Shown one piece after another: positions 1 through 64,000 of a stretch of 64,000 bases of DNA. This DNA is from Thiothrix litoralis (lineage in GTDB: Bacteria; Pseudomonadota; Gammaproteobacteria; Thiotrichales; Thiotrichaceae). Where the stretch lies: NCBI RefSeq assembly GCF_017901135.1, contig NZ_CP072801.1, positions 1,364,001-1,428,000 of the forward strand. The letters are read 5' to 3'. The notes under the pieces were generated by a model. The model made no database searches, was not told the DNA's origin, and worked only from the letters and a program-made list of their open reading frames with translations. A program made the position numbers and the translations under genes. Numbering within the stretch: the first letter of the stretch is position 1; every line of letters begins with the position of its first letter.

Positions 1-19
1 TCGTTAGCTCGTTCATCTT

Positions 20-421
20 TCAAGCATAGCTCAGACTCTGGCAGTTGCAAGCCCGTGAACAGTTACGAAGAAAATCCCCTCCAGCCTCTCTTTTGCAAAG
101 GAGGGAAGAGGCTGAAGCAGCTTGAGGGAGATTTTCTCCCCGCAGCAGGGCAGCGATGTCTTTTGCCAGATCAATCAGGCATTTTTCAAAACCGGGTTCG
201 CCGGGGTTAAGCGGATAGGTACGTTTGCTGTTGGCCTCTTGCCACCAGAAGCGGGAGCCGAGGAATTGGGTGAGAGCCTTGCTGGCGAAGCGGTTGTCTT
301 TCCAGATGCGGTCGGGTTTGGCGCGGCCTGCGTACTGGTTGATGCGCTGTTCGAGCTGCGGGGCGAAGGTGTCTACCCAGTGTTTGTCGACGTGGGCGTA
401 GCTGAGGAAGAGATCAGGCAT
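20..421 (-). pseudogene. TIR-domain protein remnant with internal deletion
   Basis: The N-terminus (PDLFLSYAHVDKHWVDTFAP) is a textbook start of a bacterial TIR domain, with the conserved FLSYAH strand and the RIWKDNR region near residues 38-44. The next residues jump directly to the far C-terminal part of such proteins (SRFWWQEANSKRTYPL... then DLAKDIAALL). About 70-80 residues of the TIR core, including the segment that normally carries the catalytic Glu, are therefore missing. The last ~27 codons run into a palindromic repeat and look non-native. What is seen is a broken gene; that it was an NADase or defence sensor is family knowledge only. It lies at the window edge beside a toxin-antitoxin pair on the same strand. 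Confidence 0.6.
62..140. repeat. Palindromic repeat at the 3' end of the TIR remnant
   Basis: Inverted-repeat sequence with AAAATCCCCTCC at one edge and GAGGGAGATTTTC at the other, plus an internal stem (CCTCTCTTTTGCAAAGGAGG). A related palindrome lies at 1425-1468, so the two bracket the TIR remnant and the PIN/antitoxin pair. Confidence 0.5.
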
Positions 422-432
422 TGATATCCTCC

Positions 433-912
433 TTATTCAAGCAAACGACGTTTTAAATCGACGCTTAAACGGAATTCTACGTTTTCCAGAGCGTCCAAAA
501 TTTCAGGCATTTCTGTAGAAGTAATCTCGCCCTGTTTTTTAAGCGCTCCCAAAATGCCTACTAATCCGGTAATTTTCAACCCCATCAAACTTGCCATCTT
601 ACGCCCCGCTTTATCGTCAATAAGCAAGGGTAACTTGAGTTGATCAGCAAGCAGTATAGCTTCTGACTCACCGGGATCAATCTGCAACAACAGTACAGAC
701 AAACGTTGGTCGGCTGGCAATATGACTAAACGCACGAACCCAGATTGTTGCATGGTAAACCACACAGAATCACTGGTTTCCCCCCTACCCACTTCCTCCG
801 CAACCATTGATGGAACAATGATATGGGTAAACAATTTCCCCAACAGGTTAAAACGCCCTATGTTGAGAAGCGTAATCAGCGGAGAACTGTCAGCAACAAT
901 CAATTCCTTCAT
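433..912 (-). CDS. PIN-domain toxin, DUF3368 family
   Basis: A 159-residue protein opening MKELIVADSSPLITL, the first acidic motif (Asp8) of PIN-fold nucleases. Further conserved acidic positions are the Glu in DPGESEAILLA (near residue 85) and the Asp pair in LLIDDKAGRKMA (near residue 100). Length and motif order match DUF3368 PIN proteins, putative RNases that act as toxins. Its ATG overlaps the stop of the upstream antitoxin in an ATGA (909-912), so the pair is translationally coupled. Function as an RNase toxin is inferred from the family and the gene order. Confidence 0.8.
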   Translation of the reverse strand: MKELIVADSSPLITLLNIGRFNLLGKLFTHIIVPSMVAEEVGRGETSDSVWFTMQQSGFVRLVILPADQRLSVLLLQIDPGESEAILLADQLKLPLLIDDKAGRKMASLMGLKITGLVGILGALKKQGEITSTEMPEILDALENVEFRLSVDLKRRLLE

Positions 913-1247
913 ACGGGATCAGCTTGCAAAAGGAAGTCAATTTCTGCTGATACCTCATCAGCCGGATAATCAATCATTGGCAAACCCATGCTGGAGAGTA
1001 CATGACGTAGCTCTCGCTTCTCCATATGTACCAGTTCTGCCATTTTCCCCAAAGAAATATCACCGTTGCGCCATGCTTGTAAGGCGGTTGCTTTGGTCAA
1101 ACCAATTTGCAGGTTTTCATCCGTCAATGGAATGGCAACACCAATCGGCTTACCGTGTTTAGTGATGAAAACGTATTCGTTTTGTTCTAGCGAACGCGTC
1201 AGGCTGGCTGGATTATTCCGCAGTTCGCGGATGGCAATGGCGTGCAT
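909..1247 (-). CDS. Fused antitoxin: Phd/YefM-like N-terminus plus UPF0175 C-terminus
   Basis: The N-terminal ~45 residues (MHAIAIRELRNNPASL, then VFITKHGKPIGVAIPL) look like a Phd/YefM antitoxin DNA-binding domain. The C-terminal half (LQAWRNGDISLGKMAEL, then LRHVLSSMGLPMIDY) is a UPF0175 domain, the usual partner of DUF3368 PIN toxins. An open frame continues 12 codons upstream to 1283, but the ATG at 1247 has an AGAGGT ribosome-binding site about 8 nt upstream and restores the normal Phd start, so it is chosen. It overlaps the toxin by 4 nt. The role as neutralising partner and autorepressor is inferred from the families. Confidence 0.75.
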   Translation of the reverse strand: MHAIAIRELRNNPASLTRSLEQNEYVFITKHGKPIGVAIPLTDENLQIGLTKATALQAWRNGDISLGKMAELVHMEKRELRHVLSSMGLPMIDYPADEVSAEIDFLLQADPV

Positions 1248-1283
1248 GGCTTGATACCTCTGTACTACGTTATGCAGGTACAT

Positions 1284-1484
1284 TGCATCTTAGCAGATTT
1301 TATAGAACTTTGTGGTTTCAGAATGGGCATAAAACAATCACCACAATATTCCTTCATGAATTGCAACCCTATGAGACATAACCGTTAGCTGCTGAATGCC
1401 ATGTTTAATTGACTAAACCCGCTCTAACCTCCCCCTTTGAAAAAGGGGGATGGAGGGGGATTTTCTTCTCGGTATGCTTTCGCT
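1284..1484. other. Intergenic stretch, no gene recognised
   Basis: About 200 bp between the antitoxin and a doubtful small ORF. It contains the palindromic element listed at 1425-1468 and otherwise AT-rich sequence presumably carrying the promoter of the toxin-antitoxin pair. I see no coding sequence. Confidence 0.5.
1425..1468. repeat. Palindromic repeat (CCCCCTTTGAAAAAGGGGG type)
   Basis: Perfect short stem CCCCCTTTGAAAAAGGGGG followed by GATGGAGGGGGATTTTC, a widespread style of dispersed bacterial palindrome. It shares the GGGGATTTTC/AAAATCCCC edge with the copy at 62-140. Confidence 0.6.
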
Positions 1485-1655
1485 TCAATACACCTGCCGT
1501 GCAAACAGCTTTTCCAACCGATGCTGCCAGCGCTGCATCCGCTCTTCGCGCGGCATTTCCGGGGCACACCCGCAGGCACGCCGCGAACGTACACCCTGCC
1601 GGAACAGCAGGGAGAGTTTGTTATCGTGGTTAATGGTTTCTGTTTTAAGGCTCAT
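1485..1655 (-). CDS. Small basic hypothetical protein
   Basis: An open frame of about 56 codons beginning MSLKTETINHDNKLSLLF and ending with an Arg-rich segment (EERMQRWQHRLEKLFARQ). A CAGGAG motif sits about 11 nt upstream of the ATG at 1655. I do not recognise a family. It could be a real small protein or chance coding next to the palindrome. Confidence 0.3.
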   Translation of the reverse strand: MSLKTETINHDNKLSLLFRQGVRSRRACGCAPEMPREERMQRWQHRLEKLFARQVY

Positions 1656-1760
1656 GTTGCGCCACACTCCTGTTTATCGTTTATTTAAATGCCGTGATAA
1701 GCATAACGCGCAGATGTGCAGAAAATGTGTAGAGCCGATGGAAGGTTTTTGCAGTGCCGC

Positions 1761-2240
1761 TTATTTGCGATTGGCTTGGGACTCAAAAGGGCGGATCTCG
1801 GTTGCCACCTTATCCAGCACGCCATTGATAAACTTGTGTGCCTGTTCCGCGCCATACTTTTTCGCCAGATTGACGTACTCGTTCACCACCACCTTGTAAG
1901 GTGTTTCGAGGTGATTGAGCAATTCACAGGTCGCTACCCGCAAAACAGCGTGTTCAATCGGGTCAACTTGTGCCAAGGAACGGTCAAGATGCGGAGAAAT
2001 GCGGGCTTCTAGTTCTGCGCCCCCTTCAATCGCGCAACGTAGCAACTTGTGGAAAAAAGCCGTGTCAGACTTGCGGAAATCCGCTGCCAGCTCCAGCTCT
2101 TCCTGAAAATACAGGTAAATTTCCTGAAAACTGTTGCCCGTAATCAACCACTGGTAAGCCCCTTGCATGGCCAGCCGCCGCGAAACGCGACGACGGGCAA
2201 TCAGTTGCTGGGACTCCGAAAGGGGTTTGTGTCCTGCCAT
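1761..2240 (-). CDS. nusB: Transcription antitermination factor NusB
   Basis: NusB is an all-helical RNA-binding protein that joins NusE (S10) on the boxA sequence of rRNA leaders to support antitermination. The 159-residue product has the expected length, and the conserved C-terminal region DPIEHAVLRVATCELL followed by VVVNEYVNLAKKYG and FINGVLDKVA is unmistakable. It follows ribH with a 1-nt gap, the common ribH-nusB pairing in proteobacteria, and is the last gene of the glyA-rib cluster. No odd features. Confidence 0.97.
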   Translation of the reverse strand: MAGHKPLSESQQLIARRRVSRRLAMQGAYQWLITGNSFQEIYLYFQEELELAADFRKSDTAFFHKLLRCAIEGGAELEARISPHLDRSLAQVDPIEHAVLRVATCELLNHLETPYKVVVNEYVNLAKKYGAEQAHKFINGVLDKVATEIRPFESQANRK

Positions 2241-2241
2241 G

Positions 2242-2724
2242 TTATGCTGTTTTCCTGATCTTACGTAACAAGGACACCATTTCCAGTGCTGACAAAGCGG
2301 CTTCTGCGCCTTTGTTGCCTGCTTTAGTGCCTGCCCGTTCGATGGATTGTTCGATGGTATCGGTCGTCAAAACGCCGAAAATAACGGGCAGTTCATGGCT
2401 CAAGCCCACTTGTGCCAGACCTTTGGAGGCTTCGCCTGCCACGAAGTCGAAATGCGGCGTGCTGCCACGAATCACTGCACCCAGTGCAATAATGGCATCG
2501 TAATCACCATTGGCCGCCATCGCTTGTGCCACCAGTGGCAACTCATAAGCGCCCGGAACGCGCACCACGTCGATGTCTTCCTCTTTCACGCCGCCATGAC
2601 GTTTGAGGGCATCAATCGCGCCTGACAGCAGGCTTTCGACGATAAAACCATTGAAACGCGCAACGACGATGCCGTATTTGGCTTCCTGTGGGGCAAAATC
2701 ACCTTCGATGACATTGAAGCTCAT
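2242..2724 (-). CDS. ribH: 6,7-dimethyl-8-ribityllumazine synthase
   Basis: Lumazine synthase condenses 5-amino-6-ribitylamino-uracil with 3,4-dihydroxy-2-butanone 4-phosphate, the penultimate step of riboflavin synthesis. The 160-residue sequence carries the substrate-binding motif [12 protein letters not shown] (residues 82-93, catalytic His91) and the phosphate-binding VLTTDTIEQ segment near residue 120. It lies between ribBA and nusB on the same strand, with a 59-nt gap to ribBA and 1 nt to nusB. The butanone substrate comes from RibBA and the product goes to RibE, both encoded in this cluster. Confidence 0.97.
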
Positions 2725-2783
2725 TGAACCATCCTAAACTCAATTTTAAAGAACAATCACGTAACCCTGGGGTAAGGAGTTAC

Positions 2784-3890
2784 TTAATCCTGAATATAAT
2801 CAACAATTTCCAGACCAAAACCGGCAATGCCATGCAAACGCCGTGGAGCACTCATCACAAGCATCCGGTGGACACCGAGGTCAGAGAGGATTTGCGCCCC
2901 GATCCCGTAGGTTTTTAATTCAGCCGGAGAAGAACGAGTATTGTCCTGTACAACTGGTTGAGATTCAAACCCTTTCAAGCGATTTAACACATCTTGTGGC
3001 TGAATAGGCTCGCGCAGGATGACAATAACGCCTTTGCCTTCTTCCTGAATACGCTGCATCACCCCGCGTAACGGCCAACCGCAGCCCGGTTCGGTCAAGG
3101 CCAACAGGTCACATAATTCATTTTCCAAATGCACCCGCACCATCACGGTATCATCAGCGCCGATTTCGCCCTTGACCAATGCCAGATGAATATCTTGCTT
3201 AGCCAATTCCTTATAAGCCACCAGATGGAAAGGGCCGTATTCGGTTTGCACTTCTTTTTCAAACACGCGCTCGATGCTTTTTTCGTGCTGTACCCGATAA
3301 CGGATCAGGTCTTCGATACTGCCCATTTTCAGGCCGTGCTTTTCGGCGAAAATTTCCAGATCGGGGCGGCGAGCCATCGTGCCATCTTCGTTGAGGATTT
3401 CCACAATCGTCGCCGCAGGCTCGAAACCTGCCAAACGCGCATAATCACAACCGGCTTCGGTATGGCCTGCGCGAGTCAGCACCCCACCTGGCTGCGCCAT
3501 CAGCGGGAAAATATGCCCCGGCTGCTCAATGTCGGCAGGCAAGGCATTCGGCGCAACAGCAGTGCGGATGGTGTGGGCACGGTCGTAAGCTGAAATGCCG
3601 GTGGTGACACCTTCCGCCGCTTCAATCGAAATGGTGAAGTTGGTGCTGTGTGCTTCATCCGTCCCGGAAATCATCAGCGGCAAATTCAACTGTTTGCAGC
3701 GTTCACGGGTCAGGGTCAGGCACACCAGACCACGCCCTTCCTTGGCCATGAAGTTGATGTCTTCCGGGCGTGTCAGGGAGGCCACCATCAACAGGTCGCC
3801 TTCGTTTTCGCGGTCTTCGTCGTCAACGATAACGACCATTTTGCCTTCTGCGAGGTCTTTAAGAATCTCTTCTGTGGTGTTGAATTGCAT
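2784..3890 (-). CDS. ribBA: 3,4-dihydroxy-2-butanone 4-phosphate synthase with a degenerate GTP cyclohydrolase II domain
   Basis: The N-terminal ~200 residues form the RibB domain, with the acidic metal/substrate loop DDEDRENEGDL (23-33) and HTEAGCDYARLAG near residue 142. The C-terminal half has the fold-pattern of GTP cyclohydrolase II, but where active enzymes have the three zinc cysteines (a C...CDC pattern after RVHSE) this protein reads VRVHLENELCDLL and lacks them. It therefore resembles the RibBX type described in other gammaproteobacteria, where only RibB activity remains and a separate ribA supplies cyclohydrolase. The loss is seen in sequence; the functional consequence is inference. 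It sits 6 nt downstream of ribE. I find no FMN riboswitch in front of it. Confidence 0.93.
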   Translation of the reverse strand: MQFNTTEEILKDLAEGKMVVIVDDEDRENEGDLLMVASLTRPEDINFMAKEGRGLVCLTLTRERCKQLNLPLMISGTDEAHSTNFTISIEAAEGVTTGISAYDRAHTIRTAVAPNALPADIEQPGHIFPLMAQPGGVLTRAGHTEAGCDYARLAGFEPAATIVEILNEDGTMARRPDLEIFAEKHGLKMGSIEDLIRYRVQHEKSIERVFEKEVQTEYGPFHLVAYKELAKQDIHLALVKGEIGADDTVMVRVHLENELCDLLALTEPGCGWPLRGVMQRIQEEGKGVIVILREPIQPQDVLNRLKGFESQPVVQDNTRSSPAELKTYGIGAQILSDLGVHRMLVMSAPRRLHGIAGFGLEIVDYIQD

Positions 3891-3896
3891 GGTTTC

Positions 3897-4559
3897 TCAC
3901 TTCATAAAGCCGTGTTCGGCGAGGAATGCTTCAGTAATACCGCCACCCGTGGTCGGATATGCAGCTTTGTCGCCCAGCAGCAGGCGCTCAAGGTAACGGG
4001 CAATGACATCGACCTCCAGATTCACCTTCGTGCCGCTGCGGTAGTCGGCGATGATGGTTTCCTCCAGCGTGTGCGGGACGATATTGAGTTCAAAGGTGCT
4101 GCCATCGACCTTGTTGACGGTGAGGCTGGTGCCATCGACCGTGATCGAGCCTTTCGCCGAAATGTATTTGGCGAGGCTATCCGGGGCGCGGATGCTGAAA
4201 CGCACCGAACGCGCATCGTCGTGACGGCTGATGATTTCACCCAAACCATCGACGTGACCGCTGACCAAATGTCCACCGAGACGGGTTTGCAGGGTCAGGG
4301 CTTTTTCCAGATTCACTTTCGAGCCACGTGACAGATTGCCAAGGCTGGTCAGGGATAAGGTTTCGCGGGAAACGTCAGCGCTGAAACTGCTGCTATCAAA
4401 GGCAATCGCCGTCAAACACACACCATTCACCGCAATGCTGTCGCCGAGGGCAACATCACTCATGTCCAATTTGCCGGTCGCAAGGGTCAAGCGCATGTCG
4501 CCGCCTTTGGGCTGCATGTCGCGGATCGTGCCAATGGATTCGATAATGCCGGTAAACAT
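3897..4559 (-). CDS. ribE: Riboflavin synthase, alpha subunit
   Basis: It dismutates two molecules of 6,7-dimethyl-8-ribityllumazine into riboflavin. The 220-residue protein begins with the signature MFTGIIESIG and contains two tandem lumazine-binding repeats (about 1-95 and 96-195), each with the GDSIAVNGVCLT or KGSITVDGTSLT type motif. Length and repeat layout are normal. It lies between ribD (6 nt upstream) and ribBA (6 nt downstream) on the minus strand, so the riboflavin genes form one tight operon. Confidence 0.97.
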   Translation of the reverse strand: MFTGIIESIGTIRDMQPKGGDMRLTLATGKLDMSDVALGDSIAVNGVCLTAIAFDSSSFSADVSRETLSLTSLGNLSRGSKVNLEKALTLQTRLGGHLVSGHVDGLGEIISRHDDARSVRFSIRAPDSLAKYISAKGSITVDGTSLTVNKVDGSTFELNIVPHTLEETIIADYRSGTKVNLEVDVIARYLERLLLGDKAAYPTTGGGITEAFLAEHGFMK

Positions 4560-4565
4560 CCGTTT

Positions 4566-5681
4566 TTAACCTCTGGTTTGCAGGCTGGCAATAATACGCC
4601 AATCTTGCCCTACTGCGCGAATATCACGAATTTCCAACGGAATGCGCTCACTCATCTGCGCAATATGTGGCAAATTGAACAAGGCGCGGGCGCTGGAACC
4701 CATCAGGTGCGGGGCAAGGTAAATCACCAACTCGTCAGCAAAACCCTGTTCGACCAGCGCACCGCCGAGGGTTGCCCCCGCTTCGACGTGAACTTCGCTA
4801 ATGCCATCCTCCACCAAAGCAGTCATGACGTCGGACAGTTGCAACGTGTTGCCGGAAAAATGCCGGACTTTTGCCCCGGCTTTTTCCAGTTGCGCTATTT
4901 TTTGCACATCAGCGCTACAGGTGTACAGGAGAATGTCACCCGGTAAGGTGAGCATGGCAGCGTTCAAGGGGAATTGTAACGCAGAGTCGAGCACTACCCG
5001 TGTAGGCTGGCGCACTTCACCGCTAATCCCCAGTTCATCGGCACTCAGGCGCACGTTGAGCAAAGGGTTATCCGCCAGCACTGTGCCGATACCTGTGAGG
5101 ATTGCGCCTGCTTGCGCCCGTAGTAATTGCACATCCCGCCGCGCAGCTTCACCCGTGATCCACACGCTTTCGCCGGATTCCATCGCGGTACGTCCGTCAA
5201 GGCTCATCGCCATTTTCAGGCGGATGTAGGGGCGGTTGCGTTCCATGCGCGAAATGAAACCGGGGTTGAGGGCGCGTGCTTCACTTTCCAGCAATCCCGC
5301 CGCGGTGGTAATGCCAGCCTGTTGCAGCATCTGTAAACCTTTGCCAGCCACCAGCGGGTTGGGGTCAACCATTGCGGCAACAACCCGCGCCACACCTGCT
5401 TGCACCAAAGCATTGGCACACGGCGGCGTGCGCCCGTAATGGGAACAGGGTTCGAGGGTTACATAAGCAGCAGCTCCGCGAGCGGCTTCACCCGCCATGC
5501 GTAAGGCGTGGACTTCGGCGTGTGGTTCACCGACACGTTCGTGCCAGCCTTCGCCGACGATTTGCCCATCACGCACGATCACACAACCCACGCGTGGGTT
5601 AGGTTGGGTCGTGTAAAGCCCGCGTCGCGCCAGTTGCAGCGCCCGTGCCATGTAACGGTGGTCGTCGGGGGTAAAATTCAT
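4566..5681 (-). CDS. ribD: Bifunctional pyrimidine deaminase/reductase RibD
   Basis: RibD performs deamination and then NADPH-dependent reduction of the pyrimidine intermediate of riboflavin synthesis. The N-terminal cytidine-deaminase-like domain shows the zinc site HAE (His54, Glu56) and [11 protein letters not shown] (Cys79, Cys88). The C-terminal reductase domain (about 150-371) contains [10 protein letters not shown] and the NADPH-binding GGALVEQGF region. The 371-residue length is typical. Its start overlaps the 3' end of nrdR by 4 nt, the conserved nrdR-ribD arrangement of gammaproteobacteria. Confidence 0.97.
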
Positions 5682-6136
5682 GCCTGATCATTTTCCAGAT
5701 GTTCGATCATGCTGCGGAATTCTTCAATATCGTCAAAACGCCGGTAAACGGAAGCGAAACGAATGTAGGCAACTTCATCTAATCGGCGTAACTCATGCAT
5801 CACCAGCTCGCCAATCATGGAGGATGGCACTTCGCGTTCGCCGCTAATCAGGATGGTTTTGCGAATATGGCTGAGAGCGGCCTCGATACTTTCAATGGAT
5901 ACCGGGCGTTTTTCCAGCGCACGCATAATGCCGCCACGCAATTTGTCGTCGTTAAACGGTTCGCGGGCGGCATTGGATTTGATCACACGTGGCAGAGTCA
6001 ACTCCGCCACTTCATAGGTGGTAAAGCGCTCATCGCATACCACGCAACGGCGACGACGGCGCACTTGATCGCCTTCGTTCGCCAAGCGGGAATCGACTAC
6101 CCGCGTGTCATCGGCACCGCAAAAAGGGCATCGCAT
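5678..6136 (-). CDS. nrdR: Transcriptional repressor NrdR
   Basis: NrdR senses ATP/dATP and represses ribonucleotide reductase genes by binding NrdR boxes. The 152-residue protein starts [18 protein letters not shown] and has the zinc-ribbon cysteines at 3, 6, 31 and 34 (CVVCDERF), followed by the ATP-cone domain (from about residue 49, with [14 protein letters not shown]). It overlaps ribD by 4 nt and lies 6 nt after glyA. No ribonucleotide reductase gene is in the window, so its targets are elsewhere. Confidence 0.97.
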
Positions 6137-6142
6137 GACGCC

Positions 6143-7420
6143 TTACGCCGGGTGATCGCCAAACGAGGTAGACTTGTAGACCGGGAAGCGCGCGCAAATG
6201 TCCAGCACTTGCTCTTTCACCCGTTCGATCGTGGCAGTGTCTTCCACATTGTCCAACACGTCTGCCATCCAGTTAGCCAGTTGCGCGGATTCTGCTTCCT
6301 TGAAACCACGGGTGGTAATCGCAGGCGTACCCACGCGGATACCGCTGGTGACGAAAGGCGATTGCGGGTCATTCGGCACGGAGTTCTTGTTAACGGTGAT
6401 GTTCGCAGCACCCAGCGCCGCATCCGCAGCCTTGCCGGTAATGCCTTTGGCAATCAGGTCAACCAGCATCAGGTGATTATCCGTACCACCAGAGACGATT
6501 TTATAACCGCGTGCAATCAGGGTTTCTGCCATGACGTTGGCATTCTTGGCGACTTGCTGCTGGTAAACGGTAAATTCAGGTTCGAGGGCTTCCTTGAAAG
6601 CCACCGCTTTGGCAGCAATGACGTGCATCAAGGGGCCGCCTTGAATACCGGGGAATACCAGTGAGTTGAACTTCTTTTCCAAATCAGGATTGGATTTCGC
6701 CAAAATGATACCACCACGCGGGCCACGCAAGGTTTTGTGCGTCGTGGAAGTGGTCACATCAGCAATTTGCACCGGGTTAGGGTATACACCAGCGGCCACC
6801 AAACCGGCAACGTGTGCCATGTCGACCATCAGGTACGCACCAACTTTATCGGCGATTTCACGGAACTTGCTCCAGTCAATCACGCGAGAGTAGGCCGAGA
6901 AGCCTGCCACGATCATTTTGGGCTTGTGTTCAACCGCCAGGCGCTCAACTTCAGCGTAGTCAATGTAGCCATCATCAGTGATGCCATATTGCACTGCGTT
7001 GTAGATTTTGCCGGAGAAGTTGACTTTTGCACCGTGGGTCAAGTGACCACCGTGTGCCAAGCTCATGCCCAGCACGGTATCACCGGGGTTCAGCAGTGCC
7101 ATGTACACGGCTGCGTTGGCCTGTGAGCCGGAATGCGGTTGCACATTGGCATAATCCGCGCCAAACAATTGTTTGACGCGGTCAATAGCCAGTTGCTCGG
7201 CTTTGTCGACGTATTCGCAACCACCGTAATAACGCTTGGCGGGGTAGCCTTCCGCGTATTTATTGGTTAACACAGAACCCTGAGCTTCCATCACACGCGG
7301 GCTAGCGTAGTTTTCAGAAGCTATCAGTTCAATGTGCTCTTCTTGACGACGCACTTCGGACTGCATCGCATCCCACAATTCATCGTCATAACCTGCGATT
7401 TTCATCTGGCTAGAAAACAT
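6143..7420 (-). CDS. glyA: Serine hydroxymethyltransferase
   Basis: This PLP enzyme interconverts serine and glycine with tetrahydrofolate and is the main source of one-carbon units. The PLP lysine is in [15 protein letters not shown] (Lys229) and the [14 protein letters not shown] region is at 36-50. The frame opens at [15 protein letters not shown]; either Met1 or Met6 may be used, giving 425 or 420 residues. It is the first gene of the minus-strand glyA-nrdR-rib-nusB cluster. An extended -10 (TGGTATGAT) lies upstream at 7462-7470. Confidence 0.97.
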
Positions 7421-7461
7421 GCCGCTTTTCTCCTGCGCGTTAGAAGCTAAAAAAGCCTTGT

Positions 7462-7470
7462 ATCATACCA
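7462..7470 (-). promoter_or_regulatory. Extended -10 promoter element upstream of glyA
   Basis: On the minus strand the sequence TGGTATGAT fits an extended -10 hexamer (TGn followed by TATGAT), about 42 nt upstream of the glyA start. No good -35 is seen at 17 nt, which is tolerated by extended -10 promoters. Assignment is by inspection only. Confidence 0.4.
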
Positions 7471-7500
7471 CCCTTTTAACCTCAATCTAGCGTGTTTTCA

Positions 7501-8121
7501 TCAGGAAGTCGCAGGAGGTGCCGGTTCTGGTGCAGGCGCGGGTACAGGAGCAGGAACGGAACCATCAGCCGGGGTCGTACTTTCCACGCCACCGTCACCG
7601 TAATGCCTAGTAAAGACCACCGACTGCTCGCCATTCATGTTGAAAAAGTGCAGCATACTGCCTTCCTGCTGGACACTGCCTGCACGCCCCAACGTCCGCA
7701 GATAGCTGCCTTCCCAGCTCCCGACATTAATTGTCGGCAAACCTGCTCCCGTCGACAATACCGGGCAACCTTTCTCGCCTCGCTCAATCTTGGTCATCTT
7801 GAAACCCGTATGGCCAACCCGCTGGAATATAGCCGTGTAATCATTACAACCAGCGAAACCTTTCAGAGCGTTGTCCCCAACCTCCATGGTGATATCCAGT
7901 TCTATGGGTACTTTGTTGCCATAAACGGAAAATAAACGCCATTTTGTACCCAACAATGAGGGACCACCGCTGTTTAGCGGGCAAGTACCGACAGGTAATG
8001 CTGCGGGTGCTGGTGTCACTGGTTCGGCAAACACACGCCCAACCAACAAGGCTAACGGCAGTAACAGCAGACTCCTGCGTGTCTGCATAAATGATTTTGA
8101 CCCTGAATTTTGCATACTCAT
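7501..8121 (-). CDS. Exported META-domain (HslJ-like) protein
   Basis: A 206-residue protein with an N-terminal signal sequence (TRRSLLLLPLALLVGRVFA, around residues 14-32). Next comes a META domain with the conserved LLGTKWRLFSV, then GFAGCNDYTAIF and GSVQQEGSMLHFF. A Pro/Ala-rich tail (about 180-206) follows. META domains occur in HslJ-type heat- and stress-related envelope proteins of unknown mechanism. An AGGGAG site 6 nt before the ATG at 8121 supports the start. It is monocistronic, between glyA and ampD. Exact role unknown. Confidence 0.75.
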   Translation of the reverse strand: MSMQNSGSKSFMQTRRSLLLLPLALLVGRVFAEPVTPAPAALPVGTCPLNSGGPSLLGTKWRLFSVYGNKVPIELDITMEVGDNALKGFAGCNDYTAIFQRVGHTGFKMTKIERGEKGCPVLSTGAGLPTINVGSWEGSYLRTLGRAGSVQQEGSMLHFFNMNGEQSVVFTRHYGDGGVESTTPADGSVPAPVPAPAPEPAPPATS

Positions 8122-8233
8122 GAAACACTCCCTAGTTTGTACTTGATGATGTAAATGCTGTGCTAACTGTATTATTCAAGCCACACTCGTACAGTATAGG
8201 GTAGGACACGATACTTTGCTGATCGAATCTTTT

Positions 8234-8845
8234 TTATGCTGGCGGTGGTATTTCTACAACAAACGGACATTCACTGCTTGCAGAGGCGGGTAAGTCCACC
8301 GCCAGCACCTTGCTCAAACGTTGCCAGTCGAAAAATGCGCCGGGATCCGTTTTGCGCCCCGGTGCAATATGTTCGTGCCCGGTAATGTGCTGCATACTCA
8401 AACCCGGATAGGCAGCCACCAGTGCAGGCAGCAATTGCGCCAACTGTTGGTACTGGGCTTCGGTGAAAGCTTCAAAATCAGTGCCTTCGATTTCAATGCC
8501 GATGGAAAAGTCATTGCAACGCTCCCGCCCGCGCCACTGCGACACGCCCGCGTGAAACGCCCGTAAATGGAACGGCACGTATTGCACGATTTCACCTTCA
8601 CGTCGGATCAGCAAGTGACTGGCAACCCGCAAATGGCAAATATCGGCAAAAAACGGGTGTGCCGTCGGGTCGAGTTGATTGGTGAAGAGCTGGTCGATCC
8701 AATTCCCGCCAAATTCGTAGGGTGGCAGGCTGATATTGTGCAACACGATCAGTTCCGGCACACAACCATTCGGGCGTTCATCGTGGTTGGGGGATGGACA
8801 CTGGCGGGCAACGTCCAGCAGGCCGGTTTCTGCATCAATGATCAT
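8234..8845 (-). CDS. ampD: 1,6-anhydro-N-acetylmuramyl-L-alanine amidase
   Basis: AmpD is a cytosolic zinc amidase that cleaves the peptide from anhydro-muropeptides during cell-wall recycling and so can affect beta-lactamase induction. The 203-residue sequence has the zinc ligand His36 (LIVLHNISLPP), the FHAGVSQWRGRERCNDFSIG region with conserved His and Asn, and ITGHEHIAPGRKTDPG carrying the distal His and Asp ligands. No signal peptide is present, as expected. It overlaps the upstream thioredoxin-fold gene by 4 nt, so the two are co-translated. Confidence 0.95.
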   Translation of the reverse strand: MIIDAETGLLDVARQCPSPNHDERPNGCVPELIVLHNISLPPYEFGGNWIDQLFTNQLDPTAHPFFADICHLRVASHLLIRREGEIVQYVPFHLRAFHAGVSQWRGRERCNDFSIGIEIEGTDFEAFTEAQYQQLAQLLPALVAAYPGLSMQHITGHEHIAPGRKTDPGAFFDWQRLSKVLAVDLPASASSECPFVVEIPPPA

Positions 8846-9186
8846 GGCTCATCCTCGGCGGGTAATTGCAGTGCGGCCTGAATGGCTGCGTGAATTCGCG
8901 CTGGCAGTGGTTCGGAATGGAGTTCACAGTGATAATGCCCATCCACATACAGGTACATTGCGGGCAAATGGAAAATTTCCAGCGCGTTCACCAGCCCGCC
9001 ATTGTGGACGGCATCCACCTCGAAGACGGGTAAGGCTGGAAACTCACGCCGGTATTTTTCCAGTGCAATCTTGAGGTTGCGACACGCCCCACAGTTGGGC
9101 GCGGTGAAAAACACCAATGCCGCGCCGGGCGTTTCTGTCAGCACATGGTGAAAATTGAGATCGGTAAGGCTTGCAATCGTTGTCAT
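8842..9186 (-). CDS. Thioredoxin-fold protein with CGAC active site
   Basis: A 114-residue single thioredoxin domain with the redox motif CGAC at Cys32-Cys35 (FFTAPNCGACRNLK) and the cis-Pro region FHLPAMYLYVDG around residue 74. There is no signal peptide, so it is predicted cytosolic. The first of two genes in a 4-nt-overlapping pair with ampD; no functional link between the two is obvious. It is divergently oriented from the ATPase gene at 9270. Target disulfides unknown. Confidence 0.85.
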   Translation of the reverse strand: MTTIASLTDLNFHHVLTETPGAALVFFTAPNCGACRNLKIALEKYRREFPALPVFEVDAVHNGGLVNALEIFHLPAMYLYVDGHYHCELHSEPLPARIHAAIQAALQLPAEDEP

Positions 9187-9230
9187 GATGGGGATTATAC
9201 ATGCACTTGTTCACGCCTCTAGCCGGAATT

Positions 9231-9239
9231 TGCTATAGT
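9231..9239 (+). promoter_or_regulatory. Extended -10 element for the ATPase/TOPRIM genes
   Basis: TGCTATAGT fits an extended -10, ending 30 nt upstream of the ATG at 9270. TTCACG lies 18 nt further upstream as a weak -35. The next gene has an AAGGA ribosome-binding site at 9257-9261. Confidence 0.4.
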
Positions 9240-9269
9240 TCGGAGACTTATGGATGAAGGACAACCACC

Positions 9270-10205
9270 ATGCTCGACAGCCTGCACATCAAGAATTTCC
9301 GCTGCTTTGAAGACCTCACCATCCCCTCGCTGGGGCGGGTAAATCTGATCGTGGGGAAGAACAATAGCGGGAAGAGTACGTTGTTGGAGGCTATTGCACT
9401 TTTTTCACAGCATGGTCATTCACAGGCTTTAAAGGATATTGCAAAAATGAGGGGTGAAGTATTTTCAAAAAAAACCCTAAGTATTTTAGAAGGAGATTCC
9501 TATATTGGGGATTCATCTAAAAAAAACCATATTCAATATAAACATCACTCACAAAATGGTCGTGTGGATGTTAGTGTAGTGATAAACGACAAGAATCTTA
9601 CAGAAAAGCATGTGCACGAACAACTATTCCCCGAAGATAATCATACATTTTCCTTCATCAAAACAACCATATATCCAGAAAAAGAATTAGCTAAGGCATG
9701 GGATAAAATAAGAATACAAAAAAAAGACCAGCTACTAAAAAATGCCTTACAGATTATAGATAAAAATATTGACGATGTTTTTTACACAACAAACCAAGTG
9801 ACTATGGTTTCTGTTGCAGGCGAAGAAGAAGCTCGCTCTATAAAATCTATGGGTGAAGGCATGAGTCGTCTACTGCAAATATTCCTGTACGCTTATCAAG
9901 CCAAAGGTGGCTATCTGATGATCGACGAGTTCGAAAATGGCTTGCACTATTCGATTCAGGAAGATGTGTGGGAGAAGCTATTCAAGTTAGCAAAGGAGCT
10001 TGATATTCAGGTATTTGCGACAACTCATAGCGAAGACACAGTGAAAGCATTTTGCAAGGTATCGCTTGCAGATGAAGAAGTTGACGGCAAACTCATTTCA
10101 CTGGGACGCAGTGCCGCAATTGCCGACAACGGAAAAATTCTTGCGGATGTTTACGATGAAAAGACTCTTGTCTGGATTGTTCAATCTGGCATGGAGGTTC
10201 GTTAA
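9270..10205 (+). CDS. OLD/RecF-like AAA15 ATPase, putative defence component
   Basis: A 311-residue ABC-class ATPase starting MLDSLHIKNFRCFEDL, the typical first strand of RecF/OLD-type ATPases. Walker A is GKNNSGKST (29-37), a signature-like segment IKSMGEGMSRLL is at 191-202, Walker B is YLMIDEFENGLH (215-226) and the H-loop His253 is in FATTHSED. It lacks the C-terminal TOPRIM of true OLD proteins, but a separate TOPRIM protein follows with a 1-nt overlap (10205). The start has an AAGGA site 8 nt upstream. The middle (about 9400-9870) is clearly richer in A and T than either end, as if the central domain were exchanged. Such ATPase/TOPRIM pairs occur in anti-phage systems; that role is inferred. 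Confidence 0.85.
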   Translation: MLDSLHIKNFRCFEDLTIPSLGRVNLIVGKNNSGKSTLLEAIALFSQHGHSQALKDIAKMRGEVFSKKTLSILEGDSYIGDSSKKNHIQYKHHSQNGRVDVSVVINDKNLTEKHVHEQLFPEDNHTFSFIKTTIYPEKELAKAWDKIRIQKKDQLLKNALQIIDKNIDDVFYTTNQVTMVSVAGEEEARSIKSMGEGMSRLLQIFLYAYQAKGGYLMIDEFENGLHYSIQEDVWEKLFKLAKELDIQVFATTHSEDTVKAFCKVSLADEEVDGKLISLGRSAAIADNGKILADVYDEKTLVWIVQSGMEVR

Positions 10206-10885
10206 TGACCGACCAACGTATTCTTTTAGTTGAAGGTGAAAGTGATAAAGATTTTTGTCAGCAATTAATTTGCACCCTTAAACTAAATGTAACTATCGAA
10301 CCCGAAACACCTAGAAGTTTATGTCAACACGCAGAAAGTGATGGCGTTGATGTCTTACGCACCATTGCTTTACCTTTTGCTCTGACTCGTCTCAGCAAAA
10401 AACAAATAACGCATTTAGCCGTTATTGTAGACGCAGACTCATCTGTTCATGGTTATGGTTTTCTCAAACGCCGCGCACAGATCACGGTATTATTAGAGCA
10501 ACATGGCTATATCATTCCAACATTACAGACTCCATTTAGTCAGGGCGAAATATTTCCACACACCAAAGCAGGCATCCCATCTGTTGGCTTATGGATCATG
10601 CCAACCCACAGCACTGATGGAATGCTAGAAGATTTACTGCTCGATAATTTAGGTAATCCCGCGCAACAATCCTTACTAAGCAAAGCCGACGCGGCTATCA
10701 GTGATTTAGGCGACTTACGCACGTTTAAAGACACACACTTATCCAAAGCTCGCCTTTCCACCCTACTGGCATGGCAAAAGAAACCCGGTACATCCGCAGG
10801 CAAAGCCTATCAATCGGGTGTATTCAGCGCCGACTCCACAGCCATCACTGCATTCACCCTCTGGCTCCAAAAAGTATTCCAATAA
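10205..10885 (+). CDS. TOPRIM-like protein, DUF3226 family
   Basis: A 226-residue protein beginning RILLVEGESDKDF with the TOPRIM Glu10. It continues to LAVIVDADSSVHG with the paired acidic residues Asp76 and Asp78, and then to IMPTHSTDGMLEDLLLD (130-146), typical of DUF3226. TOPRIM domains bind Mg2+ and occur in topoisomerases, primases, OLD nucleases and the effector halves of defence pairs. It starts on the last base of the ATPase stop codon and ends 1 nt before the Rep helicase, so all three are likely one transcript. Nuclease activity is not shown by sequence alone. Confidence 0.8.
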   Translation: MTDQRILLVEGESDKDFCQQLICTLKLNVTIEPETPRSLCQHAESDGVDVLRTIALPFALTRLSKKQITHLAVIVDADSSVHGYGFLKRRAQITVLLEQHGYIIPTLQTPFSQGEIFPHTKAGIPSVGLWIMPTHSTDGMLEDLLLDNLGNPAQQSLLSKADAAISDLGDLRTFKDTHLSKARLSTLLAWQKKPGTSAGKAYQSGVFSADSTAITAFTLWLQKVFQ

Positions 10886-10886
10886 C

Positions 10887-12884
10887 ATGAACGGACTCAA
10901 CCCTGAACAACAAGCTGCGGTCACGCACCTCGGCTCTCCCCTCCTCGTCCTCGCGGGCGCAGGCAGTGGCAAAACCCGTGTGATCACCCAGAAAATTGCC
11001 TGGATGATCCGCAAAGGCGTGCATTCTGCCGACCAAATCGCCGCGATCACCTTCACCAACAAGGCCGCCCGCGAAATGCGCGAACGCGCCACGCAACTCT
11101 TGACCAAGGAAGAAGCCAAAGGCTTAACCGTTTCCACCTTCCACACCCTTGGCCTCAATATCATCAAGCGCGAAGCCAAACGCCTCGGCTACAAAAAGAA
11201 TTTCAGCATCCTCGACGCGCAAGACAGTGCCGCCATCCTCAAAGAACTCGCCCACAAAGAAGATGTGGAGGAAGCCGATAACCTGCGCTGGATCATTTCC
11301 CGCTGGAAAAACGACTTCATCTCAATCGAGCAAGCCGCCCTGCTCGCCAATACCACCGACGAAAAACTCGCCGCGATTTTATACGAAAAATACCAGCGTC
11401 AAATCAAAGCCTATAACGCCGTCGACTTTGATGACTTGATCGTGCTACCCGTGCAATTGTTCGAGCAACACCCCGACGCCCTGCAACACTGGCAAAATAA
11501 ATTACGCTACCTGCTAGTCGACGAATACCAAGACACCAACGCCTGCCAATACCGCCTGATCCGCTTGCTGGCTGGCGTTCGTGGCGCACTGACTGCCGTA
11601 GGCGACGACGACCAATCCATCTACGCTTGGCGCGGCGCACGCCCGGAAAACATTGCGCAATTACAGCAAGATTACCCCATGCTCAAGGTCGTCAAGCTGG
11701 AACAAAACTACCGTTCCACCAGCCGCATCTTGCAAAGCGCCAACAAACTCATCGGCAATAACCCACATTTATTCGAGAAAAATCTGTGGAGCACCCTCGG
11801 CGAAGGCGACCCGATCCGTATCATGCCCGCCCGCACCCCCGAACACGAAGTCGAAAAAGTTGTCGGAGAAATCCTCAAATCCCGCTTCCGCGACCGCGCT
11901 GAGTTCAAGGATTTCGCCATCCTCTACCGAGGCAATCACCAAAGCCGCTTGTTTGAAAAAGCCCTGCGCGAAAACAATATCGCCTACAAAATCAGCGGTG
12001 GCACCTCGTTTTTCTCACGCGCCGAAGTCAAAGACATCCTCGCCTACCTGCGCCTGATCAGCAATCCCGACGACGATGCCGCCTTCCTGCGCATCATCAA
12101 CACGCCCAAACGCGAAATCGGCACGTCCACGCTGGAAAAGCTCGGTGAATACGCCCACGAACGCAAAACCAGCCTGCTCACTGCCGCCCAAGAACTCGGC
12201 TTTGCCCAGCGCGTGTCTGCCAAAGCCACCCAGCGCATCGAAACCTTCTGCGGCTGGCTGCACGAAGTCACCCGTGCCGCCGAAAATGCCGACCCCACCA
12301 AAATCACCCAACAAGTCATCAATGACATCGGCTACGAAGACTGGCTAAAAAACACCTGCAATACCCCCAAACAAGCCGAATCGCGCATGAAAAACGTCTG
12401 GGAAATCGTCGAATGGATCCGCAAACTCCACGACGATGGCGCAGGCAAAGAAACCCTCAGCGACATCATCGCCCACATGAGTCTGGTTGACATGCTGGAG
12501 CGTAATAATGAAGAAAAAGAACAGGATGCGGTCAGCCTAATGACCTTACACGCCGCCAAAGGGCTGGAATTCCCCAGCGTGTTTCTGGTCGGTGTTGAAG
12601 AAGAACTCCTGCCCCACGCCAACAGCGTCGACGAACAAAGCATTCAGGAAGAACGCCGCCTCGCCTACGTCGGCATTACCCGCGCCCAGAAAAACCTCAC
12701 CATCAGCTACGCCAAAACCCGTTCGCGCTACGGCGAAGCCTCCACCGTCGAACCCAGCCGTTTCCTTGACGAATTACCGCCAGAACATCTGGAATGGGAA
12801 GACAAAAAAGTGGTCACACCCGAAGAGCGGCAAGCGACCGCCAGTGCATATGTAGCTAATTTACAAGCATTATTAGGGGATTAA
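10887..12884 (+). CDS. rep: ATP-dependent DNA helicase Rep (UvrD/PcrA superfamily 1)
   Basis: A 665-residue 3'-5' SF1A helicase: Walker A AGAGSGKT (23-30), motif II LLVDEYQDTN, motif III VGDDDQSIYAWRGA, motif IV LEQNYRS, and C-terminal motifs VSLMTLHAAKGLEFP and RRLAYVGITRA. Length and N-terminus (MNGLNPEQQAAV) match Rep, which clears proteins ahead of replication forks. The open frame extends 23 codons upstream, but the ATG at 10887, 2 nt after the previous stop, gives the normal start. Codon use is host-like GC-rich, unlike the AT-rich centre of the ATPase. Direct abutment to an ATPase/TOPRIM pair is unusual for rep and recalls Gabija (ATPase-TOPRIM plus UvrD-like helicase). Confidence 0.93.
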   Translation: MNGLNPEQQAAVTHLGSPLLVLAGAGSGKTRVITQKIAWMIRKGVHSADQIAAITFTNKAAREMRERATQLLTKEEAKGLTVSTFHTLGLNIIKREAKRLGYKKNFSILDAQDSAAILKELAHKEDVEEADNLRWIISRWKNDFISIEQAALLANTTDEKLAAILYEKYQRQIKAYNAVDFDDLIVLPVQLFEQHPDALQHWQNKLRYLLVDEYQDTNACQYRLIRLLAGVRGALTAVGDDDQSIYAWRGARPENIAQLQQDYPMLKVVKLEQNYRSTSRILQSANKLIGNNPHLFEKNLWSTLGEGDPIRIMPARTPEHEVEKVVGEILKSRFRDRAEFKDFAILYRGNHQSRLFEKALRENNIAYKISGGTSFFSRAEVKDILAYLRLISNPDDDAAFLRIINTPKREIGTSTLEKLGEYAHERKTSLLTAAQELGFAQRVSAKATQRIETFCGWLHEVTRAAENADPTKITQQVINDIGYEDWLKNTCNTPKQAESRMKNVWEIVEWIRKLHDDGAGKETLSDIIAHMSLVDMLERNNEEKEQDAVSLMTLHAAKGLEFPSVFLVGVEEELLPHANSVDEQSIQEERRLAYVGITRAQKNLTISYAKTRSRYGEASTVEPSRFLDELPPEHLEWEDKKVVTPEERQATASAYVANLQALLGD

Positions 12885-12890
12885 GCCCCC

Positions 12891-13505
12891 TCACGACGCT
12901 GGTTTCAAACGCGCCACTTCCCCAAAGTACGCGTACTCCCCCGCCCCCAGCCGCCCTATGGGCTGGAAAGCGGCAGCATCCACGTTAAGACGACCAGCTT
13001 CATTGATACTCGCAATACTATCAGCCGCATACAGCGCCTTGATCTTGCCCAGCAATAAGGCATAGCTACCATCCCCCAACGGAACTTCTGAATACAATTC
13101 ACAGGCAAACGCCACCCGGCAATCTTTCAGACGGGGCAAGCTGAACCCTTCAAACGCAACGGTTTCTAATCCCAACATCTCAATTTCAGAAGCACCCTCT
13201 GGCAAGCTCGCCGCACTGGCATTCAAGGATTCCAGCATCTCGGTATGCGCGATGTGCACCACAAATTGCTTACGTGCTTGAATATTGCGGCGGGTATCCT
13301 TAAGCGCACCATCGGGCTTACTCCCCACCGATAAGCTCAGCAGCGGTGGATCACTGTTAACCGCCGCAAAATACGAAAAGGGCGCAAGGTTTAAGCTGCC
13401 GTCCTCATTTTCCGACAGCACCCAAGCGATGGGACGCGGCACAATGGTTTGCGTCATCGCAAAATAAATATCAGAGGATGACATCCGTGAAAAATCGAGA
13501 TACAT
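12891..13505 (-). CDS. Flavin reductase-like, FMN-binding protein
   Basis: A 204-residue flavin_reduct-fold protein with conserved QTIVPRPIAWVLSENEDG near the N-terminus, then NLAPFSYFAAVNSDPPLLSLSVG, the FMN-binding core of flavoredoxin/PNPOx-like reductases. The frame extends to 13568, but the ATG at 13505 begins at the expected MYLDFSRM. It converges with rep with only a 6-nt gap and is divergent from the TrpB2 gene. It may reduce free FMN or use bound FMN; substrate unknown. Confidence 0.8.
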   Translation of the reverse strand: MYLDFSRMSSSDIYFAMTQTIVPRPIAWVLSENEDGSLNLAPFSYFAAVNSDPPLLSLSVGSKPDGALKDTRRNIQARKQFVVHIAHTEMLESLNASAASLPEGASEIEMLGLETVAFEGFSLPRLKDCRVAFACELYSEVPLGDGSYALLLGKIKALYAADSIASINEAGRLNVDAAAFQPIGRLGAGEYAYFGEVARLKPAS

Positions 13506-13593
13506 AATAATTAATCCTGTAGTTTTTGCATTGCACACTTCTGGTGCAAATGGGAATATAAAGCCCACAATTCACATGGAAAAGGAGATGTGC

Positions 13594-14943
13594 ATGACCA
13601 CCAAAATATACCTGCCTGAATCAGAAATGCCTACTCATTGGTACAACGTTGTTGCCGACATGCCCAAGCCGCCGCTGCCCTATTTGGGACCAGATGGCAA
13701 CCCGGTTCCCCCCGAAGCAATGCTGGCAATTTTTCCCGAAGCCTTAGTGATGCAAGAAGTCAGCGCCGAACGCTGGATCAAAATCCCCGACCCGGTACGC
13801 GAAGCCCTGACCATGTGGCGTCCCTCCCCTCTCTTCCGCGCCCACCGACTGGAAAAGCTGCTAAAAACACCCGCGAAAATCTACTACAAAAACGAAGCCG
13901 TTAGCCCGGCAGGTTCGCACAAACCCAATACCGCCGTGGCACAAGCGTATTACAACCAGCAAGCAGGCATCAAACGCCTTGCCACTGAAACCGGCGCAGG
14001 CCAGTGGGGCTGTTCACTCGCGCTGGCGGGGCAAATGTTCGGGCTGGAAGTGCGCGTCTACATGGTCAAGGTCAGTTACCAACAAAAACCTTACCGCCGT
14101 TCCCTGATGCAAACTTGGGGTGCAGAAGTCTTCGCCAGCCCCACCGACATGACTGAATCAGGCCGTGCCATCCTCGCTGCCCACCCGGACTCACAAGGCT
14201 CACTCGGCATCGCTATTTCCGAGGCAGTGGAAGAAGCTGCCAGCCGTGCCGACACCAATTACGCGCTAGGTTCGGTGCTCAACCACGTCATGCTGCACCA
14301 AACCATTATTGGTCAGGAAGCCCGCAAACAACTGGAAATAGTGGGTGATTACCCCGACATGATTTTCGCCTCATGTGGCGGTGGCTCCAACTTCGGCGGG
14401 ATTGCCTTCCCATTTTTTGCCGATAAAGCAGCCGGGAAAAATGTACGGCTGGTGGCAGTAGAACCCACTTCCTGCCCAACTCTCACCAAAGGTATTTATG
14501 CTTATGACTACGGTGATACCGCTGGCCTGACTCCACTGATGAAGATGTATACGCTAGGCCATGACTTCATGCCACCGGGTATTCACGCGGGCGGGTTGCG
14601 TTACCACGGCGAATCCGCACTGATCAGCCAATTGTACAACGAAGGCTTACTCGAAGCTGTCGCCATACCTCAACTGGAAACCTTCGCAGCGGGCGTGATG
14701 TTCGCTAAAACCGAAGGCATCGTTGCCGCACCGGAGTCTTGCCATGCTATCGCCGCTACCATCCGTGAAGCCCAGAACTGCGCAAAAACCGGCGAAAGTA
14801 AAACCTTGCTGTTCAACCTGTCAGGCCACGGGCATTTCGACATGACCTCTTATGAACGCTACCTGCGAGGTGAGTTGACTGACTTCGACTACCCCGAAGA
14901 AGCTATCAAGGAATCACTCGCCCACCTGCCGAAAGTTGGCTAG
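13594..14943 (+). CDS. Tryptophan synthase beta-like chain, TrpB2 type
   Basis: A 449-residue PLP enzyme of the TrpB2 clade, longer than classical TrpB. The PLP lysine is in SPAGSHKPNTA (Lys110), the phosphate loop is ASCGGGSNFGG, and the C-terminus holds LFNLSGHGHFD. TrpB2 proteins synthesise tryptophan from indole and serine, often independently of TrpA. The frame opens earlier (13531), but the ATG at 13594 has AAGGAG 6 nt upstream and is chosen. No other trp gene is nearby; a role in indole salvage is inferred. Confidence 0.88.
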   Translation: MTTKIYLPESEMPTHWYNVVADMPKPPLPYLGPDGNPVPPEAMLAIFPEALVMQEVSAERWIKIPDPVREALTMWRPSPLFRAHRLEKLLKTPAKIYYKNEAVSPAGSHKPNTAVAQAYYNQQAGIKRLATETGAGQWGCSLALAGQMFGLEVRVYMVKVSYQQKPYRRSLMQTWGAEVFASPTDMTESGRAILAAHPDSQGSLGIAISEAVEEAASRADTNYALGSVLNHVMLHQTIIGQEARKQLEIVGDYPDMIFASCGGGSNFGGIAFPFFADKAAGKNVRLVAVEPTSCPTLTKGIYAYDYGDTAGLTPLMKMYTLGHDFMPPGIHAGGLRYHGESALISQLYNEGLLEAVAIPQLETFAAGVMFAKTEGIVAAPESCHAIAATIREAQNCAKTGESKTLLFNLSGHGHFDMTSYERYLRGELTDFDYPEEAIKESLAHLPKVG

Positions 14944-15054
14944 TCATTTAGCTTCAGGCTCCTTCGGCGCGTCTGCTGTCTCTGCCACGTCGAAGGCGCT
15001 TCACTCTCACCACTTGTTGGCCAGCTTTTTACCCTTGAAGCGCACCAGAAATCC

Positions 15055-16764
15055 TTAATCCGGGTAAAGTGCCGTCAGCCCTGAATCCTTGGCGTGTGTC
15101 GCACCCGCTGGCTTGAAGTCCTGAAGTGCCTGTAGCAAAGCAGCACCTTGCCAGCCGCCACTACTGCGCCCGTAAAGCACTGCATTCAACGCATCAATTT
15201 CAGCTTGTAAACGGGGCGGCGCTTGTTCACGCAGCGAAGCAAGCAAGGCTGGGCGAATATTTAACCCCACGCCAATCCACTGCACCAACGCATCATGGCT
15301 TGCCTGCGCTTTGTTTTGTTGGCAAGCCTGCTCAAGCTGCTTCCACACTATTTTCGCATCGGCAGGCTTGCGGGGTGAAGGAACAGCAGCAGAAATCCTT
15401 GCTGTTGTTTGCGGAACAGGGCTACGGGATGTTTGCCACCAACGCCATACTAACCAAGCAAGCGTTGCCACCACCCAAATCAACAGTACACTTGCTGCAA
15501 ATCTGCCCCACGAAAACCATGATTCATCCGGCTCAGGTGCAGCACTAAGGGCTTGCTTGTCGGGTGTTGAAGCAGCTTGTGGCTGGCTCGTGGCAGGTGA
15601 TGCTGGCACGGCCTCCCCACCTGTTACCACCAGCTTGGCTGGCTCAACCTTGGCCGTTTCCTGCTTGCCGGTGCTGGTATTCCACCAATCGACCGCTATG
15701 CCGGGGAAATCGTATTGGCCATTGTAAGGCGCAACCACTACCCACTTTTCCTGACGCACGCCGACGACGCCATTATTTCCCGCGTCATTACGCAATTCTG
15801 GCTTATCGGTGTATGCCTTGATGCCTGCCGGAATCGGAATATCAAGTTTGGGCAATTGTTCCGCTGCCAGCCCATCCGCCACGATGGCCAGGGTCAGGGT
15901 AACGGGTTCACCCGCTTTGAGTTTATCCGGGGGGATTTGCCAGTGGGCATTCAGGGTAAGGCTGTTGGCGGGCAGCCATTGCTTGCCGGTATAACTGGCG
16001 GGTTGCCCTTGCACTTGCAGGGTTAACGGTTCGGAAAAACGCCGGATACGCTTGCCACTCAAACCAAACGGGTCAAAAGTGTTCGACCCCGGCTCGGCAA
16101 GGATACCTTCAAAGGTGGTGCGCCCCAACGTCAACTTGCCGCTTTGCTGCGGGGTCAAGGCATAGCGGCGCTCGATCACCTGATAATTACGCCCGTTACG
16201 CATCATCGTGGTATTGCGGGTATTGCCAACCTGTTCGATATCACCCTTGCCGCTTTCAATCGGCGGATGGCTCAAGCTGGCTTGCTGCTCCAACGGCGTG
16301 ACGTGAAACATGCGCTGGGTCACGATGGTTTGTTGCTGCACAAACGGCTGCTGCGGCTCAGCACTCAGTTCGATGAAAATATCGGGTGCGCCGCCAGCAG
16401 TGGGCTGTGGCTGGTCTAGCACTTGCACATCCAGCGACTGGCTTTTATCGCTGCCAAACTGGATGACCGGAATGGTCACTGTCCCGGTTTTACGCGGGTA
16501 AAGCCGTAATTCCCACGTGGTGCTAATGGTGCTAACACCGTTGATCATGCTGAAACTGTTGCTTTGGGAACGCCCGCGTACCTCAAAATCCTGTTCCAGC
16601 GGGGAAAAATCAGGGTCGGCGGACACCATACCATTCGCCTTAAAGGTCAGGACAACCGGGTCGCCCAAGGCCACCGGATTACGGTCAATCTGGGCAACGA
16701 TGGCAGCCGCCTGCGCCCAAAATGGCAGGAACCACAACACTGCCATCAAGAGTAACCTTACCAT
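15055..16764 (-). CDS. BatD-family aerotolerance protein
   Basis: A 569-residue envelope protein with a signal peptide (LLLMAVLWFLPFWAQA, residues 4-19). It has a beta-rich periplasmic region beginning AAIVAQIDRNPVALGDPV, a Pro/Ala/Ser/Thr-rich linker (about 390-420), one membrane segment (FAASVLLIWVVATLAWLVW, near 430) and a cytosolic tail. This is the BatD/oxygen-tolerance layout. It overlaps the BatB-like gene upstream by 7 nt and is the last gene of the MoxR-Bat operon. The molecular role of BatD is not established; the operon is linked to envelope stress and aerotolerance. Confidence 0.88.
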   Translation of the reverse strand: MVRLLLMAVLWFLPFWAQAAAIVAQIDRNPVALGDPVVLTFKANGMVSADPDFSPLEQDFEVRGRSQSNSFSMINGVSTISTTWELRLYPRKTGTVTIPVIQFGSDKSQSLDVQVLDQPQPTAGGAPDIFIELSAEPQQPFVQQQTIVTQRMFHVTPLEQQASLSHPPIESGKGDIEQVGNTRNTTMMRNGRNYQVIERRYALTPQQSGKLTLGRTTFEGILAEPGSNTFDPFGLSGKRIRRFSEPLTLQVQGQPASYTGKQWLPANSLTLNAHWQIPPDKLKAGEPVTLTLAIVADGLAAEQLPKLDIPIPAGIKAYTDKPELRNDAGNNGVVGVRQEKWVVVAPYNGQYDFPGIAVDWWNTSTGKQETAKVEPAKLVVTGGEAVPASPATSQPQAASTPDKQALSAAPEPDESWFSWGRFAASVLLIWVVATLAWLVWRWWQTSRSPVPQTTARISAAVPSPRKPADAKIVWKQLEQACQQNKAQASHDALVQWIGVGLNIRPALLASLREQAPPRLQAEIDALNAVLYGRSSGGWQGAALLQALQDFKPAGATHAKDSGLTALYPD

Positions 16765-18599
16765 TCTTCACCTCGCGCCTGACCACCCCGTTGCTGGTAT
16801 TGGTACTGGAATTTACGCCGCCACAAGCCAGAGGGGTCATCAGGAATACGCCGCAACCATTGTTCAGCAGCCTGTTTCTGCTCACGCTGTTGCGGGTCAT
16901 CCTTCGCCTCCTGCTCACCCTGATCTCCCTTGTCTTTGGAGTCTTGCTTGTCCTTGTCCTGCTCGCCTTGTTTGGCCTGCTGCTCTTGCTGCTTGGCTTT
17001 CTCTTCAGCGGCTTTGGCCTTCTCGGCATCTTGCTGTGCCTGAGCATCCTGTTGCTGTTGATCTTTGCCCTGTTGCCCTTGCTGACCTTGCTGATCCTGT
17101 TGTTTTTGCTGGTCTGCGCCGGACTGGGGCTGTTGCTGCTGACCTGACTGGTTTTGCTGCTGATCTTTTTGCTGGTCTTGTTCTGGCTTCTGTTGTTGCG
17201 AGTCGTTTTTGCCCTGCTGCTTGTCCTGATTTTTCATCGCATCTTCAAGAACTTTTAGGTTATAAGCCGCATCTTCATGCTTGGGGTCGGCTGCCAACAC
17301 CTGTTGGTAAGCCGCTATCGCTTCCTTGAACTTGCCTTCCTTCGCCAAAGCATTGCCGTAATTGTACTGGCCGTTAACGCTGGCCTGACTCGCATACTGC
17401 TCAGCGGCAGTGGTGTAATCCTTGCTTTTATAGGCGGCTGCACCTTTCCACTCAGGATTCTGAAACAGTTCCGTAGCGCGTGCTGCTTCGCCGCTCTCGA
17501 AGGCGGCTTCTCCCCGCTGATCGGGGGTTTTCCATAACTCATCCCAACTGAAAGCGTGAGCAGGTTGTTGTTGCGGCAGCAAAATACACACCAGCATAAC
17601 GCTCAACCAACCGCGCCGAAACGCCAATACTGCCAGCGGTAACAGTAAGAGCACCAACCAATAGCCTTCGTTTACCCACGTATCGGTTTGCCGCCCTTGC
17701 ACAGCGCTCAACTGATTGGCAGCGGTTGCTTGCCATTGCGCAGTGAGTGTATTCAGGTCAGCATCGCCCAAGGCAGCACGGGCAAACGCACCATCACCGG
17801 CTTTGGCAATGCGTTGCAAATCATCCAAATTAACCTTGGCAACCACCGTTTTACCGGAACTGTCGAGCAAGAAACCGCCCTGCGCACGCGCTACCGGCGC
17901 ACCGTCAGCAGTACCCAACGACAACACGGACACATGATAGCCTTGACCAAGTGCTGTTCCAGCGGCTGACACCGCCTCTTCCGGGTCAGAAGCGCCATCG
18001 GTAATCAGCAAAACATTGCCCTGTTTCATCCCCGACTGCTGGAGCAATTCCACCGAACGCTGGATCGCAGGTGCCAACAAACTACCGGGGGCAGGCATGA
18101 TTTCTGGCGAAAGGTTTTTCACCTGCTCTTCAATGGTATCCACATCATCAGTCAGCGGCGTCACCGTAAAGGCATCGCCCGCAAACACTACCAGTCCATT
18201 CTGGGCATCCTTGCGCGCGTTCAGGATGTCGAGCAATTTGAAACGTGCCAGCGTAATCCGGTTGGGCTTTTCATCTTCCGCGTACATGGAGGCGGAAAAA
18301 TCCATCGCCACCACCAATGCCTGCTGGTTACGGAACACCGGCACTTCGCGCTTTTCCCACGCAGGCCCCGCCATCGCCAGCACCGCTACCAACAAGGCCC
18401 CCGATAATAGCAACAGTGGCAGGAACCCCATGCTCCCCGCCTTGCCACTCAACACAAACGGCATCAGGTGTTTGTCCACCACCTGTTCCCAGCCGCCGTT
18501 TTGACGGGCACGCCATAACTTCATCCCCCACACGGCGGGGATCAACACCAACAACCAAAGCCATTCAGGGTGCAGGAAATGCAGGTCGTTCAACATCAC
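16758..18599 (-). CDS. BatB/BatC fusion: VWA domain plus TPR and Gln-rich tail
   Basis: 613 residues. An N-terminal membrane region (about 10-30 and 58-80) precedes a VWA domain with the metal site DFSAS (Asp100 to Ser104), then a further membrane segment near 325. TPR repeats follow (about 350-450, YNYGNALAKEGKFKEAI then YNLKVLEDAM). The tail (about 455-575) is very rich in Gln, Lys and Asp (QQQKPEQDQQKDQQQNQ). In some bacteria BatB and BatC are separate; here they are joined. The low-complexity tail is likely periplasmic or cytosolic disordered sequence. It follows the BatA gene by 4 nt and overlaps the BatD gene. Confidence 0.88.
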   Translation of the reverse strand: MMLNDLHFLHPEWLWLLVLIPAVWGMKLWRARQNGGWEQVVDKHLMPFVLSGKAGSMGFLPLLLLSGALLVAVLAMAGPAWEKREVPVFRNQQALVVAMDFSASMYAEDEKPNRITLARFKLLDILNARKDAQNGLVVFAGDAFTVTPLTDDVDTIEEQVKNLSPEIMPAPGSLLAPAIQRSVELLQQSGMKQGNVLLITDGASDPEEAVSAAGTALGQGYHVSVLSLGTADGAPVARAQGGFLLDSSGKTVVAKVNLDDLQRIAKAGDGAFARAALGDADLNTLTAQWQATAANQLSAVQGRQTDTWVNEGYWLVLLLLPLAVLAFRRGWLSVMLVCILLPQQQPAHAFSWDELWKTPDQRGEAAFESGEAARATELFQNPEWKGAAAYKSKDYTTAAEQYASQASVNGQYNYGNALAKEGKFKEAIAAYQQVLAADPKHEDAAYNLKVLEDAMKNQDKQQGKNDSQQQKPEQDQQKDQQQNQSGQQQQPQSGADQQKQQDQQGQQGQQGKDQQQQDAQAQQDAEKAKAAEEKAKQQEQQAKQGEQDKDKQDSKDKGDQGEQEAKDDPQQREQKQAAEQWLRRIPDDPSGLWRRKFQYQYQQRGGQARGEEW

Positions 18600-18603
18600 A
18601 CAA

Positions 18604-19587
18604 TCACTCCCGATTCAGCCGCAGCACCGCCGCCGCCATGCTCAACACAAAGGCTGCCAGCAACGGCCAACGGAACAATTCCTGCTGTGGACGCCATTGT
18701 TGCGCTTCTTTTTCAGCAGGTTCCAACCGATCCAATTCGGCATAAATATTGTGAAATTCCTCGGTGTCACGGGCGCGGAAATACGCGCCCCCGGTACGTT
18801 CAGCAATGGACTTGAGGGTCTTCTCATCCAAATCCGCCGTCGGGTTCATCAACTGGAAACCGAAGACGCTGCGCATTTGGTCACTTTCAGAACCAATACC
18901 GACAGTGTAGATCTTCAAACCCGCCGCTGCCGCCATATCCGCCGCTTCCAGTGGGCTGACACTGCCAGCGGTATTCGCGCCATCGGTCATCAGGATCAGC
19001 ACGCGGTTTTTCTCCGGGCTAGCCTGTAAACGCTTGAGTGCCAAACCAATCGCATCACCAATCGCAGTACGTTCGCCCGCCAGACCAATCTGGGACTCGT
19101 TCAGCAATTGCAGCACCGTCTGGCGGTCAAAGGTCAGTGGCACTTGCAAATACGCCTGATCCCCGAATAACACCATACCCACTCGGTCGCCAGTACGCTT
19201 GCGAACAAACTCGCCCGCTACCGCTTTGGTTGCCACCAAGCGATCCACCACTTGCCCGTTGAGGATGAAATCCTGCTCCTGCATACTGCCGGAAAGGTCT
19301 ACCGCCAGCATCAGGTCACGCCCCGACACGGGCATTGCCACCGTATCACCAATCCATACCGGACGAGCCGCAGCCGCCACCAGCATCACCCACGCCACAC
19401 TGGCCAGCAGCAAAGCTAACAGGCCATACCACGAACTGCCCAACAACTGCTTGCCTTGCTGAAAATCTTCCAGAAAAGGCACTTTCAGCGCAACGCCCTC
19501 GGCTTGTTCAGCGGGTTTCAACCACCAACGTATCAGTAACGGCAGCGGCAACAGCGCAAACAGCCACCACCAGAGGAATTCATACAT
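18604..19587 (-). CDS. BatA-like VWA-domain membrane protein
   Basis: 327 residues with membrane segments at about 5-21, 54-74 and near the C-terminus (LLAAFVLSMAAAVL). The VWA domain between them has an intact MIDAS (DLSGS, 97-101, with TDGANT further on). BatA and BatB are thought to assemble in the membrane under control of a MoxR ATPase. It overlaps the DUF4381 gene by 8 nt and is 4 nt from the BatB/C gene. Confidence 0.9.
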   Translation of the reverse strand: MYEFLWWWLFALLPLPLLIRWWLKPAEQAEGVALKVPFLEDFQQGKQLLGSSWYGLLALLLASVAWVMLVAAAARPVWIGDTVAMPVSGRDLMLAVDLSGSMQEQDFILNGQVVDRLVATKAVAGEFVRKRTGDRVGMVLFGDQAYLQVPLTFDRQTVLQLLNESQIGLAGERTAIGDAIGLALKRLQASPEKNRVLILMTDGANTAGSVSPLEAADMAAAAGLKIYTVGIGSESDQMRSVFGFQLMNPTADLDEKTLKSIAERTGGAYFRARDTEEFHNIYAELDRLEPAEKEAQQWRPQQELFRWPLLAAFVLSMAAAVLRLNRE

Positions 19588-20056
19588 GGCTTTTCCCCCG
19601 TTGCAACTTAATCCATTCGCGAATTGCTTGCAGCAACGCCGTGGTTTCCGCCTGTGTTTCCGGGCGATAAGGTATTTCGGTCAACAAATGCGCCAGCTTG
19701 CCAGAAAATAACGGCTTGCCCGCTTTATCATCCAGAAACTTGACCCATGCCTCACCCGTCAAGCCAGACACCGCCTGCCGCCCGTATTGCGTCATGGCGA
19801 TACGGCGCAACAGAACGGACAGTTCCTGCAACAATTCCTTGGTATTTTTGCCGTGCTTGCCTTGTAAGCGCTCCAGCTCGGACAGCGCCAATTCCAGACC
19901 CTGCTCACTACGCCGTTGCTGCTGCCAGCGCCAGAATAGCCAGATAATCACCGCCAACATCAAGCCAGCCAATAACCACCAACCGGGGGCAGGCGGCCAC
20001 CAACCCACCGGGGCAGGCAAATGAATATCGCGTAGTGGTAATTCTTCCGGGTTCAT
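19580..20056 (-). CDS. DUF4381 membrane protein of the Bat operon
   Basis: 158 residues. It opens MNPEELPLRDIHLPAPVGWWPPAPGWW, has one membrane span (LLAGLMLAVIIWLFWRW, about 28-45) and a soluble helical domain. The pattern LRDIHLP...GWWPPAPGWW is typical of DUF4381, which is found only in MoxR-Bat operons. Overlaps of 4 nt with DUF58 and 8 nt with BatA place it firmly in the operon. Function unknown. Confidence 0.88.
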   Translation of the reverse strand: MNPEELPLRDIHLPAPVGWWPPAPGWWLLAGLMLAVIIWLFWRWQQQRRSEQGLELALSELERLQGKHGKNTKELLQELSVLLRRIAMTQYGRQAVSGLTGEAWVKFLDDKAGKPLFSGKLAHLLTEIPYRPETQAETTALLQAIREWIKLQRGKSHV

Positions 20057-20997
20057 CGTAACCCCCGCGACAATTTCAGCAAGCGTTCGTTATCGCTATC
20101 TGCCGTCGACAATTGCACCAGCGGAATGCGGTGGCTACGGCTGAAGTCCTGCAAGGTTTTCGCGGTTTGCTCCACGCGCTTGGCATAGCGATCCCGCCAT
20201 AAACGCAGCCCCAGATTGAGCAACAAATTGCGCTTGCCATCCGTCAAACGCAGGCTGCCGCTAGTAGCGGGCAGCTTTTCTTCAAACGGGTCATGGATGG
20301 CAACCAAGGTAAGCTGCGAATGTTCTGCAATCATCGCCAACTGGCGCAAGGCTGCCGGGTTTGCTTGGCGAAAATCGCTCAACACAAACACTTGACTGCC
20401 CGGTTGAGTCACACGACGCAAACGTGTCCAACTTGCCTGCAAGTCGCTGCGACTACGCTCAACAACCGGCTTCCCGCGTGTCATATCGCTCAACTCACGC
20501 AAGAAATGCAGCGCCGCCGAACGGCTACGCGAAGGCTTGAACTCGACGTGTTCGCCATTTTGCAGCAAACCACCAATACGGTCGCCATCGTCGAGGGTTT
20601 TCCAGAGCAGCAAGCTCGCCACATCCGCCGCCACCACCGACTTAAAACGCCCTCGGGTCGCAAAAAACATCGACGGGCGTAAATCCACCCACAGCAGCAC
20701 CGGCTTTTCGCGCTCTTCCTCAAACACCTTGGTATGGACGCGCCCACTACGCGCCGTCACCCGCCAGTCGATGCTGCGGATGTCATCACCGGGCTGGTAC
20801 ATGCGGGATTCGGCGAAATCCATCCCCCGGCCTTTGTGCACGGAACGGTGCAAGCCAGCATGGCGGGAACGGATATGCTTTTTCGCCAAACGCAAAGTAC
20901 GTACCTGCCCCTGCAAACTTAACAGCGCTTGCAGGGAACGGAAGACGATGCCTTCGCCACTGCGCTCACTTCGGTTACGCTCAGCGACCGTCGCCAT
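20053..20997 (-). CDS. DUF58 protein (VWA-like) of the MoxR-Bat operon
   Basis: 314 residues with the DUF58 signature GMDFAESRMYQPGDDIRSID followed by WRVTARSGRVHTKVFEEERE and LWVDLRPSMFFATRG, a VWA-like motif in which DLRPS replaces the MIDAS. No membrane segment is evident. DUF58 proteins are encoded beside MoxR ATPases and may be their substrate. It shares a single base with the MoxR gene and overlaps DUF4381 by 4 nt. Confidence 0.9.
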   Translation of the reverse strand: MATVAERNRSERSGEGIVFRSLQALLSLQGQVRTLRLAKKHIRSRHAGLHRSVHKGRGMDFAESRMYQPGDDIRSIDWRVTARSGRVHTKVFEEEREKPVLLWVDLRPSMFFATRGRFKSVVAADVASLLLWKTLDDGDRIGGLLQNGEHVEFKPSRSRSAALHFLRELSDMTRGKPVVERSRSDLQASWTRLRRVTQPGSQVFVLSDFRQANPAALRQLAMIAEHSQLTLVAIHDPFEEKLPATSGSLRLTDGKRNLLLNLGLRLWRDRYAKRVEQTAKTLQDFSRSHRIPLVQLSTADSDNERLLKLSRGLR

Positions 20998-21968
20998 CAG
21001 GGAACAGCCACCAATGCCAGCAGTTCGTCAATAATATGGTTGGCGGTCATGCCATCGGCTTCTGCTTCAAAGGTCAGCAGCAAACGGTGACGCAATACAT
21101 CGTGCGCCACGGCTTGTACGTCTTCGGGGCTGACGAAATCGCGGCCTGCCAGCCATGCGTGAGCGCGGGCGCAACGGTCCATCGACAGCGTGGCACGCGG
21201 GCTGCCGCCGTAAGCAATGCTACCTGCGAGGGATTTGCCGTAGCGTTCCGGGTTGCGGGTCGCCAACACCAGTTGCAGCAGGTAGGTTTCCACCTTGTCT
21301 GACATGTAAACATTCAGCACATCCTGACGCGCCATCAGCACATCTTCGCGGCTGACTAGCGGGGCAACCTCTTCTTTTTCGTGGCGCACTTGCTGCATGG
21401 CTTCCTTGCGCCCCAAATGCAGGATGACTTTTTCTTCCGCAGGCGTTGGGTAATCCACAATCACGTGCATCAGGAAACGGTCGAGCTGCGCTTCCGGCAA
21501 ATGGTAAGTGCCTTCCTGCTCAATCGGGTTCTGGGTTGCCATGACCAGAAAAGGTTCGGGCAGCTTCCAGGTTGTCCCCGCGACCGTGATCTGGCGTTCT
21601 GCCATCGCCTCCAGCAGTGCCGATTGCACTTTGGCAGGCGCACGGTTGATTTCATCCGCGAGGATCAGGTTGTGGAACAAGGGGCCTTTCTGGAAATGGA
21701 ACGAGCCATCATTGGGGTGGAACACTTCCGTGCCGGTAATATCGGCGGGCAGCAAATCCGGGGTGAACTGGACGCGGTGAAAATCCCCCTCTATGCCCTG
21801 CCCCAGCATCTGGATAGCGCGGGTTTTGGCCAAGCCCGGCGCACCTTCCACCAGCAAATGCCCATCCGCCAACAACGCCATCATCAGGCGGTTGATCAGG
21901 GTTTTTTGCCCAATGATTTTGCTTTGCAAATACTGGGACAACTTGTCAAAGTTTTCTTTTTGGTTCAT
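20997..21968 (-). CDS. MoxR-family AAA+ ATPase
   Basis: 323 residues: Walker A GAPGLAKT (42-49), Walker B LILADEINRAPAKVQSAL, sensor 1 VMATQNPIEQEG and a C-terminal lid with GGSPRATLSMDR. MoxR ATPases are chaperone-like and activate VWA proteins encoded next door. It is the first gene of the six-gene minus-strand operon MoxR, DUF58, DUF4381, BatA, BatB/C, BatD, and is divergent from bolA; the roughly 90-bp gap holds both promoters. Confidence 0.95.
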   Translation of the reverse strand: MNQKENFDKLSQYLQSKIIGQKTLINRLMMALLADGHLLVEGAPGLAKTRAIQMLGQGIEGDFHRVQFTPDLLPADITGTEVFHPNDGSFHFQKGPLFHNLILADEINRAPAKVQSALLEAMAERQITVAGTTWKLPEPFLVMATQNPIEQEGTYHLPEAQLDRFLMHVIVDYPTPAEEKVILHLGRKEAMQQVRHEKEEVAPLVSREDVLMARQDVLNVYMSDKVETYLLQLVLATRNPERYGKSLAGSIAYGGSPRATLSMDRCARAHAWLAGRDFVSPEDVQAVAHDVLRHRLLLTFEAEADGMTANHIIDELLALVAVP

Positions 21969-22060
21969 GTTAGCCGATCATTGTGTGGGTGTAGGGCGGA
22001 ATATACGCGCCCCGTTCCCGTTGTTTCAAGTTAATCATCGTTAATCCAAGTGCAAAGACC

Positions 22061-22372
22061 ATGACTATACAGACCGAAATTGAACAAAAAATCCAGCAAG
22101 CCATGCAACCTGACTACCTCGAAGTCGTCAACGAAAGCCATATGCACAACGTGCCTGCCGGTTCTGAATCGCACTTCAAAGTGACGGTTGTGAGTGAGCA
22201 GTTCAAGGGGAAAATGCTGATTGCACGCCACCGCCAGATCAATGGCATCCTAGTGGAAGAACTCAATGGCAAGATTCACGCGCTGGCACTGCATACCCTG
22301 ACGCCGGAAGAGCATTTTGCCAAGGGGGGTAAAGTGGCGGATTCACCCTTGTGTGCGGGTGGTGGGAAATAA
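22061..22372 (+). CDS. bolA: BolA-family protein
   Basis: 103 residues with the BolA pattern: helix TEIEQKIQQAM, then LEVVNESHMHNVPAGSESHFK carrying the conserved His, then QINGILVEELNGKIHALALHTLTP. BolA proteins work with monothiol glutaredoxins in iron-sulfur handling and also act as transcription regulators. A Gly-rich C-terminus (SPLCAGGGK) carries a Cys. It is divergent from MoxR and upstream of sgp. BolA rather than IbaG is favoured by the HNVPAGSESHF motif. Confidence 0.9.
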   Translation: MTIQTEIEQKIQQAMQPDYLEVVNESHMHNVPAGSESHFKVTVVSEQFKGKMLIARHRQINGILVEELNGKIHALALHTLTPEEHFAKGGKVADSPLCAGGGK

Positions 22373-22530
22373 ATTCTCCACAGATGGGTTTGCGGCCTTA
22401 CTATTGCGCTTTTATCATCTGCAAAAAAATTGCAGAAATCGTGCAGAAACCTCTTTACATTAGAAAACACTAATATTATGATATTAACACATTAAAGATT
22501 TCTCACATACCAACGCTAGGAGACAATATT

Positions 22531-23016
22531 ATGAAACTGCAAACTATCACTTTCGCTGCCCTGATCGCTTTGGCTGGCACTGCTTCCGCTGACTTCACTG
22601 ATGGCTTTGACAACGGTTCCGGTTATGGCAACGGCTACGGTAACGGCACGGGTTCTACTGCTGCTAACGGTAATGGCTACGGCAACGGTGCTGGTGATGT
22701 TAATGGCTGGGGTCGTGGTAAAGGCGACGCAGATGGTGAAGTTGATTTCGCGATCACTTTCAAAGGCAAAGGCAAAACCAACATGGCGACTGACATGGCT
22801 GGTAACGGCAAAGGCAATGGTGACTGGTACGGTGCTGGCAATGGCTACGGCTACGGCAACGGTGCTGGCAACGGTTACGGCTACAGCAACACTTCCCAAA
22901 ATGGCTACAATGGTTACGGCGCTCCGGCAATGATGGCTCCACAGATGATGCCACAAATGCCAGCTGCTGCTCCACAAGCTGCACCAGCAGCGACTGTTGC
23001 AACACCTGCAAAGTAA
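22531..23016 (+). CDS. Sulfur globule envelope protein-like, Gly/Asn/Tyr-rich secreted protein
   Basis: 161 residues with a clear signal peptide (MKLQTITFAALIALAGTASA, cleavage before Asp21). The body is dominated by short repeats of the GYGNG type (about 30-55 and 95-125) and the C-terminus is rich in Met, Pro and Ala (APAMMAPQMMPQMP). This composition matches the sulfur globule proteins of purple and colourless sulfur bacteria, which coat intracellular sulfur deposits and are exported through Sec. An AGGAG site lies 8 nt upstream of the ATG and a strong terminator follows, suggesting a well-expressed single gene. Family assignment is by composition and layout, so another glycine-rich envelope protein remains possible. 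Confidence 0.7.
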   Translation: MKLQTITFAALIALAGTASADFTDGFDNGSGYGNGYGNGTGSTAANGNGYGNGAGDVNGWGRGKGDADGEVDFAITFKGKGKTNMATDMAGNGKGNGDWYGAGNGYGYGNGAGNGYGYSNTSQNGYNGYGAPAMMAPQMMPQMPAAAPQAAPAATVATPAK

Positions 23017-23040
23017 TCCGTAAGCATCACAGTTTGCTCA

Positions 23041-23066
23041 AAGGCGTCCTCTGGGACGCCTTTTTT
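23041..23066 (+). terminator. Rho-independent terminator after the sulfur-globule-type gene
   Basis: Perfect stem AAGGCGTCC / GGACGCCTT with a 4-base loop region followed by a T-run, 25 nt after the stop codon. Confidence 0.85.
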
Positions 23067-23131
23067 GGTTTATTCTCCCACAAATTCCCGTATTATCCCG
23101 CCTTTACCCCCTGATACAGACGAATTAGCGC

Positions 23132-23986
23132 ATGAATTTATCCGATTTTGTAAAATCCTGGCCACTTTACCTGTTACCGCACCATTTCATTTCCCGCTTG
23201 GTGTTTCGCCTGACACGGGTGCAATGCCCTCGCGTCGTCCCCGCTGCTATCCGTCTGTTCAGCAAGATTTTCAAGGTGAACCTGGAAGAAGCCGTCAACC
23301 CTGACCCTGCCAGCTACCCGACCTTCAATGCCTTTTTTACCCGACCACTGAAACCGGCATTACGTCCCCTCGCCGCAGGCAATAGTGTCTTGGTTAGCCC
23401 TGTCGACGGGCGTATTAGCCAAATGGGCAAGATTGAAGAAGGGCGAATTTTTCAGGCGAAAGGCCACGAATATTCCGCGCTGGAACTGCTAGGTGGTGAT
23501 GAAAACCGTGCTGCACCCTTTATGAATGGGCAGTTCATGACCATTTACCTGTCACCTCGCGATTACCACCGCATCCACATGCCGCTGACGGCCACTCTGA
23601 CAGAGCAGGTATATGTACCGGGGCGGCTGTTCAGTGTTGCAGGGCATACTGCCCGTACCATTCCGCGCCTGTTTGCCCGTAATGAGCGCGTCGTGGCGAT
23701 GTTTGATACTGATTTCGGCAAACTCGCGATGGTGCTGGTGGGTGCTATCAATGTTGCCGCCATTGAAACCGTCTGGGATGGGCTGGTGACACCCCCGCAA
23801 GGTTGGGGTGTAAAACGCCAAACCTTCCCTGATGTTTCTTTGGCAAAGGGTGAAGAAATGGGACGTTTCAACATGGGTTCAACCGTTATCCTGCTGCTGG
23901 AACAAGGGCAAATTCCTTGGGACAAGGCGCTGGGCGCAGACATAGCGGTACAACTGGGACAAGCATTCGCAGATTTACAAGCATAG
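23132..23986 (+). CDS. psd: Phosphatidylserine decarboxylase proenzyme
   Basis: Psd makes phosphatidylethanolamine from phosphatidylserine at the inner membrane. The 284-residue proenzyme has the self-cleavage site in [11 protein letters not shown], where Ser250 would become the pyruvoyl group of the alpha subunit. The canonical motif is LGST, so MGST is a mild variant. The [10 protein letters not shown] and [12 protein letters not shown] motifs (catalytic His) are present. It is followed by pyrE after a 10-nt gap. Confidence 0.96.
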
Positions 23987-23996
23987 GATCAAGGTA

Positions 23997-24638
23997 ATGA
24001 AAACATATCAACAGGATTTTCTGGATTTTGCTATCGGTCAAGGCGTATTGCGCTTTGGCGAATTTACCCTGAAATCGGGGCGTATCAGCCCTTACTTTTT
24101 CAATGCTGGTTTGTTCCAGACAGGTTCTGCCCTGTCACGTTTAGGCAAATTTTATGCGCAAGCCATTGTCGATTCTGGGGTGGAATTTGACATGTTGTTT
24201 GGCCCTGCCTACAAAGGCATTCCGTTAGCCGCTGCCACTGCCATTGCTTTGTATGAACATCATGGCAAAGATTACCCCTATGCTTTCAACCGCAAGGAAG
24301 CCAAGGATCACGGCGAAGGCGGCACAATCGTCGGCGCTCCCCTGCAAGGCCGGGTACTGGTGATTGATGATGTGATGACCGCCGGTACAGCCATCCGCGA
24401 ATCTGCCAACATGGTAGCAGCGCATGGCGCAAAACTAGCAAGTGTGGCCATTTCACTTGATCGGCAGGAACGCGGTACAGGTGAAAAATCTGCCGTGCAA
24501 GAAGTTGAAGCACTGTATGGCATTGCCGTCATCAGCATCGTCGGCCTGAATGAAGTCATTAACCACGTTGGCAGTCATCTGCAAGACGCCACCCTGCTCG
24601 CAAACGTACAGGCTTACCGCAACCAATACGGTATTTGA
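23997..24638 (+). CDS. pyrE: Orotate phosphoribosyltransferase
   Basis: PyrE converts orotate and PRPP to OMP in pyrimidine synthesis. The 213-residue protein shows the start region [20 protein letters not shown], the [13 protein letters not shown] loop, and the PRPP-binding motif [13 protein letters not shown] near residue 120. It lies 10 nt after psd and is followed at once by a degenerate IS605-type element, whose left edge begins about 10 nt after the stop. Confidence 0.97.
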
Positions 24639-24716
24639 TCAGGTTGCGCGGCAAACCCCGTCCTTCAGGTCGGGGAGGATAGCGCGGGTGGCGAAGCCGC
24701 CCTATGTTCGGAGTGT

Positions 24717-24820
24717 TTAGTGTGGTGTCTGCTGCTGCTCAATGTATTGGTGAATGAGAGAAATAGGGGCACCGTCACAGCTACCCGCAAAATAACTGGG
24801 CGACCATAAAGCGTCGTTGT
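24717..24820 (-). pseudogene. tnpA: C-terminal remnant of Y1 transposase TnpA (IS200/IS605)
   Basis: Read on the minus strand, about 34 codons give ALWSPSYFAGSCDGAPIS followed by LIHQYIEQQQTPH and a stop at 24717. This is the highly conserved tail of IS200/IS605 TnpA. The catalytic HUH and Tyr regions are absent. The remnant is too short to be called as an ordinary open frame. Confidence 0.85.
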
Positions 24821-24846
24821 CATTAACTCATAGACCAAACTACAAT

Positions 24847-25869
24847 ATGAGGATGCAACGACTACAAGCCTTCAAATACGAACTCATGCCCAATGGTGAA
24901 ACACAGCGTCAACTACGCCGTTTTGCTGGGTCATGCCGCTTCGTTTACAACAAGGCATTAGCGTTGCAGCAAGCCAACCATGAAGCGGGCGAAAAATTCA
25001 TCGGTTACGTGGCAATGGCCAAACACCTGACGGCATGGCGCAATGGGGAAGAAACGCCGTGGCTGAAAGATGCCCCGGTTCATCCCCTGCAACACGCCCT
25101 CAAAGACCTCGATAAAGCCTACCAAAACTTCTTTGCGAAACGTGCTGATTTCCCCCGCTTCAAGCGTAAAGGCAGCGGTGACAGCTTCCGTTATCCTGAC
25201 CCCAAACAAATCAAGCTCGACCCAGGCAATAGCCGACTTTTCTTGCCGAAACTGGGCTGGATACGCTACCGCAACAGCCGCGATGTGCTGGGAGAATGGC
25301 GCAATGTCACGTTTTCCAGCAAGGGCAGCCAATGGTTTGTCAGCATCCAAACTCAGCGGGAAGTGGAAAAAATCGCCTCTCAAGCCACGACAGCCATCGG
25401 CATCGACCTGGGTATAGCCCGTTTTGCCACGCTCAGCCAAAACCACGCGTTCGTGTTCATCGAAGATTTGCAGGTCGGTAATATGTCGAAGTCAGTGGCA
25501 GGCACGGCAGAAAACCCCGGCAAGAACGTTGCCCAGAAATCCGGCTTAAACAAAGCCATTCTCGATCAAGGTTGGGGCGAATTTCGACGGCAACTCGACT
25601 ACAAGATGGTATGGAAGGGCGGGATGTTGTTTGCCGTGCCGCCGCATTATACCAGTCAGGAATGCCCCGAATGTCATCATGTAGCGGCGGATAATCGTCA
25701 GACGCAAGCGCGGTTTGTGTGTGTGCAATGCCATTACGAAAATAACGCCGATCATGTCGGCGCGATCAATGTTTTAGAGCGGGGATACCGCTTGTTAGCC
25801 TGTGGAGATGCGGCCTTAAGCCGCTCGATGAAGCAGGAACCCACCGAAGTCAGTCAGCTATCTAGCTGA
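24847..25869 (+). pseudogene. tnpB: TnpB RNA-guided nuclease homologue with deletion between RuvC motifs I and II
   Basis: About 340 residues. N-terminal domain MRMQRLQAFKYELMPNGE then FAGSCRFVYNKALALQ. RuvC-I is IGIDLGIARFATLS (Asp187), RuvC-II is VFIEDLQVGNMS (Glu206), the zinc finger uses Cys273, Cys276, Cys292 and Cys295, and RuvC-III is NADHVGAINVL (Asp302). In intact TnpB the first two motifs are separated by roughly 80-100 residues; here only 19 lie between the Asp and the Glu, so the helical bridge segment is missing while the frame and all three catalytic residues survive. That is seen directly. It is probably inactive as a nuclease, although a dead TnpB could still bind DNA. Confidence 0.8.
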
Positions 25870-25908
25870 ATGCAGTAGGAATCCCCTTCCTTCAGGGAGG
25901 GGAGGATA

Positions 25909-27387
25909 TCAATAAAACCGTGCATTCAATTGCAAGCCCATCGGATCCTGCTGAGCAGGGTCTGATGAAGGTATCCAACGGCTCAGGCAATCCGGGCGAG
26001 TCACACAAGGGTCAGTGAGGGTTTGCAGGAAAGCCATCAAATACTGCACATCGTCTTCGCTATACACCTGACCGGCAATGTCGGTATTACCCCCCAACAT
26101 TTCACGCAAGTTCGGCTGAAGCTGTGCCGTCGGAATATTGGCTTGTTGCAGTTGCTGCGGGTCGTAATCGAGCGCTGCCTGAAACGGGTTGAGCATGTGC
26201 CTTACCACGGCATCGAGGCTAGTGTAAGCACCATTATGCCCCCAAGGGCCTGTCACCGTGACATTCAACAAGCTAGGCGTGCGGAAGCGGAATTTGTCTT
26301 CCACTTGCTGCGTCACCAGCCAGCGCCCATAGTCCTGCTGGTTCTGTGGGTCACGATTGTCTTTGCCTGGGCCAATCGGTGGCATTAGCACATTGCGGAA
26401 CTGTTCATCCGTAAAAAAATCGCCACGATGGCATGAGGCACACGCATATCCCCCCGCGCCGCGTTCCCTGAAAAACAGCACAGCCCCCTGCTTGGCGGGC
26501 TCACTGATTGCCGCAAAATTACCCTGTACGTATTGCTTCCATGCATGGTTGACAAACACCTGTGAACGCTCGTATTCGGCTAGGGCAGCGGTGATATTCT
26601 GTTCGGTAATCAGGGTTTCCACCTGATCGTGAGGTTGTTGATAAGCCTGACGAAAAGCATCCAGCCAATAATCCGTTTCTGCCACAGACAGGGCATCATC
26701 CGGCGTAATGTTATTACCATATCCCCCCAAACGCTCTGCCAAACGGTCACGGCAAGATTGTGGCGTGCCAGCAGGATCAAAGGTTACGCCGCGCATTTCA
26801 TGATTGGATGTCACTGGAAACCGCGCCTGCGCTTGAACCAGATTCGCCCCCGCCTGAGGGTCAGGCTGTGCATCAGCCACATCCGGCGTGGTAATACCGC
26901 CCGCCACTTGTGCAACCCGCCCATCATGGAACATGAACTGCTTCCACAAACCACTATTAAAGGTAGTCGGCGCATTACGTGACACGCCCGGTATCAGGTT
27001 GCCCTGCAATAGCCGCTTATGCCCCAGCCTATCCGGGTCGGCAGCATCCACCCCGATCGACAGCGAAAGGTTATCCCCACCTCCCAGCAAGGGATGGTGG
27101 CAAGTTGCGCAGGCAACATCCTTATTCCCCGACAGCGCTTTACTGAAAAACAGTTTCATACCCAATTGTGCCAGCGGTGACGCTATATCAGGGAGCACCT
27201 GACCTTGCAGCGGGTCGCCCGTCAGGCCATGCCGCTGAATCAACTCGCGGAGCGTTGCGTCAAGCTCGGAACGTAATACTAGGGCGTTACCATTGTCTGG
27301 CCGGTAAATGTTGTTGTTAGCCGTCTCATCTTCACAACCTTGCAACAACAACAGCGCACATAACAATATAATAAAACTCGACTGCAT
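25909..27387 (-). CDS. Di-haem cytochrome c peroxidase/MauG-family lipoprotein
   Basis: 492 residues. A lipoprotein signal (IILLCALLLLQGC, lipid Cys18) is followed by two c-type haem sites, CATCH (93-97) and CASCH (316-320). The layout and motifs (SPLAQLGMKLFFSKALSG, then RNAPTTFNSG, then FRTPSLLNVTVTGPWGHNG) match bacterial cytochrome c peroxidases, which reduce H2O2 in the periplasm, or MauG-like oxidases. The frame extends to 27480, but the ATG at 27387 gives a clean lipoprotein start. It is larger than classical CcpA (~330 aa), closer to the extended MauG-like group. Single gene. Confidence 0.85.
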   Translation of the reverse strand: MQSSFIILLCALLLLQGCEDETANNNIYRPDNGNALVLRSELDATLRELIQRHGLTGDPLQGQVLPDIASPLAQLGMKLFFSKALSGNKDVACATCHHPLLGGGDNLSLSIGVDAADPDRLGHKRLLQGNLIPGVSRNAPTTFNSGLWKQFMFHDGRVAQVAGGITTPDVADAQPDPQAGANLVQAQARFPVTSNHEMRGVTFDPAGTPQSCRDRLAERLGGYGNNITPDDALSVAETDYWLDAFRQAYQQPHDQVETLITEQNITAALAEYERSQVFVNHAWKQYVQGNFAAISEPAKQGAVLFFRERGAGGYACASCHRGDFFTDEQFRNVLMPPIGPGKDNRDPQNQQDYGRWLVTQQVEDKFRFRTPSLLNVTVTGPWGHNGAYTSLDAVVRHMLNPFQAALDYDPQQLQQANIPTAQLQPNLREMLGGNTDIAGQVYSEDDVQYLMAFLQTLTDPCVTRPDCLSRWIPSSDPAQQDPMGLQLNARFY

Positions 27388-27568
27388 GATAAAAGCAACA
27401 CTAATGGCAATGGGGGTGAATCTATTATTACACTGCCATAGATCAAGCCGGGAGGAGGTTTGTCTGCTGAACCCTACCATTTGGTGTATTCTGTCTGTAG
27501 AGTTATGTGTTTAGAATCAGTTTTGTAAGAAAAAGCATTAAATACAGGCTAAATCAATGGAGTTCCAT

Positions 27569-28063
27569 ATGTTTGAACAAGCAGGCATCTTTATTCTTGG
27601 TATTCTGGCAGGCTGGGTAATCGAGTGGATTTTTGTCCTCTTGTTTGTCCCCAGCCCCGAGAAAAAGCTCGAATCAGCCTTGCAAGCCAGTCGTAAAGAA
27701 AACGCTCAATTGCAAAAACAAAACAACGAGCTGCAAACAGCCTTAAATACAGCCAAAGCACCAGCGCCAGCCGCTAAAGTTGTTGAAGCCCCTGTCGCGA
27801 CGGAAGCAGCACCAGCAGAAGATGATGACTTAACCAAATTAAGCGGGATTGGTCCCAAATTAGCTGAAGCCATGAACGCCGCCGGTATTAACCATTATGC
27901 GCAATTGGCAGAATTGAGTGTGGAAACACTGGGTGAGCGGCTGGCTTCTAGCGGAATCCGTTACAGCAAAGCATCAGCAGAAAGCTGGGCTACCCAAGCT
28001 GCTTTGGCAGGAAAAAGTGATTGGGATGGTTTGAAAAATTATCAAACAGCATTAAAAGGCTAA
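27569..28063 (+). CDS. Membrane-anchored helix-hairpin-helix protein
   Basis: 164 residues from the ATG at 27569, which has GGAG 6 nt upstream (an in-frame ATG lies 4 codons earlier). One N-terminal membrane span (GIFILGILAGWVIEWIFVLL) is followed by a coiled coil (about 30-62, KKLESALQASRKENAQLQ), an Ala/Pro-rich linker and a C-terminal helix-hairpin-helix fold (DDLTKLSGIGPKLAEAMN, from about 90). Such domains usually bind DNA non-specifically. It could tether DNA or another HhH partner at the membrane; no function is assigned in the family I recognise. Confidence 0.65.
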   Translation: MFEQAGIFILGILAGWVIEWIFVLLFVPSPEKKLESALQASRKENAQLQKQNNELQTALNTAKAPAPAAKVVEAPVATEAAPAEDDDLTKLSGIGPKLAEAMNAAGINHYAQLAELSVETLGERLASSGIRYSKASAESWATQAALAGKSDWDGLKNYQTALKG

Positions 28064-28074
28064 CCCAAATAAAA

Positions 28075-28101
28075 AAGGGGCGGTTAAACTAACCACCCCT
28101 T
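28075..28101. terminator. Bidirectional terminator between the HhH gene and fis
   Basis: Stem AAGGGGCGGTTA / TAACCACCCCTT with a 3-nt loop, A-rich on the left and T-containing on the right, lying between two convergent genes. Confidence 0.8.
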
Positions 28102-28128
28102 CCTTACGTCATTATAACAAACCCTGAA

Positions 28129-28392
28129 TCAGAGCAGATTATGACGCTTCAGCTTAGTACGTAGGGTAGCGCGATTAATACCCATGCATTGCGCTGCTTT
28201 GGACTGGTTACTGTGCGTGTAACGCATCATGATTTCCAGCATTGGGCGTTCCACCTCATCCAGCACAAGACGATAGATGTTGGATGCTTCATGCTCACCC
28301 AACGTATCCAGATAATCTTGTAAAGTACGAGCAACCGTTTCAGACAATGAAGAGTCCAGACCGGTACGAGAAGATGTATTCGTCATATTCAT
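28129..28392 (-). CDS. fis: DNA-binding protein Fis
   Basis: 87 residues, slightly shorter than E. coli Fis (98). The C-terminal helix-turn-helix is highly conserved (MLEIMMRYTHSNQSKAAQ then CMGINRATLRTKLKRH), and the central dimer helices are recognisable (VARTLQDYLDTLGEHEA). Fis is a growth-phase nucleoid protein. In most gammaproteobacteria it is the second gene of a dusB-fis operon. Here the ATG still overlaps the stop of the upstream frame (ATGA), but that frame is a decayed dusB, so expression must rely on whatever promoter survives upstream. Confidence 0.93.
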   Translation of the reverse strand: MNMTNTSSRTGLDSSLSETVARTLQDYLDTLGEHEASNIYRLVLDEVERPMLEIMMRYTHSNQSKAAQCMGINRATLRTKLKRHNLL

Positions 28393-28880
28393 GCAACCTT
28401 TTTAATATTTGTTAGTGCGATTCTACACAATGCATCATGAACCGCAGCCAACTGTTTTTCAGGAGTCGTGATCGCAAAAATCCCTTTCGTTAAACTTGTC
28501 TTGGAGGTGATTCAATCCAGATACCACCCGACATGCTTCCTTGCAATACGGATAAGCGCATCCGCTCCATAAAAGTCGTGAATAGCCCCAATCTGATCTA
28601 AGACGACTCGACACCGTTTATAGACACTCTGCTGCATAAAAAGTTCTCTGGAATACAGAAAATTTTCTCTTTGTCAGAGTATCGATAACCAACCCCAAGC
28701 TGCTCGACCAATCATCAGGCCATCGGTATACGTGCAGTCAAATATTCGACAGAGAAAAATCTGCCTGCAAAATAACTAAACGCATATCCTGAATAAAAGA
28801 ATACCACAGAGTGAAATATACCCAATACACGGGCTGACAAACGGCATCCTAACTCGACAAACGGTAGTTTATCAAACACA
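28389..28880 (-). pseudogene. dusB: Decayed dusB (tRNA-dihydrouridine synthase) upstream of fis
   Basis: On the minus strand, immediately before fis, the translated sequence contains AIHDFYGADALIRIARKHVG followed by WYLD and a TGA (28512-28514). It then continues IFAITTPEKQLAAVHDALC to a TGA that overlaps the fis start. These are the C-terminal DusB motifs (HDFYGE..G..IARKHVGWYL). Further upstream TDGLMIGRAAWG, the DusB core motif, appears near 28690-28725, and KLPFVELGCRLSARVL near 28850-28880 resembles the N-terminal LPFRELCRRLGA. Several stops and large deletions (about 490 bp left of about 1 kb) show it is dead. The C-terminal part is secure; the most N-terminal match is tentative. Confidence 0.75.
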
Positions 28881-28901
28881 TAGGACAATAGGCAAAAAAA
28901 C

Positions 28902-29426
28902 TTAACGCATTGAAAACTCGCCAATATGATTATTATTTCGCCTAAAAAATAACCACATTAAATAAAAAGCCAGCAATACAAACACTGGAGACGTTAATTG
29001 TGGCAGGCTAAGTCCAAAAATAGACCAAGCCACATCAGTACAACTAGCACCGCTACGCAGCAATACCTCGGTCACTGACCCTTGTGGAAAATAAGTAATG
29101 AAACGATCCAGCCAAACTTCAAGACCAGGCCCACAAGATGCTGCTTCTTCAGGTGGCAAACTCAGCAACCAAACCTGACGAACGGCAATCCCGGCACTGA
29201 ATAACCCGCCCAATACCAGTAACAGACCGTATACCTTGTCACCGAACCCTGACGGGTTGTGCAGGAAAGCCAGCAAGGCCACCAAACCGAGCGCCATCAT
29301 GGCCAACCGTTGCAAAATACACAGCGGGCAGGGTTCCAGACCAACCACTAACTGAAAAAACAGTGCAGCCCCCAATAAAATTAAGCAGAGGATAAACACA
29401 AACAAGTAGTGAGGACGTTTATTCAC
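28902..29426 (-). CDS. dsbB: Disulfide bond formation protein DsbB
   Basis: DsbB re-oxidises periplasmic DsbA and passes electrons to quinones. The 174-residue protein has four membrane spans, the first redox pair in CPLC (Cys33, Cys36) in the first periplasmic loop, and the second pair at Cys98 and Cys129 in the second loop (AASCGPG and GASCTD). Conserved Arg40 (ILQR) lies next to the first site. It is transcribed toward the decayed dusB; the cation antiporter gene lies upstream on the same strand with a 60-nt gap. Confidence 0.94.
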   Translation of the reverse strand: MNKRPHYLFVFILCLILLGAALFFQLVVGLEPCPLCILQRLAMMALGLVALLAFLHNPSGFGDKVYGLLLVLGGLFSAGIAVRQVWLLSLPPEEAASCGPGLEVWLDRFITYFPQGSVTEVLLRSGASCTDVAWSIFGLSLPQLTSPVFVLLAFYLMWLFFRRNNNHIGEFSMR

Positions 29427-29486
29427 AGGATCAAGTCTCCCTAAAGAAAGTCAGTAACAAAGTTATTGCTCATTAGCATTCGCCTG

Positions 29487-31526
29487 TCAGTTGCTATCTG
29501 GCACAGTGATGACGGGAGTAGCACTGGTTTTTGTTGTTTTACCGCCTGTTTTCAAGGCATTCTCCACTTCCCGAAAAGAATCCGATTTACCACCTTCCAG
29601 AACCAGCACATCGCCGCTTTGCAGCAAAATATCGGGTGAAGGTTGTTCCCCCCGAATATCGCCACGGCGTAGTGCCTTAATATTCACGGCAAAACGCTCC
29701 AGCTTCAGTTCTGAGATACGTTTACCAACGCCAAAATCATTATCTTGCAAGGTGAAGGTGTGCAAAAACGCCGCCTTATTACCTTGCTGGGGTTTTTCCT
29801 GATCCCCGTGATAATAGCTGTGTAAGGAACGATAACTGTCCGTGCGAATTTTTTCGGTCATCTGAAAGACTTCATCCGGGCTGAACCCCAGTTGTTCGAC
29901 AATTCGCTGGGTAATCATCAAGGTTGCCTCCAGCGTCTCTGGCAGCACACTGGTTGCACCCAAGCGTTCCAATGCTTCCAAATGACGCTCATCACGGGTA
30001 CGTACCAGCACGGGAATATCCTCCCGTTTCAGGCGGATAGCCTCGATAATGCGTTTGGCAACCTCAATATCCACCACGGTGATGACCACCATCCGCGCAC
30101 GCAGCAAACCGGCAGCGATCAGGATTTCCGGGCGGGTTGCATCCGCATAATGCACCGGGTCACCTGCCTCCCAAGTTTTTTCCACAATACTCGGGTCAAG
30201 GTCCAGTGCAAGGTAAGAGACACCCTGTTCTTGCAAAAAGTGGGCAATATTTTGTCCCATACGCCGATAACCGCACAAGATAACATGGTCTTGCACTTCA
30301 TTGACGGCCTCGCTGACCTCAGCGGCATCCTTGAACTGTTGATGGGTGTAAGTATCCGCCAGCAATACCGTGGTAATTCTCTCATTGTAACGGATGATTA
30401 ACGGTGAAATAGCCATACTGATGACAATCGCCGCCAATGTCGTCTGAGCCTCACCACTCGACATCACATTATTGTTCAAAGCCAACGCCAATAAGGCAAA
30501 ACCGAATTCGCCCCCCTGCCCCAATACCAAACCAGTACGCAATGATGAGGAATTACTCTTAGAAAATAACCGGGTCAACAACCCTATCAGCAGACCTTTC
30601 CCTATCGTCAAACCCAGCACCAACAGCAGTACCGGCAACCACAGGGAAGACAATACCCCAAGATCCAGCTTGGTTCCCACCGTAATAAAGAATAGCCCCA
30701 TCAGAATATCCCGAAACGGGCGTATCTCACTCTCAATCTGGTGCTTGTACTCGGTTTCGCTCAACAACATCCCCGCCAGAAAAGCCCCCAAAGCCAGCGA
30801 CAAACCCAGAGACTGAGTAATCCACGCCGCCGTCAAGGCCACCAACAGCACCGTAATATTGAACAACTCCAGCGATTCCGCACGAGCAATGTACTGAAAC
30901 AGCGGCCGCAGCGTGTAATGTCCCACCAGCAAGGTCACAAAAAACAGCAAGGCGTAAGACGACACCTTGAATAAAAATTCACTGGTATTGCCAATTTCAT
31001 TACCACCACTGGCAGCCAATAGCGGGATAACCACCAAAAAAGGCACCACCGCAATATCCTGAAACAGCAGGATACCCAAAGCAGACTGCCCATGCGGCGC
31101 ACGCATTTCAGCTTGGTCATTCAATTGCTTGACCACAATCGCGGTAGAAGACATCGCCATTGCCCCGCCTGCCACCAAAGCGCTCTGCCAGGATGCTCCA
31201 AAGTAAGACAACAATGCCATTCCCGATAACGTGGAAATCACCACCTGCAAGCCACCTAGGCCGATAATGGTATTGCGCATCGCCATGAACTGCTTCATGG
31301 AAAATTCCAGCCCAATGGCGAACAGCAGGAAGACCATGCCGACTTCTCCCATAAAAGCCAGGCCTTCGCTCTCCGGGATAAATTCTGCCCCATTCATCCC
31401 CATTGCTGCCCCGACTACCAAATAGCCTAGGATAGGGGGTAAGCGCAAAGTGCGAAAGGCGGCGACAGCCCCAACAGACATTACCAACAGCAGTAAAATA
31501 CTGCGCAATAGATCGTGTTCTTCCAC
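29487..31526 (-). CDS. CPA2-family cation:proton antiporter (KefB/KefC-like)
   Basis: 679 residues: twelve to thirteen membrane helices (about 1-390), then an RCK/TrkA-N nucleotide-binding domain starting VILCGYRRMGQNIAHFL (near 412), then a TrkA-C domain (about 590-660, FGVGKRISELKLERFAVNI). KefB/KefC proteins are glutathione-gated K+ efflux systems, while related antiporters exchange Na+ or K+ for protons. No KefF/KefG partner is nearby, so glutathione gating is not implied. The last ~20 residues are a Ser/Thr/Lys-rich tail. Confidence 0.88.
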   Translation of the reverse strand: MEEHDLLRSILLLLVMSVGAVAAFRTLRLPPILGYLVVGAAMGMNGAEFIPESEGLAFMGEVGMVFLLFAIGLEFSMKQFMAMRNTIIGLGGLQVVISTLSGMALLSYFGASWQSALVAGGAMAMSSTAIVVKQLNDQAEMRAPHGQSALGILLFQDIAVVPFLVVIPLLAASGGNEIGNTSEFLFKVSSYALLFFVTLLVGHYTLRPLFQYIARAESLELFNITVLLVALTAAWITQSLGLSLALGAFLAGMLLSETEYKHQIESEIRPFRDILMGLFFITVGTKLDLGVLSSLWLPVLLLVLGLTIGKGLLIGLLTRLFSKSNSSSLRTGLVLGQGGEFGFALLALALNNNVMSSGEAQTTLAAIVISMAISPLIIRYNERITTVLLADTYTHQQFKDAAEVSEAVNEVQDHVILCGYRRMGQNIAHFLQEQGVSYLALDLDPSIVEKTWEAGDPVHYADATRPEILIAAGLLRARMVVITVVDIEVAKRIIEAIRLKREDIPVLVRTRDERHLEALERLGATSVLPETLEATLMITQRIVEQLGFSPDEVFQMTEKIRTDSYRSLHSYYHGDQEKPQQGNKAAFLHTFTLQDNDFGVGKRISELKLERFAVNIKALRRGDIRGEQPSPDILLQSGDVLVLEGGKSDSFREVENALKTGGKTTKTSATPVITVPDSN

Positions 31527-31632
31527 GTAATTCCCTACAATTTACTTAAGTTGTTTTAGCCAAGTATACGGCTTTCTGAACTTGCATACACTGTGTGGGT
31601 TCAGTTCTTACCCAGATCAACGGAGATGAGCA

Positions 31633-32064
31633 GTGAAAAAAAATCCATTCGGGTGGCAATTACTCCTTTACTTGTGGGTAGGCCCCATCACATTGCTCTG
31701 CTTGCCCTTGGCATTGCTGGCAAAATGGACTGGCGGCGGCTATCACCTGCATACCGGCGTGCTGGAAATCTGGGGTGGCTGGGTCGGGCGCTGGCTGGAT
31801 CGTGGCATCCCGTTGCTGGGTGCGGTCAATGCCATTACCATCGGGCATATCGTTGCAGGCATCTCCCCACAACACTTGCACAATAGCCGGGTACACGAGC
31901 GGGTACACGTCGCGCAATTTGAACAATGGGGCTTCCTGTTCCCGCTGGTTTACCTGTTGGCGGGCATCAAGGCACGCCTGCGCGGGGGCAGTTTGTATTG
32001 GGATAATCCTTACGAAATCGAAGCCCGAGCCAAAGCGGCAGCAAAAGACCAACACGTTACCTGA
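31633..32064 (+). CDS. Small membrane protein with an HExxH motif
   Basis: 143 residues from a GTG with GGAG 7 nt upstream. Two hydrophobic stretches (about 9-30 and 60-78) precede HERVHVAQFEQWG, an HExxH zinc-site motif (His88, Glu89, His92), then another hydrophobic segment (FLFPLVYLLAGIKARL, 101-116). It ends with YWDNPYEIEARAKA, in which a Glu could be a third ligand. This looks like a minimal membrane-associated metalloprotease-like fold, but I cannot name a characterised family, and peptidase activity is conjecture. It is followed 34 nt later by an ABC exporter. Confidence 0.6.
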   Translation: MKKNPFGWQLLLYLWVGPITLLCLPLALLAKWTGGGYHLHTGVLEIWGGWVGRWLDRGIPLLGAVNAITIGHIVAGISPQHLHNSRVHERVHVAQFEQWGFLFPLVYLLAGIKARLRGGSLYWDNPYEIEARAKAAAKDQHVT

Positions 32065-32098
32065 GCCATTGGCTGTATTCATCTGCTAACATCCGCGC

Positions 32099-33850
32099 AT
32101 GGATATTATCTTTCGTGAATATGGCGCAATCATCCGCCAAAAATGGGGCTGGTTTGTCGTGGTTATGCTCGGCATCTCCGGTGGCGCTGGGCTAGAATTA
32201 CTGGTTCCCTTGTTTTACAAGGAAATGGCCAACGGCTTGTCAAAACCGTTTACCGCCGACACTCACAGCCTGTTACTGCAAAATCTGACTTACATTGCCA
32301 TGACCTACGGGGTCATCTGGTTAAGCTGGCGGGCGCTGGAACTGGGCATGATCATGTTCCAGAGTTGGGGTTTGAACAAACTCGATAAGCGCTGCTTTGA
32401 TGTACTGGTGAAGCAACGCCACCACTTTTTCGAGAATAATTTCGCAGGCAGTCTGGTCAAACAATCCAATCGCTTCATCAAGGCATTTGAAACCATCATC
32501 GACTGGCTGATTTTCCAGTGTTACGGCAACTTGCTGCAAATCAGCATCGCCTTTGTGATTTTTTACCAGCAACAACCCCGTTTTGCGCTGTACTTCCTGA
32601 TCTGGGTAGCGATTTTTCTGGGCTGGAGCGGCGGCTATCTGGTGTGGAAACTGAAATTCGACCTGCGGGTAGCGGAAATGGATTCCAAACTCGGCGGCGC
32701 GTATGCCGATGGCATCAGCAATATTGCCATCGTCAAAAGTTTCGCGCTGGAACAGCAGGAACGCACCAATATCAGCGCTCTGGCAGATGAATCTTACCGC
32801 AAGCGCAATGTCGCTTGGCTGCTCACTTTCGTGTCCTTTGCCGTACAAAGCACCTTGGTGTTTGGTATCGAGCTGCTATTGCTCTACTGGATGATTGGTG
32901 AATGGCAAAGTGGCGCCTTCGAGATTGGCGAATTTGTGCTGTTCCAGACGGTACTGCTGATCCTGATCAGGCATTTGTGGGATTTCGGGATGAATTTCCG
33001 GCGCTTTTTCAGTGTACTCGCTGATGCGCGGGAAATGGCGGAAGTGTTCCGTCAGACCGATCTGGAGGAAGAGCACGCCGGGCAAATACACACCATTACG
33101 CACGGGGACATCCGTTTCGAGCACCTGGGGTTTGCGTATGCTTCGGCTACGCTAGGCAAGCAGATGGGGTTGTTTGAGGATTTCAATTTGCACATCAAGC
33201 CGGGCGAAAAAGTCGCGCTGGTGGGGCATTCCGGGTCGGGTAAAACTTCGCTGACCAAACTGCTGTTCCGCTTTGTTGACCCGCAACACGGCAAAATCCT
33301 GTTTGATGGCGTGGATGCCCAAGATTTCAAGCTGGCTTGCTTGCGGGAACAGATTTCACTGGTGCCGCAACAACCGGATCTGTTTCACCGCAGCATCCGC
33401 GACAATATCGTGCTGGGCAAGGCCGTTACTGACGAGCAACTGCGCAACGTGGCACGCAAAGCGCGGGCGCTGGAGTTTATCGACAAACTACCGCAAGGCT
33501 TCGACACGATGGTCGGGGAACGCGGCGTGAAACTGTCCGGCGGTGAAAAGCAGCGCATCGCGATTGCCCGCGCCTTCCTCGACGATGCACCGATTGTGGT
33601 GCTGGATGAAGCCACCAGTGCGCTGGATTCACTCACCGAACAACAAATTCAAGTAGCGATTTTCGAGCTGATTGAGCAAAAAACCGCGATAGTAATTGCG
33701 CACCGCCTCGCCACCATCCTGCGCATGGACAGGATTATCGTGCTGGAAAACGGGCAGGTGATTGAACAGGGAACCCACAATGAATTGCTGGCGTTACGCG
33801 GCAACTATTACGATATGTGGCAACACCAAAGCGGTGAATTTTTGCAGTAA
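32099..33850 (+). CDS. ABC exporter, fused membrane and ATPase domains (MsbA/HlyB-like)
   Basis: 583 residues: six-helix type-IV ABC exporter domain (about 15-310) and a C-terminal ATPase with Walker A VGHSGSGKTS (near 374), Q-loop LVPQQPDL, signature LSGGEKQRIAIARA (near 479), Walker B IVVLDEATSALD and switch His in IVIAHRLATI. One half-transporter, so it should work as a homodimer. No accessory adaptor or outer-membrane gene is adjacent. The substrate could be lipid, peptide or drug; the sequence does not say. It converges with the hybrid kinase gene. Confidence 0.88.
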   Translation: MDIIFREYGAIIRQKWGWFVVVMLGISGGAGLELLVPLFYKEMANGLSKPFTADTHSLLLQNLTYIAMTYGVIWLSWRALELGMIMFQSWGLNKLDKRCFDVLVKQRHHFFENNFAGSLVKQSNRFIKAFETIIDWLIFQCYGNLLQISIAFVIFYQQQPRFALYFLIWVAIFLGWSGGYLVWKLKFDLRVAEMDSKLGGAYADGISNIAIVKSFALEQQERTNISALADESYRKRNVAWLLTFVSFAVQSTLVFGIELLLLYWMIGEWQSGAFEIGEFVLFQTVLLILIRHLWDFGMNFRRFFSVLADAREMAEVFRQTDLEEEHAGQIHTITHGDIRFEHLGFAYASATLGKQMGLFEDFNLHIKPGEKVALVGHSGSGKTSLTKLLFRFVDPQHGKILFDGVDAQDFKLACLREQISLVPQQPDLFHRSIRDNIVLGKAVTDEQLRNVARKARALEFIDKLPQGFDTMVGERGVKLSGGEKQRIAIARAFLDDAPIVVLDEATSALDSLTEQQIQVAIFELIEQKTAIVIAHRLATILRMDRIIVLENGQVIEQGTHNELLALRGNYYDMWQHQSGEFLQ

Positions 33851-33864
33851 GCACAACGCTGGTT

Positions 33865-36657
33865 TCAGGCTTCTACCACCTGACGCTGTGGTACTTTCGC
33901 CTTCAACCACTTTTCCAGTTTTTGCTGCAATTCGTCCACCCGCACTGGCTTGGAGAGGTAATCATTCATACCTGCCTCATAGCATTTTTCGTCATCACCT
34001 TTCATGGTGTGCGCGGTCAGGGCAATGATGGGTAACGCTTGATAACCCGCGTCTGCCAGCTTGCGGATTTGGCGGGTGGCTTCGTAGCCATCCATCATGG
34101 GCATTTGGCAATCCATCAATACCACGTCATAGCGCTGCTGTTGCACTGCCTTGAGTGCTTCTTCCCCATTGATGGCGCAGTCGATATGGGTGTAGCCCAG
34201 TTTTTTCAGCATCGCCAGCGCCACTTTCTGATTCACCAGATGGTCTTCAGTTAACAAGATGCGGGTAACACCGTCAGTATTGGCTGGTGGTACGGTAGTT
34301 GGTGGTGTTACCTCCAAAGCAGGCTGAATCAAAGCTGGCGGAACAACAGGCACGGGCATACGGTTCAGGTAACGCTGGATAACCGAATGCTTGACGGGTT
34401 TATTCAGCAACTGGATATTCGCCCCCAAACGAGTCGCTTCCAACAAGAGCATTTGCTTGGTCGTGCCGTAAATAATAAGGGGCACGTTGGTATGTTCACG
34501 TACTTCCTTGATGACCGGCACGATACCCAATGGGTGCTCGGGCTTGTAGTAGAACATATCGGCATCCAGCACGATGACATCGTAAGCACTGTTTTTCTCC
34601 AGCGTCAGCAGCAGGCCATTCAGGGTATCGACCATCACCGGCTCCAGCCCCCATTGCTGCATTTGCTTTTCATAAGAAGCATTCAGCAAAGGCTTGGAAC
34701 CCAACAGGAGTACCGAAGTAATACCCGATACAATGCTGACAGCTTGCTGCCCTGCACCTACTTCCGCCTTAAGCGTGATCCAAAAGCTGGAGCCAACCCC
34801 TGGCTTGCTGAGCAAGCCAATATCCCCCCCCATCAATTGCGCCAATTGCTTACAAATCGCTAGCCCCAGCCCCGTACCGCCGTGTTGACGGGTCACAGAA
34901 CCATCCACTTGTGAAAAGGCCGTGAACAGTTTTGCCTGTGCCGCTTCAGGAATCCCGCACCCGGTGTCCATGACCTCAAAACGCAGGGTTTGTTTATCGC
35001 CTTCTTGCTGCCAGACAGCGCCATGAACACTGATCGTGAGGATCACATAACCGCGTTCGGTAAACTTGATGGCATTGTTCAACAGGTTGATCAGCACTTG
35101 GCGCAAGCGGATCGGGTCACTGACAAGGGCGGATGGCACATCCTTTTCAATGAAAAAGGCCAATTCAATCCCTTTCGCCTGGGCATTTTCTGCCAACAAA
35201 TCAATCACGCCTTCAATGACCGGTAATAGATCGAAGCGGCTGTTGCTGATCGACAACTTGCCCGCCTCAATCTTGGAAAAGTCCAGAATGTCGTTGATGA
35301 TGCGCAACAGCGATTCCGCACTCTGCTGCACGGTATGCACCTGATCACGTTGCTCACGATTCAGTTGACTGCCCAGCAATAATTCTGTCATGCCAATCAC
35401 GCCATTCATGGGGGTGCGGATTTCATGGCTCATATTGGCGAGAAATTCAGATTTGAGGCGGACGGACTCCAATGCCGCATCCCGTGCTGCCGCTAGTTCT
35501 TGCTGGGCAACAATACGGTGGCTAATGTCACGGATAATCCCGGTAAACACCACACAGTCACCAAGGCGGGCTTCACTCACCGACAGGTCAATGGGAAAAG
35601 CCGAGCCATCCTTGCGCCGTGCCACGAGTTGACGCGGCTTACCAATAATATGTGGTTCGCCCGTCTTCAAGTAGCGCTGGAGATAGGCATCATGGTTAGC
35701 GTGATGATCGCCATCCATCAGGATATTGATATTCTGCCCCAGCAATTCTTCCGGGGTATAGCCGATAACCGGGTAAACCGAGGCATTTGCCTCAATCATA
35801 ATGCCTTTCGAGTTGATCACCACAATCGCATCCAGCACCGAATCGACAATAGTACGGCTTTTGATCTGGCTTGCGTTGAGATCATCTGCCAATGCCTGTG
35901 ATGACTTCAAGGAAGTCCGCAGCCCACGCAAGGCCAGCCCCAAGACCAACAGCATCGCAACCCCCAAGCCAAACAGCATCAGGAACGATTCCGTCATGGC
36001 TGACTTGGTAGCTTTCTCAAAGCCACTGATCGGGCGACTTACTGCCAAAACGCCACGTACATCCCCTACTTTCCAGTCTTTTTTCGGTGTGCCCGGATAG
36101 GTATTGTGGCAATTAACACAACTTTCGCCCAAACGGTCAGCACGGGCATAGCGCAACACTTGCTCATTTTCTTTCCCTTCAAAACGCCAGACAGCTTGCT
36201 CAGGGTTTTTACGCAACGCCTGAAGTGCCCATTGCTCAAAATCATCACTCGCCCCGCCACCCTTGCCTTTGCGCCACGGGAAAGGCAAATCGCTGTAAAA
36301 GCGTACTTTGTAGTTACTATCATTGCTGTCCGTGAGGAATTTGGCGAAATCAATCATCATGGTCGCAGGCAAAGGCAAGGCATCTTTGCCGGACAAATAA
36401 TCATGCGTAATGGGAATGCCGTTTTCATTGGCACGCGGCACAAACTGCTCGGAGTAGAAGGTACGGAAACGCGCCACCGACGCCGCAAACTGGCTGGCTT
36501 CGTAGACGGCAATTTCTTCATTCACCGAACGGCTTTTTTGGTAGCTGAACCAAAACACCAAGGTTGAACCAATCACCAGCAAGAAAGACAGGATATAGAC
36601 GATGTAACGAGTGACAAAAGCGTCGCCCTGATAAACGTTTTTACTTTTCGCGTTCAT
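33865..36657 (-). CDS. Hybrid histidine kinase with DUF3365 (CxxCH) sensor, PAS and two receiver modules
   Basis: 930 residues. TM1 is at about 17-37, then comes a periplasmic DUF3365/Tll0287-like sensor (about 45-215) containing CVNCH (180-184), a potential c-type haem site, then TM2 at about 222-244. A PAS domain follows (266-385, with VIGYTPEELLG), then HisKA with H-box FLANMSHEIRTPMNGV (His411), HATPase (about 460-640), a degenerate receiver (about 650-770) and an intact receiver (about 797-915, VVLMDCQMPMMDGYE). The design suggests redox or gas sensing through haem with an internal phosphorelay. No dedicated response regulator is adjacent. Haem binding is inferred from the motif. Confidence 0.88.
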   Translation of the reverse strand: MNAKSKNVYQGDAFVTRYIVYILSFLLVIGSTLVFWFSYQKSRSVNEEIAVYEASQFAASVARFRTFYSEQFVPRANENGIPITHDYLSGKDALPLPATMMIDFAKFLTDSNDSNYKVRFYSDLPFPWRKGKGGGASDDFEQWALQALRKNPEQAVWRFEGKENEQVLRYARADRLGESCVNCHNTYPGTPKKDWKVGDVRGVLAVSRPISGFEKATKSAMTESFLMLFGLGVAMLLVLGLALRGLRTSLKSSQALADDLNASQIKSRTIVDSVLDAIVVINSKGIMIEANASVYPVIGYTPEELLGQNINILMDGDHHANHDAYLQRYLKTGEPHIIGKPRQLVARRKDGSAFPIDLSVSEARLGDCVVFTGIIRDISHRIVAQQELAAARDAALESVRLKSEFLANMSHEIRTPMNGVIGMTELLLGSQLNREQRDQVHTVQQSAESLLRIINDILDFSKIEAGKLSISNSRFDLLPVIEGVIDLLAENAQAKGIELAFFIEKDVPSALVSDPIRLRQVLINLLNNAIKFTERGYVILTISVHGAVWQQEGDKQTLRFEVMDTGCGIPEAAQAKLFTAFSQVDGSVTRQHGGTGLGLAICKQLAQLMGGDIGLLSKPGVGSSFWITLKAEVGAGQQAVSIVSGITSVLLLGSKPLLNASYEKQMQQWGLEPVMVDTLNGLLLTLEKNSAYDVIVLDADMFYYKPEHPLGIVPVIKEVREHTNVPLIIYGTTKQMLLLEATRLGANIQLLNKPVKHSVIQRYLNRMPVPVVPPALIQPALEVTPPTTVPPANTDGVTRILLTEDHLVNQKVALAMLKKLGYTHIDCAINGEEALKAVQQQRYDVVLMDCQMPMMDGYEATRQIRKLADAGYQALPIIALTAHTMKGDDEKCYEAGMNDYLSKPVRVDELQQKLEKWLKAKVPQRQVVEA

Positions 36658-36732
36658 GGCATCTTTTTTATAAAATTATTGATACACATATTAGCAAAAT
36701 TACTGAATACATTCAGCAAAAATCAACAAGCG

Positions 36733-36764
36733 AAAAAAAAGGGCTGCCACTAGGGCAACCCTTT
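36733..36764 (-). terminator. Terminator downstream of tRNA-Arg
   Basis: On the minus strand the stem AAAGGGTTGCC / GGCAGCCCTTT is followed by a run of T residues. It lies just after the 3' end of the tRNA. Confidence 0.75.
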
Positions 36765-36772
36765 GATATAGA

Positions 36773-36849
36773 TGGCGCATCCGGAAGGATTCGAACCTCC
36801 GACCACCTGGTTCGTAGCCAGGTACTCTATCCAACTGAGCTACGGATGC
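36773..36849 (-). tRNA. tRNA-Arg (anticodon ACG)
   Basis: A 77-nt cloverleaf on the minus strand. The acceptor stem GCATCCG pairs with CGGATGC, the discriminator is G and CCA is encoded. The D-arm contains GCTCAGTTGGATAGAGT, the anticodon stem-loop is CCTGG-CTACGAA-CCAGG with anticodon ACG, and the T-loop is GGTTCGAATCC. A terminator follows. Confidence 0.97.
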
Positions 36850-37000
36850 GCTGGAAGAGGTGCGCATTATGCTTAGTTGTTCATAATCGGTCAAGCAAAA
36901 ATTTAAACTTTTTTACTAGCCGTGACGCTCAGCGAACAAAGTGAGGCATTACAAATCATCTGTGCTAGAATTTGTGTGCACTGCAACATAAAATAGGTAA

Positions 37001-37582
37001 ATGACAATGGTAGACTCCGACTTCATGGAATCCCTGAAACGGGCACGCACCTACGGGCTGGGTGAATTTCTGGAAATCATTAGCGAGCTTTCACAAGAAA
37101 GCACCAAAAAAGGCGTTCTGTGTCGCAAGCACAAAGAACTGATTACCTTGGGAATTGCGCTGGCGAAAGGTTGCCATCGCTGCATCGACATCCACACCAC
37201 TGCGGCGGTCAAACTGGGCGCAACGGATACGGAAATGCTGCAAGTACGCCGCGTAGCTCTCTACGTACAAGCCAGCCCGGAACACCACCATGTTGAGCTG
37301 TGGAAAGCGTGGATGGACTCGTGGCGTGAATTTTCCCTCAGCAAAGGCTGCATCGACCGCCGCTGCCGCGAACTCGTCGGCCTCGGCATCGCCTTGGTGC
37401 AACAAGACGCCCGCCTGATTGAGATGCACGTCAAAGCTGCCCGCGAATTTGGCGCAAGCCCCGAAGAAATTTTCGAGGTCATGCCGATTGCCCTGCTGAT
37501 GGATGGCGCACCCGCCCTCTCCCAGATCCCGCAACTGGTACGTGCATTGGAACAATCTGAACCCCTAGAGGTTGCCGCCTGA
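37001..37582 (+). CDS. Carboxymuconolactone decarboxylase/AhpD-like protein
   Basis: 193 residues with a CMD domain carrying the redox pair Cys58-Cys61 and His65 in GCHRCIDIHTTAA (57-69), the AhpD-type active site. A second half-repeat (about 105-165, KGCIDRRCRELVGLGIA) has the same helical plan but lacks the CxxC, having HVKAAREFGAS instead. AhpD-like proteins are thiol peroxidase partners or reductases. Start may be Met1 or Met3 (37007). It is translationally coupled to the alkyltransferase-like gene through a CTGA overlap. Confidence 0.8.
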   Translation: MTMVDSDFMESLKRARTYGLGEFLEIISELSQESTKKGVLCRKHKELITLGIALAKGCHRCIDIHTTAAVKLGATDTEMLQVRRVALYVQASPEHHHVELWKAWMDSWREFSLSKGCIDRRCRELVGLGIALVQQDARLIEMHVKAAREFGASPEEIFEVMPIALLMDGAPALSQIPQLVRALEQSEPLEVAA

Positions 37583-37929
37583 GCAAACACCAACGCATTT
37601 ACGCCGTCGTCCGGCAAATTCCCGCAGGCTACGTCGCCACCTACGGCGATGTCGCCGCCCTCGCCCACTTGCCGGGTCACGCCCGGCTGGTGGGCTATGC
37701 TCTGCACGCCCTGCCGGAATTTTCCGACGTACCCTGGCAGCGCGTCATTAATGCGCAAGGCAAGCTCAGTCTGGGGCGGGCGTTTCCCGGTGGTGAATTG
37801 CACCAGCGCCATCTGCTGGAAGCCGAAGGCATCGTGTTCGGCGCCAATGGCAAAATCAGCCTGAAACATTTCCGCTGGCAACCGCCGAGTCATGAACCAG
37901 CCCATGAAGATGTGCTCAAAGCCCAGTAA
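37579..37929 (+). CDS. Alkyltransferase-like (ATL) DNA-binding protein with apparent CTG start
   Basis: The MGMT/Ada fold without the reactive cysteine: the PCHRV motif reads VPWQRVINAQG (Trp in place of Cys), as in ATL proteins that flag O6-alkylguanine for nucleotide-excision repair. The family start (KHQRIYAVVRQIPAGYVATY, then GDVAALAHLPGHAR) lies upstream of the first ATG at 37669. In that frame the only plausible initiator after the stop at 37558 is the CTG at 37579. It has AGAGG at 37567-37571, 7 nt upstream, and overlaps the TGA of the CMD gene. The product is 116 residues. An ATT at codon 7 is the only alternative. Confidence 0.8.
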   Translation: MSKHQRIYAVVRQIPAGYVATYGDVAALAHLPGHARLVGYALHALPEFSDVPWQRVINAQGKLSLGRAFPGGELHQRHLLEAEGIVFGANGKISLKHFRWQPPSHEPAHEDVLKAQ

Positions 37930-37965
37930 TCCTCTATAATCACCGCACTTTAATGACCACCGGCG

Positions 37966-40368
37966 GTGATTCGCGGGAGCCTTTGCGTTATGCCATTTTC
38001 AAACCGACCTTTCAGGGAACCCATTCTGGTGCAAAACCTGCCTATTCTTCAGGAGCGCTACGCCCTGCGCCGCTGCATGGCAGACACCGCACTCGGCAAG
38101 CTCTATTGGGCACAAGACCAGAAAAAAACCCAGCAAAACGGCGAACAAGCCAATGTACTGGTGTTCACCCTGCTGCCCGCACTGGCGCAAAACCCCATTT
38201 TTGAACAGGCTTTTGGACATATCTTGCCGGGCTACCAAAAAGCTGCCGCCGGAATGCCGCACATCCTTGATGACGGCAAAACCGCCGACGGCATCCGCTG
38301 GATGGTGATGCGCAATATCGGCGGCATGTTACTCTCCGAACGCCTCGCGGAGCTGGACGACCGGGGAATGCCCGTACCCGAAGCGATGGAACTGCTCGAC
38401 AGCATCAGCGACACTCTTGCCAGCCAGCGCCCCGATGGCGTATGTGGTTATCTGGAACCCGATGCCGTCTTGCTGGGTGAAAAACGTCCCTGCTTGCTGA
38501 CCGCGCCCATCGCAGCCGCCTTGCGGGTTGCCTACAACAACAACCCCAACGAACGCTCACGCCAAACCCTGCACTCCGGTTACATCAGCCCGGAAGTCCT
38601 GCTCGGCGACACACCCACCGCTGCTGATGATACTTTTTCGATTGCCAGCCTCGCTTATCATCTGTTTCAGGGTGAAGCACCGTTTGGCAAACAAAGCGCC
38701 CTCGAAGCCGCCGTCCGCAACCTGTCCCCCAACAGCATCCGCAAACTGCGCCCCGACGCCTGGAATGTCTTGCGCCAAGGCTTGAGCCTGAAACGAGCGG
38801 AGCGCCCCAAAAACCCGGCAACCTTGCTGCGCACCCTGCAACGCAAACAACAAAAAAAGCGGCTACTACCCATCGCTGCGCTGGTCGCTGCTAGCGCAGT
38901 TGCCATGACCACCTATACTCTGCTCTCCAACCGTGGCAGCACACCACCAAAACCTGTCGAAACCCAGAGCTCTGCCCCTGTCACCACCACATCCACCGCA
39001 GGTCAAACCGCCAAGCCCGCTGAAGACTCAGCCACACTGGTCGGTGAAACCAGCCTGCCACCCGTGCTGGATCAGGAAAGCGTACAAGCCCAAGCTGACA
39101 AGCTCGCCGCAGAAACCGCCGCACGCGCCGAAGCCGAACGCCAGAGTGCCGCTGCTTCCGCACAAATCAGACTCGCCACCGAAAACGACATCAGCACCTT
39201 GCAAGACAATGCCGCAGACGCCATCCGCAAAGGCAAACTGTTCAGCACCGACCCGGAACAACCTGCCGCTGTTGACTACCTGCGCAAAGCTGTCTCACTC
39301 GAAGTAGACAATATCAAAACCCAAAAACTGCTGGCACAACTGATCAACGACCAACACGCCGAAGCCGAAGCATTGCTGGCCGCAGGCAAACTCGACGAAG
39401 CCAGCAAACGACTCCGCACCACTGATGACCTCATCTCAGAATTCACCCTTGCCGATAGCCTGAAACGTCAGGTCAGCCTAGAAAGCGCCGTCAAACAAGC
39501 CCAACGTAAACAAGCGCTGGAACAGGAAACCAACCCCAGCGCCCCAGACACCAGCGACAATGCAACGGACACCACAACGCCCGCAACCAGTACCAGCGAC
39601 GTAACAGAATCCAGTGATGACAACGCCCAGCAATACCTCGAACGCGCCCAACGCGCCATCAGCTACGGCAACCTCAACACAGGTGACGACCGCAGCGAAA
39701 GCGCCGTCGCTTACCTGAGCACCCTGCTGGAAAAAACCCCCGACCACCCAGAGGCCATGAAGCTGCTGAGAAAAATCGTCACCCTGCAACAAGACGAAGC
39801 GCTTGCCATGTTGCGCAAAAACGATACCGAAAAAGCCCGCACCGCGCTGGATAACAGTCAGGAACTGATCGGCAAATACCGGCTGGATAACCAGGTCGAA
39901 GAACAGATTTCCCTAGAAAAGCGTTACCGCGAAACGCTGGCGATGGGCATTACCCCCTCCAAAGAAGAAACGAAAGAAGAAGCGCCAGCGCCTGCCAGAA
40001 ACCCCACACCCCCTCCAGCCGTTGCCCCGCCCCCAACGCCAGTTGCACTGCCGCAAGGCATTACCGCCACACCACGGGAAACGGAAAACCCTGAAGCTGC
40101 CGAAGCGGCTGCCCCACCCGCTTACGCCCCTGTTACGCCAACGGAAGTCAATATTCCGGCTGACATCCCTGTGCAAAGCACCGAGTTGCCGCCTATCCAG
40201 CTTGATAACCCCGCTCCCGAGTCAGCACCGCCGAACACCGTTATCTTTGAAATACCCGCAACCGATGCAGACAATGCGGTCAACACTGGCAATACCTTCA
40301 CGCCTGACGTGCCTAACCTGATCGAAGTACCACTGGATAGCATTAAAGATGGCCTGAATAACCGCTGA
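37966..40368 (+). CDS. Membrane-anchored pseudokinase with long periplasmic repeat region
   Basis: About 800 residues from a GTG (an ATG at 37990 is the alternative, with GGGAG 10 nt upstream). Residues ~25-290 follow the Ser/Thr kinase plan, but catalytic motifs are lost: the HRD/loop position reads YLEPDAVLLG and no DFG is seen, while the APE-like ISPEVLLG and later GYISPEVLLGD and FSIASLAYHLFQGEAPFG segments survive. One membrane span (LLPIAALVAASAVAMTTYTL, near 298-318) follows. Beyond it lie TPR-like helical repeats in two similar blocks (about 400-510 and 560-660), then a Pro-rich tail. Likely a signalling scaffold linking cytosol and periplasm; function not known. Confidence 0.7.
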   Translation: MIRGSLCVMPFSNRPFREPILVQNLPILQERYALRRCMADTALGKLYWAQDQKKTQQNGEQANVLVFTLLPALAQNPIFEQAFGHILPGYQKAAAGMPHILDDGKTADGIRWMVMRNIGGMLLSERLAELDDRGMPVPEAMELLDSISDTLASQRPDGVCGYLEPDAVLLGEKRPCLLTAPIAAALRVAYNNNPNERSRQTLHSGYISPEVLLGDTPTAADDTFSIASLAYHLFQGEAPFGKQSALEAAVRNLSPNSIRKLRPDAWNVLRQGLSLKRAERPKNPATLLRTLQRKQQKKRLLPIAALVAASAVAMTTYTLLSNRGSTPPKPVETQSSAPVTTTSTAGQTAKPAEDSATLVGETSLPPVLDQESVQAQADKLAAETAARAEAERQSAAASAQIRLATENDISTLQDNAADAIRKGKLFSTDPEQPAAVDYLRKAVSLEVDNIKTQKLLAQLINDQHAEAEALLAAGKLDEASKRLRTTDDLISEFTLADSLKRQVSLESAVKQAQRKQALEQETNPSAPDTSDNATDTTTPATSTSDVTESSDDNAQQYLERAQRAISYGNLNTGDDRSESAVAYLSTLLEKTPDHPEAMKLLRKIVTLQQDEALAMLRKNDTEKARTALDNSQELIGKYRLDNQVEEQISLEKRYRETLAMGITPSKEETKEEAPAPARNPTPPPAVAPPPTPVALPQGITATPRETENPEAAEAAAPPAYAPVTPTEVNIPADIPVQSTELPPIQLDNPAPESAPPNTVIFEIPATDADNAVNTGNTFTPDVPNLIEVPLDSIKDGLNNR

Positions 40369-40380
40369 TAACAGGCAACG

Positions 40381-41208
40381 CTACAGACGCGCAATAAAGG
40401 CAGACACGGGGCGTCCATCGTCCAGTGTTTCCACCGCATCCAGCAGGATTTCAGCCCCGGTAAACACCTGCGCCAACTCCCCCGGTTTCAGCAAGAAATT
40501 GGGGTTACGCGGGCTACCGAACTGTTCCGAACCCTGCATGAAAGTCTGGTAAATCAGGACGCCACCGGGTTTCAACAAGCGTTTCATCCACGGAAACAGA
40601 GGGCGGTGCAGGTAACGCGCCACGTTAATCAGCTCGAATTGCCCACTCGCATAAGCACTGAACGGGTCACTGCCGGTTTCCAAGTTCAGACATTCCGTTT
40701 GGATGCTGATCTGATGGCGAACGGCCAGATTCTGGGCACGTTGTAACGCAGCAGGAATGTAGTCGATGCCACACATCTGCCAGCCGTGCATGGCAAGGTA
40801 CACCATATCCCGCCCTGCCCCACAACCAATATCCAACCCTGTACCCGGCGTAATGCCGTGTGCCGGGGCAAGCTCTGCCACAAAACGAGCGATCAGTGGC
40901 GCAGGCTGCCACAAACGTTGGGAATGTGCCCCCCTTGCCAACTCACCCGTTGCCTGCAACGCAGCTTGCACGCTCGGCGTCCACTCGATTTGCTGCACCA
41001 CCTGATAACCCTTACCCTGCAAAAAAGCACTGGCTTCCAGCAACGTGACCGTATCGCCATACAGGATAATGGGTTCGGAGGTTTTCGGCAGTTCGTGCAT
41101 CCGTTCTGGCAATTCAGCAGCGGGTAGCGAACAAGCATTCTGATGATGCCCTTCACAAAAAGCCGTAAGATGGCGGCAATCAACAATGGGTAAAATTTTT
41201 GTAGGCAT
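40381..41208 (-). CDS. SAM-dependent methyltransferase with an inactive rhodanese-like N-terminus
   Basis: 275 residues from the ATG at 41208 (open frame to 41376). The first ~95 residues resemble a rhodanese fold (KILPIVDCRHLTAFCEGHH, then IILYGDTVTLLEASAF) but the active-site Cys position is Gly-Asp. The rest is a class I methyltransferase with motif I GLDIGCGAGRDMVYLA and a TehB/UbiE-like core (LKPGGVLIYQTFMQG). The substrate is unknown; TehB-like tellurite methylation is one option. It is divergent from the phosphatase gene with 70 bp between starts. Confidence 0.75.
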   Translation of the reverse strand: MPTKILPIVDCRHLTAFCEGHHQNACSLPAAELPERMHELPKTSEPIILYGDTVTLLEASAFLQGKGYQVVQQIEWTPSVQAALQATGELARGAHSQRLWQPAPLIARFVAELAPAHGITPGTGLDIGCGAGRDMVYLAMHGWQMCGIDYIPAALQRAQNLAVRHQISIQTECLNLETGSDPFSAYASGQFELINVARYLHRPLFPWMKRLLKPGGVLIYQTFMQGSEQFGSPRNPNFLLKPGELAQVFTGAEILLDAVETLDDGRPVSAFIARL

Positions 41209-41278
41209 AGGATTGTGTATTGATTGGGAAATGATGGTCAGAGTATAACGCACCCTGAAAATAGCGGAGGTAATAGAC

Positions 41279-41836
41279 GTGTTGAAGATGTATGGGTTGT
41301 GGGTATTGTTGTTGCCGAGCTTGGCGTTTGCTGATGCCCGTCCGGCGACTTGGGCAATGCCCATTAACGATAGCAAGCTGAGTAATTTCTATCAGGTCAG
41401 CCCAATGCTGTACCGTTCCTCGCAGCCCGATGCGGAAGGTTTCGGCGAGCTAAAACAGCATGGCATTGGCGAAGTGCTGGATTTGCGCCTCTACCACAAG
41501 GATCTGCCGAGCGCGGACATGGCGTTAACCGTGCACAATGCCCCGCTATTTGCCAGCGGCATCAACCCGGTGCGAGTTGTCAACGCCTTGCAGGTAATTG
41601 CCAATGCTAAAGAGCCGGTGCTGGTGCATTGCTTGCACGGCTCTGACCGTACTGGGCTGGTGGTCGCCCTGTACCGCGTGGTGTGTCAGGGCTGGAGCAA
41701 ACAACAGGCGATTGATGAAATGCAACTGGGTGAGTTTGGTTATCACAGCGTGTTCAGCAATATTCCGGCGTTTATCCAGAATGCGGATGTGAAGACGCTC
41801 CGCCAGCAGGTGCAAGGCTCGGCCTGTCACCTGTGA
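41279..41836 (+). CDS. Exported dual-specificity/tyrosine phosphatase-like protein
   Basis: 185 residues starting at a GTG with CGGAGG 8 nt upstream. A signal peptide (residues 1-18, YGLWVLLLPSLAFA) precedes a cysteine phosphatase domain with the P-loop HCLHGSDRTG (Cys118, Arg124) and a likely general-acid region near Asp75. Similar small periplasmic DSP-like proteins occur in proteobacteria, with unknown targets (phosphoprotein, phosphoinositide or polyphosphate). It converges with the AEC permease gene with a 4-nt gap. Confidence 0.8.
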   Translation: MLKMYGLWVLLLPSLAFADARPATWAMPINDSKLSNFYQVSPMLYRSSQPDAEGFGELKQHGIGEVLDLRLYHKDLPSADMALTVHNAPLFASGINPVRVVNALQVIANAKEPVLVHCLHGSDRTGLVVALYRVVCQGWSKQQAIDEMQLGEFGYHSVFSNIPAFIQNADVKTLRQQVQGSACHL

Positions 41837-41840
41837 CTGC

Positions 41841-42791
41841 TCACATCCAGCCGCCGCCCTGCAAAATGACCACGCCCAGACTGGTGGTGAACAAGGAACC
41901 CAAGGTCGTCAACACCACGGTATTGGCTGCCAGCGTGGCATTGCCGCCCATCGCCCGCGCCATCACGTAACTGGCGGCGGCGGTGGGTGCGGAAGACATC
42001 AGCATTAAAATACCCAAATCCATCCCGCGAAAACCCATCCAGAAGCCGCCAGCGGTAAACAGCAAGGGGATCAGCACCAGCTTGCTGAAGGTTGCCAACA
42101 GCGTTTTGCTCATTTCCTGTTTCAGCGTATGGAAATCGAGCGATGCGCCGGTACACAACAGCGCCAGCGGCAAAGCCATATCCGCCAGCGTTTCCCCTGC
42201 CTTCATCAGCAACTCAGGCGGGCGCACATCCCACCAGGCAAACGGCAAGGCCAGCACAATGCCAATAATCAGCGGGTTGGTAGCGATATTACGCAGGATG
42301 CCGCCAATTCCCTGCTGTTTATGCAAGGAACGGCTCAGGGTGATCACCCCCAGAATATTGAACAGAATGCTCAAAATCCCCACGTACAAGGACGCTGCCA
42401 CCAGCGCGACATCGCCATAGGCATTCACACAATACGCCAGCCCGATAATTGCCATATTGGAACGAAAAATCCCCTGCACCACCACGCCCCGGTCTTCTGG
42501 CGGGTTAACCGTGAAATGCGCCATGATTTCCGTCAACACAAACAGAATGCTCATCGCCACCAAGCCATAGGCGATCAGGTGGAAATTGGTGGTCGCGTCG
42601 ATGTGGTTTTTCGCGATACTGACAAACAGCAAGGCAGGCAACGCCCAGTTAAACACCAGCCGCGAACCTGCTTCCACAAAGGCATCGTTGACGGAGCGAC
42701 GCCGCGCCAACCACGCACCCAAGGCCAACAGGATAAAAATCGGCCCTGTGACCGACAGGGAAAATAGGATAGTGTTCCAAAATTCGAGCAT
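41841..42791 (-). CDS. AEC-family (auxin efflux carrier-like) permease
   Basis: 316 residues with about ten hydrophobic helices in two halves and the central conserved segments TNPLIIGIVLALPFAWWD and ALLCTGASLDF that mark the AEC family (MdcF/YwkB-like). These carriers move small carboxylates such as malonate or malate. No substrate gene is adjacent. Single gene. Confidence 0.85.
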   Translation of the reverse strand: MLEFWNTILFSLSVTGPIFILLALGAWLARRRSVNDAFVEAGSRLVFNWALPALLFVSIAKNHIDATTNFHLIAYGLVAMSILFVLTEIMAHFTVNPPEDRGVVVQGIFRSNMAIIGLAYCVNAYGDVALVAASLYVGILSILFNILGVITLSRSLHKQQGIGGILRNIATNPLIIGIVLALPFAWWDVRPPELLMKAGETLADMALPLALLCTGASLDFHTLKQEMSKTLLATFSKLVLIPLLFTAGGFWMGFRGMDLGILMLMSSAPTAAASYVMARAMGGNATLAANTVVLTTLGSLFTTSLGVVILQGGGWM

Positions 42792-42978
42792 TACACATCT
42801 GCCAAAGCCAAATCAGGTGCATAAGATACCCTGAAAATGGTTGGATTTGTGTTCATTTAGCCATCATGATTTTTTGTAATAGGCCATGATTTAGTATAAA
42901 TTACTTCCGTTATTCAGCAAAAGACGACAGCTCATCGGATTCTTGGTCGGTAAAGATCAGGGCGGTAGCGTACTTACA
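42792..42978. other. Intergenic stretch with a possible truncated ORF end
   Basis: Between the AEC gene and the first ISAs1 copy. On the minus strand 42910-42978 reads KYATALIFTDQESDELSS to a stop and could be the tail of a gene cut by the IS. The supposed other part is not found on the far side. Otherwise nothing recognised. Confidence 0.25.
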
Positions 42979-44222
42979 CAGGGCAAACGCATGAATAAGC
43001 CAGTAAAATCAATAGCGAACGATTAACGCCCAAACGACGTCACCTGATAAGCTATCCCCTTTTCATCGAAGGGATGCACCCATGCAAGATCATGACCTGC
43101 TTAGCCACTTCTCCATCATTCAAGACTACCGTCAAACGGGAAAAATTGAACACAAACTCACTGATATTTTGCTCTTGGTTATCTGTGCGGTCATTGCGGG
43201 TGCCGATGGCTGGGAAGAAATTGAAGACTTTGGACATGATCGACTCACTTGGTTACAAGAATACGCTGATTTTGATAACGGCATCCCCAGCCACGACACC
43301 CTTGCTCGCGTGATGAGCTTGATTAACCCACAACAATTCCAACGCTGTTTCGCTGACTGGATGCAAAGTTGTCACACACTCACTAACGGTGAAGTCATTG
43401 CCATTGATGGTAAAACCTTACGCGGCTCTTATGACAAGCGCCGTAGAACAGGGGCTATCCACATGGTCAGTGCTTTCTCAACGGCGAATGGCGTAGTGTT
43501 AGGACAAGTCAAAACCGATGAAAAATCCAATTAAATCACTGCTATTCCTGAATTATTGAAACTGTTATCGGTGTGTGGCTGTCTCGTCACGTTGGACGCG
43601 ATGGGTTGCCAGAAAGCGATTGCCCAAGCCATTCTTGATAAGGAAGCCAATTACCTGTTAGCAGTCAAAGGTAACCAGAAACGGCTTGAAGATGCTTTTG
43701 CGAAACATTTTCCGCTGAGTCACGTAGCCCAGTATCCAGGTGATTACTTCAACACCATTGAAAAGGCACACGGTAGAGAAGAAACCCGTTTCCATATCGT
43801 GAGCGATGTCATCGGGGATTTCGTGGCGTTAAGTGCCGATTGGCCTGAGTTAAAAACGCTGGGTGTCGCTTTATCGTTCCGCACCGCCAAAGGGGAAATA
43901 CCCGAAAATGCTACGGTTCGCTATTACATCAGCTCCGCAACGCTCACCGCCAAACAATTCGCGGATGCTATCCGTAACCATTGGATGATCGAAAATCAGT
44001 TACACTGGCGGTTGGATGTCGCCATGCGTGAAGATGATTGCAGAATTCGCCGCGACAAAGCCGCTGAGAACCTTGCAGGGATACGCCATATCGCCTTTAA
44101 CCTGTTGAACAGCCACAAAACGTTTAAGGCAGGCATGAAACGCAAACAGAAAAAGGCCGCCATGAACACAGACTATCTTTCTGAGTTATTGATGGCTAAA
44201 GGATTTTCGTAATCTTGCCGTG
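42979..44222 (+). mobile_element. ISAs1-family insertion sequence, copy 1
   Basis: Boundaries come from comparing the two copies in this window: shared sequence begins CAGGGCAAACG and ends CTTGCCGTG. The ends form a short inverted repeat (CAGGGCAA left, CACGGCAA right). The internal transposase is broken by one stop codon. No clear target-site duplication is visible. Confidence 0.8.
43082..44212 (+). pseudogene. ISAs1-family transposase (copy 1), interrupted by one in-frame stop
   Basis: A 376-codon DDE transposase of the ISAs1/H-repeat family. The N-terminal DDE_Tnp_1-associated domain ([20 protein letters not shown], then [20 protein letters not shown]) is followed by the catalytic core with [29 protein letters not shown] and [15 protein letters not shown]. 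Codon 151 is TAA (43532-43534) where the second copy has GAA, so a single base change splits it. Everything else is intact. Confidence 0.88.
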
Positions 44223-44293
44223 ACTTATTAACCAATGACCAAAAAAGTGGATAAGAAGTTTTCAGGATTAGTAACAGCCTCATTTTTCTGAGT

Positions 44294-44337
44294 CCCAACA
44301 ATGCGCCGTGCCGACCCAATCTTTCAGGGCGTTGACA
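44294..44337. repeat. Diverged partial copy of the 66-bp repeat
   Basis: AACAATGCGCCGTGCCGACC then CTTTCAGGGCGTTGACAAC matches two parts of the 66-bp units at 44791-44988, with the middle missing. It lies just upstream of the lipoprotein gene, so that gene has related repeats on both sides. Confidence 0.5.
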
Positions 44338-44366
44338 ACTTCTATCTAACACTTGGAGTGTGTACT

Positions 44367-44756
44367 ATGAACTTCGTCAGAATTACTATTGTCTCAACCG
44401 TATTGACATCTTTGACAGCCTGTTCCTCGGCTCCACAAAAGCCAATTTCGCACAAGCCTCAAATTCAAACGCCTGTGGAAGCTCCCAAAAAGCAAGTCAC
44501 CACGTTCCGTCTAATAGCGAACCTGATAAAACTCCCTGGCCAAGAGTTTACGCCACTGGACCCTCCGTACAATTTAGATTTCACTACCACAGGTGGTGGT
44601 GTGGCTCACAGTAAGGGCTACGGCGATTGCACTATGGATGTCCCCGGAATCCTCGAGTGCAACTTTGCGAAAGTAGCTCTCATGGATGGGGGCATCTTCG
44701 TGCTGAACGATCTTGAGAAAGGAGTACTCCTCGGTGGCCACTGGACTACGTTCTGA
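44367..44756 (+). CDS. Small lipoprotein, unknown family
   Basis: 129 residues from the ATG at 44367 with GGAG 8 nt upstream (an upstream frame to 44301 is ignored). A lipoprotein signal ends in LTSLTAC, with the lipid Cys near residue 19. The mature part has a Pro/Lys-rich stretch and then a short globular region with two cysteines (YGDCTMDVPGILECNFAK). I do not recognise the family. Flanked by related repeats, it could be a cassette cargo gene. Confidence 0.6.
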   Translation: MNFVRITIVSTVLTSLTACSSAPQKPISHKPQIQTPVEAPKKQVTTFRLIANLIKLPGQEFTPLDPPYNLDFTTTGGGVAHSKGYGDCTMDVPGILECNFAKVALMDGGIFVLNDLEKGVLLGGHWTTF

Positions 44757-44790
44757 GAACCGGCGGCTGCACAATTTCAAAACAGCTCAA

Positions 44791-44988
44791 GAATTGTTGG
44801 TTGACCAATCCTCCATATGTCTAACAATGCGCCATGCCAGCCCAACAAAAGACCAAGAATTGGTGCCGAGCCAATTTTTCAGGGCTTTGACGATTCTGCG
44901 TGCCAAGCCAACAAAAGATTAAGAATTGGTGACAACCCAATCTTCCATGAGTTTGACGATGTGCCATGTCAATCCACATAAAAGGGAA
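44791..44988. repeat. Three tandem 66-bp repeats
   Basis: Units 44791-44856, 44857-44922 and 44923-44988 are each exactly 66 bp. Each starts GAATTG(T/G)TG, ends near CAACAAAAG(A)..AA, and carries a hairpin close to its start (for example AATTGGTGCCGAGCCAATT). Shared blocks include GCCA(A/T)G(C/T)CA and TTTGACGAT. Units are diverged, so this is an old array. Not CRISPR: there are no spacers. Confidence 0.8.
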
Positions 44989-45005
44989 GATAATTTCAAT
45001 TAATT

Positions 45006-45096
45006 GGCTCACGAGATTCTCGACGACGGACGCGGTGACAGCCCGCGATTTTTTCCAATCTACCCCCCGCCGCACCCGTCAGATTTAACGTTGAGG
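45006..45096 (+). repeat. attC-like site A
   Basis: Imperfect palindrome with core GACGGACGCGGTGACAGCCC, a spacer and the complementary arm CCGCCGCACCCGTC, ending AACGTTGAGG with the GTT crossover triplet at 45090-45092. It shares arms with sites B and C. The 5' AAC box is degenerate (GGCTCACGAG). Confidence 0.5.
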
Positions 45097-45326
45097 CTGT
45101 AGAAAAACCTATGCCCCACCAAGCCTTGACACTGCACCTTAATCCGCCATATCCCTTCACCCGCCATCATCCCCAACGGCACTGCCCACAACTTCACCTC
45201 ATCACTTTCCCCAAACGGCAACACCCGTTCCCCGCCATACAACACCATCCCCTGTACCACCCACCCCGGATTCTGCCCGATAAAGTAGCTGATATGCCGG
45301 AAATCCGCCGGGGTAACGCTAATAAA
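45060..45326 (-). pseudogene. C-terminal fragment of a DUF4143-type AAA ATPase
   Basis: The minus-strand frame reads ISVTPADFRHISYFIGQNPG then VVQGMVLYGGERVLPFGESD and LWAVPLGMM, the typical C-terminal domain of DUF4143 ATPases (TPADF..., VLYTGE.VLPFG..LWAVP). There is no start before an upstream TGA, and the end runs into attC-like site A. A dead gene piece. Confidence 0.6.
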
Positions 45327-45367
45327 TCACTTGTCTCCTAATGCCATTTGTTGGCACAATAGCCAAC

Positions 45368-45655
45368 ATGAAAGCAGAGCTGATTACCCAATTCAAAGAC
45401 ATTGCCACGAATGGTGACATTATTGAGATGGTTGTGTGGCACGTCCCCACGCCCGTTCCGCCGACAACGCATCATTACAAATATCGTCTCGTTTACATTG
45501 TTGATAACAAACGGGTTATTGGCTTCGACAATGAACGGGGCAAAGGCGATCACAAACATTGGGGTGATGTTGAGCATCCCTATGTTTTCAACGATATAGA
45601 CACATTAATCGAAGACTTTTTGCTAGAGGTGGACAAATGGAAAAGCGTACATTAA
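45368..45655 (+). CDS. TumE-family toxin
   Basis: 95 residues from the ATG at 45368 (an in-frame ATG at 45341 is the alternative). The central signature YKYRLVYIVDNKRVIGFDNE followed by RGKGDHKHWGDVEHPYVF matches the TumE/DUF6516 family of toxin-antitoxin toxins. It overlaps the downstream antitoxin gene by 19 nt. Mode of toxicity is not evident from the sequence. A short inverted repeat (TTGGCACAATAGCCAA) lies just upstream and could be an operator. Confidence 0.7.
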   Translation: MKAELITQFKDIATNGDIIEMVVWHVPTPVPPTTHHYKYRLVYIVDNKRVIGFDNERGKGDHKHWGDVEHPYVFNDIDTLIEDFLLEVDKWKSVH

Positions 45656-46002
45656 CCATCACATTGCAACCTGATTGGAAAGCTGCGCTGCGTGCAGCAG
45701 GAAAAGCCGCACAGCGCGGAGGATACCAAGGTGAATTTCTTAATTTTGAGTCACCCGGCATCTTTTTTTCCCGCCTGAGCGAACGCCGCTGGGCAATCAT
45801 CAATGCCCTACAGGTGACGGGTACAATGGGAGTGCGAGAACTGGCACGGCATCTACAACGGGATGTGAAGCGCGTCCATGAAGATGCTCAGGCGTTGGTT
45901 GAATTGGGCTTGATTGAGCGTGACACCAAAGGCTCATTGACCTGCCCTTATGCGGATATTCATGTTGATATGCACATCGTTCCCAATTTACAAGCAGCAT
46001 GA
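45637..46002 (+). CDS. TumA-like antitoxin, winged-HTH DNA-binding protein
   Basis: 121 residues. An N-terminal part (TLTITLQPDWKAALRAAGKA) precedes a winged helix-turn-helix of the HVO_A0114 type (RWAIINALQVTGTMGVRELA, then RHLQRDVKRVHEDAQALVEL). This is the regular partner of TumE toxins. It overlaps the toxin gene, ending 88 nt before the second ISAs1 copy. The antitoxin/autorepressor role is inferred from pairing. Confidence 0.72.
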   Translation: MEKRTLTITLQPDWKAALRAAGKAAQRGGYQGEFLNFESPGIFFSRLSERRWAIINALQVTGTMGVRELARHLQRDVKRVHEDAQALVELGLIERDTKGSLTCPYADIHVDMHIVPNLQAA

Positions 46003-46033
46003 AAACTCACTGAGTCACCACGATGGCAACGTC

Positions 46034-46066
46034 GGGAAGAATCCGAGCCTAATCCCGATTCTTCCC
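46034..46066. terminator. Hairpin after the TumA-like gene
   Basis: Perfect 10-bp inverted repeat GGGAAGAATC / GATTCTTCCC with a 13-nt loop, 31 nt after the stop codon. There is no strong T-run, so it may be a terminator or part of a cassette junction. Confidence 0.45.
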
Positions 46067-46090
46067 TGACTCGCTGTTTATCTTCACCCC

Positions 46091-47640
<1,550 letters not shown>

Positions 47641-47646
47641 ATAAAG

Positions 47647-47737
47647 TGCTAACAAGTTGCTCGACGACGGACGCGGGGACAGCCCACGACTCCGTTTTGA
47701 TTACTCCCCGCCGCGCCCATCAACCGAGACGTTGGCT
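47647..47737 (+). repeat. attC-like site B
   Basis: Starts TGCTAAC and ends GTTGGCT (GTT at 47731-47733). Arms CTCGACGACGGACGCGG and CCGCGCCCATCAACCGAG are imperfectly complementary around the shared core GGGGACAGCCC. It lies 6 nt after the BrnA stop. This is the best formed of the three. Confidence 0.55.
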
Positions 47738-47935
47738 TCTCAAATGACAAATATGATTATCCAAAACTGACAGACCGAATGAAGATTATTTCATCATGCG
47801 CTAACGCGGGAAATGCTGTGCCAGATTTAAAGCCTGAATTTAGAGCATTGGGGCGGCTCGCTGAGGCTCGGGAATGCTTGACGATCCTTACCTGTAAGGC
47901 GAAACTAGGCAGGTAACACAACAGAAGCCACCTAG
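47738..47935. other. Cassette leader-like stretch without a gene
   Basis: About 200 bp between attC-like site B and the DUF4258 gene. No open frame of note. It presumably holds the promoter of the DUF4258/DUF2283 pair. Confidence 0.4.
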
Positions 47936-48196
47936 ATGATCAGCAAGCGTTTCAACAAGCCAGTCATACTCACCTATCATGCAACAGAACAGATGGCTGA
48001 ACGGCAGATAGACGAGAAGACACTTACTGACCTGATAGAATCGGGTGATGTGAAGTACAAAGATGAGCAGCATTTGTGGATTTATAAGGCATACCCTAAC
48101 CGTGAAGACAATATGCTGTGTGCCGCCGCGATTGAGCGTAACAATTTGATCATCAAAACTGTCATGATCAACTGGGAGTTAAGCGATGAACATTAA
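47936..48196 (+). CDS. DUF4258 protein, putative toxin
   Basis: 86 residues: VILTYHATEQMAERQIDEKT (conserved His and Arg of DUF4258), then LTDLIESGDVKYKD and NLIIKTVMINWE. DUF4258 is a BrnT/RelE-like fold found as a toxin partner of DUF2283. It overlaps the DUF2283 gene by 11 nt. Both sit between attC-like sites B and C, so they look like one integron cassette. RNase activity is inferred. Confidence 0.78.
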   Translation: MISKRFNKPVILTYHATEQMAERQIDEKTLTDLIESGDVKYKDEQHLWIYKAYPNREDNMLCAAAIERNNLIIKTVMINWELSDEH

Positions 48197-48380
48197 ATAC
48201 TATGAAGACGATGACATCCTAGTTCAGCGGTTTAGCAATAACCCGATTGTTCGGGAAGTCTCGCAAGGCTGGAACATCAACGTCAGCTACGATAAAGATA
48301 ACAATATCGTGCAGATTGTTATACTTGAAGCCAAAGAAAAGGGACTTTATCCAGTTATACCCATGAAAATGGCAGCCTAA
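48186..48380 (+). CDS. DUF2283 protein, putative antitoxin
   Basis: 64 residues: MNIKYYEDDDILVQRFSNNP, SQGWNINVSYDKDNNIVQIV, ILEAKEKG, the compact beta pattern of DUF2283. These proteins commonly pair with DUF4258 toxins. Its TAA lies inside the GCCTAAC box of attC-like site C (48375-48381), a typical cassette arrangement. Confidence 0.78.
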   Translation: MNIKYYEDDDILVQRFSNNPIVREVSQGWNINVSYDKDNNIVQIVILEAKEKGLYPVIPMKMAA

Positions 48381-48472
48381 CTTCGTTCACCAAAGATTCA
48401 TTGATACGCGGGGACAGCCCGCGACTTTGCACAATTCACACCGCGCCGCGCCCGTCATGCTGGACGTTGAGG
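48375..48472 (+). repeat. attC-like site C
   Basis: Begins GCCTAAC, an exact RYYYAAC box that includes the DUF2283 stop. It contains ACGCGGGGACAGCCCGCGAC and the arm CCGCGCCGCGCCCGTC and ends GACGTTGAGG (GTT at 48466-48468). Shares its core and arms with sites A and B. Confidence 0.55.
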
Positions 48473-48546
48473 CTGTAGAAAAACCCTCCGAACCGCCATT
48501 TTGTGGGATAATCAAGCATCACAAGCACCAGAATGAGTAGACAGGC

Positions 48547-49014
48547 ATGGCACGCTACAAACCGATCCATCAAGGCGTAAAACTGTTGGCTGTGGACTTT
48601 GACCGGCAAATCCTGCACGGTACGTTTGAATACGCGCTACGTCATCTGGTGGATAAGGAACTCGACCTTGAAGACTTCCACCAACGTTATAAGAATGATG
48701 TGCAAGGTGCAGCCGCTTTTGACCCAGCGGTGTTACTCAAAATCATCCTGTTAGCTTACAGCCGTGGCATTATCAGTAGCCGCAAAATCGAATCAGCGTG
48801 CCGTGAGAATATGCTGTTCATTGCGATTTCCGGTGACAGCCAACCGCACTTCACCACGCTGGCGGCGTTTATCGCCAATGCCGGGGAGCTGATCACCAAA
48901 CTGTCTACCCAAGTGCTGCTAATTTGTGACCGCCAAGGCTTGATCGGGAAGGAGATGTTTGATCTAGCCCAGCAAACCCGGACATTAGACAACAACAAAA
49001 GAAACAAATTTGAT
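48547..49014 (+). pseudogene. N-terminal fragment of an IS1182-type transposase
   Basis: The frame opens MARYKPIHQGVKLLAVDFDR and holds the DUF772 N-terminal domain (FDPAVLLKIILLAYSRGIIS, SRKIESACRENMLFIAISGD). It stops resembling a transposase at about residue 145 (FDLAQQTRTLDNNK), where it runs in frame into an unrelated gene. The catalytic core is missing. TTGAGGCTGTAGAAAAACC at 48467-48485, upstream, may be the IS left end. Confidence 0.75.
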
Positions 49015-49437
49015 ATGAAAAATATAATCTTGATCACTCTTTTAGTCGGCATTGGATGGTATGGAAATTTTTTCTATAAACAACATCAATTATCTTTACT
49101 AAATACCCCCTCAAACGCCGCACCGACTATAGCCACAAAATGCATTACTAAAGATGGCCATGTTATATATGGTAGCGTGCCTGTAGGAACTGTATGTGAA
49201 AGAAAAGAACCGATTGATGGCGCATTAACAATCATTGGCGGCGAATCTCCACGCATTGATAAACAGAACTCATATAGTCAAAGCGGTAAATCTTCAAGCT
49301 TTCGCTGTGATGGCAGAGTATATTGTTCTCAAATGAACTCTTGCGAAGAAGCTACTTTCTTTTTGAACAATTGTCCAAACCTCAAAATGGATGGAAACAA
49401 TGATGGTATTCCTTGTGAGAAACAATGGTGCAAATAA
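49015..49437 (+). CDS. Excalibur-domain protein with N-terminal membrane anchor
   Basis: 140 residues from the ATG at 49015. One membrane span or uncleaved signal (IILITLLVGIGWYGNFFY), a linker, and a C-terminal excalibur domain with MDGNNDGIPCEKQWC (DxDxDG calcium-loop pattern plus paired cysteines) after FRCDGRVYCSQMNSCEEA. Excalibur domains are extracellular and calcium-binding. The frame is open upstream into the transposase fragment, so a fusion product is possible, but the hydrophobic start argues for the separate gene. AT-rich compared with its surroundings. Confidence 0.65.
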   Translation: MKNIILITLLVGIGWYGNFFYKQHQLSLLNTPSNAAPTIATKCITKDGHVIYGSVPVGTVCERKEPIDGALTIIGGESPRIDKQNSYSQSGKSSSFRCDGRVYCSQMNSCEEATFFLNNCPNLKMDGNNDGIPCEKQWCK

Positions 49438-49440
49438 TGA

Positions 49441-49605
49441 AATCAAAGCAAATCATTTTGCACACCATTGAAGTGTGGTGAAAAAAGCGAGCACGAGACT
49501 CAGAACAATATAGGGAGGCCGTGGAAAGCAGTTTGTAAATGTGGCAACGACCTCTATTATGAAGTCGACGAAATACCAATATTCGGAAACACAGAGAAAA
49601 CCTAA
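49441..49605 (+). other. Possible zinc-ribbon remnant
   Basis: An open frame without ATG reads PLKCGEKSEHETQNNIG then KAVCKCGNDLYYEVDE before a stop at 49603-49605. Paired Cys-Gly knuckles suggest a zinc ribbon. A TTG at 49468 is the only candidate start. Probably a gene fragment. Confidence 0.3.
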
Positions 49606-49693
49606 CAAACGGAAATTCTCTGCATCTAAACTTGAGGTATGCTTCTAATTCGATATAGTACGGTCAGTATTTTTAGCCAGATAAACGAACACT

Positions 49694-50533
49694 ATGCCCA
49701 GCTACTACCTCCACACAGACAATGCCAAACAAGCGCTGGATGCCATCGCCAAGGGGCTTACCTGCATCCGGCTCTCCACCGACCTGAACCTTTCGGAACA
49801 AGACTTTGCCTTAAGCGACCAGAGCCTAGTGCTCGACGCAGACAATCGACTCTCCATCGACACCCTCAAAAGCATCGTCAAAAAGACCCAGAGGATCTAC
49901 CTGTGTCGCGATGGCACGATGCATCCCTTGGAAGACCGCAGCGCTGGCTACTACAAGCTCGTTCCCACGGCTGGCGCACCGCTGCTGGAAATTAGCGGCG
50001 TCAAGATGCACATCTCCAAGGGAACCGACCCCTTTGCCAGCGCCTCCGCGATGGCGCAACAAGCAGTGCGCAAGGGTGACAAGGTATTGGACTGCTGTAG
50101 CGGCTTGGGCTATGCCGCCATCGCCGCCCACCGACTCGGCGCAAGCGAAGTACTCAGCATCGAACTAAGCCCGGAAGTCATGAGGCTACGCTCACAAAAC
50201 CCGTGGTCAAACGATTTAGGGCAAGCCGGAATTGTGCAACGCCAAGGCAGTAGCTATGAACTGATAGGCTCCATGCCTGCGGCTTCCTTTGATGCGGTCA
50301 TTCACGATCCACCGCGTTTTTCCCTCGCTGGGGAACTCTACAGCGAAGAATTCTACCGGGAAATCTTCCGGGTGCTACGCCGCGACGGGCGGCTGTTTCA
50401 TTACACCGGCAATCCACACGTCGTCAAAAAAGGCAGCAGCTTTGTCGATGGCGTCATCCACCGGCTCAAGGCGGCAGGCTTCAAGCACGTACAAAAAGTC
50501 GAGCACCTGATGGGTGTCAGCGCCCAAAAATAA
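49694..50533 (+). CDS. Predicted class I SAM methyltransferase (COG2521-like)
   Basis: 279 residues. An N-terminal domain (about 1-115) precedes a methyltransferase core with motif I VLDCCSGLGYAAIAAHRLGA (near 128) and the active-site-like VIHDPPRFSLAGELYSEEFY (near 203), in which DPPR recalls the (N/D)PPY of amino-methyltransferases. The later VLRRDGRLFHYTGNP segment is typical of predicted archaeal and bacterial methyltransferases of unknown substrate. It has host-like composition and marks the end of the accessory region. Convergent with lpdA. Confidence 0.75.
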   Translation: MPSYYLHTDNAKQALDAIAKGLTCIRLSTDLNLSEQDFALSDQSLVLDADNRLSIDTLKSIVKKTQRIYLCRDGTMHPLEDRSAGYYKLVPTAGAPLLEISGVKMHISKGTDPFASASAMAQQAVRKGDKVLDCCSGLGYAAIAAHRLGASEVLSIELSPEVMRLRSQNPWSNDLGQAGIVQRQGSSYELIGSMPAASFDAVIHDPPRFSLAGELYSEEFYREIFRVLRRDGRLFHYTGNPHVVKKGSSFVDGVIHRLKAAGFKHVQKVEHLMGVSAQK

Positions 50534-50545
50534 CAGCAAAAAAAA

Positions 50546-50570
50546 GCGGCTCGTTGTTCACGCGAGCCGC
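50546..50570. terminator. Bidirectional terminator between the methyltransferase gene and lpdA
   Basis: Perfect stem GCGGCTCG / CGAGCCGC with a 9-nt loop, preceded by an A-run, between convergent genes. Confidence 0.8.
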
Positions 50571-50623
50571 CAACCGGTTTCTCACTTAACGTGAGGAGTC
50601 AAACTCTTACAGAATGGGAATCT

Positions 50624-52393
50624 TTACTTCTTCGGCGCGTAAATATCCGTGCAAGTCCCTTCTGCCACTTCCGCCGCAAAGTTCAGCGTCTCGGAAAGCG
50701 TCGGATGCGGATGGATAGTCAAGCCGATGTCATGCGCATCCGCACCCATTTCCAGCGCCAACACCGCCTCAGCAATCAGCTCACCGGCATTCTTACCCGC
50801 AATGCCCGCGCCAATCAGCCGCCCGGTTTCCTTGTCAAACAGCACTTTAGTAATGCCGTTGCTGGCATCCATCGACAAAGCCCGCCCACTTGCTGCCCAC
50901 GGGAACGCGCCTTTTTCATACGCAATCCCCTCAGCCTTGCACTGCTCTTCAGTCTTACCCATCCACGCCACTTCCGGGTTGGTGTAAGCCACCGATGGAA
51001 TGGTTTTCGCATCGAAATACGCCTTGTGCCCGGCAATGACTTCCGCCGCCACTTTGCCTTCGTGTGTCGCCTTGTGCGCCAGCATCGGTTGCCCCACGAT
51101 GTCGCCAATCGCGAAAATGTGCGGCACATTGGTACGCATCTGGTTATCCACCGGAATAAACCCGCGAGCGCCCGCGAAGACACCCGCCTTACCCGCGTCG
51201 ATCAGATCACCGTTGGGGCTGCGCCCAATCGCCACCAGCACCCGGTCAAAGGTATCCTTTTCAGGCGCACCCTTGCCTTCAAACGAACACACCAACCCTG
51301 CCGCCGTCGGCTCAATCGCCGTGACCTTGGTATTGAGGTAAATGGCTTCGTACTGGCCTTTGATCTTATTGTGCAAAGGCTTCACGATGTCGCGGTCAGC
51401 ACCGGGCATCAAACCGGGGGAAAGCTCCACCACCGTCACACTCGCGCCCAGCGCGTGGTAAACCGTAGCCATTTCCAGCCCGATAATGCCACCGCCAACC
51501 ACCAGCAAACGCTTGGGGATTTCCTGTAATTCCAACGCAGCGGTGGAATCCATCACACGCGGATCATCCCACGGAATAAACGGTAGCTTGGTAACACGCG
51601 AACCCGCCGCAATGATGCAGTTGGCAAACTTAACCGTTTGCTTGCTGCCGTCTGCCGCCTCCACCTCCAGCGTGTGCGCAGAGGTGAAACGACCATAACC
51701 CTGCACGATCTGCACCTTACGCTGCTTTGCCAGCCCTTTCAGACCCGTGGTCAACTTGCTGACTACATCGCTTTTGTGCGCCCGTACCGCAGCGAGGTCG
51801 ATGTCCGGCTCACCGAATTTCACCCCATGCTTGGCAAATTCCTTAGCCTCTTCAATCACCTCAGCGGTGTGCAGCAAGGCTTTGGACGGGATACAACCCA
51901 CGTTCAAGCACACCCCGCCGATATTAGGGTAACGCTCGATCAGCACCACTTTCTTGCCGAGATCAGCCGCGCGGAAAGCGGCGGTGTAGCCGCCGGGGCC
52001 AGAGCCTAGCACAACGAGTTCGGTTTCAATTGAAGAACCCCTCACCCCTAACCCCTCTCCCTCAAGGGGCGAGGGGAACGAAGAAGGAGACTCTTGCTCC
52101 CCCTCGCCCCTTGAGGGAGAGGGGGTTGGGGGGTGAGGGGTTTTCCCCTCTTCCGCCACTTCCAGCATCAACAACACCGACCCTTCCGACACCCGATCCC
52201 CCACCTTCACCAGCATCTGCTTGACAGTGCCAGCCAAGGGGCTAGGAATTTCCATCGAGGATTTGTCGGATTCAATGGTAATCAGCGAATCTTCCGCTTC
52301 GATCTTGAAACCAGCGTCGACCAGCACTTCGATGATTTCCACATCCTTGAAGCTACCAATGTCGGGGACTTTGACTTCGATTAGCGTGCTCAT
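50624..52393 (-). CDS. lpdA: Dihydrolipoamide dehydrogenase with N-terminal lipoyl domain (PDH E3)
   Basis: 589 residues. The N-terminal lipoyl domain (1-80) carries the lipoylation site ESDKSSME (Lys44) and is nearly identical to that of AceF. The E3 body starts at about 123: FAD motif [14 protein letters not shown], redox disulfide [11 protein letters not shown] (Cys162, Cys167), NAD motif [12 protein letters not shown] and C-terminal His-Glu in HPHPTLSE. The linker 85-120 ([15 protein letters not shown], then [12 protein letters not shown]) is translated from a palindromic repeat pair inserted in frame. It overlaps aceF by 4 nt and is the last gene of aceE-aceF-lpdA. Confidence 0.95.
52035..52145. 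repeat. Inverted pair of palindromic repeats inside lpdA
   Basis: Two inverted copies of the CCCCTCACCCCTAACCCC type element, each with a CCTCAAGGGG/CCCCTTGAGG stem, separated by about 25 bp. It lies within the lpdA linker codons 85-120 and keeps the frame. Same family as the repeats at 59136, 59548 and 63094. Confidence 0.8.
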
Positions 52394-53712
52394 ACCAGCA
52401 ACCTCCGAATGTCACCCAGCATTTTCGCAAGGTAGGTGGTGAAACGCGCACCCTCCGCCCCATCGACCACGCGATGGTCATACGACAGCGACAGCGGCAA
52501 CATCAAGCGCGGCGCGAATTCTTTACCGTTCCAGATCGGCTGGATGTCGGATTTGGACACACCGAGGATAGCGACTTCCGGTGCATTCACAATCGGGGTG
52601 AATTTGGTGCCGCCGATCCCGCCGAGGCTGGAAATTGAGAAGCAGCCGCCTTGCATATCCGCCGGTTTCAGCTTCTTGTCACGCGCCTTGCCAGAGATTG
52701 CCTTCAACTCTTCCGACAGTTGCATGATGGACTTTTTGTCCACGTCACGAATCACCGGCACGACCAAACCATCCGGCGTATCCACGGCCACACCCACATG
52801 GTAGTAATGCTTGCGGATCAGGTTTTCACCCTTCGCATCCAGTGAGGAATTGAAACGCGGGTAAGCCTTCAAGCCAGCCACTACCGCTTTCATGATGAAC
52901 ACCAGCGGGGTGATTTTCATCCCGGACTTGGCATTTTCCTCATTCAACTGCTTGCGGAAGGCTTCCAGATCGGTAATGTCCGCCTGATCAAACTGCGTCA
53001 CATGCGGAATGTGTACCCAGTTGCGGTGCAGGAATTCGCCCGTCAGCTTGTTGATGCGTGACAGCGCCACCGTTTCGATTTCACCCCATTGGCTGAAGTC
53101 GATGTCCGGCATCGGTGCAACGCCGAGCGTATTGCCGGAAGCAGCACCTCTGCCCGGCACACCGCCCATGCTCATCACGTCCTTGATGTACGCTTTCACG
53201 TCTTCTTGGGTGATGCGTCCTTTGCGGCCTGAGCCGGTTACTTTATTGAGATCAGCACCGAGTTCGCGGGCAAACTTGCGTACCGATGGCGTCGCGTAAG
53301 CCTTGCTGAAATCGAGCTTGGAAGAGGAAGAAGCCCCCTTCCCTAACCCTTCCCCCGCAAGGGGTGAAGGGGACAAGACGGGAGCAACTGGCTTAGATTC
53401 CGTCATCTTCGCTCCTTCACCTCTTACGGGGGAAGGCTGGGATGGGGGGGTAACAGCCGCGCCAGCGGCTGCCTCCGCCACCTCCATCATCACCACCAGA
53501 CTCCCTTCCGAAATCCGGTCGCCGACCTTAACTTTCACTTCCTTGACCACACCCGCTGCGGGTGAGGGAATTTCCATCGACGACTTGTCGGATTCAATCG
53601 TGATGAGTGAGTCTTCAACGTTGATCGTATCGCCAACGTTAACCAGTACTTCAATGATTTCAACATCTTTGAAGCTGCCAATGTCTGGCACTAAAATTTC
53701 CTGGATTGCCAT
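52390..53712 (-). CDS. aceF: Dihydrolipoamide acetyltransferase (PDH E2)
   Basis: 440 residues. The single lipoyl domain (1-80, ESDKSSME, Lys43) is followed by a linker, a peripheral-subunit-binding domain (about 137-175, [19 protein letters not shown]) and a catalytic domain ending with SYDHRVVDG (His413). Linker 88-128 ([27 protein letters not shown]) is encoded by a palindromic repeat pair. Together with AceE and LpdA it forms the pyruvate dehydrogenase complex that makes acetyl-CoA. Overlaps lpdA by 4 nt; 12 nt from aceE. Confidence 0.95.
53336..53451. repeat. Inverted pair of palindromic repeats inside aceF
   Basis: CCCTTCCCTAACCCTTCCCC with a CGCAAGGGG stem on one side and CTTACGGGGGAAGGCTGGGA on the other, in inverted order, within the aceF linker. 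Diverged from, but of the same design as, the lpdA pair. Confidence 0.65.
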
Positions 53713-53724
53713 AACATGCTCTCC

Positions 53725-56382
53725 TTATGCCAGACGTGGGTTAGGTTTTTCGGGGTTGATGCCGTATTTTTCCATCGCCTTGACCAAATCAGCAGCAGGT
53801 AAGGATTTTTCATCCACCAGCGCTTTCAGGGCGGCAATCACGATGTAATGACGGTTAACCTCGAAATGTTTACGCAGTTGCGCACGGGTATCGCTACGCC
53901 CAAAGCCGTCCGTGCCCAGCACGGTGTAAGGCATTGGCAACCAAGCACGGATTTGATCCGGGTACTGGCGGATATAGTCGGTCGCGGCAACCGCAGGCCC
54001 ACGTTGGCCTTTCATGGCTTGGGTCACATACGGCACTTTCGCATCTTCCAGCGGGTGCAGCATGTTCCAGCGATCGATGTCACGGGCTTCACGCGCCAGT
54101 TCGTTGAAACTGGTCACGCTCCACACATTGGCATCCACGCCCCATTCCTTGTCGAGCAATTCTGCGGCAGCAATCACTTCGCGCAGGATCGTGCCTGAAC
54201 CCATCAGTTGCACTTTCTTGCGCTTTTTACCGCCGCCGCTGAACAGGTACATGCCTTTGACAATGCCGTCTTCACAACCGGCTGGCATGGCGGGGTGCGT
54301 GTAGTTTTCGTTCATCGCGGTGATGTAGTAATACACATCTTCCTGATCCTGATACATGCGTTTCAGGCCGTTATGAATGATCACCGCCATTTCATAAGAG
54401 AAGGTCGGGTCGTAAGACAGGCAGTTCGGAATCAAGCCTGCCTGAATCAGCCCGTGACCATCCTGATGTTGCAAGCCTTCACCGGCGAGCGTGGTACGCC
54501 CTGCCGTGCCGCCAATCAGGAAGCCGCGTGAACGCGAATCACCCGCCGCCCATGCCAAATCACCAATGCGCTGGAAACCGAACATGGAGTAGTAAATGTA
54601 AAACGGCACCATGTTCACGCCGTGGGTACTGTAGGCTGTCGCTGCTGCAATCCATGAGGAGAACGCGCCCGCTTCATTGATACCCTCTTCCAGAATCTGT
54701 CCGGTCTTGTCCTCTTTGTAGAACATGACCTGATCTTTATCCTGCGGCTCGTACAACTGCCCGACCGAAGAATAAATCCCCAACTGGCGGAACATGCCTT
54801 CCATACCAAACGTCCGCGCCTCATCCGGCACGATCGGTACAACATGGCGACCCATGTTTTTATCGCGTGCCAGCAAGGTCAGCAAACGCACGAATACCAT
54901 CGTGGTCGACATTTCGCGCTCGCCCGTGCTTTCCAACAGCGGTTGGAAAATGGAAATATCCGGCACTTTCAGCGGCGTTGCGTGGGTCTGGCGCTGCGGC
55001 AAAGAACCACCCAAGGCTTTACGGCGTTCCAGCAGATACTGCATTTCTTCGCCGTTCGGGTCAGGGCGGTAGTATTTCGCTTCAGCCGCATCCGCATCGC
55101 TCAACGGGATGTTGAAACGGTTTTTATAGGCAATCATTTCTTCGCCACTCAGCTTTTTCTGCGAGTGGGTACGGTTCTGGCCTTCGCCAGCAGAACCCAT
55201 GCCGTAACCTTTCACGGTATGTGCCAGAATAACGGTTGGCTGCCCGGTGTGGTTTACGGCTGCGTGGTAGGCGGCAAACACTTTGTGCGGATCATGACCA
55301 CCACGGTTCAAACGCCAGATGTCGGCGTCGCTCATTTTTGCGACCATTTCCTTTAGTTCGGGGTATTTACCGAAGAAGTTCTCACGCACATATTTACCAT
55401 CGCGGGATTTGTAGTTCTGGTACTCGCCGTCGACCGCTTCCATCATGCGGGCTTTGAGCAAACCGTCTTTGTCTTTGGCCAAGAGCGGATCCCAGTAAGA
55501 ACCCCACAGGACTTTGATGACATTCCAGCCAGCGCCACGGAATACCGCTTCGAGTTCCTGCACGATTTTACCGTTGCCACGCACTGGGCCATCCAGACGT
55601 TGCAGGTTGCAGTTGACGACCCACACCAGATTGTCGAGTTTTTCGCGACCACCGAGGGAAATCGCCCCGAGGGTTTCCGGCTCATCGGTTTCACCGTCGC
55701 CGACGAATGCCCAGACCTTGCGGTTGGCGGTTTCAGCCAGCTTGCGGTCTTGCAGGTACTTCATGAAGCGTGCTTGGTAGATCGACTTGATCGGCCCCAG
55801 CCCCATGGAAACGGTCGGGAACTGCCAGTAATCCGGCATCAGCCACGGGTGTGGATAAGAGGACAAGCCGCCGCCATCCACTTCCTGACGGAAATTGTCG
55901 AGTTCGGATTCGGTAAAGCGGCCTTCGAGGAAGGAACGCGCATACATACCCGGTGCAGCATGACCTTGTATATACAGCAAGTCGCCGCCGTGTTGCGGGG
56001 AAGGCGCGTGCCAGAAATGATTCATGCCCACATCGTATAACGTCGCGGCTGAGGCGAAGGTGGCAATGTGCCCGCCCAGTTCCGGGCTTTCGCGGTTAGC
56101 ACGTACCACCATTGCGGCTGCATTCCAGCGGATATAAGAGCGCAACCGCGCCTCAATCGCGGGCTTACCGGGTGTATAGTGTTCTTTATGGGGGGGGATG
56201 GTATTGATGTAAGCGGTGTTGGCTGAGTATGGCAGGTTCGCGCCGTTATGACGGGCAGTAGCAATCAGCTCTTCTAGCAAGAAGTGGGCACGTTCCACAC
56301 CTTCTGCTTCAATGACTGCTTCAAGGGAATCAGTCCATTCTTTTGTTTCTTGCAAATCAATATCTTGTATTGAATTATCCAT
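53725..56382 (-). CDS. aceE: Pyruvate dehydrogenase E1 component (homodimeric type)
   Basis: 885 residues from the ATG at 56382, which has GAGG 8 nt upstream (the frame extends to 56460). Matches the large single-chain E1 of gammaproteobacteria: GGHIATFASAATLYDVGMNH near the N-terminus, ThDP motif VWAFVGDGETDEPE, RNRTHSQKKLSGEEM, and a C-terminal transketolase-like domain with VPYVTQAMKGQRGPAVAATD. It decarboxylates pyruvate and acetylates the E2 lipoyl group. It heads the operon. An AT-rich ~200-bp gap to the divergent RNase T gene holds the promoters; no PdhR gene is present here. Confidence 0.97.
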   Translation of the reverse strand: MDNSIQDIDLQETKEWTDSLEAVIEAEGVERAHFLLEELIATARHNGANLPYSANTAYINTIPPHKEHYTPGKPAIEARLRSYIRWNAAAMVVRANRESPELGGHIATFASAATLYDVGMNHFWHAPSPQHGGDLLYIQGHAAPGMYARSFLEGRFTESELDNFRQEVDGGGLSSYPHPWLMPDYWQFPTVSMGLGPIKSIYQARFMKYLQDRKLAETANRKVWAFVGDGETDEPETLGAISLGGREKLDNLVWVVNCNLQRLDGPVRGNGKIVQELEAVFRGAGWNVIKVLWGSYWDPLLAKDKDGLLKARMMEAVDGEYQNYKSRDGKYVRENFFGKYPELKEMVAKMSDADIWRLNRGGHDPHKVFAAYHAAVNHTGQPTVILAHTVKGYGMGSAGEGQNRTHSQKKLSGEEMIAYKNRFNIPLSDADAAEAKYYRPDPNGEEMQYLLERRKALGGSLPQRQTHATPLKVPDISIFQPLLESTGEREMSTTMVFVRLLTLLARDKNMGRHVVPIVPDEARTFGMEGMFRQLGIYSSVGQLYEPQDKDQVMFYKEDKTGQILEEGINEAGAFSSWIAAATAYSTHGVNMVPFYIYYSMFGFQRIGDLAWAAGDSRSRGFLIGGTAGRTTLAGEGLQHQDGHGLIQAGLIPNCLSYDPTFSYEMAVIIHNGLKRMYQDQEDVYYYITAMNENYTHPAMPAGCEDGIVKGMYLFSGGGKKRKKVQLMGSGTILREVIAAAELLDKEWGVDANVWSVTSFNELAREARDIDRWNMLHPLEDAKVPYVTQAMKGQRGPAVAATDYIRQYPDQIRAWLPMPYTVLGTDGFGRSDTRAQLRKHFEVNRHYIVIAALKALVDEKSLPAADLVKAMEKYGINPEKPNPRLA

Positions 56383-56589
56383 TGTACATCCTCTCTCTTC
56401 CAGCGATAACTCTGGCGCACCAAATGGTATTATTATCCAGATGGATATGAACCATATCACACGATTGTATTTTTTTGAACGAAAAAATTATTACAAAAAT
56501 AAAAACTTAAATATCAAAAACTTAAGAATATTAAATATTTTTAAAAATCTTTCCTATTCATTTTACATCAGTTCCGTTAAGCTCTCGCT

Positions 56590-57231
56590 ATGACTGATGA
56601 TATAGAAATAATCCCTATCGCCGGACGTTTCCGTGGCTTCCTCCCAGTAGTGGTGGATGTGGAAACGGGAGGCTTTGATTGCCGCAAGGATGCGTTGCTC
56701 GAAGTGGCAGCCGTGGTGCTGCGTATCGACGAAAAAGGTGAGCTATCACGCCACCGCACTTTCAGTTGGCACATTGAACCTTTCCCCAATGCCAACATGG
56801 ATCCCAAGTCGCTCGAAGTGAACGGCATCAAGCCTTTCAGCCCCTTGCGCATGGCTGTCCCTGAGCCGAAAGCGATGGAAGAATTCTTCAAGGTCATCCG
56901 CAAGGAAGTGAAGGTTAACCGTTGCAGTCGCGCCATTCTGGTTGGTCACAATGCACCGTTTGACCTGAACTTTGTGCACGCGGCCTCAGAACGCATTAAA
57001 GCCACCCGCAACCCCTTCCACCCCTTCAGCACGCTGGACACGGTTTCCTTGGGTGCGGTGATGTATGGGCAAACGGTATTGGCGCGACTGGCGCAAGCAG
57101 CAGGCATGGGCTGGGATGCAGATTCAGCGCACTCAGCCGTGTATGATGCTGAAAAAACAGCAGATTTATTTTGCCATTTCGTGAATACCTGGCAAACACT
57201 CGACGCAGCGTTTAAAGCTGTCGAGAATTAA
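56590..57231 (+). CDS. rnt: Ribonuclease T
   Basis: RNase T trims tRNA 3' ends and stable RNAs as a DEDD 3'-5' exonuclease. The 213-residue protein has exo I VVVDVETGGFD (Asp23, Glu25), exo II VGHNAPFDLNFV and exo III HSAVYDAEKTADLF with the catalytic His and Asp, and the FSTLDTVSLGAVMYGQTVL segment typical of RNase T. Divergent from aceE and convergent with potD across a large palindrome. Confidence 0.95.
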   Translation: MTDDIEIIPIAGRFRGFLPVVVDVETGGFDCRKDALLEVAAVVLRIDEKGELSRHRTFSWHIEPFPNANMDPKSLEVNGIKPFSPLRMAVPEPKAMEEFFKVIRKEVKVNRCSRAILVGHNAPFDLNFVHAASERIKATRNPFHPFSTLDTVSLGAVMYGQTVLARLAQAAGMGWDADSAHSAVYDAEKTADLFCHFVNTWQTLDAAFKAVEN

Positions 57232-57234
57232 GAT

Positions 57235-57309
57235 GTAGGGTGGGTGGAGCGGAACGCGATACCCACCGCGTCGGTGAAATGGTGGGTATCGTTCCTCCAC
57301 CCACCCTAC
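57235..57309. repeat. 75-bp near-perfect palindrome between rnt and potD
   Basis: Arms GTAGGGTGGGTGGAG...GATACCCACC and GGTGGGTATC...CTCCACCCACCCTAC form a long hairpin of about 29 paired bases with a ~13-nt loop. It lies between convergent genes, 4 nt from either stop, so it may act as a two-way terminator. It looks like a dispersed palindromic element (small MITE or REP-type). Confidence 0.85.
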
Positions 57310-57313
57310 AAAA

Positions 57314-58348
57314 TTACTTCCCTGTCTTCAATTTTTCCCAATAGCCGTCATACACTTTCATAGCGTCGCCGACATCCTGCTGGAATTCACTGGCTTTAAC
57401 GATGTCTGCGGGCGGGAAAATCACCGGGTTATTTTGGGTATCCTCATCCAGTAACTCCTTGGACGCCATGTTGGGAGTGCTGTAGCCCAGCTCTTCGACC
57501 ACTTGCTGACCCACTTCAGGGCGCAACATGTAATCAATGAACTTGTGGGCATTCTCGACATGTTCCGCACCAACCGGGATCGCAAAACTGTCTACCCAGA
57601 AACCCGCGCCTTCCTTGGGAAAAATGTACTGGATATCCGGGTTCTCCTGTTGCGCCATGATGACTTCACCGCTCCAGATCATTCCCAGATTCACATCGCC
57701 TGCCAGAAACGGTTCACGCGGTGCATCTGCATTGAATACCAGCACGTTGGGCATCAGCTTTTTCAGGTCTTCGTAAGCCGTTTTGATTTCATCCGGGTTG
57801 GTGGTATTGGTGGAAAAGCCGTTCTTTTTCAGCGCCATGTGGAATACTTCACGCACATCATCGGTCAGCAACAACTTCCCTTGCCACTTTTCATCCCACA
57901 AATCTGCCCATGAAGTGATGGTAGCAGGGTCAATTTCCTTGGCATTCACGCCAATGCCGGTGCTGCCCCACAGGTAGGGGACGCTGTATTCATTGCCGGG
58001 GTCATAGGGTTTGTCCAGCAAATCAGGCGAAAGGTTTTTCAGGTTGGGAAGCTTGGCAGGGTCAATCTTCTGCAATAAACCTTCCTGACGCATCTTCGAC
58101 ACCAGATAGGAGGATGGCACCACAATGTCGTAACCCTTGCCCTTTTGCAGCTTGATCTTGGAGTACATCACCTCGTTATTTTCGTAGGTGGAATACTCGA
58201 CCTTGATGCCGGTTTCCTTGGTGAAATCTGCCAGCGTACTTTCGGGAATGTATTCTGCCCAGTTGTAAACCACGAGTTTTTCTTCAGCGTGCAGCGCCGT
58301 TGTCGCCGCCATCAGCACAGCAGCCAGTAAAGCAGGGATTGTTTTCAT
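57314..58348 (-). CDS. potD: Spermidine/putrescine ABC transporter, substrate-binding protein
   Basis: 344 residues from the ATG at 58348 with a signal peptide (IPALLAAVLMAATTALHA, about 3-20). The mature start KLVVYNWAEYIPESTLADF is typical of PotD/PotF, with acidic and aromatic polyamine contacts such as LWGSTGIGVN and EGAGFWVDSFAIP. It binds putrescine or spermidine in the periplasm. It follows potC with a 1-nt gap. PotD versus PotF specificity cannot be decided by eye. Confidence 0.92.
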   Translation of the reverse strand: MKTIPALLAAVLMAATTALHAEEKLVVYNWAEYIPESTLADFTKETGIKVEYSTYENNEVMYSKIKLQKGKGYDIVVPSSYLVSKMRQEGLLQKIDPAKLPNLKNLSPDLLDKPYDPGNEYSVPYLWGSTGIGVNAKEIDPATITSWADLWDEKWQGKLLLTDDVREVFHMALKKNGFSTNTTNPDEIKTAYEDLKKLMPNVLVFNADAPREPFLAGDVNLGMIWSGEVIMAQQENPDIQYIFPKEGAGFWVDSFAIPVGAEHVENAHKFIDYMLRPEVGQQVVEELGYSTPNMASKELLDEDTQNNPVIFPPADIVKASEFQQDVGDAMKVYDGYWEKLKTGK

Positions 58349-58349
58349 G

Positions 58350-59114
58350 TCAGTGTTTTCTCCTGAGTAGCAAAGTTGAGAACGTAACCAAAAGCAGTGA
58401 CAGCGCCAGCAACAGGGTTGCCAACACATTCACTTCGGGCGAAACACCGACCTTGACCATCGAAAACACCCGGATCGGCAGGATTTCAAAGCTGGGGCCG
58501 GTCACAAACGAGCTGATGATTACATCATCTAATGATAGGGTAAAGCTCAATAACCACCCCGCGACAATCGCCGGAAACACCAACGGGAAGATAATCAGGC
58601 GAAAAATACGGCTTTCACTCGCCCCCAAATCCTGCGCAGCCTCCAACAAATATTGATCGAAACCTTTGAGTTGCGCATACACCGTAATCACCACAAACGG
58701 CAGGCAAAAGGTGATGTGCGCAATCAGCAACGACCAGAAACCAAGCTGGATACCCAACGCAATAAAGATCACCAAAAAGGTAATCGCCAGCACAATATCT
58801 GGCGACATCATCACAATGAACAACAACCCGCTGGAGGTGGCCTTGAGCGGGAAACGGTAACGGTACAAGGCCAGCGCCATCAAGGTTCCGATAAGGGTTG
58901 CTGCCGTCGCCGCCAGCGTCGCGATTAGCAAGGAATTCAGGAAAGCCTGCGCCAACGCCTCATTTTCCCAGAGTTTGGCGTACCAATTGAGGGTGAAGCC
59001 TTTCCACTCATAACCGTATTTGGAAACGTTGAAGGAATTGATCACCAGAATCGCGATGGGCAGGTAGAGGTAGGCGAAGATGGCGGCGATAAAGCTCCAC
59101 TTTAGGATTTTCAT
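58350..59114 (-). CDS. potC: Spermidine/putrescine ABC transporter permease PotC
   Basis: 254 residues, six membrane helices, with the EAA loop LEAAQDLGASESRIFRLIIF that docks the ATPase. The N-terminus (LKWSFIAAIFAYLYLPIAIL) and NWYAKLWENEAL segment are typical of PotC. It overlaps the DUF559 gene by 4 nt, so the inserted gene is translationally coupled to it. Its normal partner potB lies about 4 kb upstream, beyond the inserted islet. Confidence 0.93.
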   Translation of the reverse strand: MKILKWSFIAAIFAYLYLPIAILVINSFNVSKYGYEWKGFTLNWYAKLWENEALAQAFLNSLLIATLAATAATLIGTLMALALYRYRFPLKATSSGLLFIVMMSPDIVLAITFLVIFIALGIQLGFWSLLIAHITFCLPFVVITVYAQLKGFDQYLLEAAQDLGASESRIFRLIIFPLVFPAIVAGWLLSFTLSLDDVIISSFVTGPSFEILPIRVFSMVKVGVSPEVNVLATLLLALSLLLVTFSTLLLRRKH

Positions 59115-59542
59115 TGGGTTTGCTCCTGCGGAGTTCCCCTCACCCCTAGCCCCTCTCCCTCAAGGGGAGAGGGGGATAAGAGGAGGTAGTTTTGGATGGT
59201 TGCGGTAACAGTTTGGAGATTTTTTTCTACTTGGGTGGCGGTGAAACGGAGGACGGTGTAACCACAGACTTCTAGGAGGTGTTGGCGTTCTTGGTCGCGT
59301 TCTACTTGGGTGGCGTGGATTGATCCATCTACTTCGACGATCAGGTTTTTTTCGGCGCAGAAGAAATCAGCGACGAAACAGCCGATAGGTTGTTGGCGGC
59401 GGAATTTGAATCCGGCGATTCGGCGATTGCGCAGGGCTTGCCAGAGGATGCCTTCGCTGGGCGTTGGCGCTTTGCGAAAGTCGCGGGCGCAGGCGTGCAT
59501 TTGGGCGTTGAGTTCGGGGGTGATGACTAGGCGTTCTTTCAT
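59111..59542 (-). CDS. DUF559 endonuclease-like protein
   Basis: 143 residues. DUF559 core: ARDFRKAPTPSEGILWQALR, then FRRQQPIGCFVADFFCAEKN, LIVEVDGSIHATQVERDQER and GYTVLRFTATQVEKNL, a restriction-endonuclease-like (Vsr-type) fold with the acidic residues of the PD-(D/E)xK plan (VADF, EVDG). The last ~20 residues ([14 protein letters not shown]) are translated from the palindromic repeat at 59136. It lies between the NACHT gene and potC, with a repeat on both sides. A nicking or nuclease role is inferred only. Confidence 0.8.
   Translation of the reverse strand: MKERLVITPELNAQMHACARDFRKAPTPSEGILWQALRNRRIAGFKFRRQQPIGCFVADFFCAEKNLIVEVDGSIHATQVERDQERQHLLEVCGYTVLRFTATQVEKNLQTVTATIQNYLLLSPSPLEGEGLGVRGTPQEQTQ
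59136..59175. repeat. Palindromic repeat at the 3' end of the DUF559 gene
   Basis: CCCCTCACCCCTAGCCCC then TCTCCCTCAAGGGGAGAGGG. Same family as the copies at 59548 (same orientation), 63094 (opposite) and the pair in lpdA. Confidence 0.8.
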
Positions 59543-59547
59543 GGGCG

Positions 59548-59590
59548 GAACCCCTCACCCCAACCCCTCTCCCTCAAGGGGCGAGGGGCT
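59548..59590. repeat. Palindromic repeat between the DUF559 and NACHT genes
   Basis: AACCCCTCACCCCAACCCCT then CTCCCTCAAGGGGCGAGGGG. It overlaps no strong coding signal and separates the two accessory genes. Confidence 0.8.
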
Positions 59591-59618
59591 AAGAAAATAC
59601 GGCGGGTAGTATTGGTTT

Positions 59619-62600
59619 TCATGGGCGGGTGGCTGCTCCGCCGATGCCTGCGATGAAGGCTTTGATGAAAGCACTGATGGGGTCTTCTCCGGTAGCCATA
59701 TCGCCGATCAACGAAGTTAAAGCGCCAATACCACCGTTTTGGATGCGTTGCATTAATCCCGGATTTTCTGTTTCTAGCGTTCTTGCTGCGTCAATACCGC
59801 TATTTTCTGGATTCTCGGTTATTTGGGATTGTTGGTGTTGACTCCATGCTTGTAGAAAAGTACGCAATGCGGCTATGTCTTCAGCACTTAAAACAGGCTG
59901 ATTATTTCCGACATTGACTGTACCGTGATTATCACCGATAACACCTGCTGTTACGGGCGCATTAAAGTTAAATATCTTGTTACTCATTTTTGTTTCCTGA
60001 ATAATAGGTAGAAATTTTATGTTACTGGCTTGATTAAACCACTGATAAGAATAGTGACCATGACGCTTTTGTATTTTACATATTGAATCAAACTTATCAT
60101 AATCAGGCATTAATTTTACAAGTCTAGGCAATACATCAAGAGTTGCCATTTTCTTTATCTTGCTCAATGCGTCACTTTTCTCATCCTGAGAATGATCAAT
60201 ATCATCAGACTCCAAAATAGAAAAAAGAACGCCAATATTAATACAGCTCTCAAAATCACTCACTTCATCATCAGTATAATTTGAATCTTCATTTTCTTTT
60301 TTACATTTAAGATTGAAGTCAAAAATGGCATCATTAATTTTATTATCATTTAATTTTTCATTAATTTTACTTAAAGCACTCATAGATAACCAATTATTGC
60401 CATCGTCCCCGTCCATAACTCTAATCAACTCATCAATAATCTTAGGTTTATCTTCAGCAATAACAGGATTTCTCCATAACATTTCAACTATTATTTTTTT
60501 AATCTTTTCATTCTCATGACTCAATGATGAAACAATAAACTCTTCTGAATATTGATCATCCGCTTGCATCTCATTAACCAGATCATACACCCATGAAATC
60601 CCACCTATGCTAGAAGAAAAAAGATTATCAAATACGGCTTTTACAGCAAGTGGATGAGAAATTTTCCCTAAAGCTATTATAACACTCGATTTTACTTCAT
60701 CATGATTATCATTTAATTTCTCGACAAGAAATTTAATTGTATTTGCTGAACCAATTCTTCCTAATGCTTCAGCAGAAGCGCTTCTAATCCTCCATTCTTT
60801 TTCATTAAAAACACTAACAACCAAGGGCGCTGATGCAGAGTTTCTTATATACCCCAAAGCAGTGATACAATTAATCTGTTTAAGAAAAGATGACAAGAAA
60901 ATTGAATGGAAATTTCTCAAAAAGCGCAAACTCCTCCAATTATTATTACAAAAATCAAAAAATGTCCGTAAAAAAATATTTCTGGTAAGTAGTCTGCTTC
61001 TTCTTAATTTGGCCTCAATCCGTTTTCTTGCATACTCAGGAGCATTCTTCCTTAAAAAAAGAGCAGCATACTCAATATCATGATTGTTTCTATTAAAAAT
61101 ATACTTCAATAGCGGTTCTATCGCTCTTCTATTACTGCTCTTCTCCAGCATTCTACATGCAGTAGACCGTACATCTTTGTCTGCATCAATAAGAAGATCA
61201 ATAAGTACATTAGATGATCGCTCAGAATTAATATTTCCGATTGCTTGAGTAACAGCCTCTCTCAAATAATTATTGGCATCACTCTCTCTTAACGCATTCA
61301 GTAGTAAGGAAAAATCTTTCTCATCCGAAACACTTCTAATATACATAAGAGCACACCCTATTTCATGTCGATGACCGACTCCCATCAACACAAAATCAAT
61401 TAAAGGCTTAATATATTTCAGATCAAATAATCCATTTATGGCATATCTCAGTTTTTCTCTATCATCTATTTCATTGCTTATTGATTTTTCTTTTAAAATA
61501 TTAGAGAAATAATTCAAAGATATTAGGCACTTAACATTAGTCAACTGTTCTGCATAATCAAACCAATCAAAATGAGCTAATTTAACACCTTTATCACTTT
61601 CCAGGAAATCGACTAAGCACTTCATCAAAAATTCAGTTTTATTAAACTTCAATATTGAGTGCAATTCAGTCATAGCCACATCATTATTCATCAATAAACT
61701 TTTAACCAAACTAAATGATGACTCTTGAAACTTGTAATTAACCGCTCCCGAAATCCTTGATGCCAAAATGAAATCAACAAGAAACGCTACTTGTAGAAAA
61801 CGTTTAATTCGACTTTTATCAGGTATAATCCCCGCTAATACCAGCAATGATTCTGTCCATTTAATAGGATTCAAATAATGAACGCAAAGTTGGTCATCCG
61901 TCAATTCATCAAAATGGCGTAACAACCATTCAGCAGCATAATATTCTTGAAACGCTTGATGAATGAACTCGATCTTTCCATGATCAGCAGCAGGCTGAAG
62001 CAAATGAAAATTTAACGCATCAGACAGCCATTGCTTTGCCTTGCTTGCCCCATTTGTTTCGCCACGCTCCCCAAATCGCTTTTCTAGCCATTTTTCAGCA
62101 TCAGCCAATGGCACTTGTAACCAGAGATTCTTGCCATCACCATCCGCGTGCATCATCAAAAATGCCACTTCTTGCAAGATTTCATCGCAGAAATCAAAGA
62201 AAGTATTTTCGCGTGTCGTTACCGTCCCACTGGGTTTGTGTTTCGCATACTCATCATGTGTAAATCGCCGAAACAACTCACCCTGATTTTGTGGAATAGC
62301 ATGTGATTTTTGATAAACACTGCACAACATATTCAGCAATAACGGACGTTCAGTGAAGTCATGCAAACGGTCTGGCAGATCATCCAACAATTGACGCGCC
62401 GCCGACTCGCTCCCTAAACGATTGGTAGCCAATGCTCTTGCCTGAGAGTCATTCAATGGCAACAAATGCAGCTTCGTTTCAATTCCAAAATCGGTAACAC
62501 TCTCCCGACTGCTAACAATCATCGGTGTATCAATAAACTGCTTCCTAAAATCTGCCAGCCTTACGCTGCTCGGCATTTCATTTAAGCCATCCAATAACAA

Positions 62601-63077
62601 CAACAGCCGCCTATCTCGCAACAAAACACGCACCTGCTGCTCACTCGCAATACCCGCTAACTCCAACTGCTCCAGAATCAGTTTAAGCAAAGTAACGTCA
62701 TGACCATCAAACGCATCTTTAGTCCCAAGCCGCCGCAATTCCAGCAAAACAGGAATCGGTCGAGACTGATCACGTAAACCCGCGCCAGCCTCCTCCCGCA
62801 ATAAACGCTTAAATGCAGTAGACTTACCCGCCCCCGGCTTCCCCAATAACAACACATGCCCAGCCGCGTATTCACGCAAACCAACCATCACATCGACGCT
62901 TTTGCGTTTCTCAGATAAACGAGCACGCCCATCAAAATCATCATCAGCCTGTCGCTCTTTATCCTCAATTTCCGCACGCAACGGCAAATCGACTGATGTA
63001 GAGACATATCCCGCATCAGCCGAAGCATCAATCCGCTGCAAAACAGCATTCAAATAAGGAGCAAAATCAAACTCCAT
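59619..63077 (-). CDS. NACHT-family STAND NTPase with HEAT-like repeats, putative defence sensor
   Basis: 1152 residues from the ATG at 63077; the frame opens at 63143 but the first 22 codons are a palindromic repeat. A short N-terminal region (1-70) precedes a NACHT module with Walker A GKPGAGKST (79-87), Walker B LLLLLDGLNEMP (158-169), sensor Arg191 in IVSSRES, and the winged-helix signature FIHQAFQEYYAAEWLL near 375-390. A long helical region with HEAT-like repeats follows (SVIIALGKISHPLAVKAVF and similar). The C-terminal tail (about 1030 on) holds KIFNFNAPVTAGVIGDNHGT. Bacterial NACHT proteins of this plan act in anti-phage immunity. The repeat region is markedly AT-rich while the NACHT end is closer to host composition. 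It splits the pot operon. Confidence 0.82.
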   Translation of the reverse strand: MEFDFAPYLNAVLQRIDASADAGYVSTSVDLPLRAEIEDKERQADDDFDGRARLSEKRKSVDVMVGLREYAAGHVLLLGKPGAGKSTAFKRLLREEAGAGLRDQSRPIPVLLELRRLGTKDAFDGHDVTLLKLILEQLELAGIASEQQVRVLLRDRRLLLLLDGLNEMPSSVRLADFRKQFIDTPMIVSSRESVTDFGIETKLHLLPLNDSQARALATNRLGSESAARQLLDDLPDRLHDFTERPLLLNMLCSVYQKSHAIPQNQGELFRRFTHDEYAKHKPSGTVTTRENTFFDFCDEILQEVAFLMMHADGDGKNLWLQVPLADAEKWLEKRFGERGETNGASKAKQWLSDALNFHLLQPAADHGKIEFIHQAFQEYYAAEWLLRHFDELTDDQLCVHYLNPIKWTESLLVLAGIIPDKSRIKRFLQVAFLVDFILASRISGAVNYKFQESSFSLVKSLLMNNDVAMTELHSILKFNKTEFLMKCLVDFLESDKGVKLAHFDWFDYAEQLTNVKCLISLNYFSNILKEKSISNEIDDREKLRYAINGLFDLKYIKPLIDFVLMGVGHRHEIGCALMYIRSVSDEKDFSLLLNALRESDANNYLREAVTQAIGNINSERSSNVLIDLLIDADKDVRSTACRMLEKSSNRRAIEPLLKYIFNRNNHDIEYAALFLRKNAPEYARKRIEAKLRRSRLLTRNIFLRTFFDFCNNNWRSLRFLRNFHSIFLSSFLKQINCITALGYIRNSASAPLVVSVFNEKEWRIRSASAEALGRIGSANTIKFLVEKLNDNHDEVKSSVIIALGKISHPLAVKAVFDNLFSSSIGGISWVYDLVNEMQADDQYSEEFIVSSLSHENEKIKKIIVEMLWRNPVIAEDKPKIIDELIRVMDGDDGNNWLSMSALSKINEKLNDNKINDAIFDFNLKCKKENEDSNYTDDEVSDFESCINIGVLFSILESDDIDHSQDEKSDALSKIKKMATLDVLPRLVKLMPDYDKFDSICKIQKRHGHYSYQWFNQASNIKFLPIIQETKMSNKIFNFNAPVTAGVIGDNHGTVNVGNNQPVLSAEDIAALRTFLQAWSQHQQSQITENPENSGIDAARTLETENPGLMQRIQNGGIGALTSLIGDMATGEDPISAFIKAFIAGIGGAATRP

Positions 63078-63093
63078 AACAGCCCATTCTCTT

Positions 63094-63137
63094 ATCCCCC
63101 TCTCCCCTTGAGGGAGAGGGGCTAGGGGTGAGGGGTT
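63094..63137. repeat. Palindromic repeat at the 5' side of the NACHT gene
   Basis: CCCCCTCTCCCCTTGAGGGA then GAGGGGCTAGGGGTGAGGGG, inverted relative to the copy at 59548. The two thus bracket the NACHT gene. Confidence 0.8.
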
Positions 63138-63139
63138 CT

Positions 63140-64000
63140 TCAAATTCCATCATCATCCAACCCCCCTTGTCGGTTAATCCGCCGATTTGCCAAGAAATAC
63201 AGCCACAGCAACACCGCCATGATCCCAATCAGTGCCACGCTAAACGCCGCCCCAAACGGCCAATCCCGCACCACCAAAAACTGGTTCTTAATAATATTTC
63301 CCAGCAGCAGATTCTTCGCGCCACCCAGCAAATCCGCCACGTAAAACATCCCCATCGCGGGCAGAAACACCATCAAACTTCCCGCAATAATCCCCGGCAT
63401 AGTCAGCGGCACAATGATCAGCCGGAAGCGCTGCCAAAACCCCGCCCCCAAATCATGCGCGGCCTCCAGCAACGTGCCATCCAGCTTGCCGAAACTCGAC
63501 ACCAGCGGCAGCACCATGAACGGCAACAGCACATACACCAGCCCGAAAATCACCGCAAACGGCGTATACAACAACTGCACCGGCTCATCCACCAAGCCCG
63601 AAGCCAGCAACAAGCTATTCACCAGCCCCTTGTTCCCCAAGATCAGCTTGATCGCATACGTGCGGATCAAGCTATTCGTCCAGAACGGCACAATCATCAA
63701 AAACAGCAGCAAACCACGCCACATTCCTGGCAATTTCGCCACGATGTACGCAAACGGATAGCCCAGCAGCAAACAAATCGCCGTGGTCAGCGTAGACAAC
63801 CACAAGCTGTGCCAAAACACTTCGGCATACAACGGCTCCAGCAAACGCCCCCAGGAATCCAGCGTCAGCGGCCACACCGCCAAATGCTGCGGGTCAGGCG
63901 ACATTACGCTGGTCAGCAACACCAACACATGCGGAACCAGCACAAACAACCCCAACCACACCACGGTCAGCACAATCACAAAGCGGCGGAAATTTATCAC
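63140..64000 (-). CDS. potB: Spermidine/putrescine ABC transporter permease PotB
   Basis: 286 residues with six membrane helices. The EAA loop is LLEAAHDLGAGFWQRFRLII, and conserved PFWTNSLIRTYAIKLILGNK and MFYVADLLGGAKNLLLGNII segments are diagnostic of PotB. The start is a GTG that coincides with the window edge (64000), so an upstream extension cannot be excluded, but the length is normal. The potA ATPase is expected just outside the window. Its normal downstream partner, potC, is displaced by the NACHT/DUF559 islet. Confidence 0.93.
   Translation of the reverse strand: MINFRRFVIVLTVVWLGLFVLVPHVLVLLTSVMSPDPQHLAVWPLTLDSWGRLLEPLYAEVFWHSLWLSTLTTAICLLLGYPFAYIVAKLPGMWRGLLLFLMIVPFWTNSLIRTYAIKLILGNKGLVNSLLLASGLVDEPVQLLYTPFAVIFGLVYVLLPFMVLPLVSSFGKLDGTLLEAAHDLGAGFWQRFRLIIVPLTMPGIIAGSLMVFLPAMGMFYVADLLGGAKNLLLGNIIKNQFLVVRDWPFGAAFSVALIGIMAVLLWLYFLANRRINRQGGLDDDGI

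What the first reader, a model, noticed from the sequence alone, without database searches (positions are those of the whole stretch)
59111..63137. NACHT plus DUF559 islet inserted between potB and potC
potB and potC are normally adjacent. Here they are about 4 kb apart, with a NACHT-HEAT protein and a DUF559 endonuclease-like protein on the same strand between them. The DUF559 frame overlaps potC by 4 nt, so the islet is wired into the operon rather than merely dropped in. A NACHT sensor paired with a small PD-(D/E)xK-like protein under polyamine-operon control is not a system I recognise.
Basis: partly seen in the sequence, partly recalled or inferred. Interest (0 to 1): 0.72.

Follow-up and report, generated by a model that had tools for sequence, protein, structure and literature searches.

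The report
Movable immune gene pair inside operons
A bacterial gene that looks like an immune sensor and a small gene that looks like a DNA-cutting enzyme sit together, bracketed by repeats, inside a nutrient-transport operon, and two relatives carry the same pair inside a different operon, so it looks like a small mobile defence cassette that slips between working genes without breaking them.

Summary
potB and potC are 4 kb apart, separated by an intact NACHT-HEAT gene (59619-63077) and an intact DUF559 gene (59111-59542), co-directional; DUF559 overlaps potC by ATGA. In 12 of 15 other same-genus genomes, including sister G005, potB and potC adjoin (empty site), so the insertion looks derived and recent. 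The pairing recurs: close relatives of this NACHT occur in 2 of the 15 (G006, G010). In both, a DUF559 about 75% identical follows, and the pair sits in another operon (dabA1-dabB2, inorganic carbon uptake); 7 genomes have that site empty and G011 keeps a remnant (NACHT mostly deleted, DUF559 intact). Both insertions are bracketed by inverted halves of a REPIN-like palindromic repeat. Control by polyamines is not a shared feature. The DUF559 model resembles the homing endonuclease I-Bth0305I. DUF559 genes in this genus occupy many loci, 27 of 37 near conflict genes, and this DUF559 is less diverged at silent sites than its host locus. I read the islet as a repeat-bracketed mobile defence cassette: NACHT is the cargo, and DUF559 is more likely a mobility or retention nuclease than the NACHT effector. 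Function is untested.

The parts
63140..64000 (-). potB, upstream host gene
63096..63135 (-). left repeat unit (CCCCTCACCCC plus hairpin), outer boundary of the islet
59619..63077 (-). NACHT-HEAT STAND NTPase, 1152 aa, Walker A GKPGAGKST and Walker B LLLLDGLNE present; last 123 aa without a match in the plasmid collection
59539..59622 (-). 27-codon leader frame through the middle repeat, ATGA overlaps at both ends; resembles the N-terminal extension of the G010 DUF559 frame
   Evidence: read; G010 frame
59551..59588 (-). middle repeat unit, same orientation as the right one
   Evidence: G000:C1:1423552-1423573
59111..59542 (-). DUF559 Vsr-like nuclease, 143 aa; C-terminus runs through the right repeat
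59136..59175 (-). right repeat unit, inverted relative to the left one
59115..59135 (-). tail between right repeat and potC with an SD-like GCAGGAG; 12 of its first 16 nt as in the flank of the dab-site copies
58350..59114 (-). potC, downstream host gene, ATGA overlap with DUF559

Best explanation
The islet is a small mobile defence cassette: a STAND/NACHT-HEAT gene plus a Vsr-like DUF559 nuclease gene, bracketed by inverted halves of a REPIN-like palindromic repeat, that inserts at gene-gene junctions of housekeeping operons. Insertion keeps downstream translation going because the cassette's frames run through its end repeat and overlap the next host start codon. NACHT most likely acts as a phage sensor that triggers its own C-terminal effector region. 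DUF559 most likely serves mobility or retention (a homing-type or repeat-processing endonuclease) rather than being the NACHT effector. Shown: anatomy, empty sites, two different insertion sites, recurrence of the pair, inverted repeat brackets, low dN/dS of DUF559, Vsr/homing-like fold (model). Inferred: defence activity, DNA cleavage, DUF559-driven movement, operon-driven expression.
For: Empty pot site in 12 of 15 other genus genomes, including sister G005 (potC pS 0.086 to the window). Same pair at dabA1-dabB2 in G006 and G010, remnant in G011, empty in 7 of the 10 genomes with that dabB2. In G006 and G010 the dab boundary is clean: GCCGTT(A/T)|CCCCTCACC and GGTGAGGGG|TAC(G/A)CCGGAGG against empty GCCGTTTC(A/C)CCGGAGG. 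The four pair-type DUF559s form one clade, 100/99, among 37 rows. Pairwise DUF559 dN/dS 0.19-0.25. DUF559 pS 0.25-0.30 among G006/G010/G011, against potC 0.56-0.63 and DabB2 0.55-0.57: younger, or exchanged at the same site. Foldseek on the DUF559 model: 3hrl (E 1.8e-6), then the I-Bth0305I homing endonuclease domain 3r3p (E 3.8e-4, TMt 0.77); Vsr 1vsr is weaker, rank 10 (E 0.013). 6 of 41 DUF559s lie within 6 kb of a NACHT over cut-off (0.54 expected), all 6 co-directional and downstream. The promoter scan shows no site on the NACHT strand ahead of its start.
Against: The same repeat units occur alone and between ordinary genes, so brackets alone do not prove that the cassette moves by them. 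The pair-type DUF559s themselves scored negative in the test for inverted repeats within 350 bp of DUF559 (longest 8-10 nt), because their left repeat lies beyond NACHT or NACHT's remnant. No clear target-site duplication; no transposase in the islet; at the pot site there are extra nucleotides outside both repeats. DUF559 is also consistent with an accessory nuclease of defence operons. NACHT and DUF559 silent divergence differ (NACHT core pS 0.63, DUF559 0.27 for G006-G010), so they have not always travelled together. The 6 NACHT-near DUF559s are not 6 independent events: G006 and G010 share a site, and the TIR-CHAT-type loci of G004 and G009 look alike. No defence or cleavage data.
Confidence: 0.45

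Rival explanations
1. Sensor-effector pair: NACHT senses phage and DUF559 is its nuclease effector (or an accessory cutting modified or mismatched phage DNA), and the two are selected as one operon.
For: Same order and strand in all three intact pairs; all 6 NACHT-near DUF559s are downstream and co-directional; DUF559 follows NACHT by coupled frames; E30, D59, E70, D72 and H76 are invariant in the four DUF559s aligned. The window NACHT lacks the C-terminal segment of its relatives, so an external effector could replace it.
Against: G006 and G010 NACHTs have a C-terminal segment matching positions 352-571 of the retron Ec67 fusion family (E 3e-8 and 2e-9, below that family's cut-off), yet keep DUF559; G011 keeps an intact DUF559 after losing most of NACHT; the one plasmid relative (Calothrix, 36% over 40%) has no neighbour annotated as DUF559 among the 7 features shown, two of them hypothetical, one of which I translated and judged by eye; DUF559 relatives sit on the opposite strand inside a restriction and a BREX operon.
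Confidence: 0.27
2. Hot-spot chance: repeat units at operon junctions are recombination hot spots; NACHT and DUF559 each arrived there by repeat-repeat recombination, and DUF559 is repeat-associated debris.
For: Repeats are dispersed (25 halves in G000); 10 of 37 distinct DUF559 loci have exact inverted repeats of 12 nt or more within 350 bp on both sides (2.4% of random placements), of differing sequence; G000 carries DUF559s of two clades, both beside repeats.
Against: The same NACHT family is paired with the same DUF559 clade at two unrelated junctions; frames intact; dN/dS about 0.2 argues against debris.
Confidence: 0.2
3. Regulatory integration: the pair is placed in the pot operon to be controlled with polyamine transport.
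For: Co-directional, overlapping frames, no promoter-like site before NACHT on its strand.
Against: The same pair sits in a carbon-uptake operon elsewhere; sister genomes lack it at pot.
Confidence: 0.04

Closest known systems
Bacterial NACHT / STAND antiphage proteins (bNACHT, Avs; EruA NF058535)
   Same: NACHT NTPase core and repeat-rich C-terminal half; best NCBIfam match is EruA (E 5.9e-11, 41.3 bits)
   Different: Far below EruA's cut-off of 1000 bits; best stretch 189 residues; followed by DUF559; flanked by pot genes here and dab genes in relatives
Vsr / DUF559 endonucleases (E. coli Vsr, Caulobacter VsrA, NGO0050 3hrl)
   Same: DUF559 profile E 2.1e-35; 3hrl by fold E 1.8e-6 and by sequence E 1.4e-23
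   Different: No methyltransferase gene in the islet (the genome was not searched for one); partner is a NACHT gene; C-terminus encoded by a repeat
EDxHD homing endonucleases (I-Bth0305I)
   Same: Foldseek ranks 2 and 3, TMt 0.77-0.78; small nuclease gene found at several sites
   Different: No intron or intein seen; sits at more than one host junction; cleavage site unknown; EDxHD motif itself not tested
REPINs / REP-RAYT systems
   Same: Palindromic halves, in G000 often as inverted doublets 72-77 bp apart, dispersed, also flanking genes
   Different: Y1 transposase counts run opposite to repeat counts (Spearman -0.63); no GTAG tag seen by eye; 0-106 halves per genome

Membership tests
NACHT/STAND NTPase | NACHT domain over Pfam cut-off | tested here: met
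   35.7 bits against 26.7
NACHT/STAND NTPase | Walker A and B motifs intact | tested here: met
   GKPGAGKST and LLLLDGLNE; all but A83 of the former invariant in A1; motif names recalled
EruA | score over NF058535 cut-off | tested here: not met
   41.3 bits against 1000
NACHT/STAND antiphage | phage protection | not testable with these tools
   no wet test
DUF559 / Vsr-like nuclease | DUF559 profile over cut-off | tested here: met
   121.3 bits against 20.6
DUF559 / Vsr-like nuclease | Vsr-like fold | tested here: met
   model pLDDT 73; 3hrl and 3r3p at E under 0.001; 1vsr itself only E 0.013, rank 10
DUF559 / Vsr-like nuclease | endonuclease activity | not testable with these tools
   E30/D59/E70/D72/H76 invariant in four sequences; mapping onto Vsr catalytic residues not tested
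Homing endonuclease | insertion at a precise site that is intact in relatives | tested here: met
   dab site in G006 and G010; less exact at the pot site, extra nt outside both repeats, and altered in G011
Homing endonuclease | cuts the empty allele and is copied in | not testable with these tools
   needs an enzyme assay
Homing endonuclease | co-conversion gradient beside the insertion | tested here: inconclusive
   DUF559 more alike than DabB2, no clear gradient into DabB2
REPIN/RAYT | Y1 (RAYT-type) transposase in the genomes that carry the repeats | tested here: not met
   six genomes without a Y1_Tnp match (G001, G007, G010, G012, G014, G015) carry 27-105 halves; G003 and G009 with 10 and 13 matches carry none; 8 genomes have both
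REPIN/RAYT | two palindromic halves in inverted order with a short spacer | tested here: met
   six doublets 72-77 bp apart in G000

The most novel reading that the evidence does not exclude
The pair-type DUF559 is a Vsr-like endonuclease that recognises REP-like palindromes and drives both their spread and the movement of repeat-bracketed cargo: a RAYT-like role played by an unrelated nuclease, here carrying an immune receptor into operon junctions with a portable ribosome-binding tail. Hints: the three genomes with most repeat halves (106, 105, 87; next 47) are exactly the dab-site carriers, though the fourth carrier G000 has only 25; Y1 transposases run opposite to repeats; the pot copy keeps a tail 12 of 16 nt identical to the dab copies' flank (13 of 17 with the last repeat base; 4 of 127,966 window 17-mers match as well, one of them the query itself).
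Probability: 0.18. Interest if true: 0.85.

Novelty: new variant of a known kind. Interest (0 to 1): 0.62.

Why it matters
If right, it is a concrete case of an immune receptor gene moving as a two-gene, repeat-bracketed unit into housekeeping operons, where searches that rely on defence islands would miss it. It makes two open questions testable: what the DUF559 genes beside defence systems do, and what spreads REP-like repeats in genomes without a RAYT-type transposase.

Tried and rejected
Single-protein scan of genome contigs with NACHT found nothing; repeated with alignment A3 it found two loci, the G006 and G010 contigs by their lengths. Both scans rest on short peptide patterns and can miss relatives. 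A first repeat pattern had a wrong spacer and found nothing. Class-wide profile search: 1 of 369 sampled genomes, own only; G006 and G010 were evidently not in that sample, and in the rows shown at most 5 candidates a genome were scored. Plasmid search: one Calothrix relative, no neighbour annotated as DUF559; its next gene shares only FNFNAPV with the NACHT C-terminus (6 of 7 residues), so I do not claim homology. NACHT C-terminus in plasmids: no match. The AlphaFold model of NACHT is too poor to use (pLDDT 44.7). Sequence search of solved structures with the NACHT alignment finds mainly designed alphaRep and other HEAT-like repeat chains, which says nothing on function. RAYT as mobiliser of the repeats: disfavoured for this genus. 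Polyamine control: disfavoured as a shared feature. Co-conversion gradient: not seen. DUF559 as debris: disfavoured by dN/dS. Repeat counts against carriers of the pair: Mann-Whitney P 0.023, but 16 genomes only, G006 and G010 weakly joined as sisters (87/81) and G000 low (25), so a hint only; repeat count against number of DUF559 hits: Spearman 0.40, P 0.13, not significant. Promoter and terminator scans of the islet gave no clear excess over shuffles (12 against 9.8; 4 against 4.4). Scripts 41 and 66 ended with an error; I used only lines printed before it, and repeated one search's step.
Full report
What is there. The islet is real. On the minus strand the order is potB (stop at 63140), left repeat (63096-63135), NACHT-HEAT gene (ATG 63077, stop 59619, 1152 aa), a 27-codon leader frame holding the middle repeat (59539-59622), DUF559 (59111-59542), whose C-terminus is encoded by the right repeat (59136-59175), then potC. 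ATGA overlaps join NACHT to leader, leader to DUF559 and DUF559 to potC (read). Both genes are open throughout. The middle of NACHT is AT-rich (G+C 0.29-0.36 in windows from about 59750 to 62000, against about 0.50-0.56 in most windows outside the islet).

Empty sites. G000 is the window's genome. In 12 of the 15 other same-genus genomes potB and potC adjoin; in G003, G011 and G015 potB is not next to potC. G005, sister to G000 in a potC+potD tree (100/100) with potC pS 0.086, is empty, so the insertion looks derived and recent.

Recurrence. A genus search with the NACHT protein at E 1e-5 matches 7 of 16 genomes, own included, but outside G006 and G010 the other matches are short NACHT or HEAT stretches; strong relatives are in G010 (36% over residues 57-1021) and G006 (48% over residues 6-458). 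At E 1e-30, 3 of 63 family genomes match: own, G006 and G010. In a class sample 1 of 369 genomes matches, own only. In the collection of 84,980 species two loci were found, whose contig lengths equal those of the G010 and G006 contigs; one is titled Thiothrix sp. UBA5583. In both relatives a DUF559 gene about 75% identical to the window's follows on the same strand, and the pair lies between dabA1 and dabB2, genes of an inorganic-carbon transporter (Pfam DabA and Proton_antipo for G010; G006 by likeness). Ten genomes have that dabB2 (79% or more): two are occupied, one (G011) holds a remnant and seven are empty. In G011 one frame of 257 codons joins the first about 70 codons of a NACHT-like start, and a dozen that resemble the relatives' C-terminal end, to an intact DUF559.

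Boundaries. At the dab site empty alleles of four genomes read GCCGTTTC(A/C)CCGGAGG; G006 and G010 read GCCGTT(A/T) then CCCCTCACC, and GGTGAGGGG then TAC(G/A)CCGGAGG: a clean insertion with the repeats at its edges. In G011 both edges are altered. In G010 the DUF559 frame runs through the right repeat into what look like the last codons of dabA1 and overlaps dabB2 (read). At the pot site the edges are the same repeats, but with extra nucleotides outside them. Of the 16 nt outside the right repeat, 12 match G010 and 12 match G006 (13 of 17 with the last repeat base); 4 of 127,966 window 17-mers match as well, one of them the query itself. This suggests, without proving, that the pot copy came from a dab-type copy and brought along a tail that now gives potC an SD-like sequence. 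An SD-like constraint could create part of this likeness.

The repeats. The pattern CCCTCACCCC-N(1-8)-CCCTCTCCC occurs 25 times in G000 and 0-106 times in the 16 genomes, with zero in the reversed-pattern control. In G000 six inverted doublets have a spacing of 72-77 bp, an architecture like that of REPINs (PMC3116915, search listing only; PMC3733652, passages read). Units also occur between what look like guaB and guaA, in a nif-like cluster and inside an E3-like gene of this window (gene names recalled from the sequences), so they are a dispersed family and not unique to the islet. Y1 transposases do not explain them: G003 and G009 have 10 and 13 Y1 matches and no halves, while G001, G007, G010, G012, G014 and G015 have none and 27-105 halves (Spearman -0.63, P 0.008). 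The remaining 8 genomes have both.

DUF559 in the genus. All 16 genomes have DUF559 (41 hits). I read surroundings for 37 distinct loci with a tblastn match longer than 250 bp; four short hits were dropped from these counts. In 27 of 37 a conflict-type gene lies within about 3 kb: NACHT-HEAT (3 plus the remnant), other STAND/TIR genes (6), SEFIR (1), HsdM (6), HsdR (1), BREX (2), MmeI (2), AAA_5/FGE operons (5). They were scanned with Pfam, save L097, L112 and L120, assigned by likeness to a scanned relative. One more is fused to a DUF1156 protein; nine have other neighbours (among them C11 peptidase, Fic, a Phd antitoxin). I have no control for how often random genes lie near defence genes; only the NACHT figure is tested: 6 of 41 within 6 kb of a NACHT over cut-off, 0.54 expected, P 1.5e-5 if independent (they are not fully so), all six co-directional with DUF559 downstream. 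Co-direction is common in general: 30 of the 35 loci with an upstream frame of 150 aa or more have it on the same strand. In three loci DUF559 lies opposite to both neighbours, two of them beside restriction or BREX genes. Ten of 37 have exact inverted repeats of 12 nt or more within 350 bp on both sides (2.4% of random placements; one search lists 39 rows, two of which duplicate others); none of the four pair-type loci is among the ten, their left repeat lying farther out. In the tree of 37, the four pair-type DUF559s form one clade (100/99), while 12 closely related rows (91/90) are spread over BREX, restriction, TIR-CHAT, SEFIR and C11 loci. DUF559 genes of this genus therefore appear to move.

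Selection and age. Pair-type DUF559 has pairwise dN/dS 0.19-0.25, G011 included, though this cannot date selection to after the loss of NACHT. Among G006, G010 and G011 its pS is 0.25-0.30, against 0.56-0.63 for potC and 0.55-0.57 for the adjoining dabB2, so DUF559 is younger than, or exchanged more recently than, the locus that holds it. The NACHT core of G006-G010 has pS 0.63. Similarity does not fall off smoothly into dabB2.

Proteins. The DUF559 model (pLDDT 73) matches 3hrl (E 1.8e-6), the I-Bth0305I homing endonuclease domain 3r3p (E 3.8e-4, TMt 0.77) and, more weakly, Vsr 1vsr (E 0.013). [quoted passage not shown] that the two are the same family is recalled. Caulobacter VsrA, a DUF559 protein, causes an SOS response in cells lacking a cytosine methyltransferase and is proposed to be a Vsr-type repair nuclease (PMC12907096, passages read). 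NACHT's nearest named family is EruA, far below its cut-off. The G006 and G010 NACHTs end in a segment matching positions 352-571 of the retron Ec67 RT-endonuclease fusion at E 3e-8 and 2e-9, below that family's cut-off; I take this to be its TOPRIM part (recalled). The window NACHT ends differently. So an effector inside NACHT is likely and DUF559 need not be it.

Literature. Searches: DUF559 (14 papers, all listed); NACHT with anti-phage and bNACHT (20 of 28 listed); DUF559 with REP, REPIN, inverted repeats and Thiothrix (15 of 52 listed); EruA with NACHT (0); I-Bth0305I, homing and very short patch repair (10 of 18 listed); STAND, REase and NACHT terms (11, all listed). No listed title or abstract start describes a NACHT-DUF559 pair or a DUF559-REP link. 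Term searches inside PMC7159879 and PMC10907252 found no DUF559. The library lacks most subscription journals, so this is no proof of absence.

Judgement. The pair is best read as a repeat-bracketed mobile cassette. Defence by NACHT is inferred from family. DUF559 as mobility or retention enzyme is favoured over effector by the G011 remnant, its spread over many loci, its lower silent divergence and its homing-type fold, but no activity has been shown.

Noticed in passing
window 52036-52140: A stand-alone REPIN-like doublet of the same repeat family lies inside the coding region of what looks like the dihydrolipoamide dehydrogenase (E3) gene, apparently in a linker (gene name recalled from sequence).
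   Followed up: partly
L055:5696-13645 (own genome): A second DUF559 (43% identical) sits in an operon with an AAA_5 ATPase, FGE-domain protein and a protease-like gene, flanked by a 27-nt exact inverted repeat.
   Followed up: partly
L111:7059-7448 and L114:7257-7682: DUF559 genes on the opposite strand between genes of a type I restriction operon and beside a BREX pglZ gene, as an insertion and not an operon member would be.
   Followed up: partly
L090, L091, L100, L125: NACHT or nSTAND1 proteins (some with TIR) ending in FGE-sulfatase domains, each next to a DUF559; retroelement-diversified lectin-type domains on STAND proteins are described in other bacteria (PMC10907252, passages).
   Followed up: no
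L053, L054, L088: Tandem dabBA-type inorganic-carbon transporter genes; the junction dabA1-dabB2 is the other landing site of the pair.
   Followed up: yes
G006, G010, G011: These three genomes have by far the most repeat halves (106, 105, 87; next 47) and are the carriers of the dab-site DUF559.
   Followed up: partly
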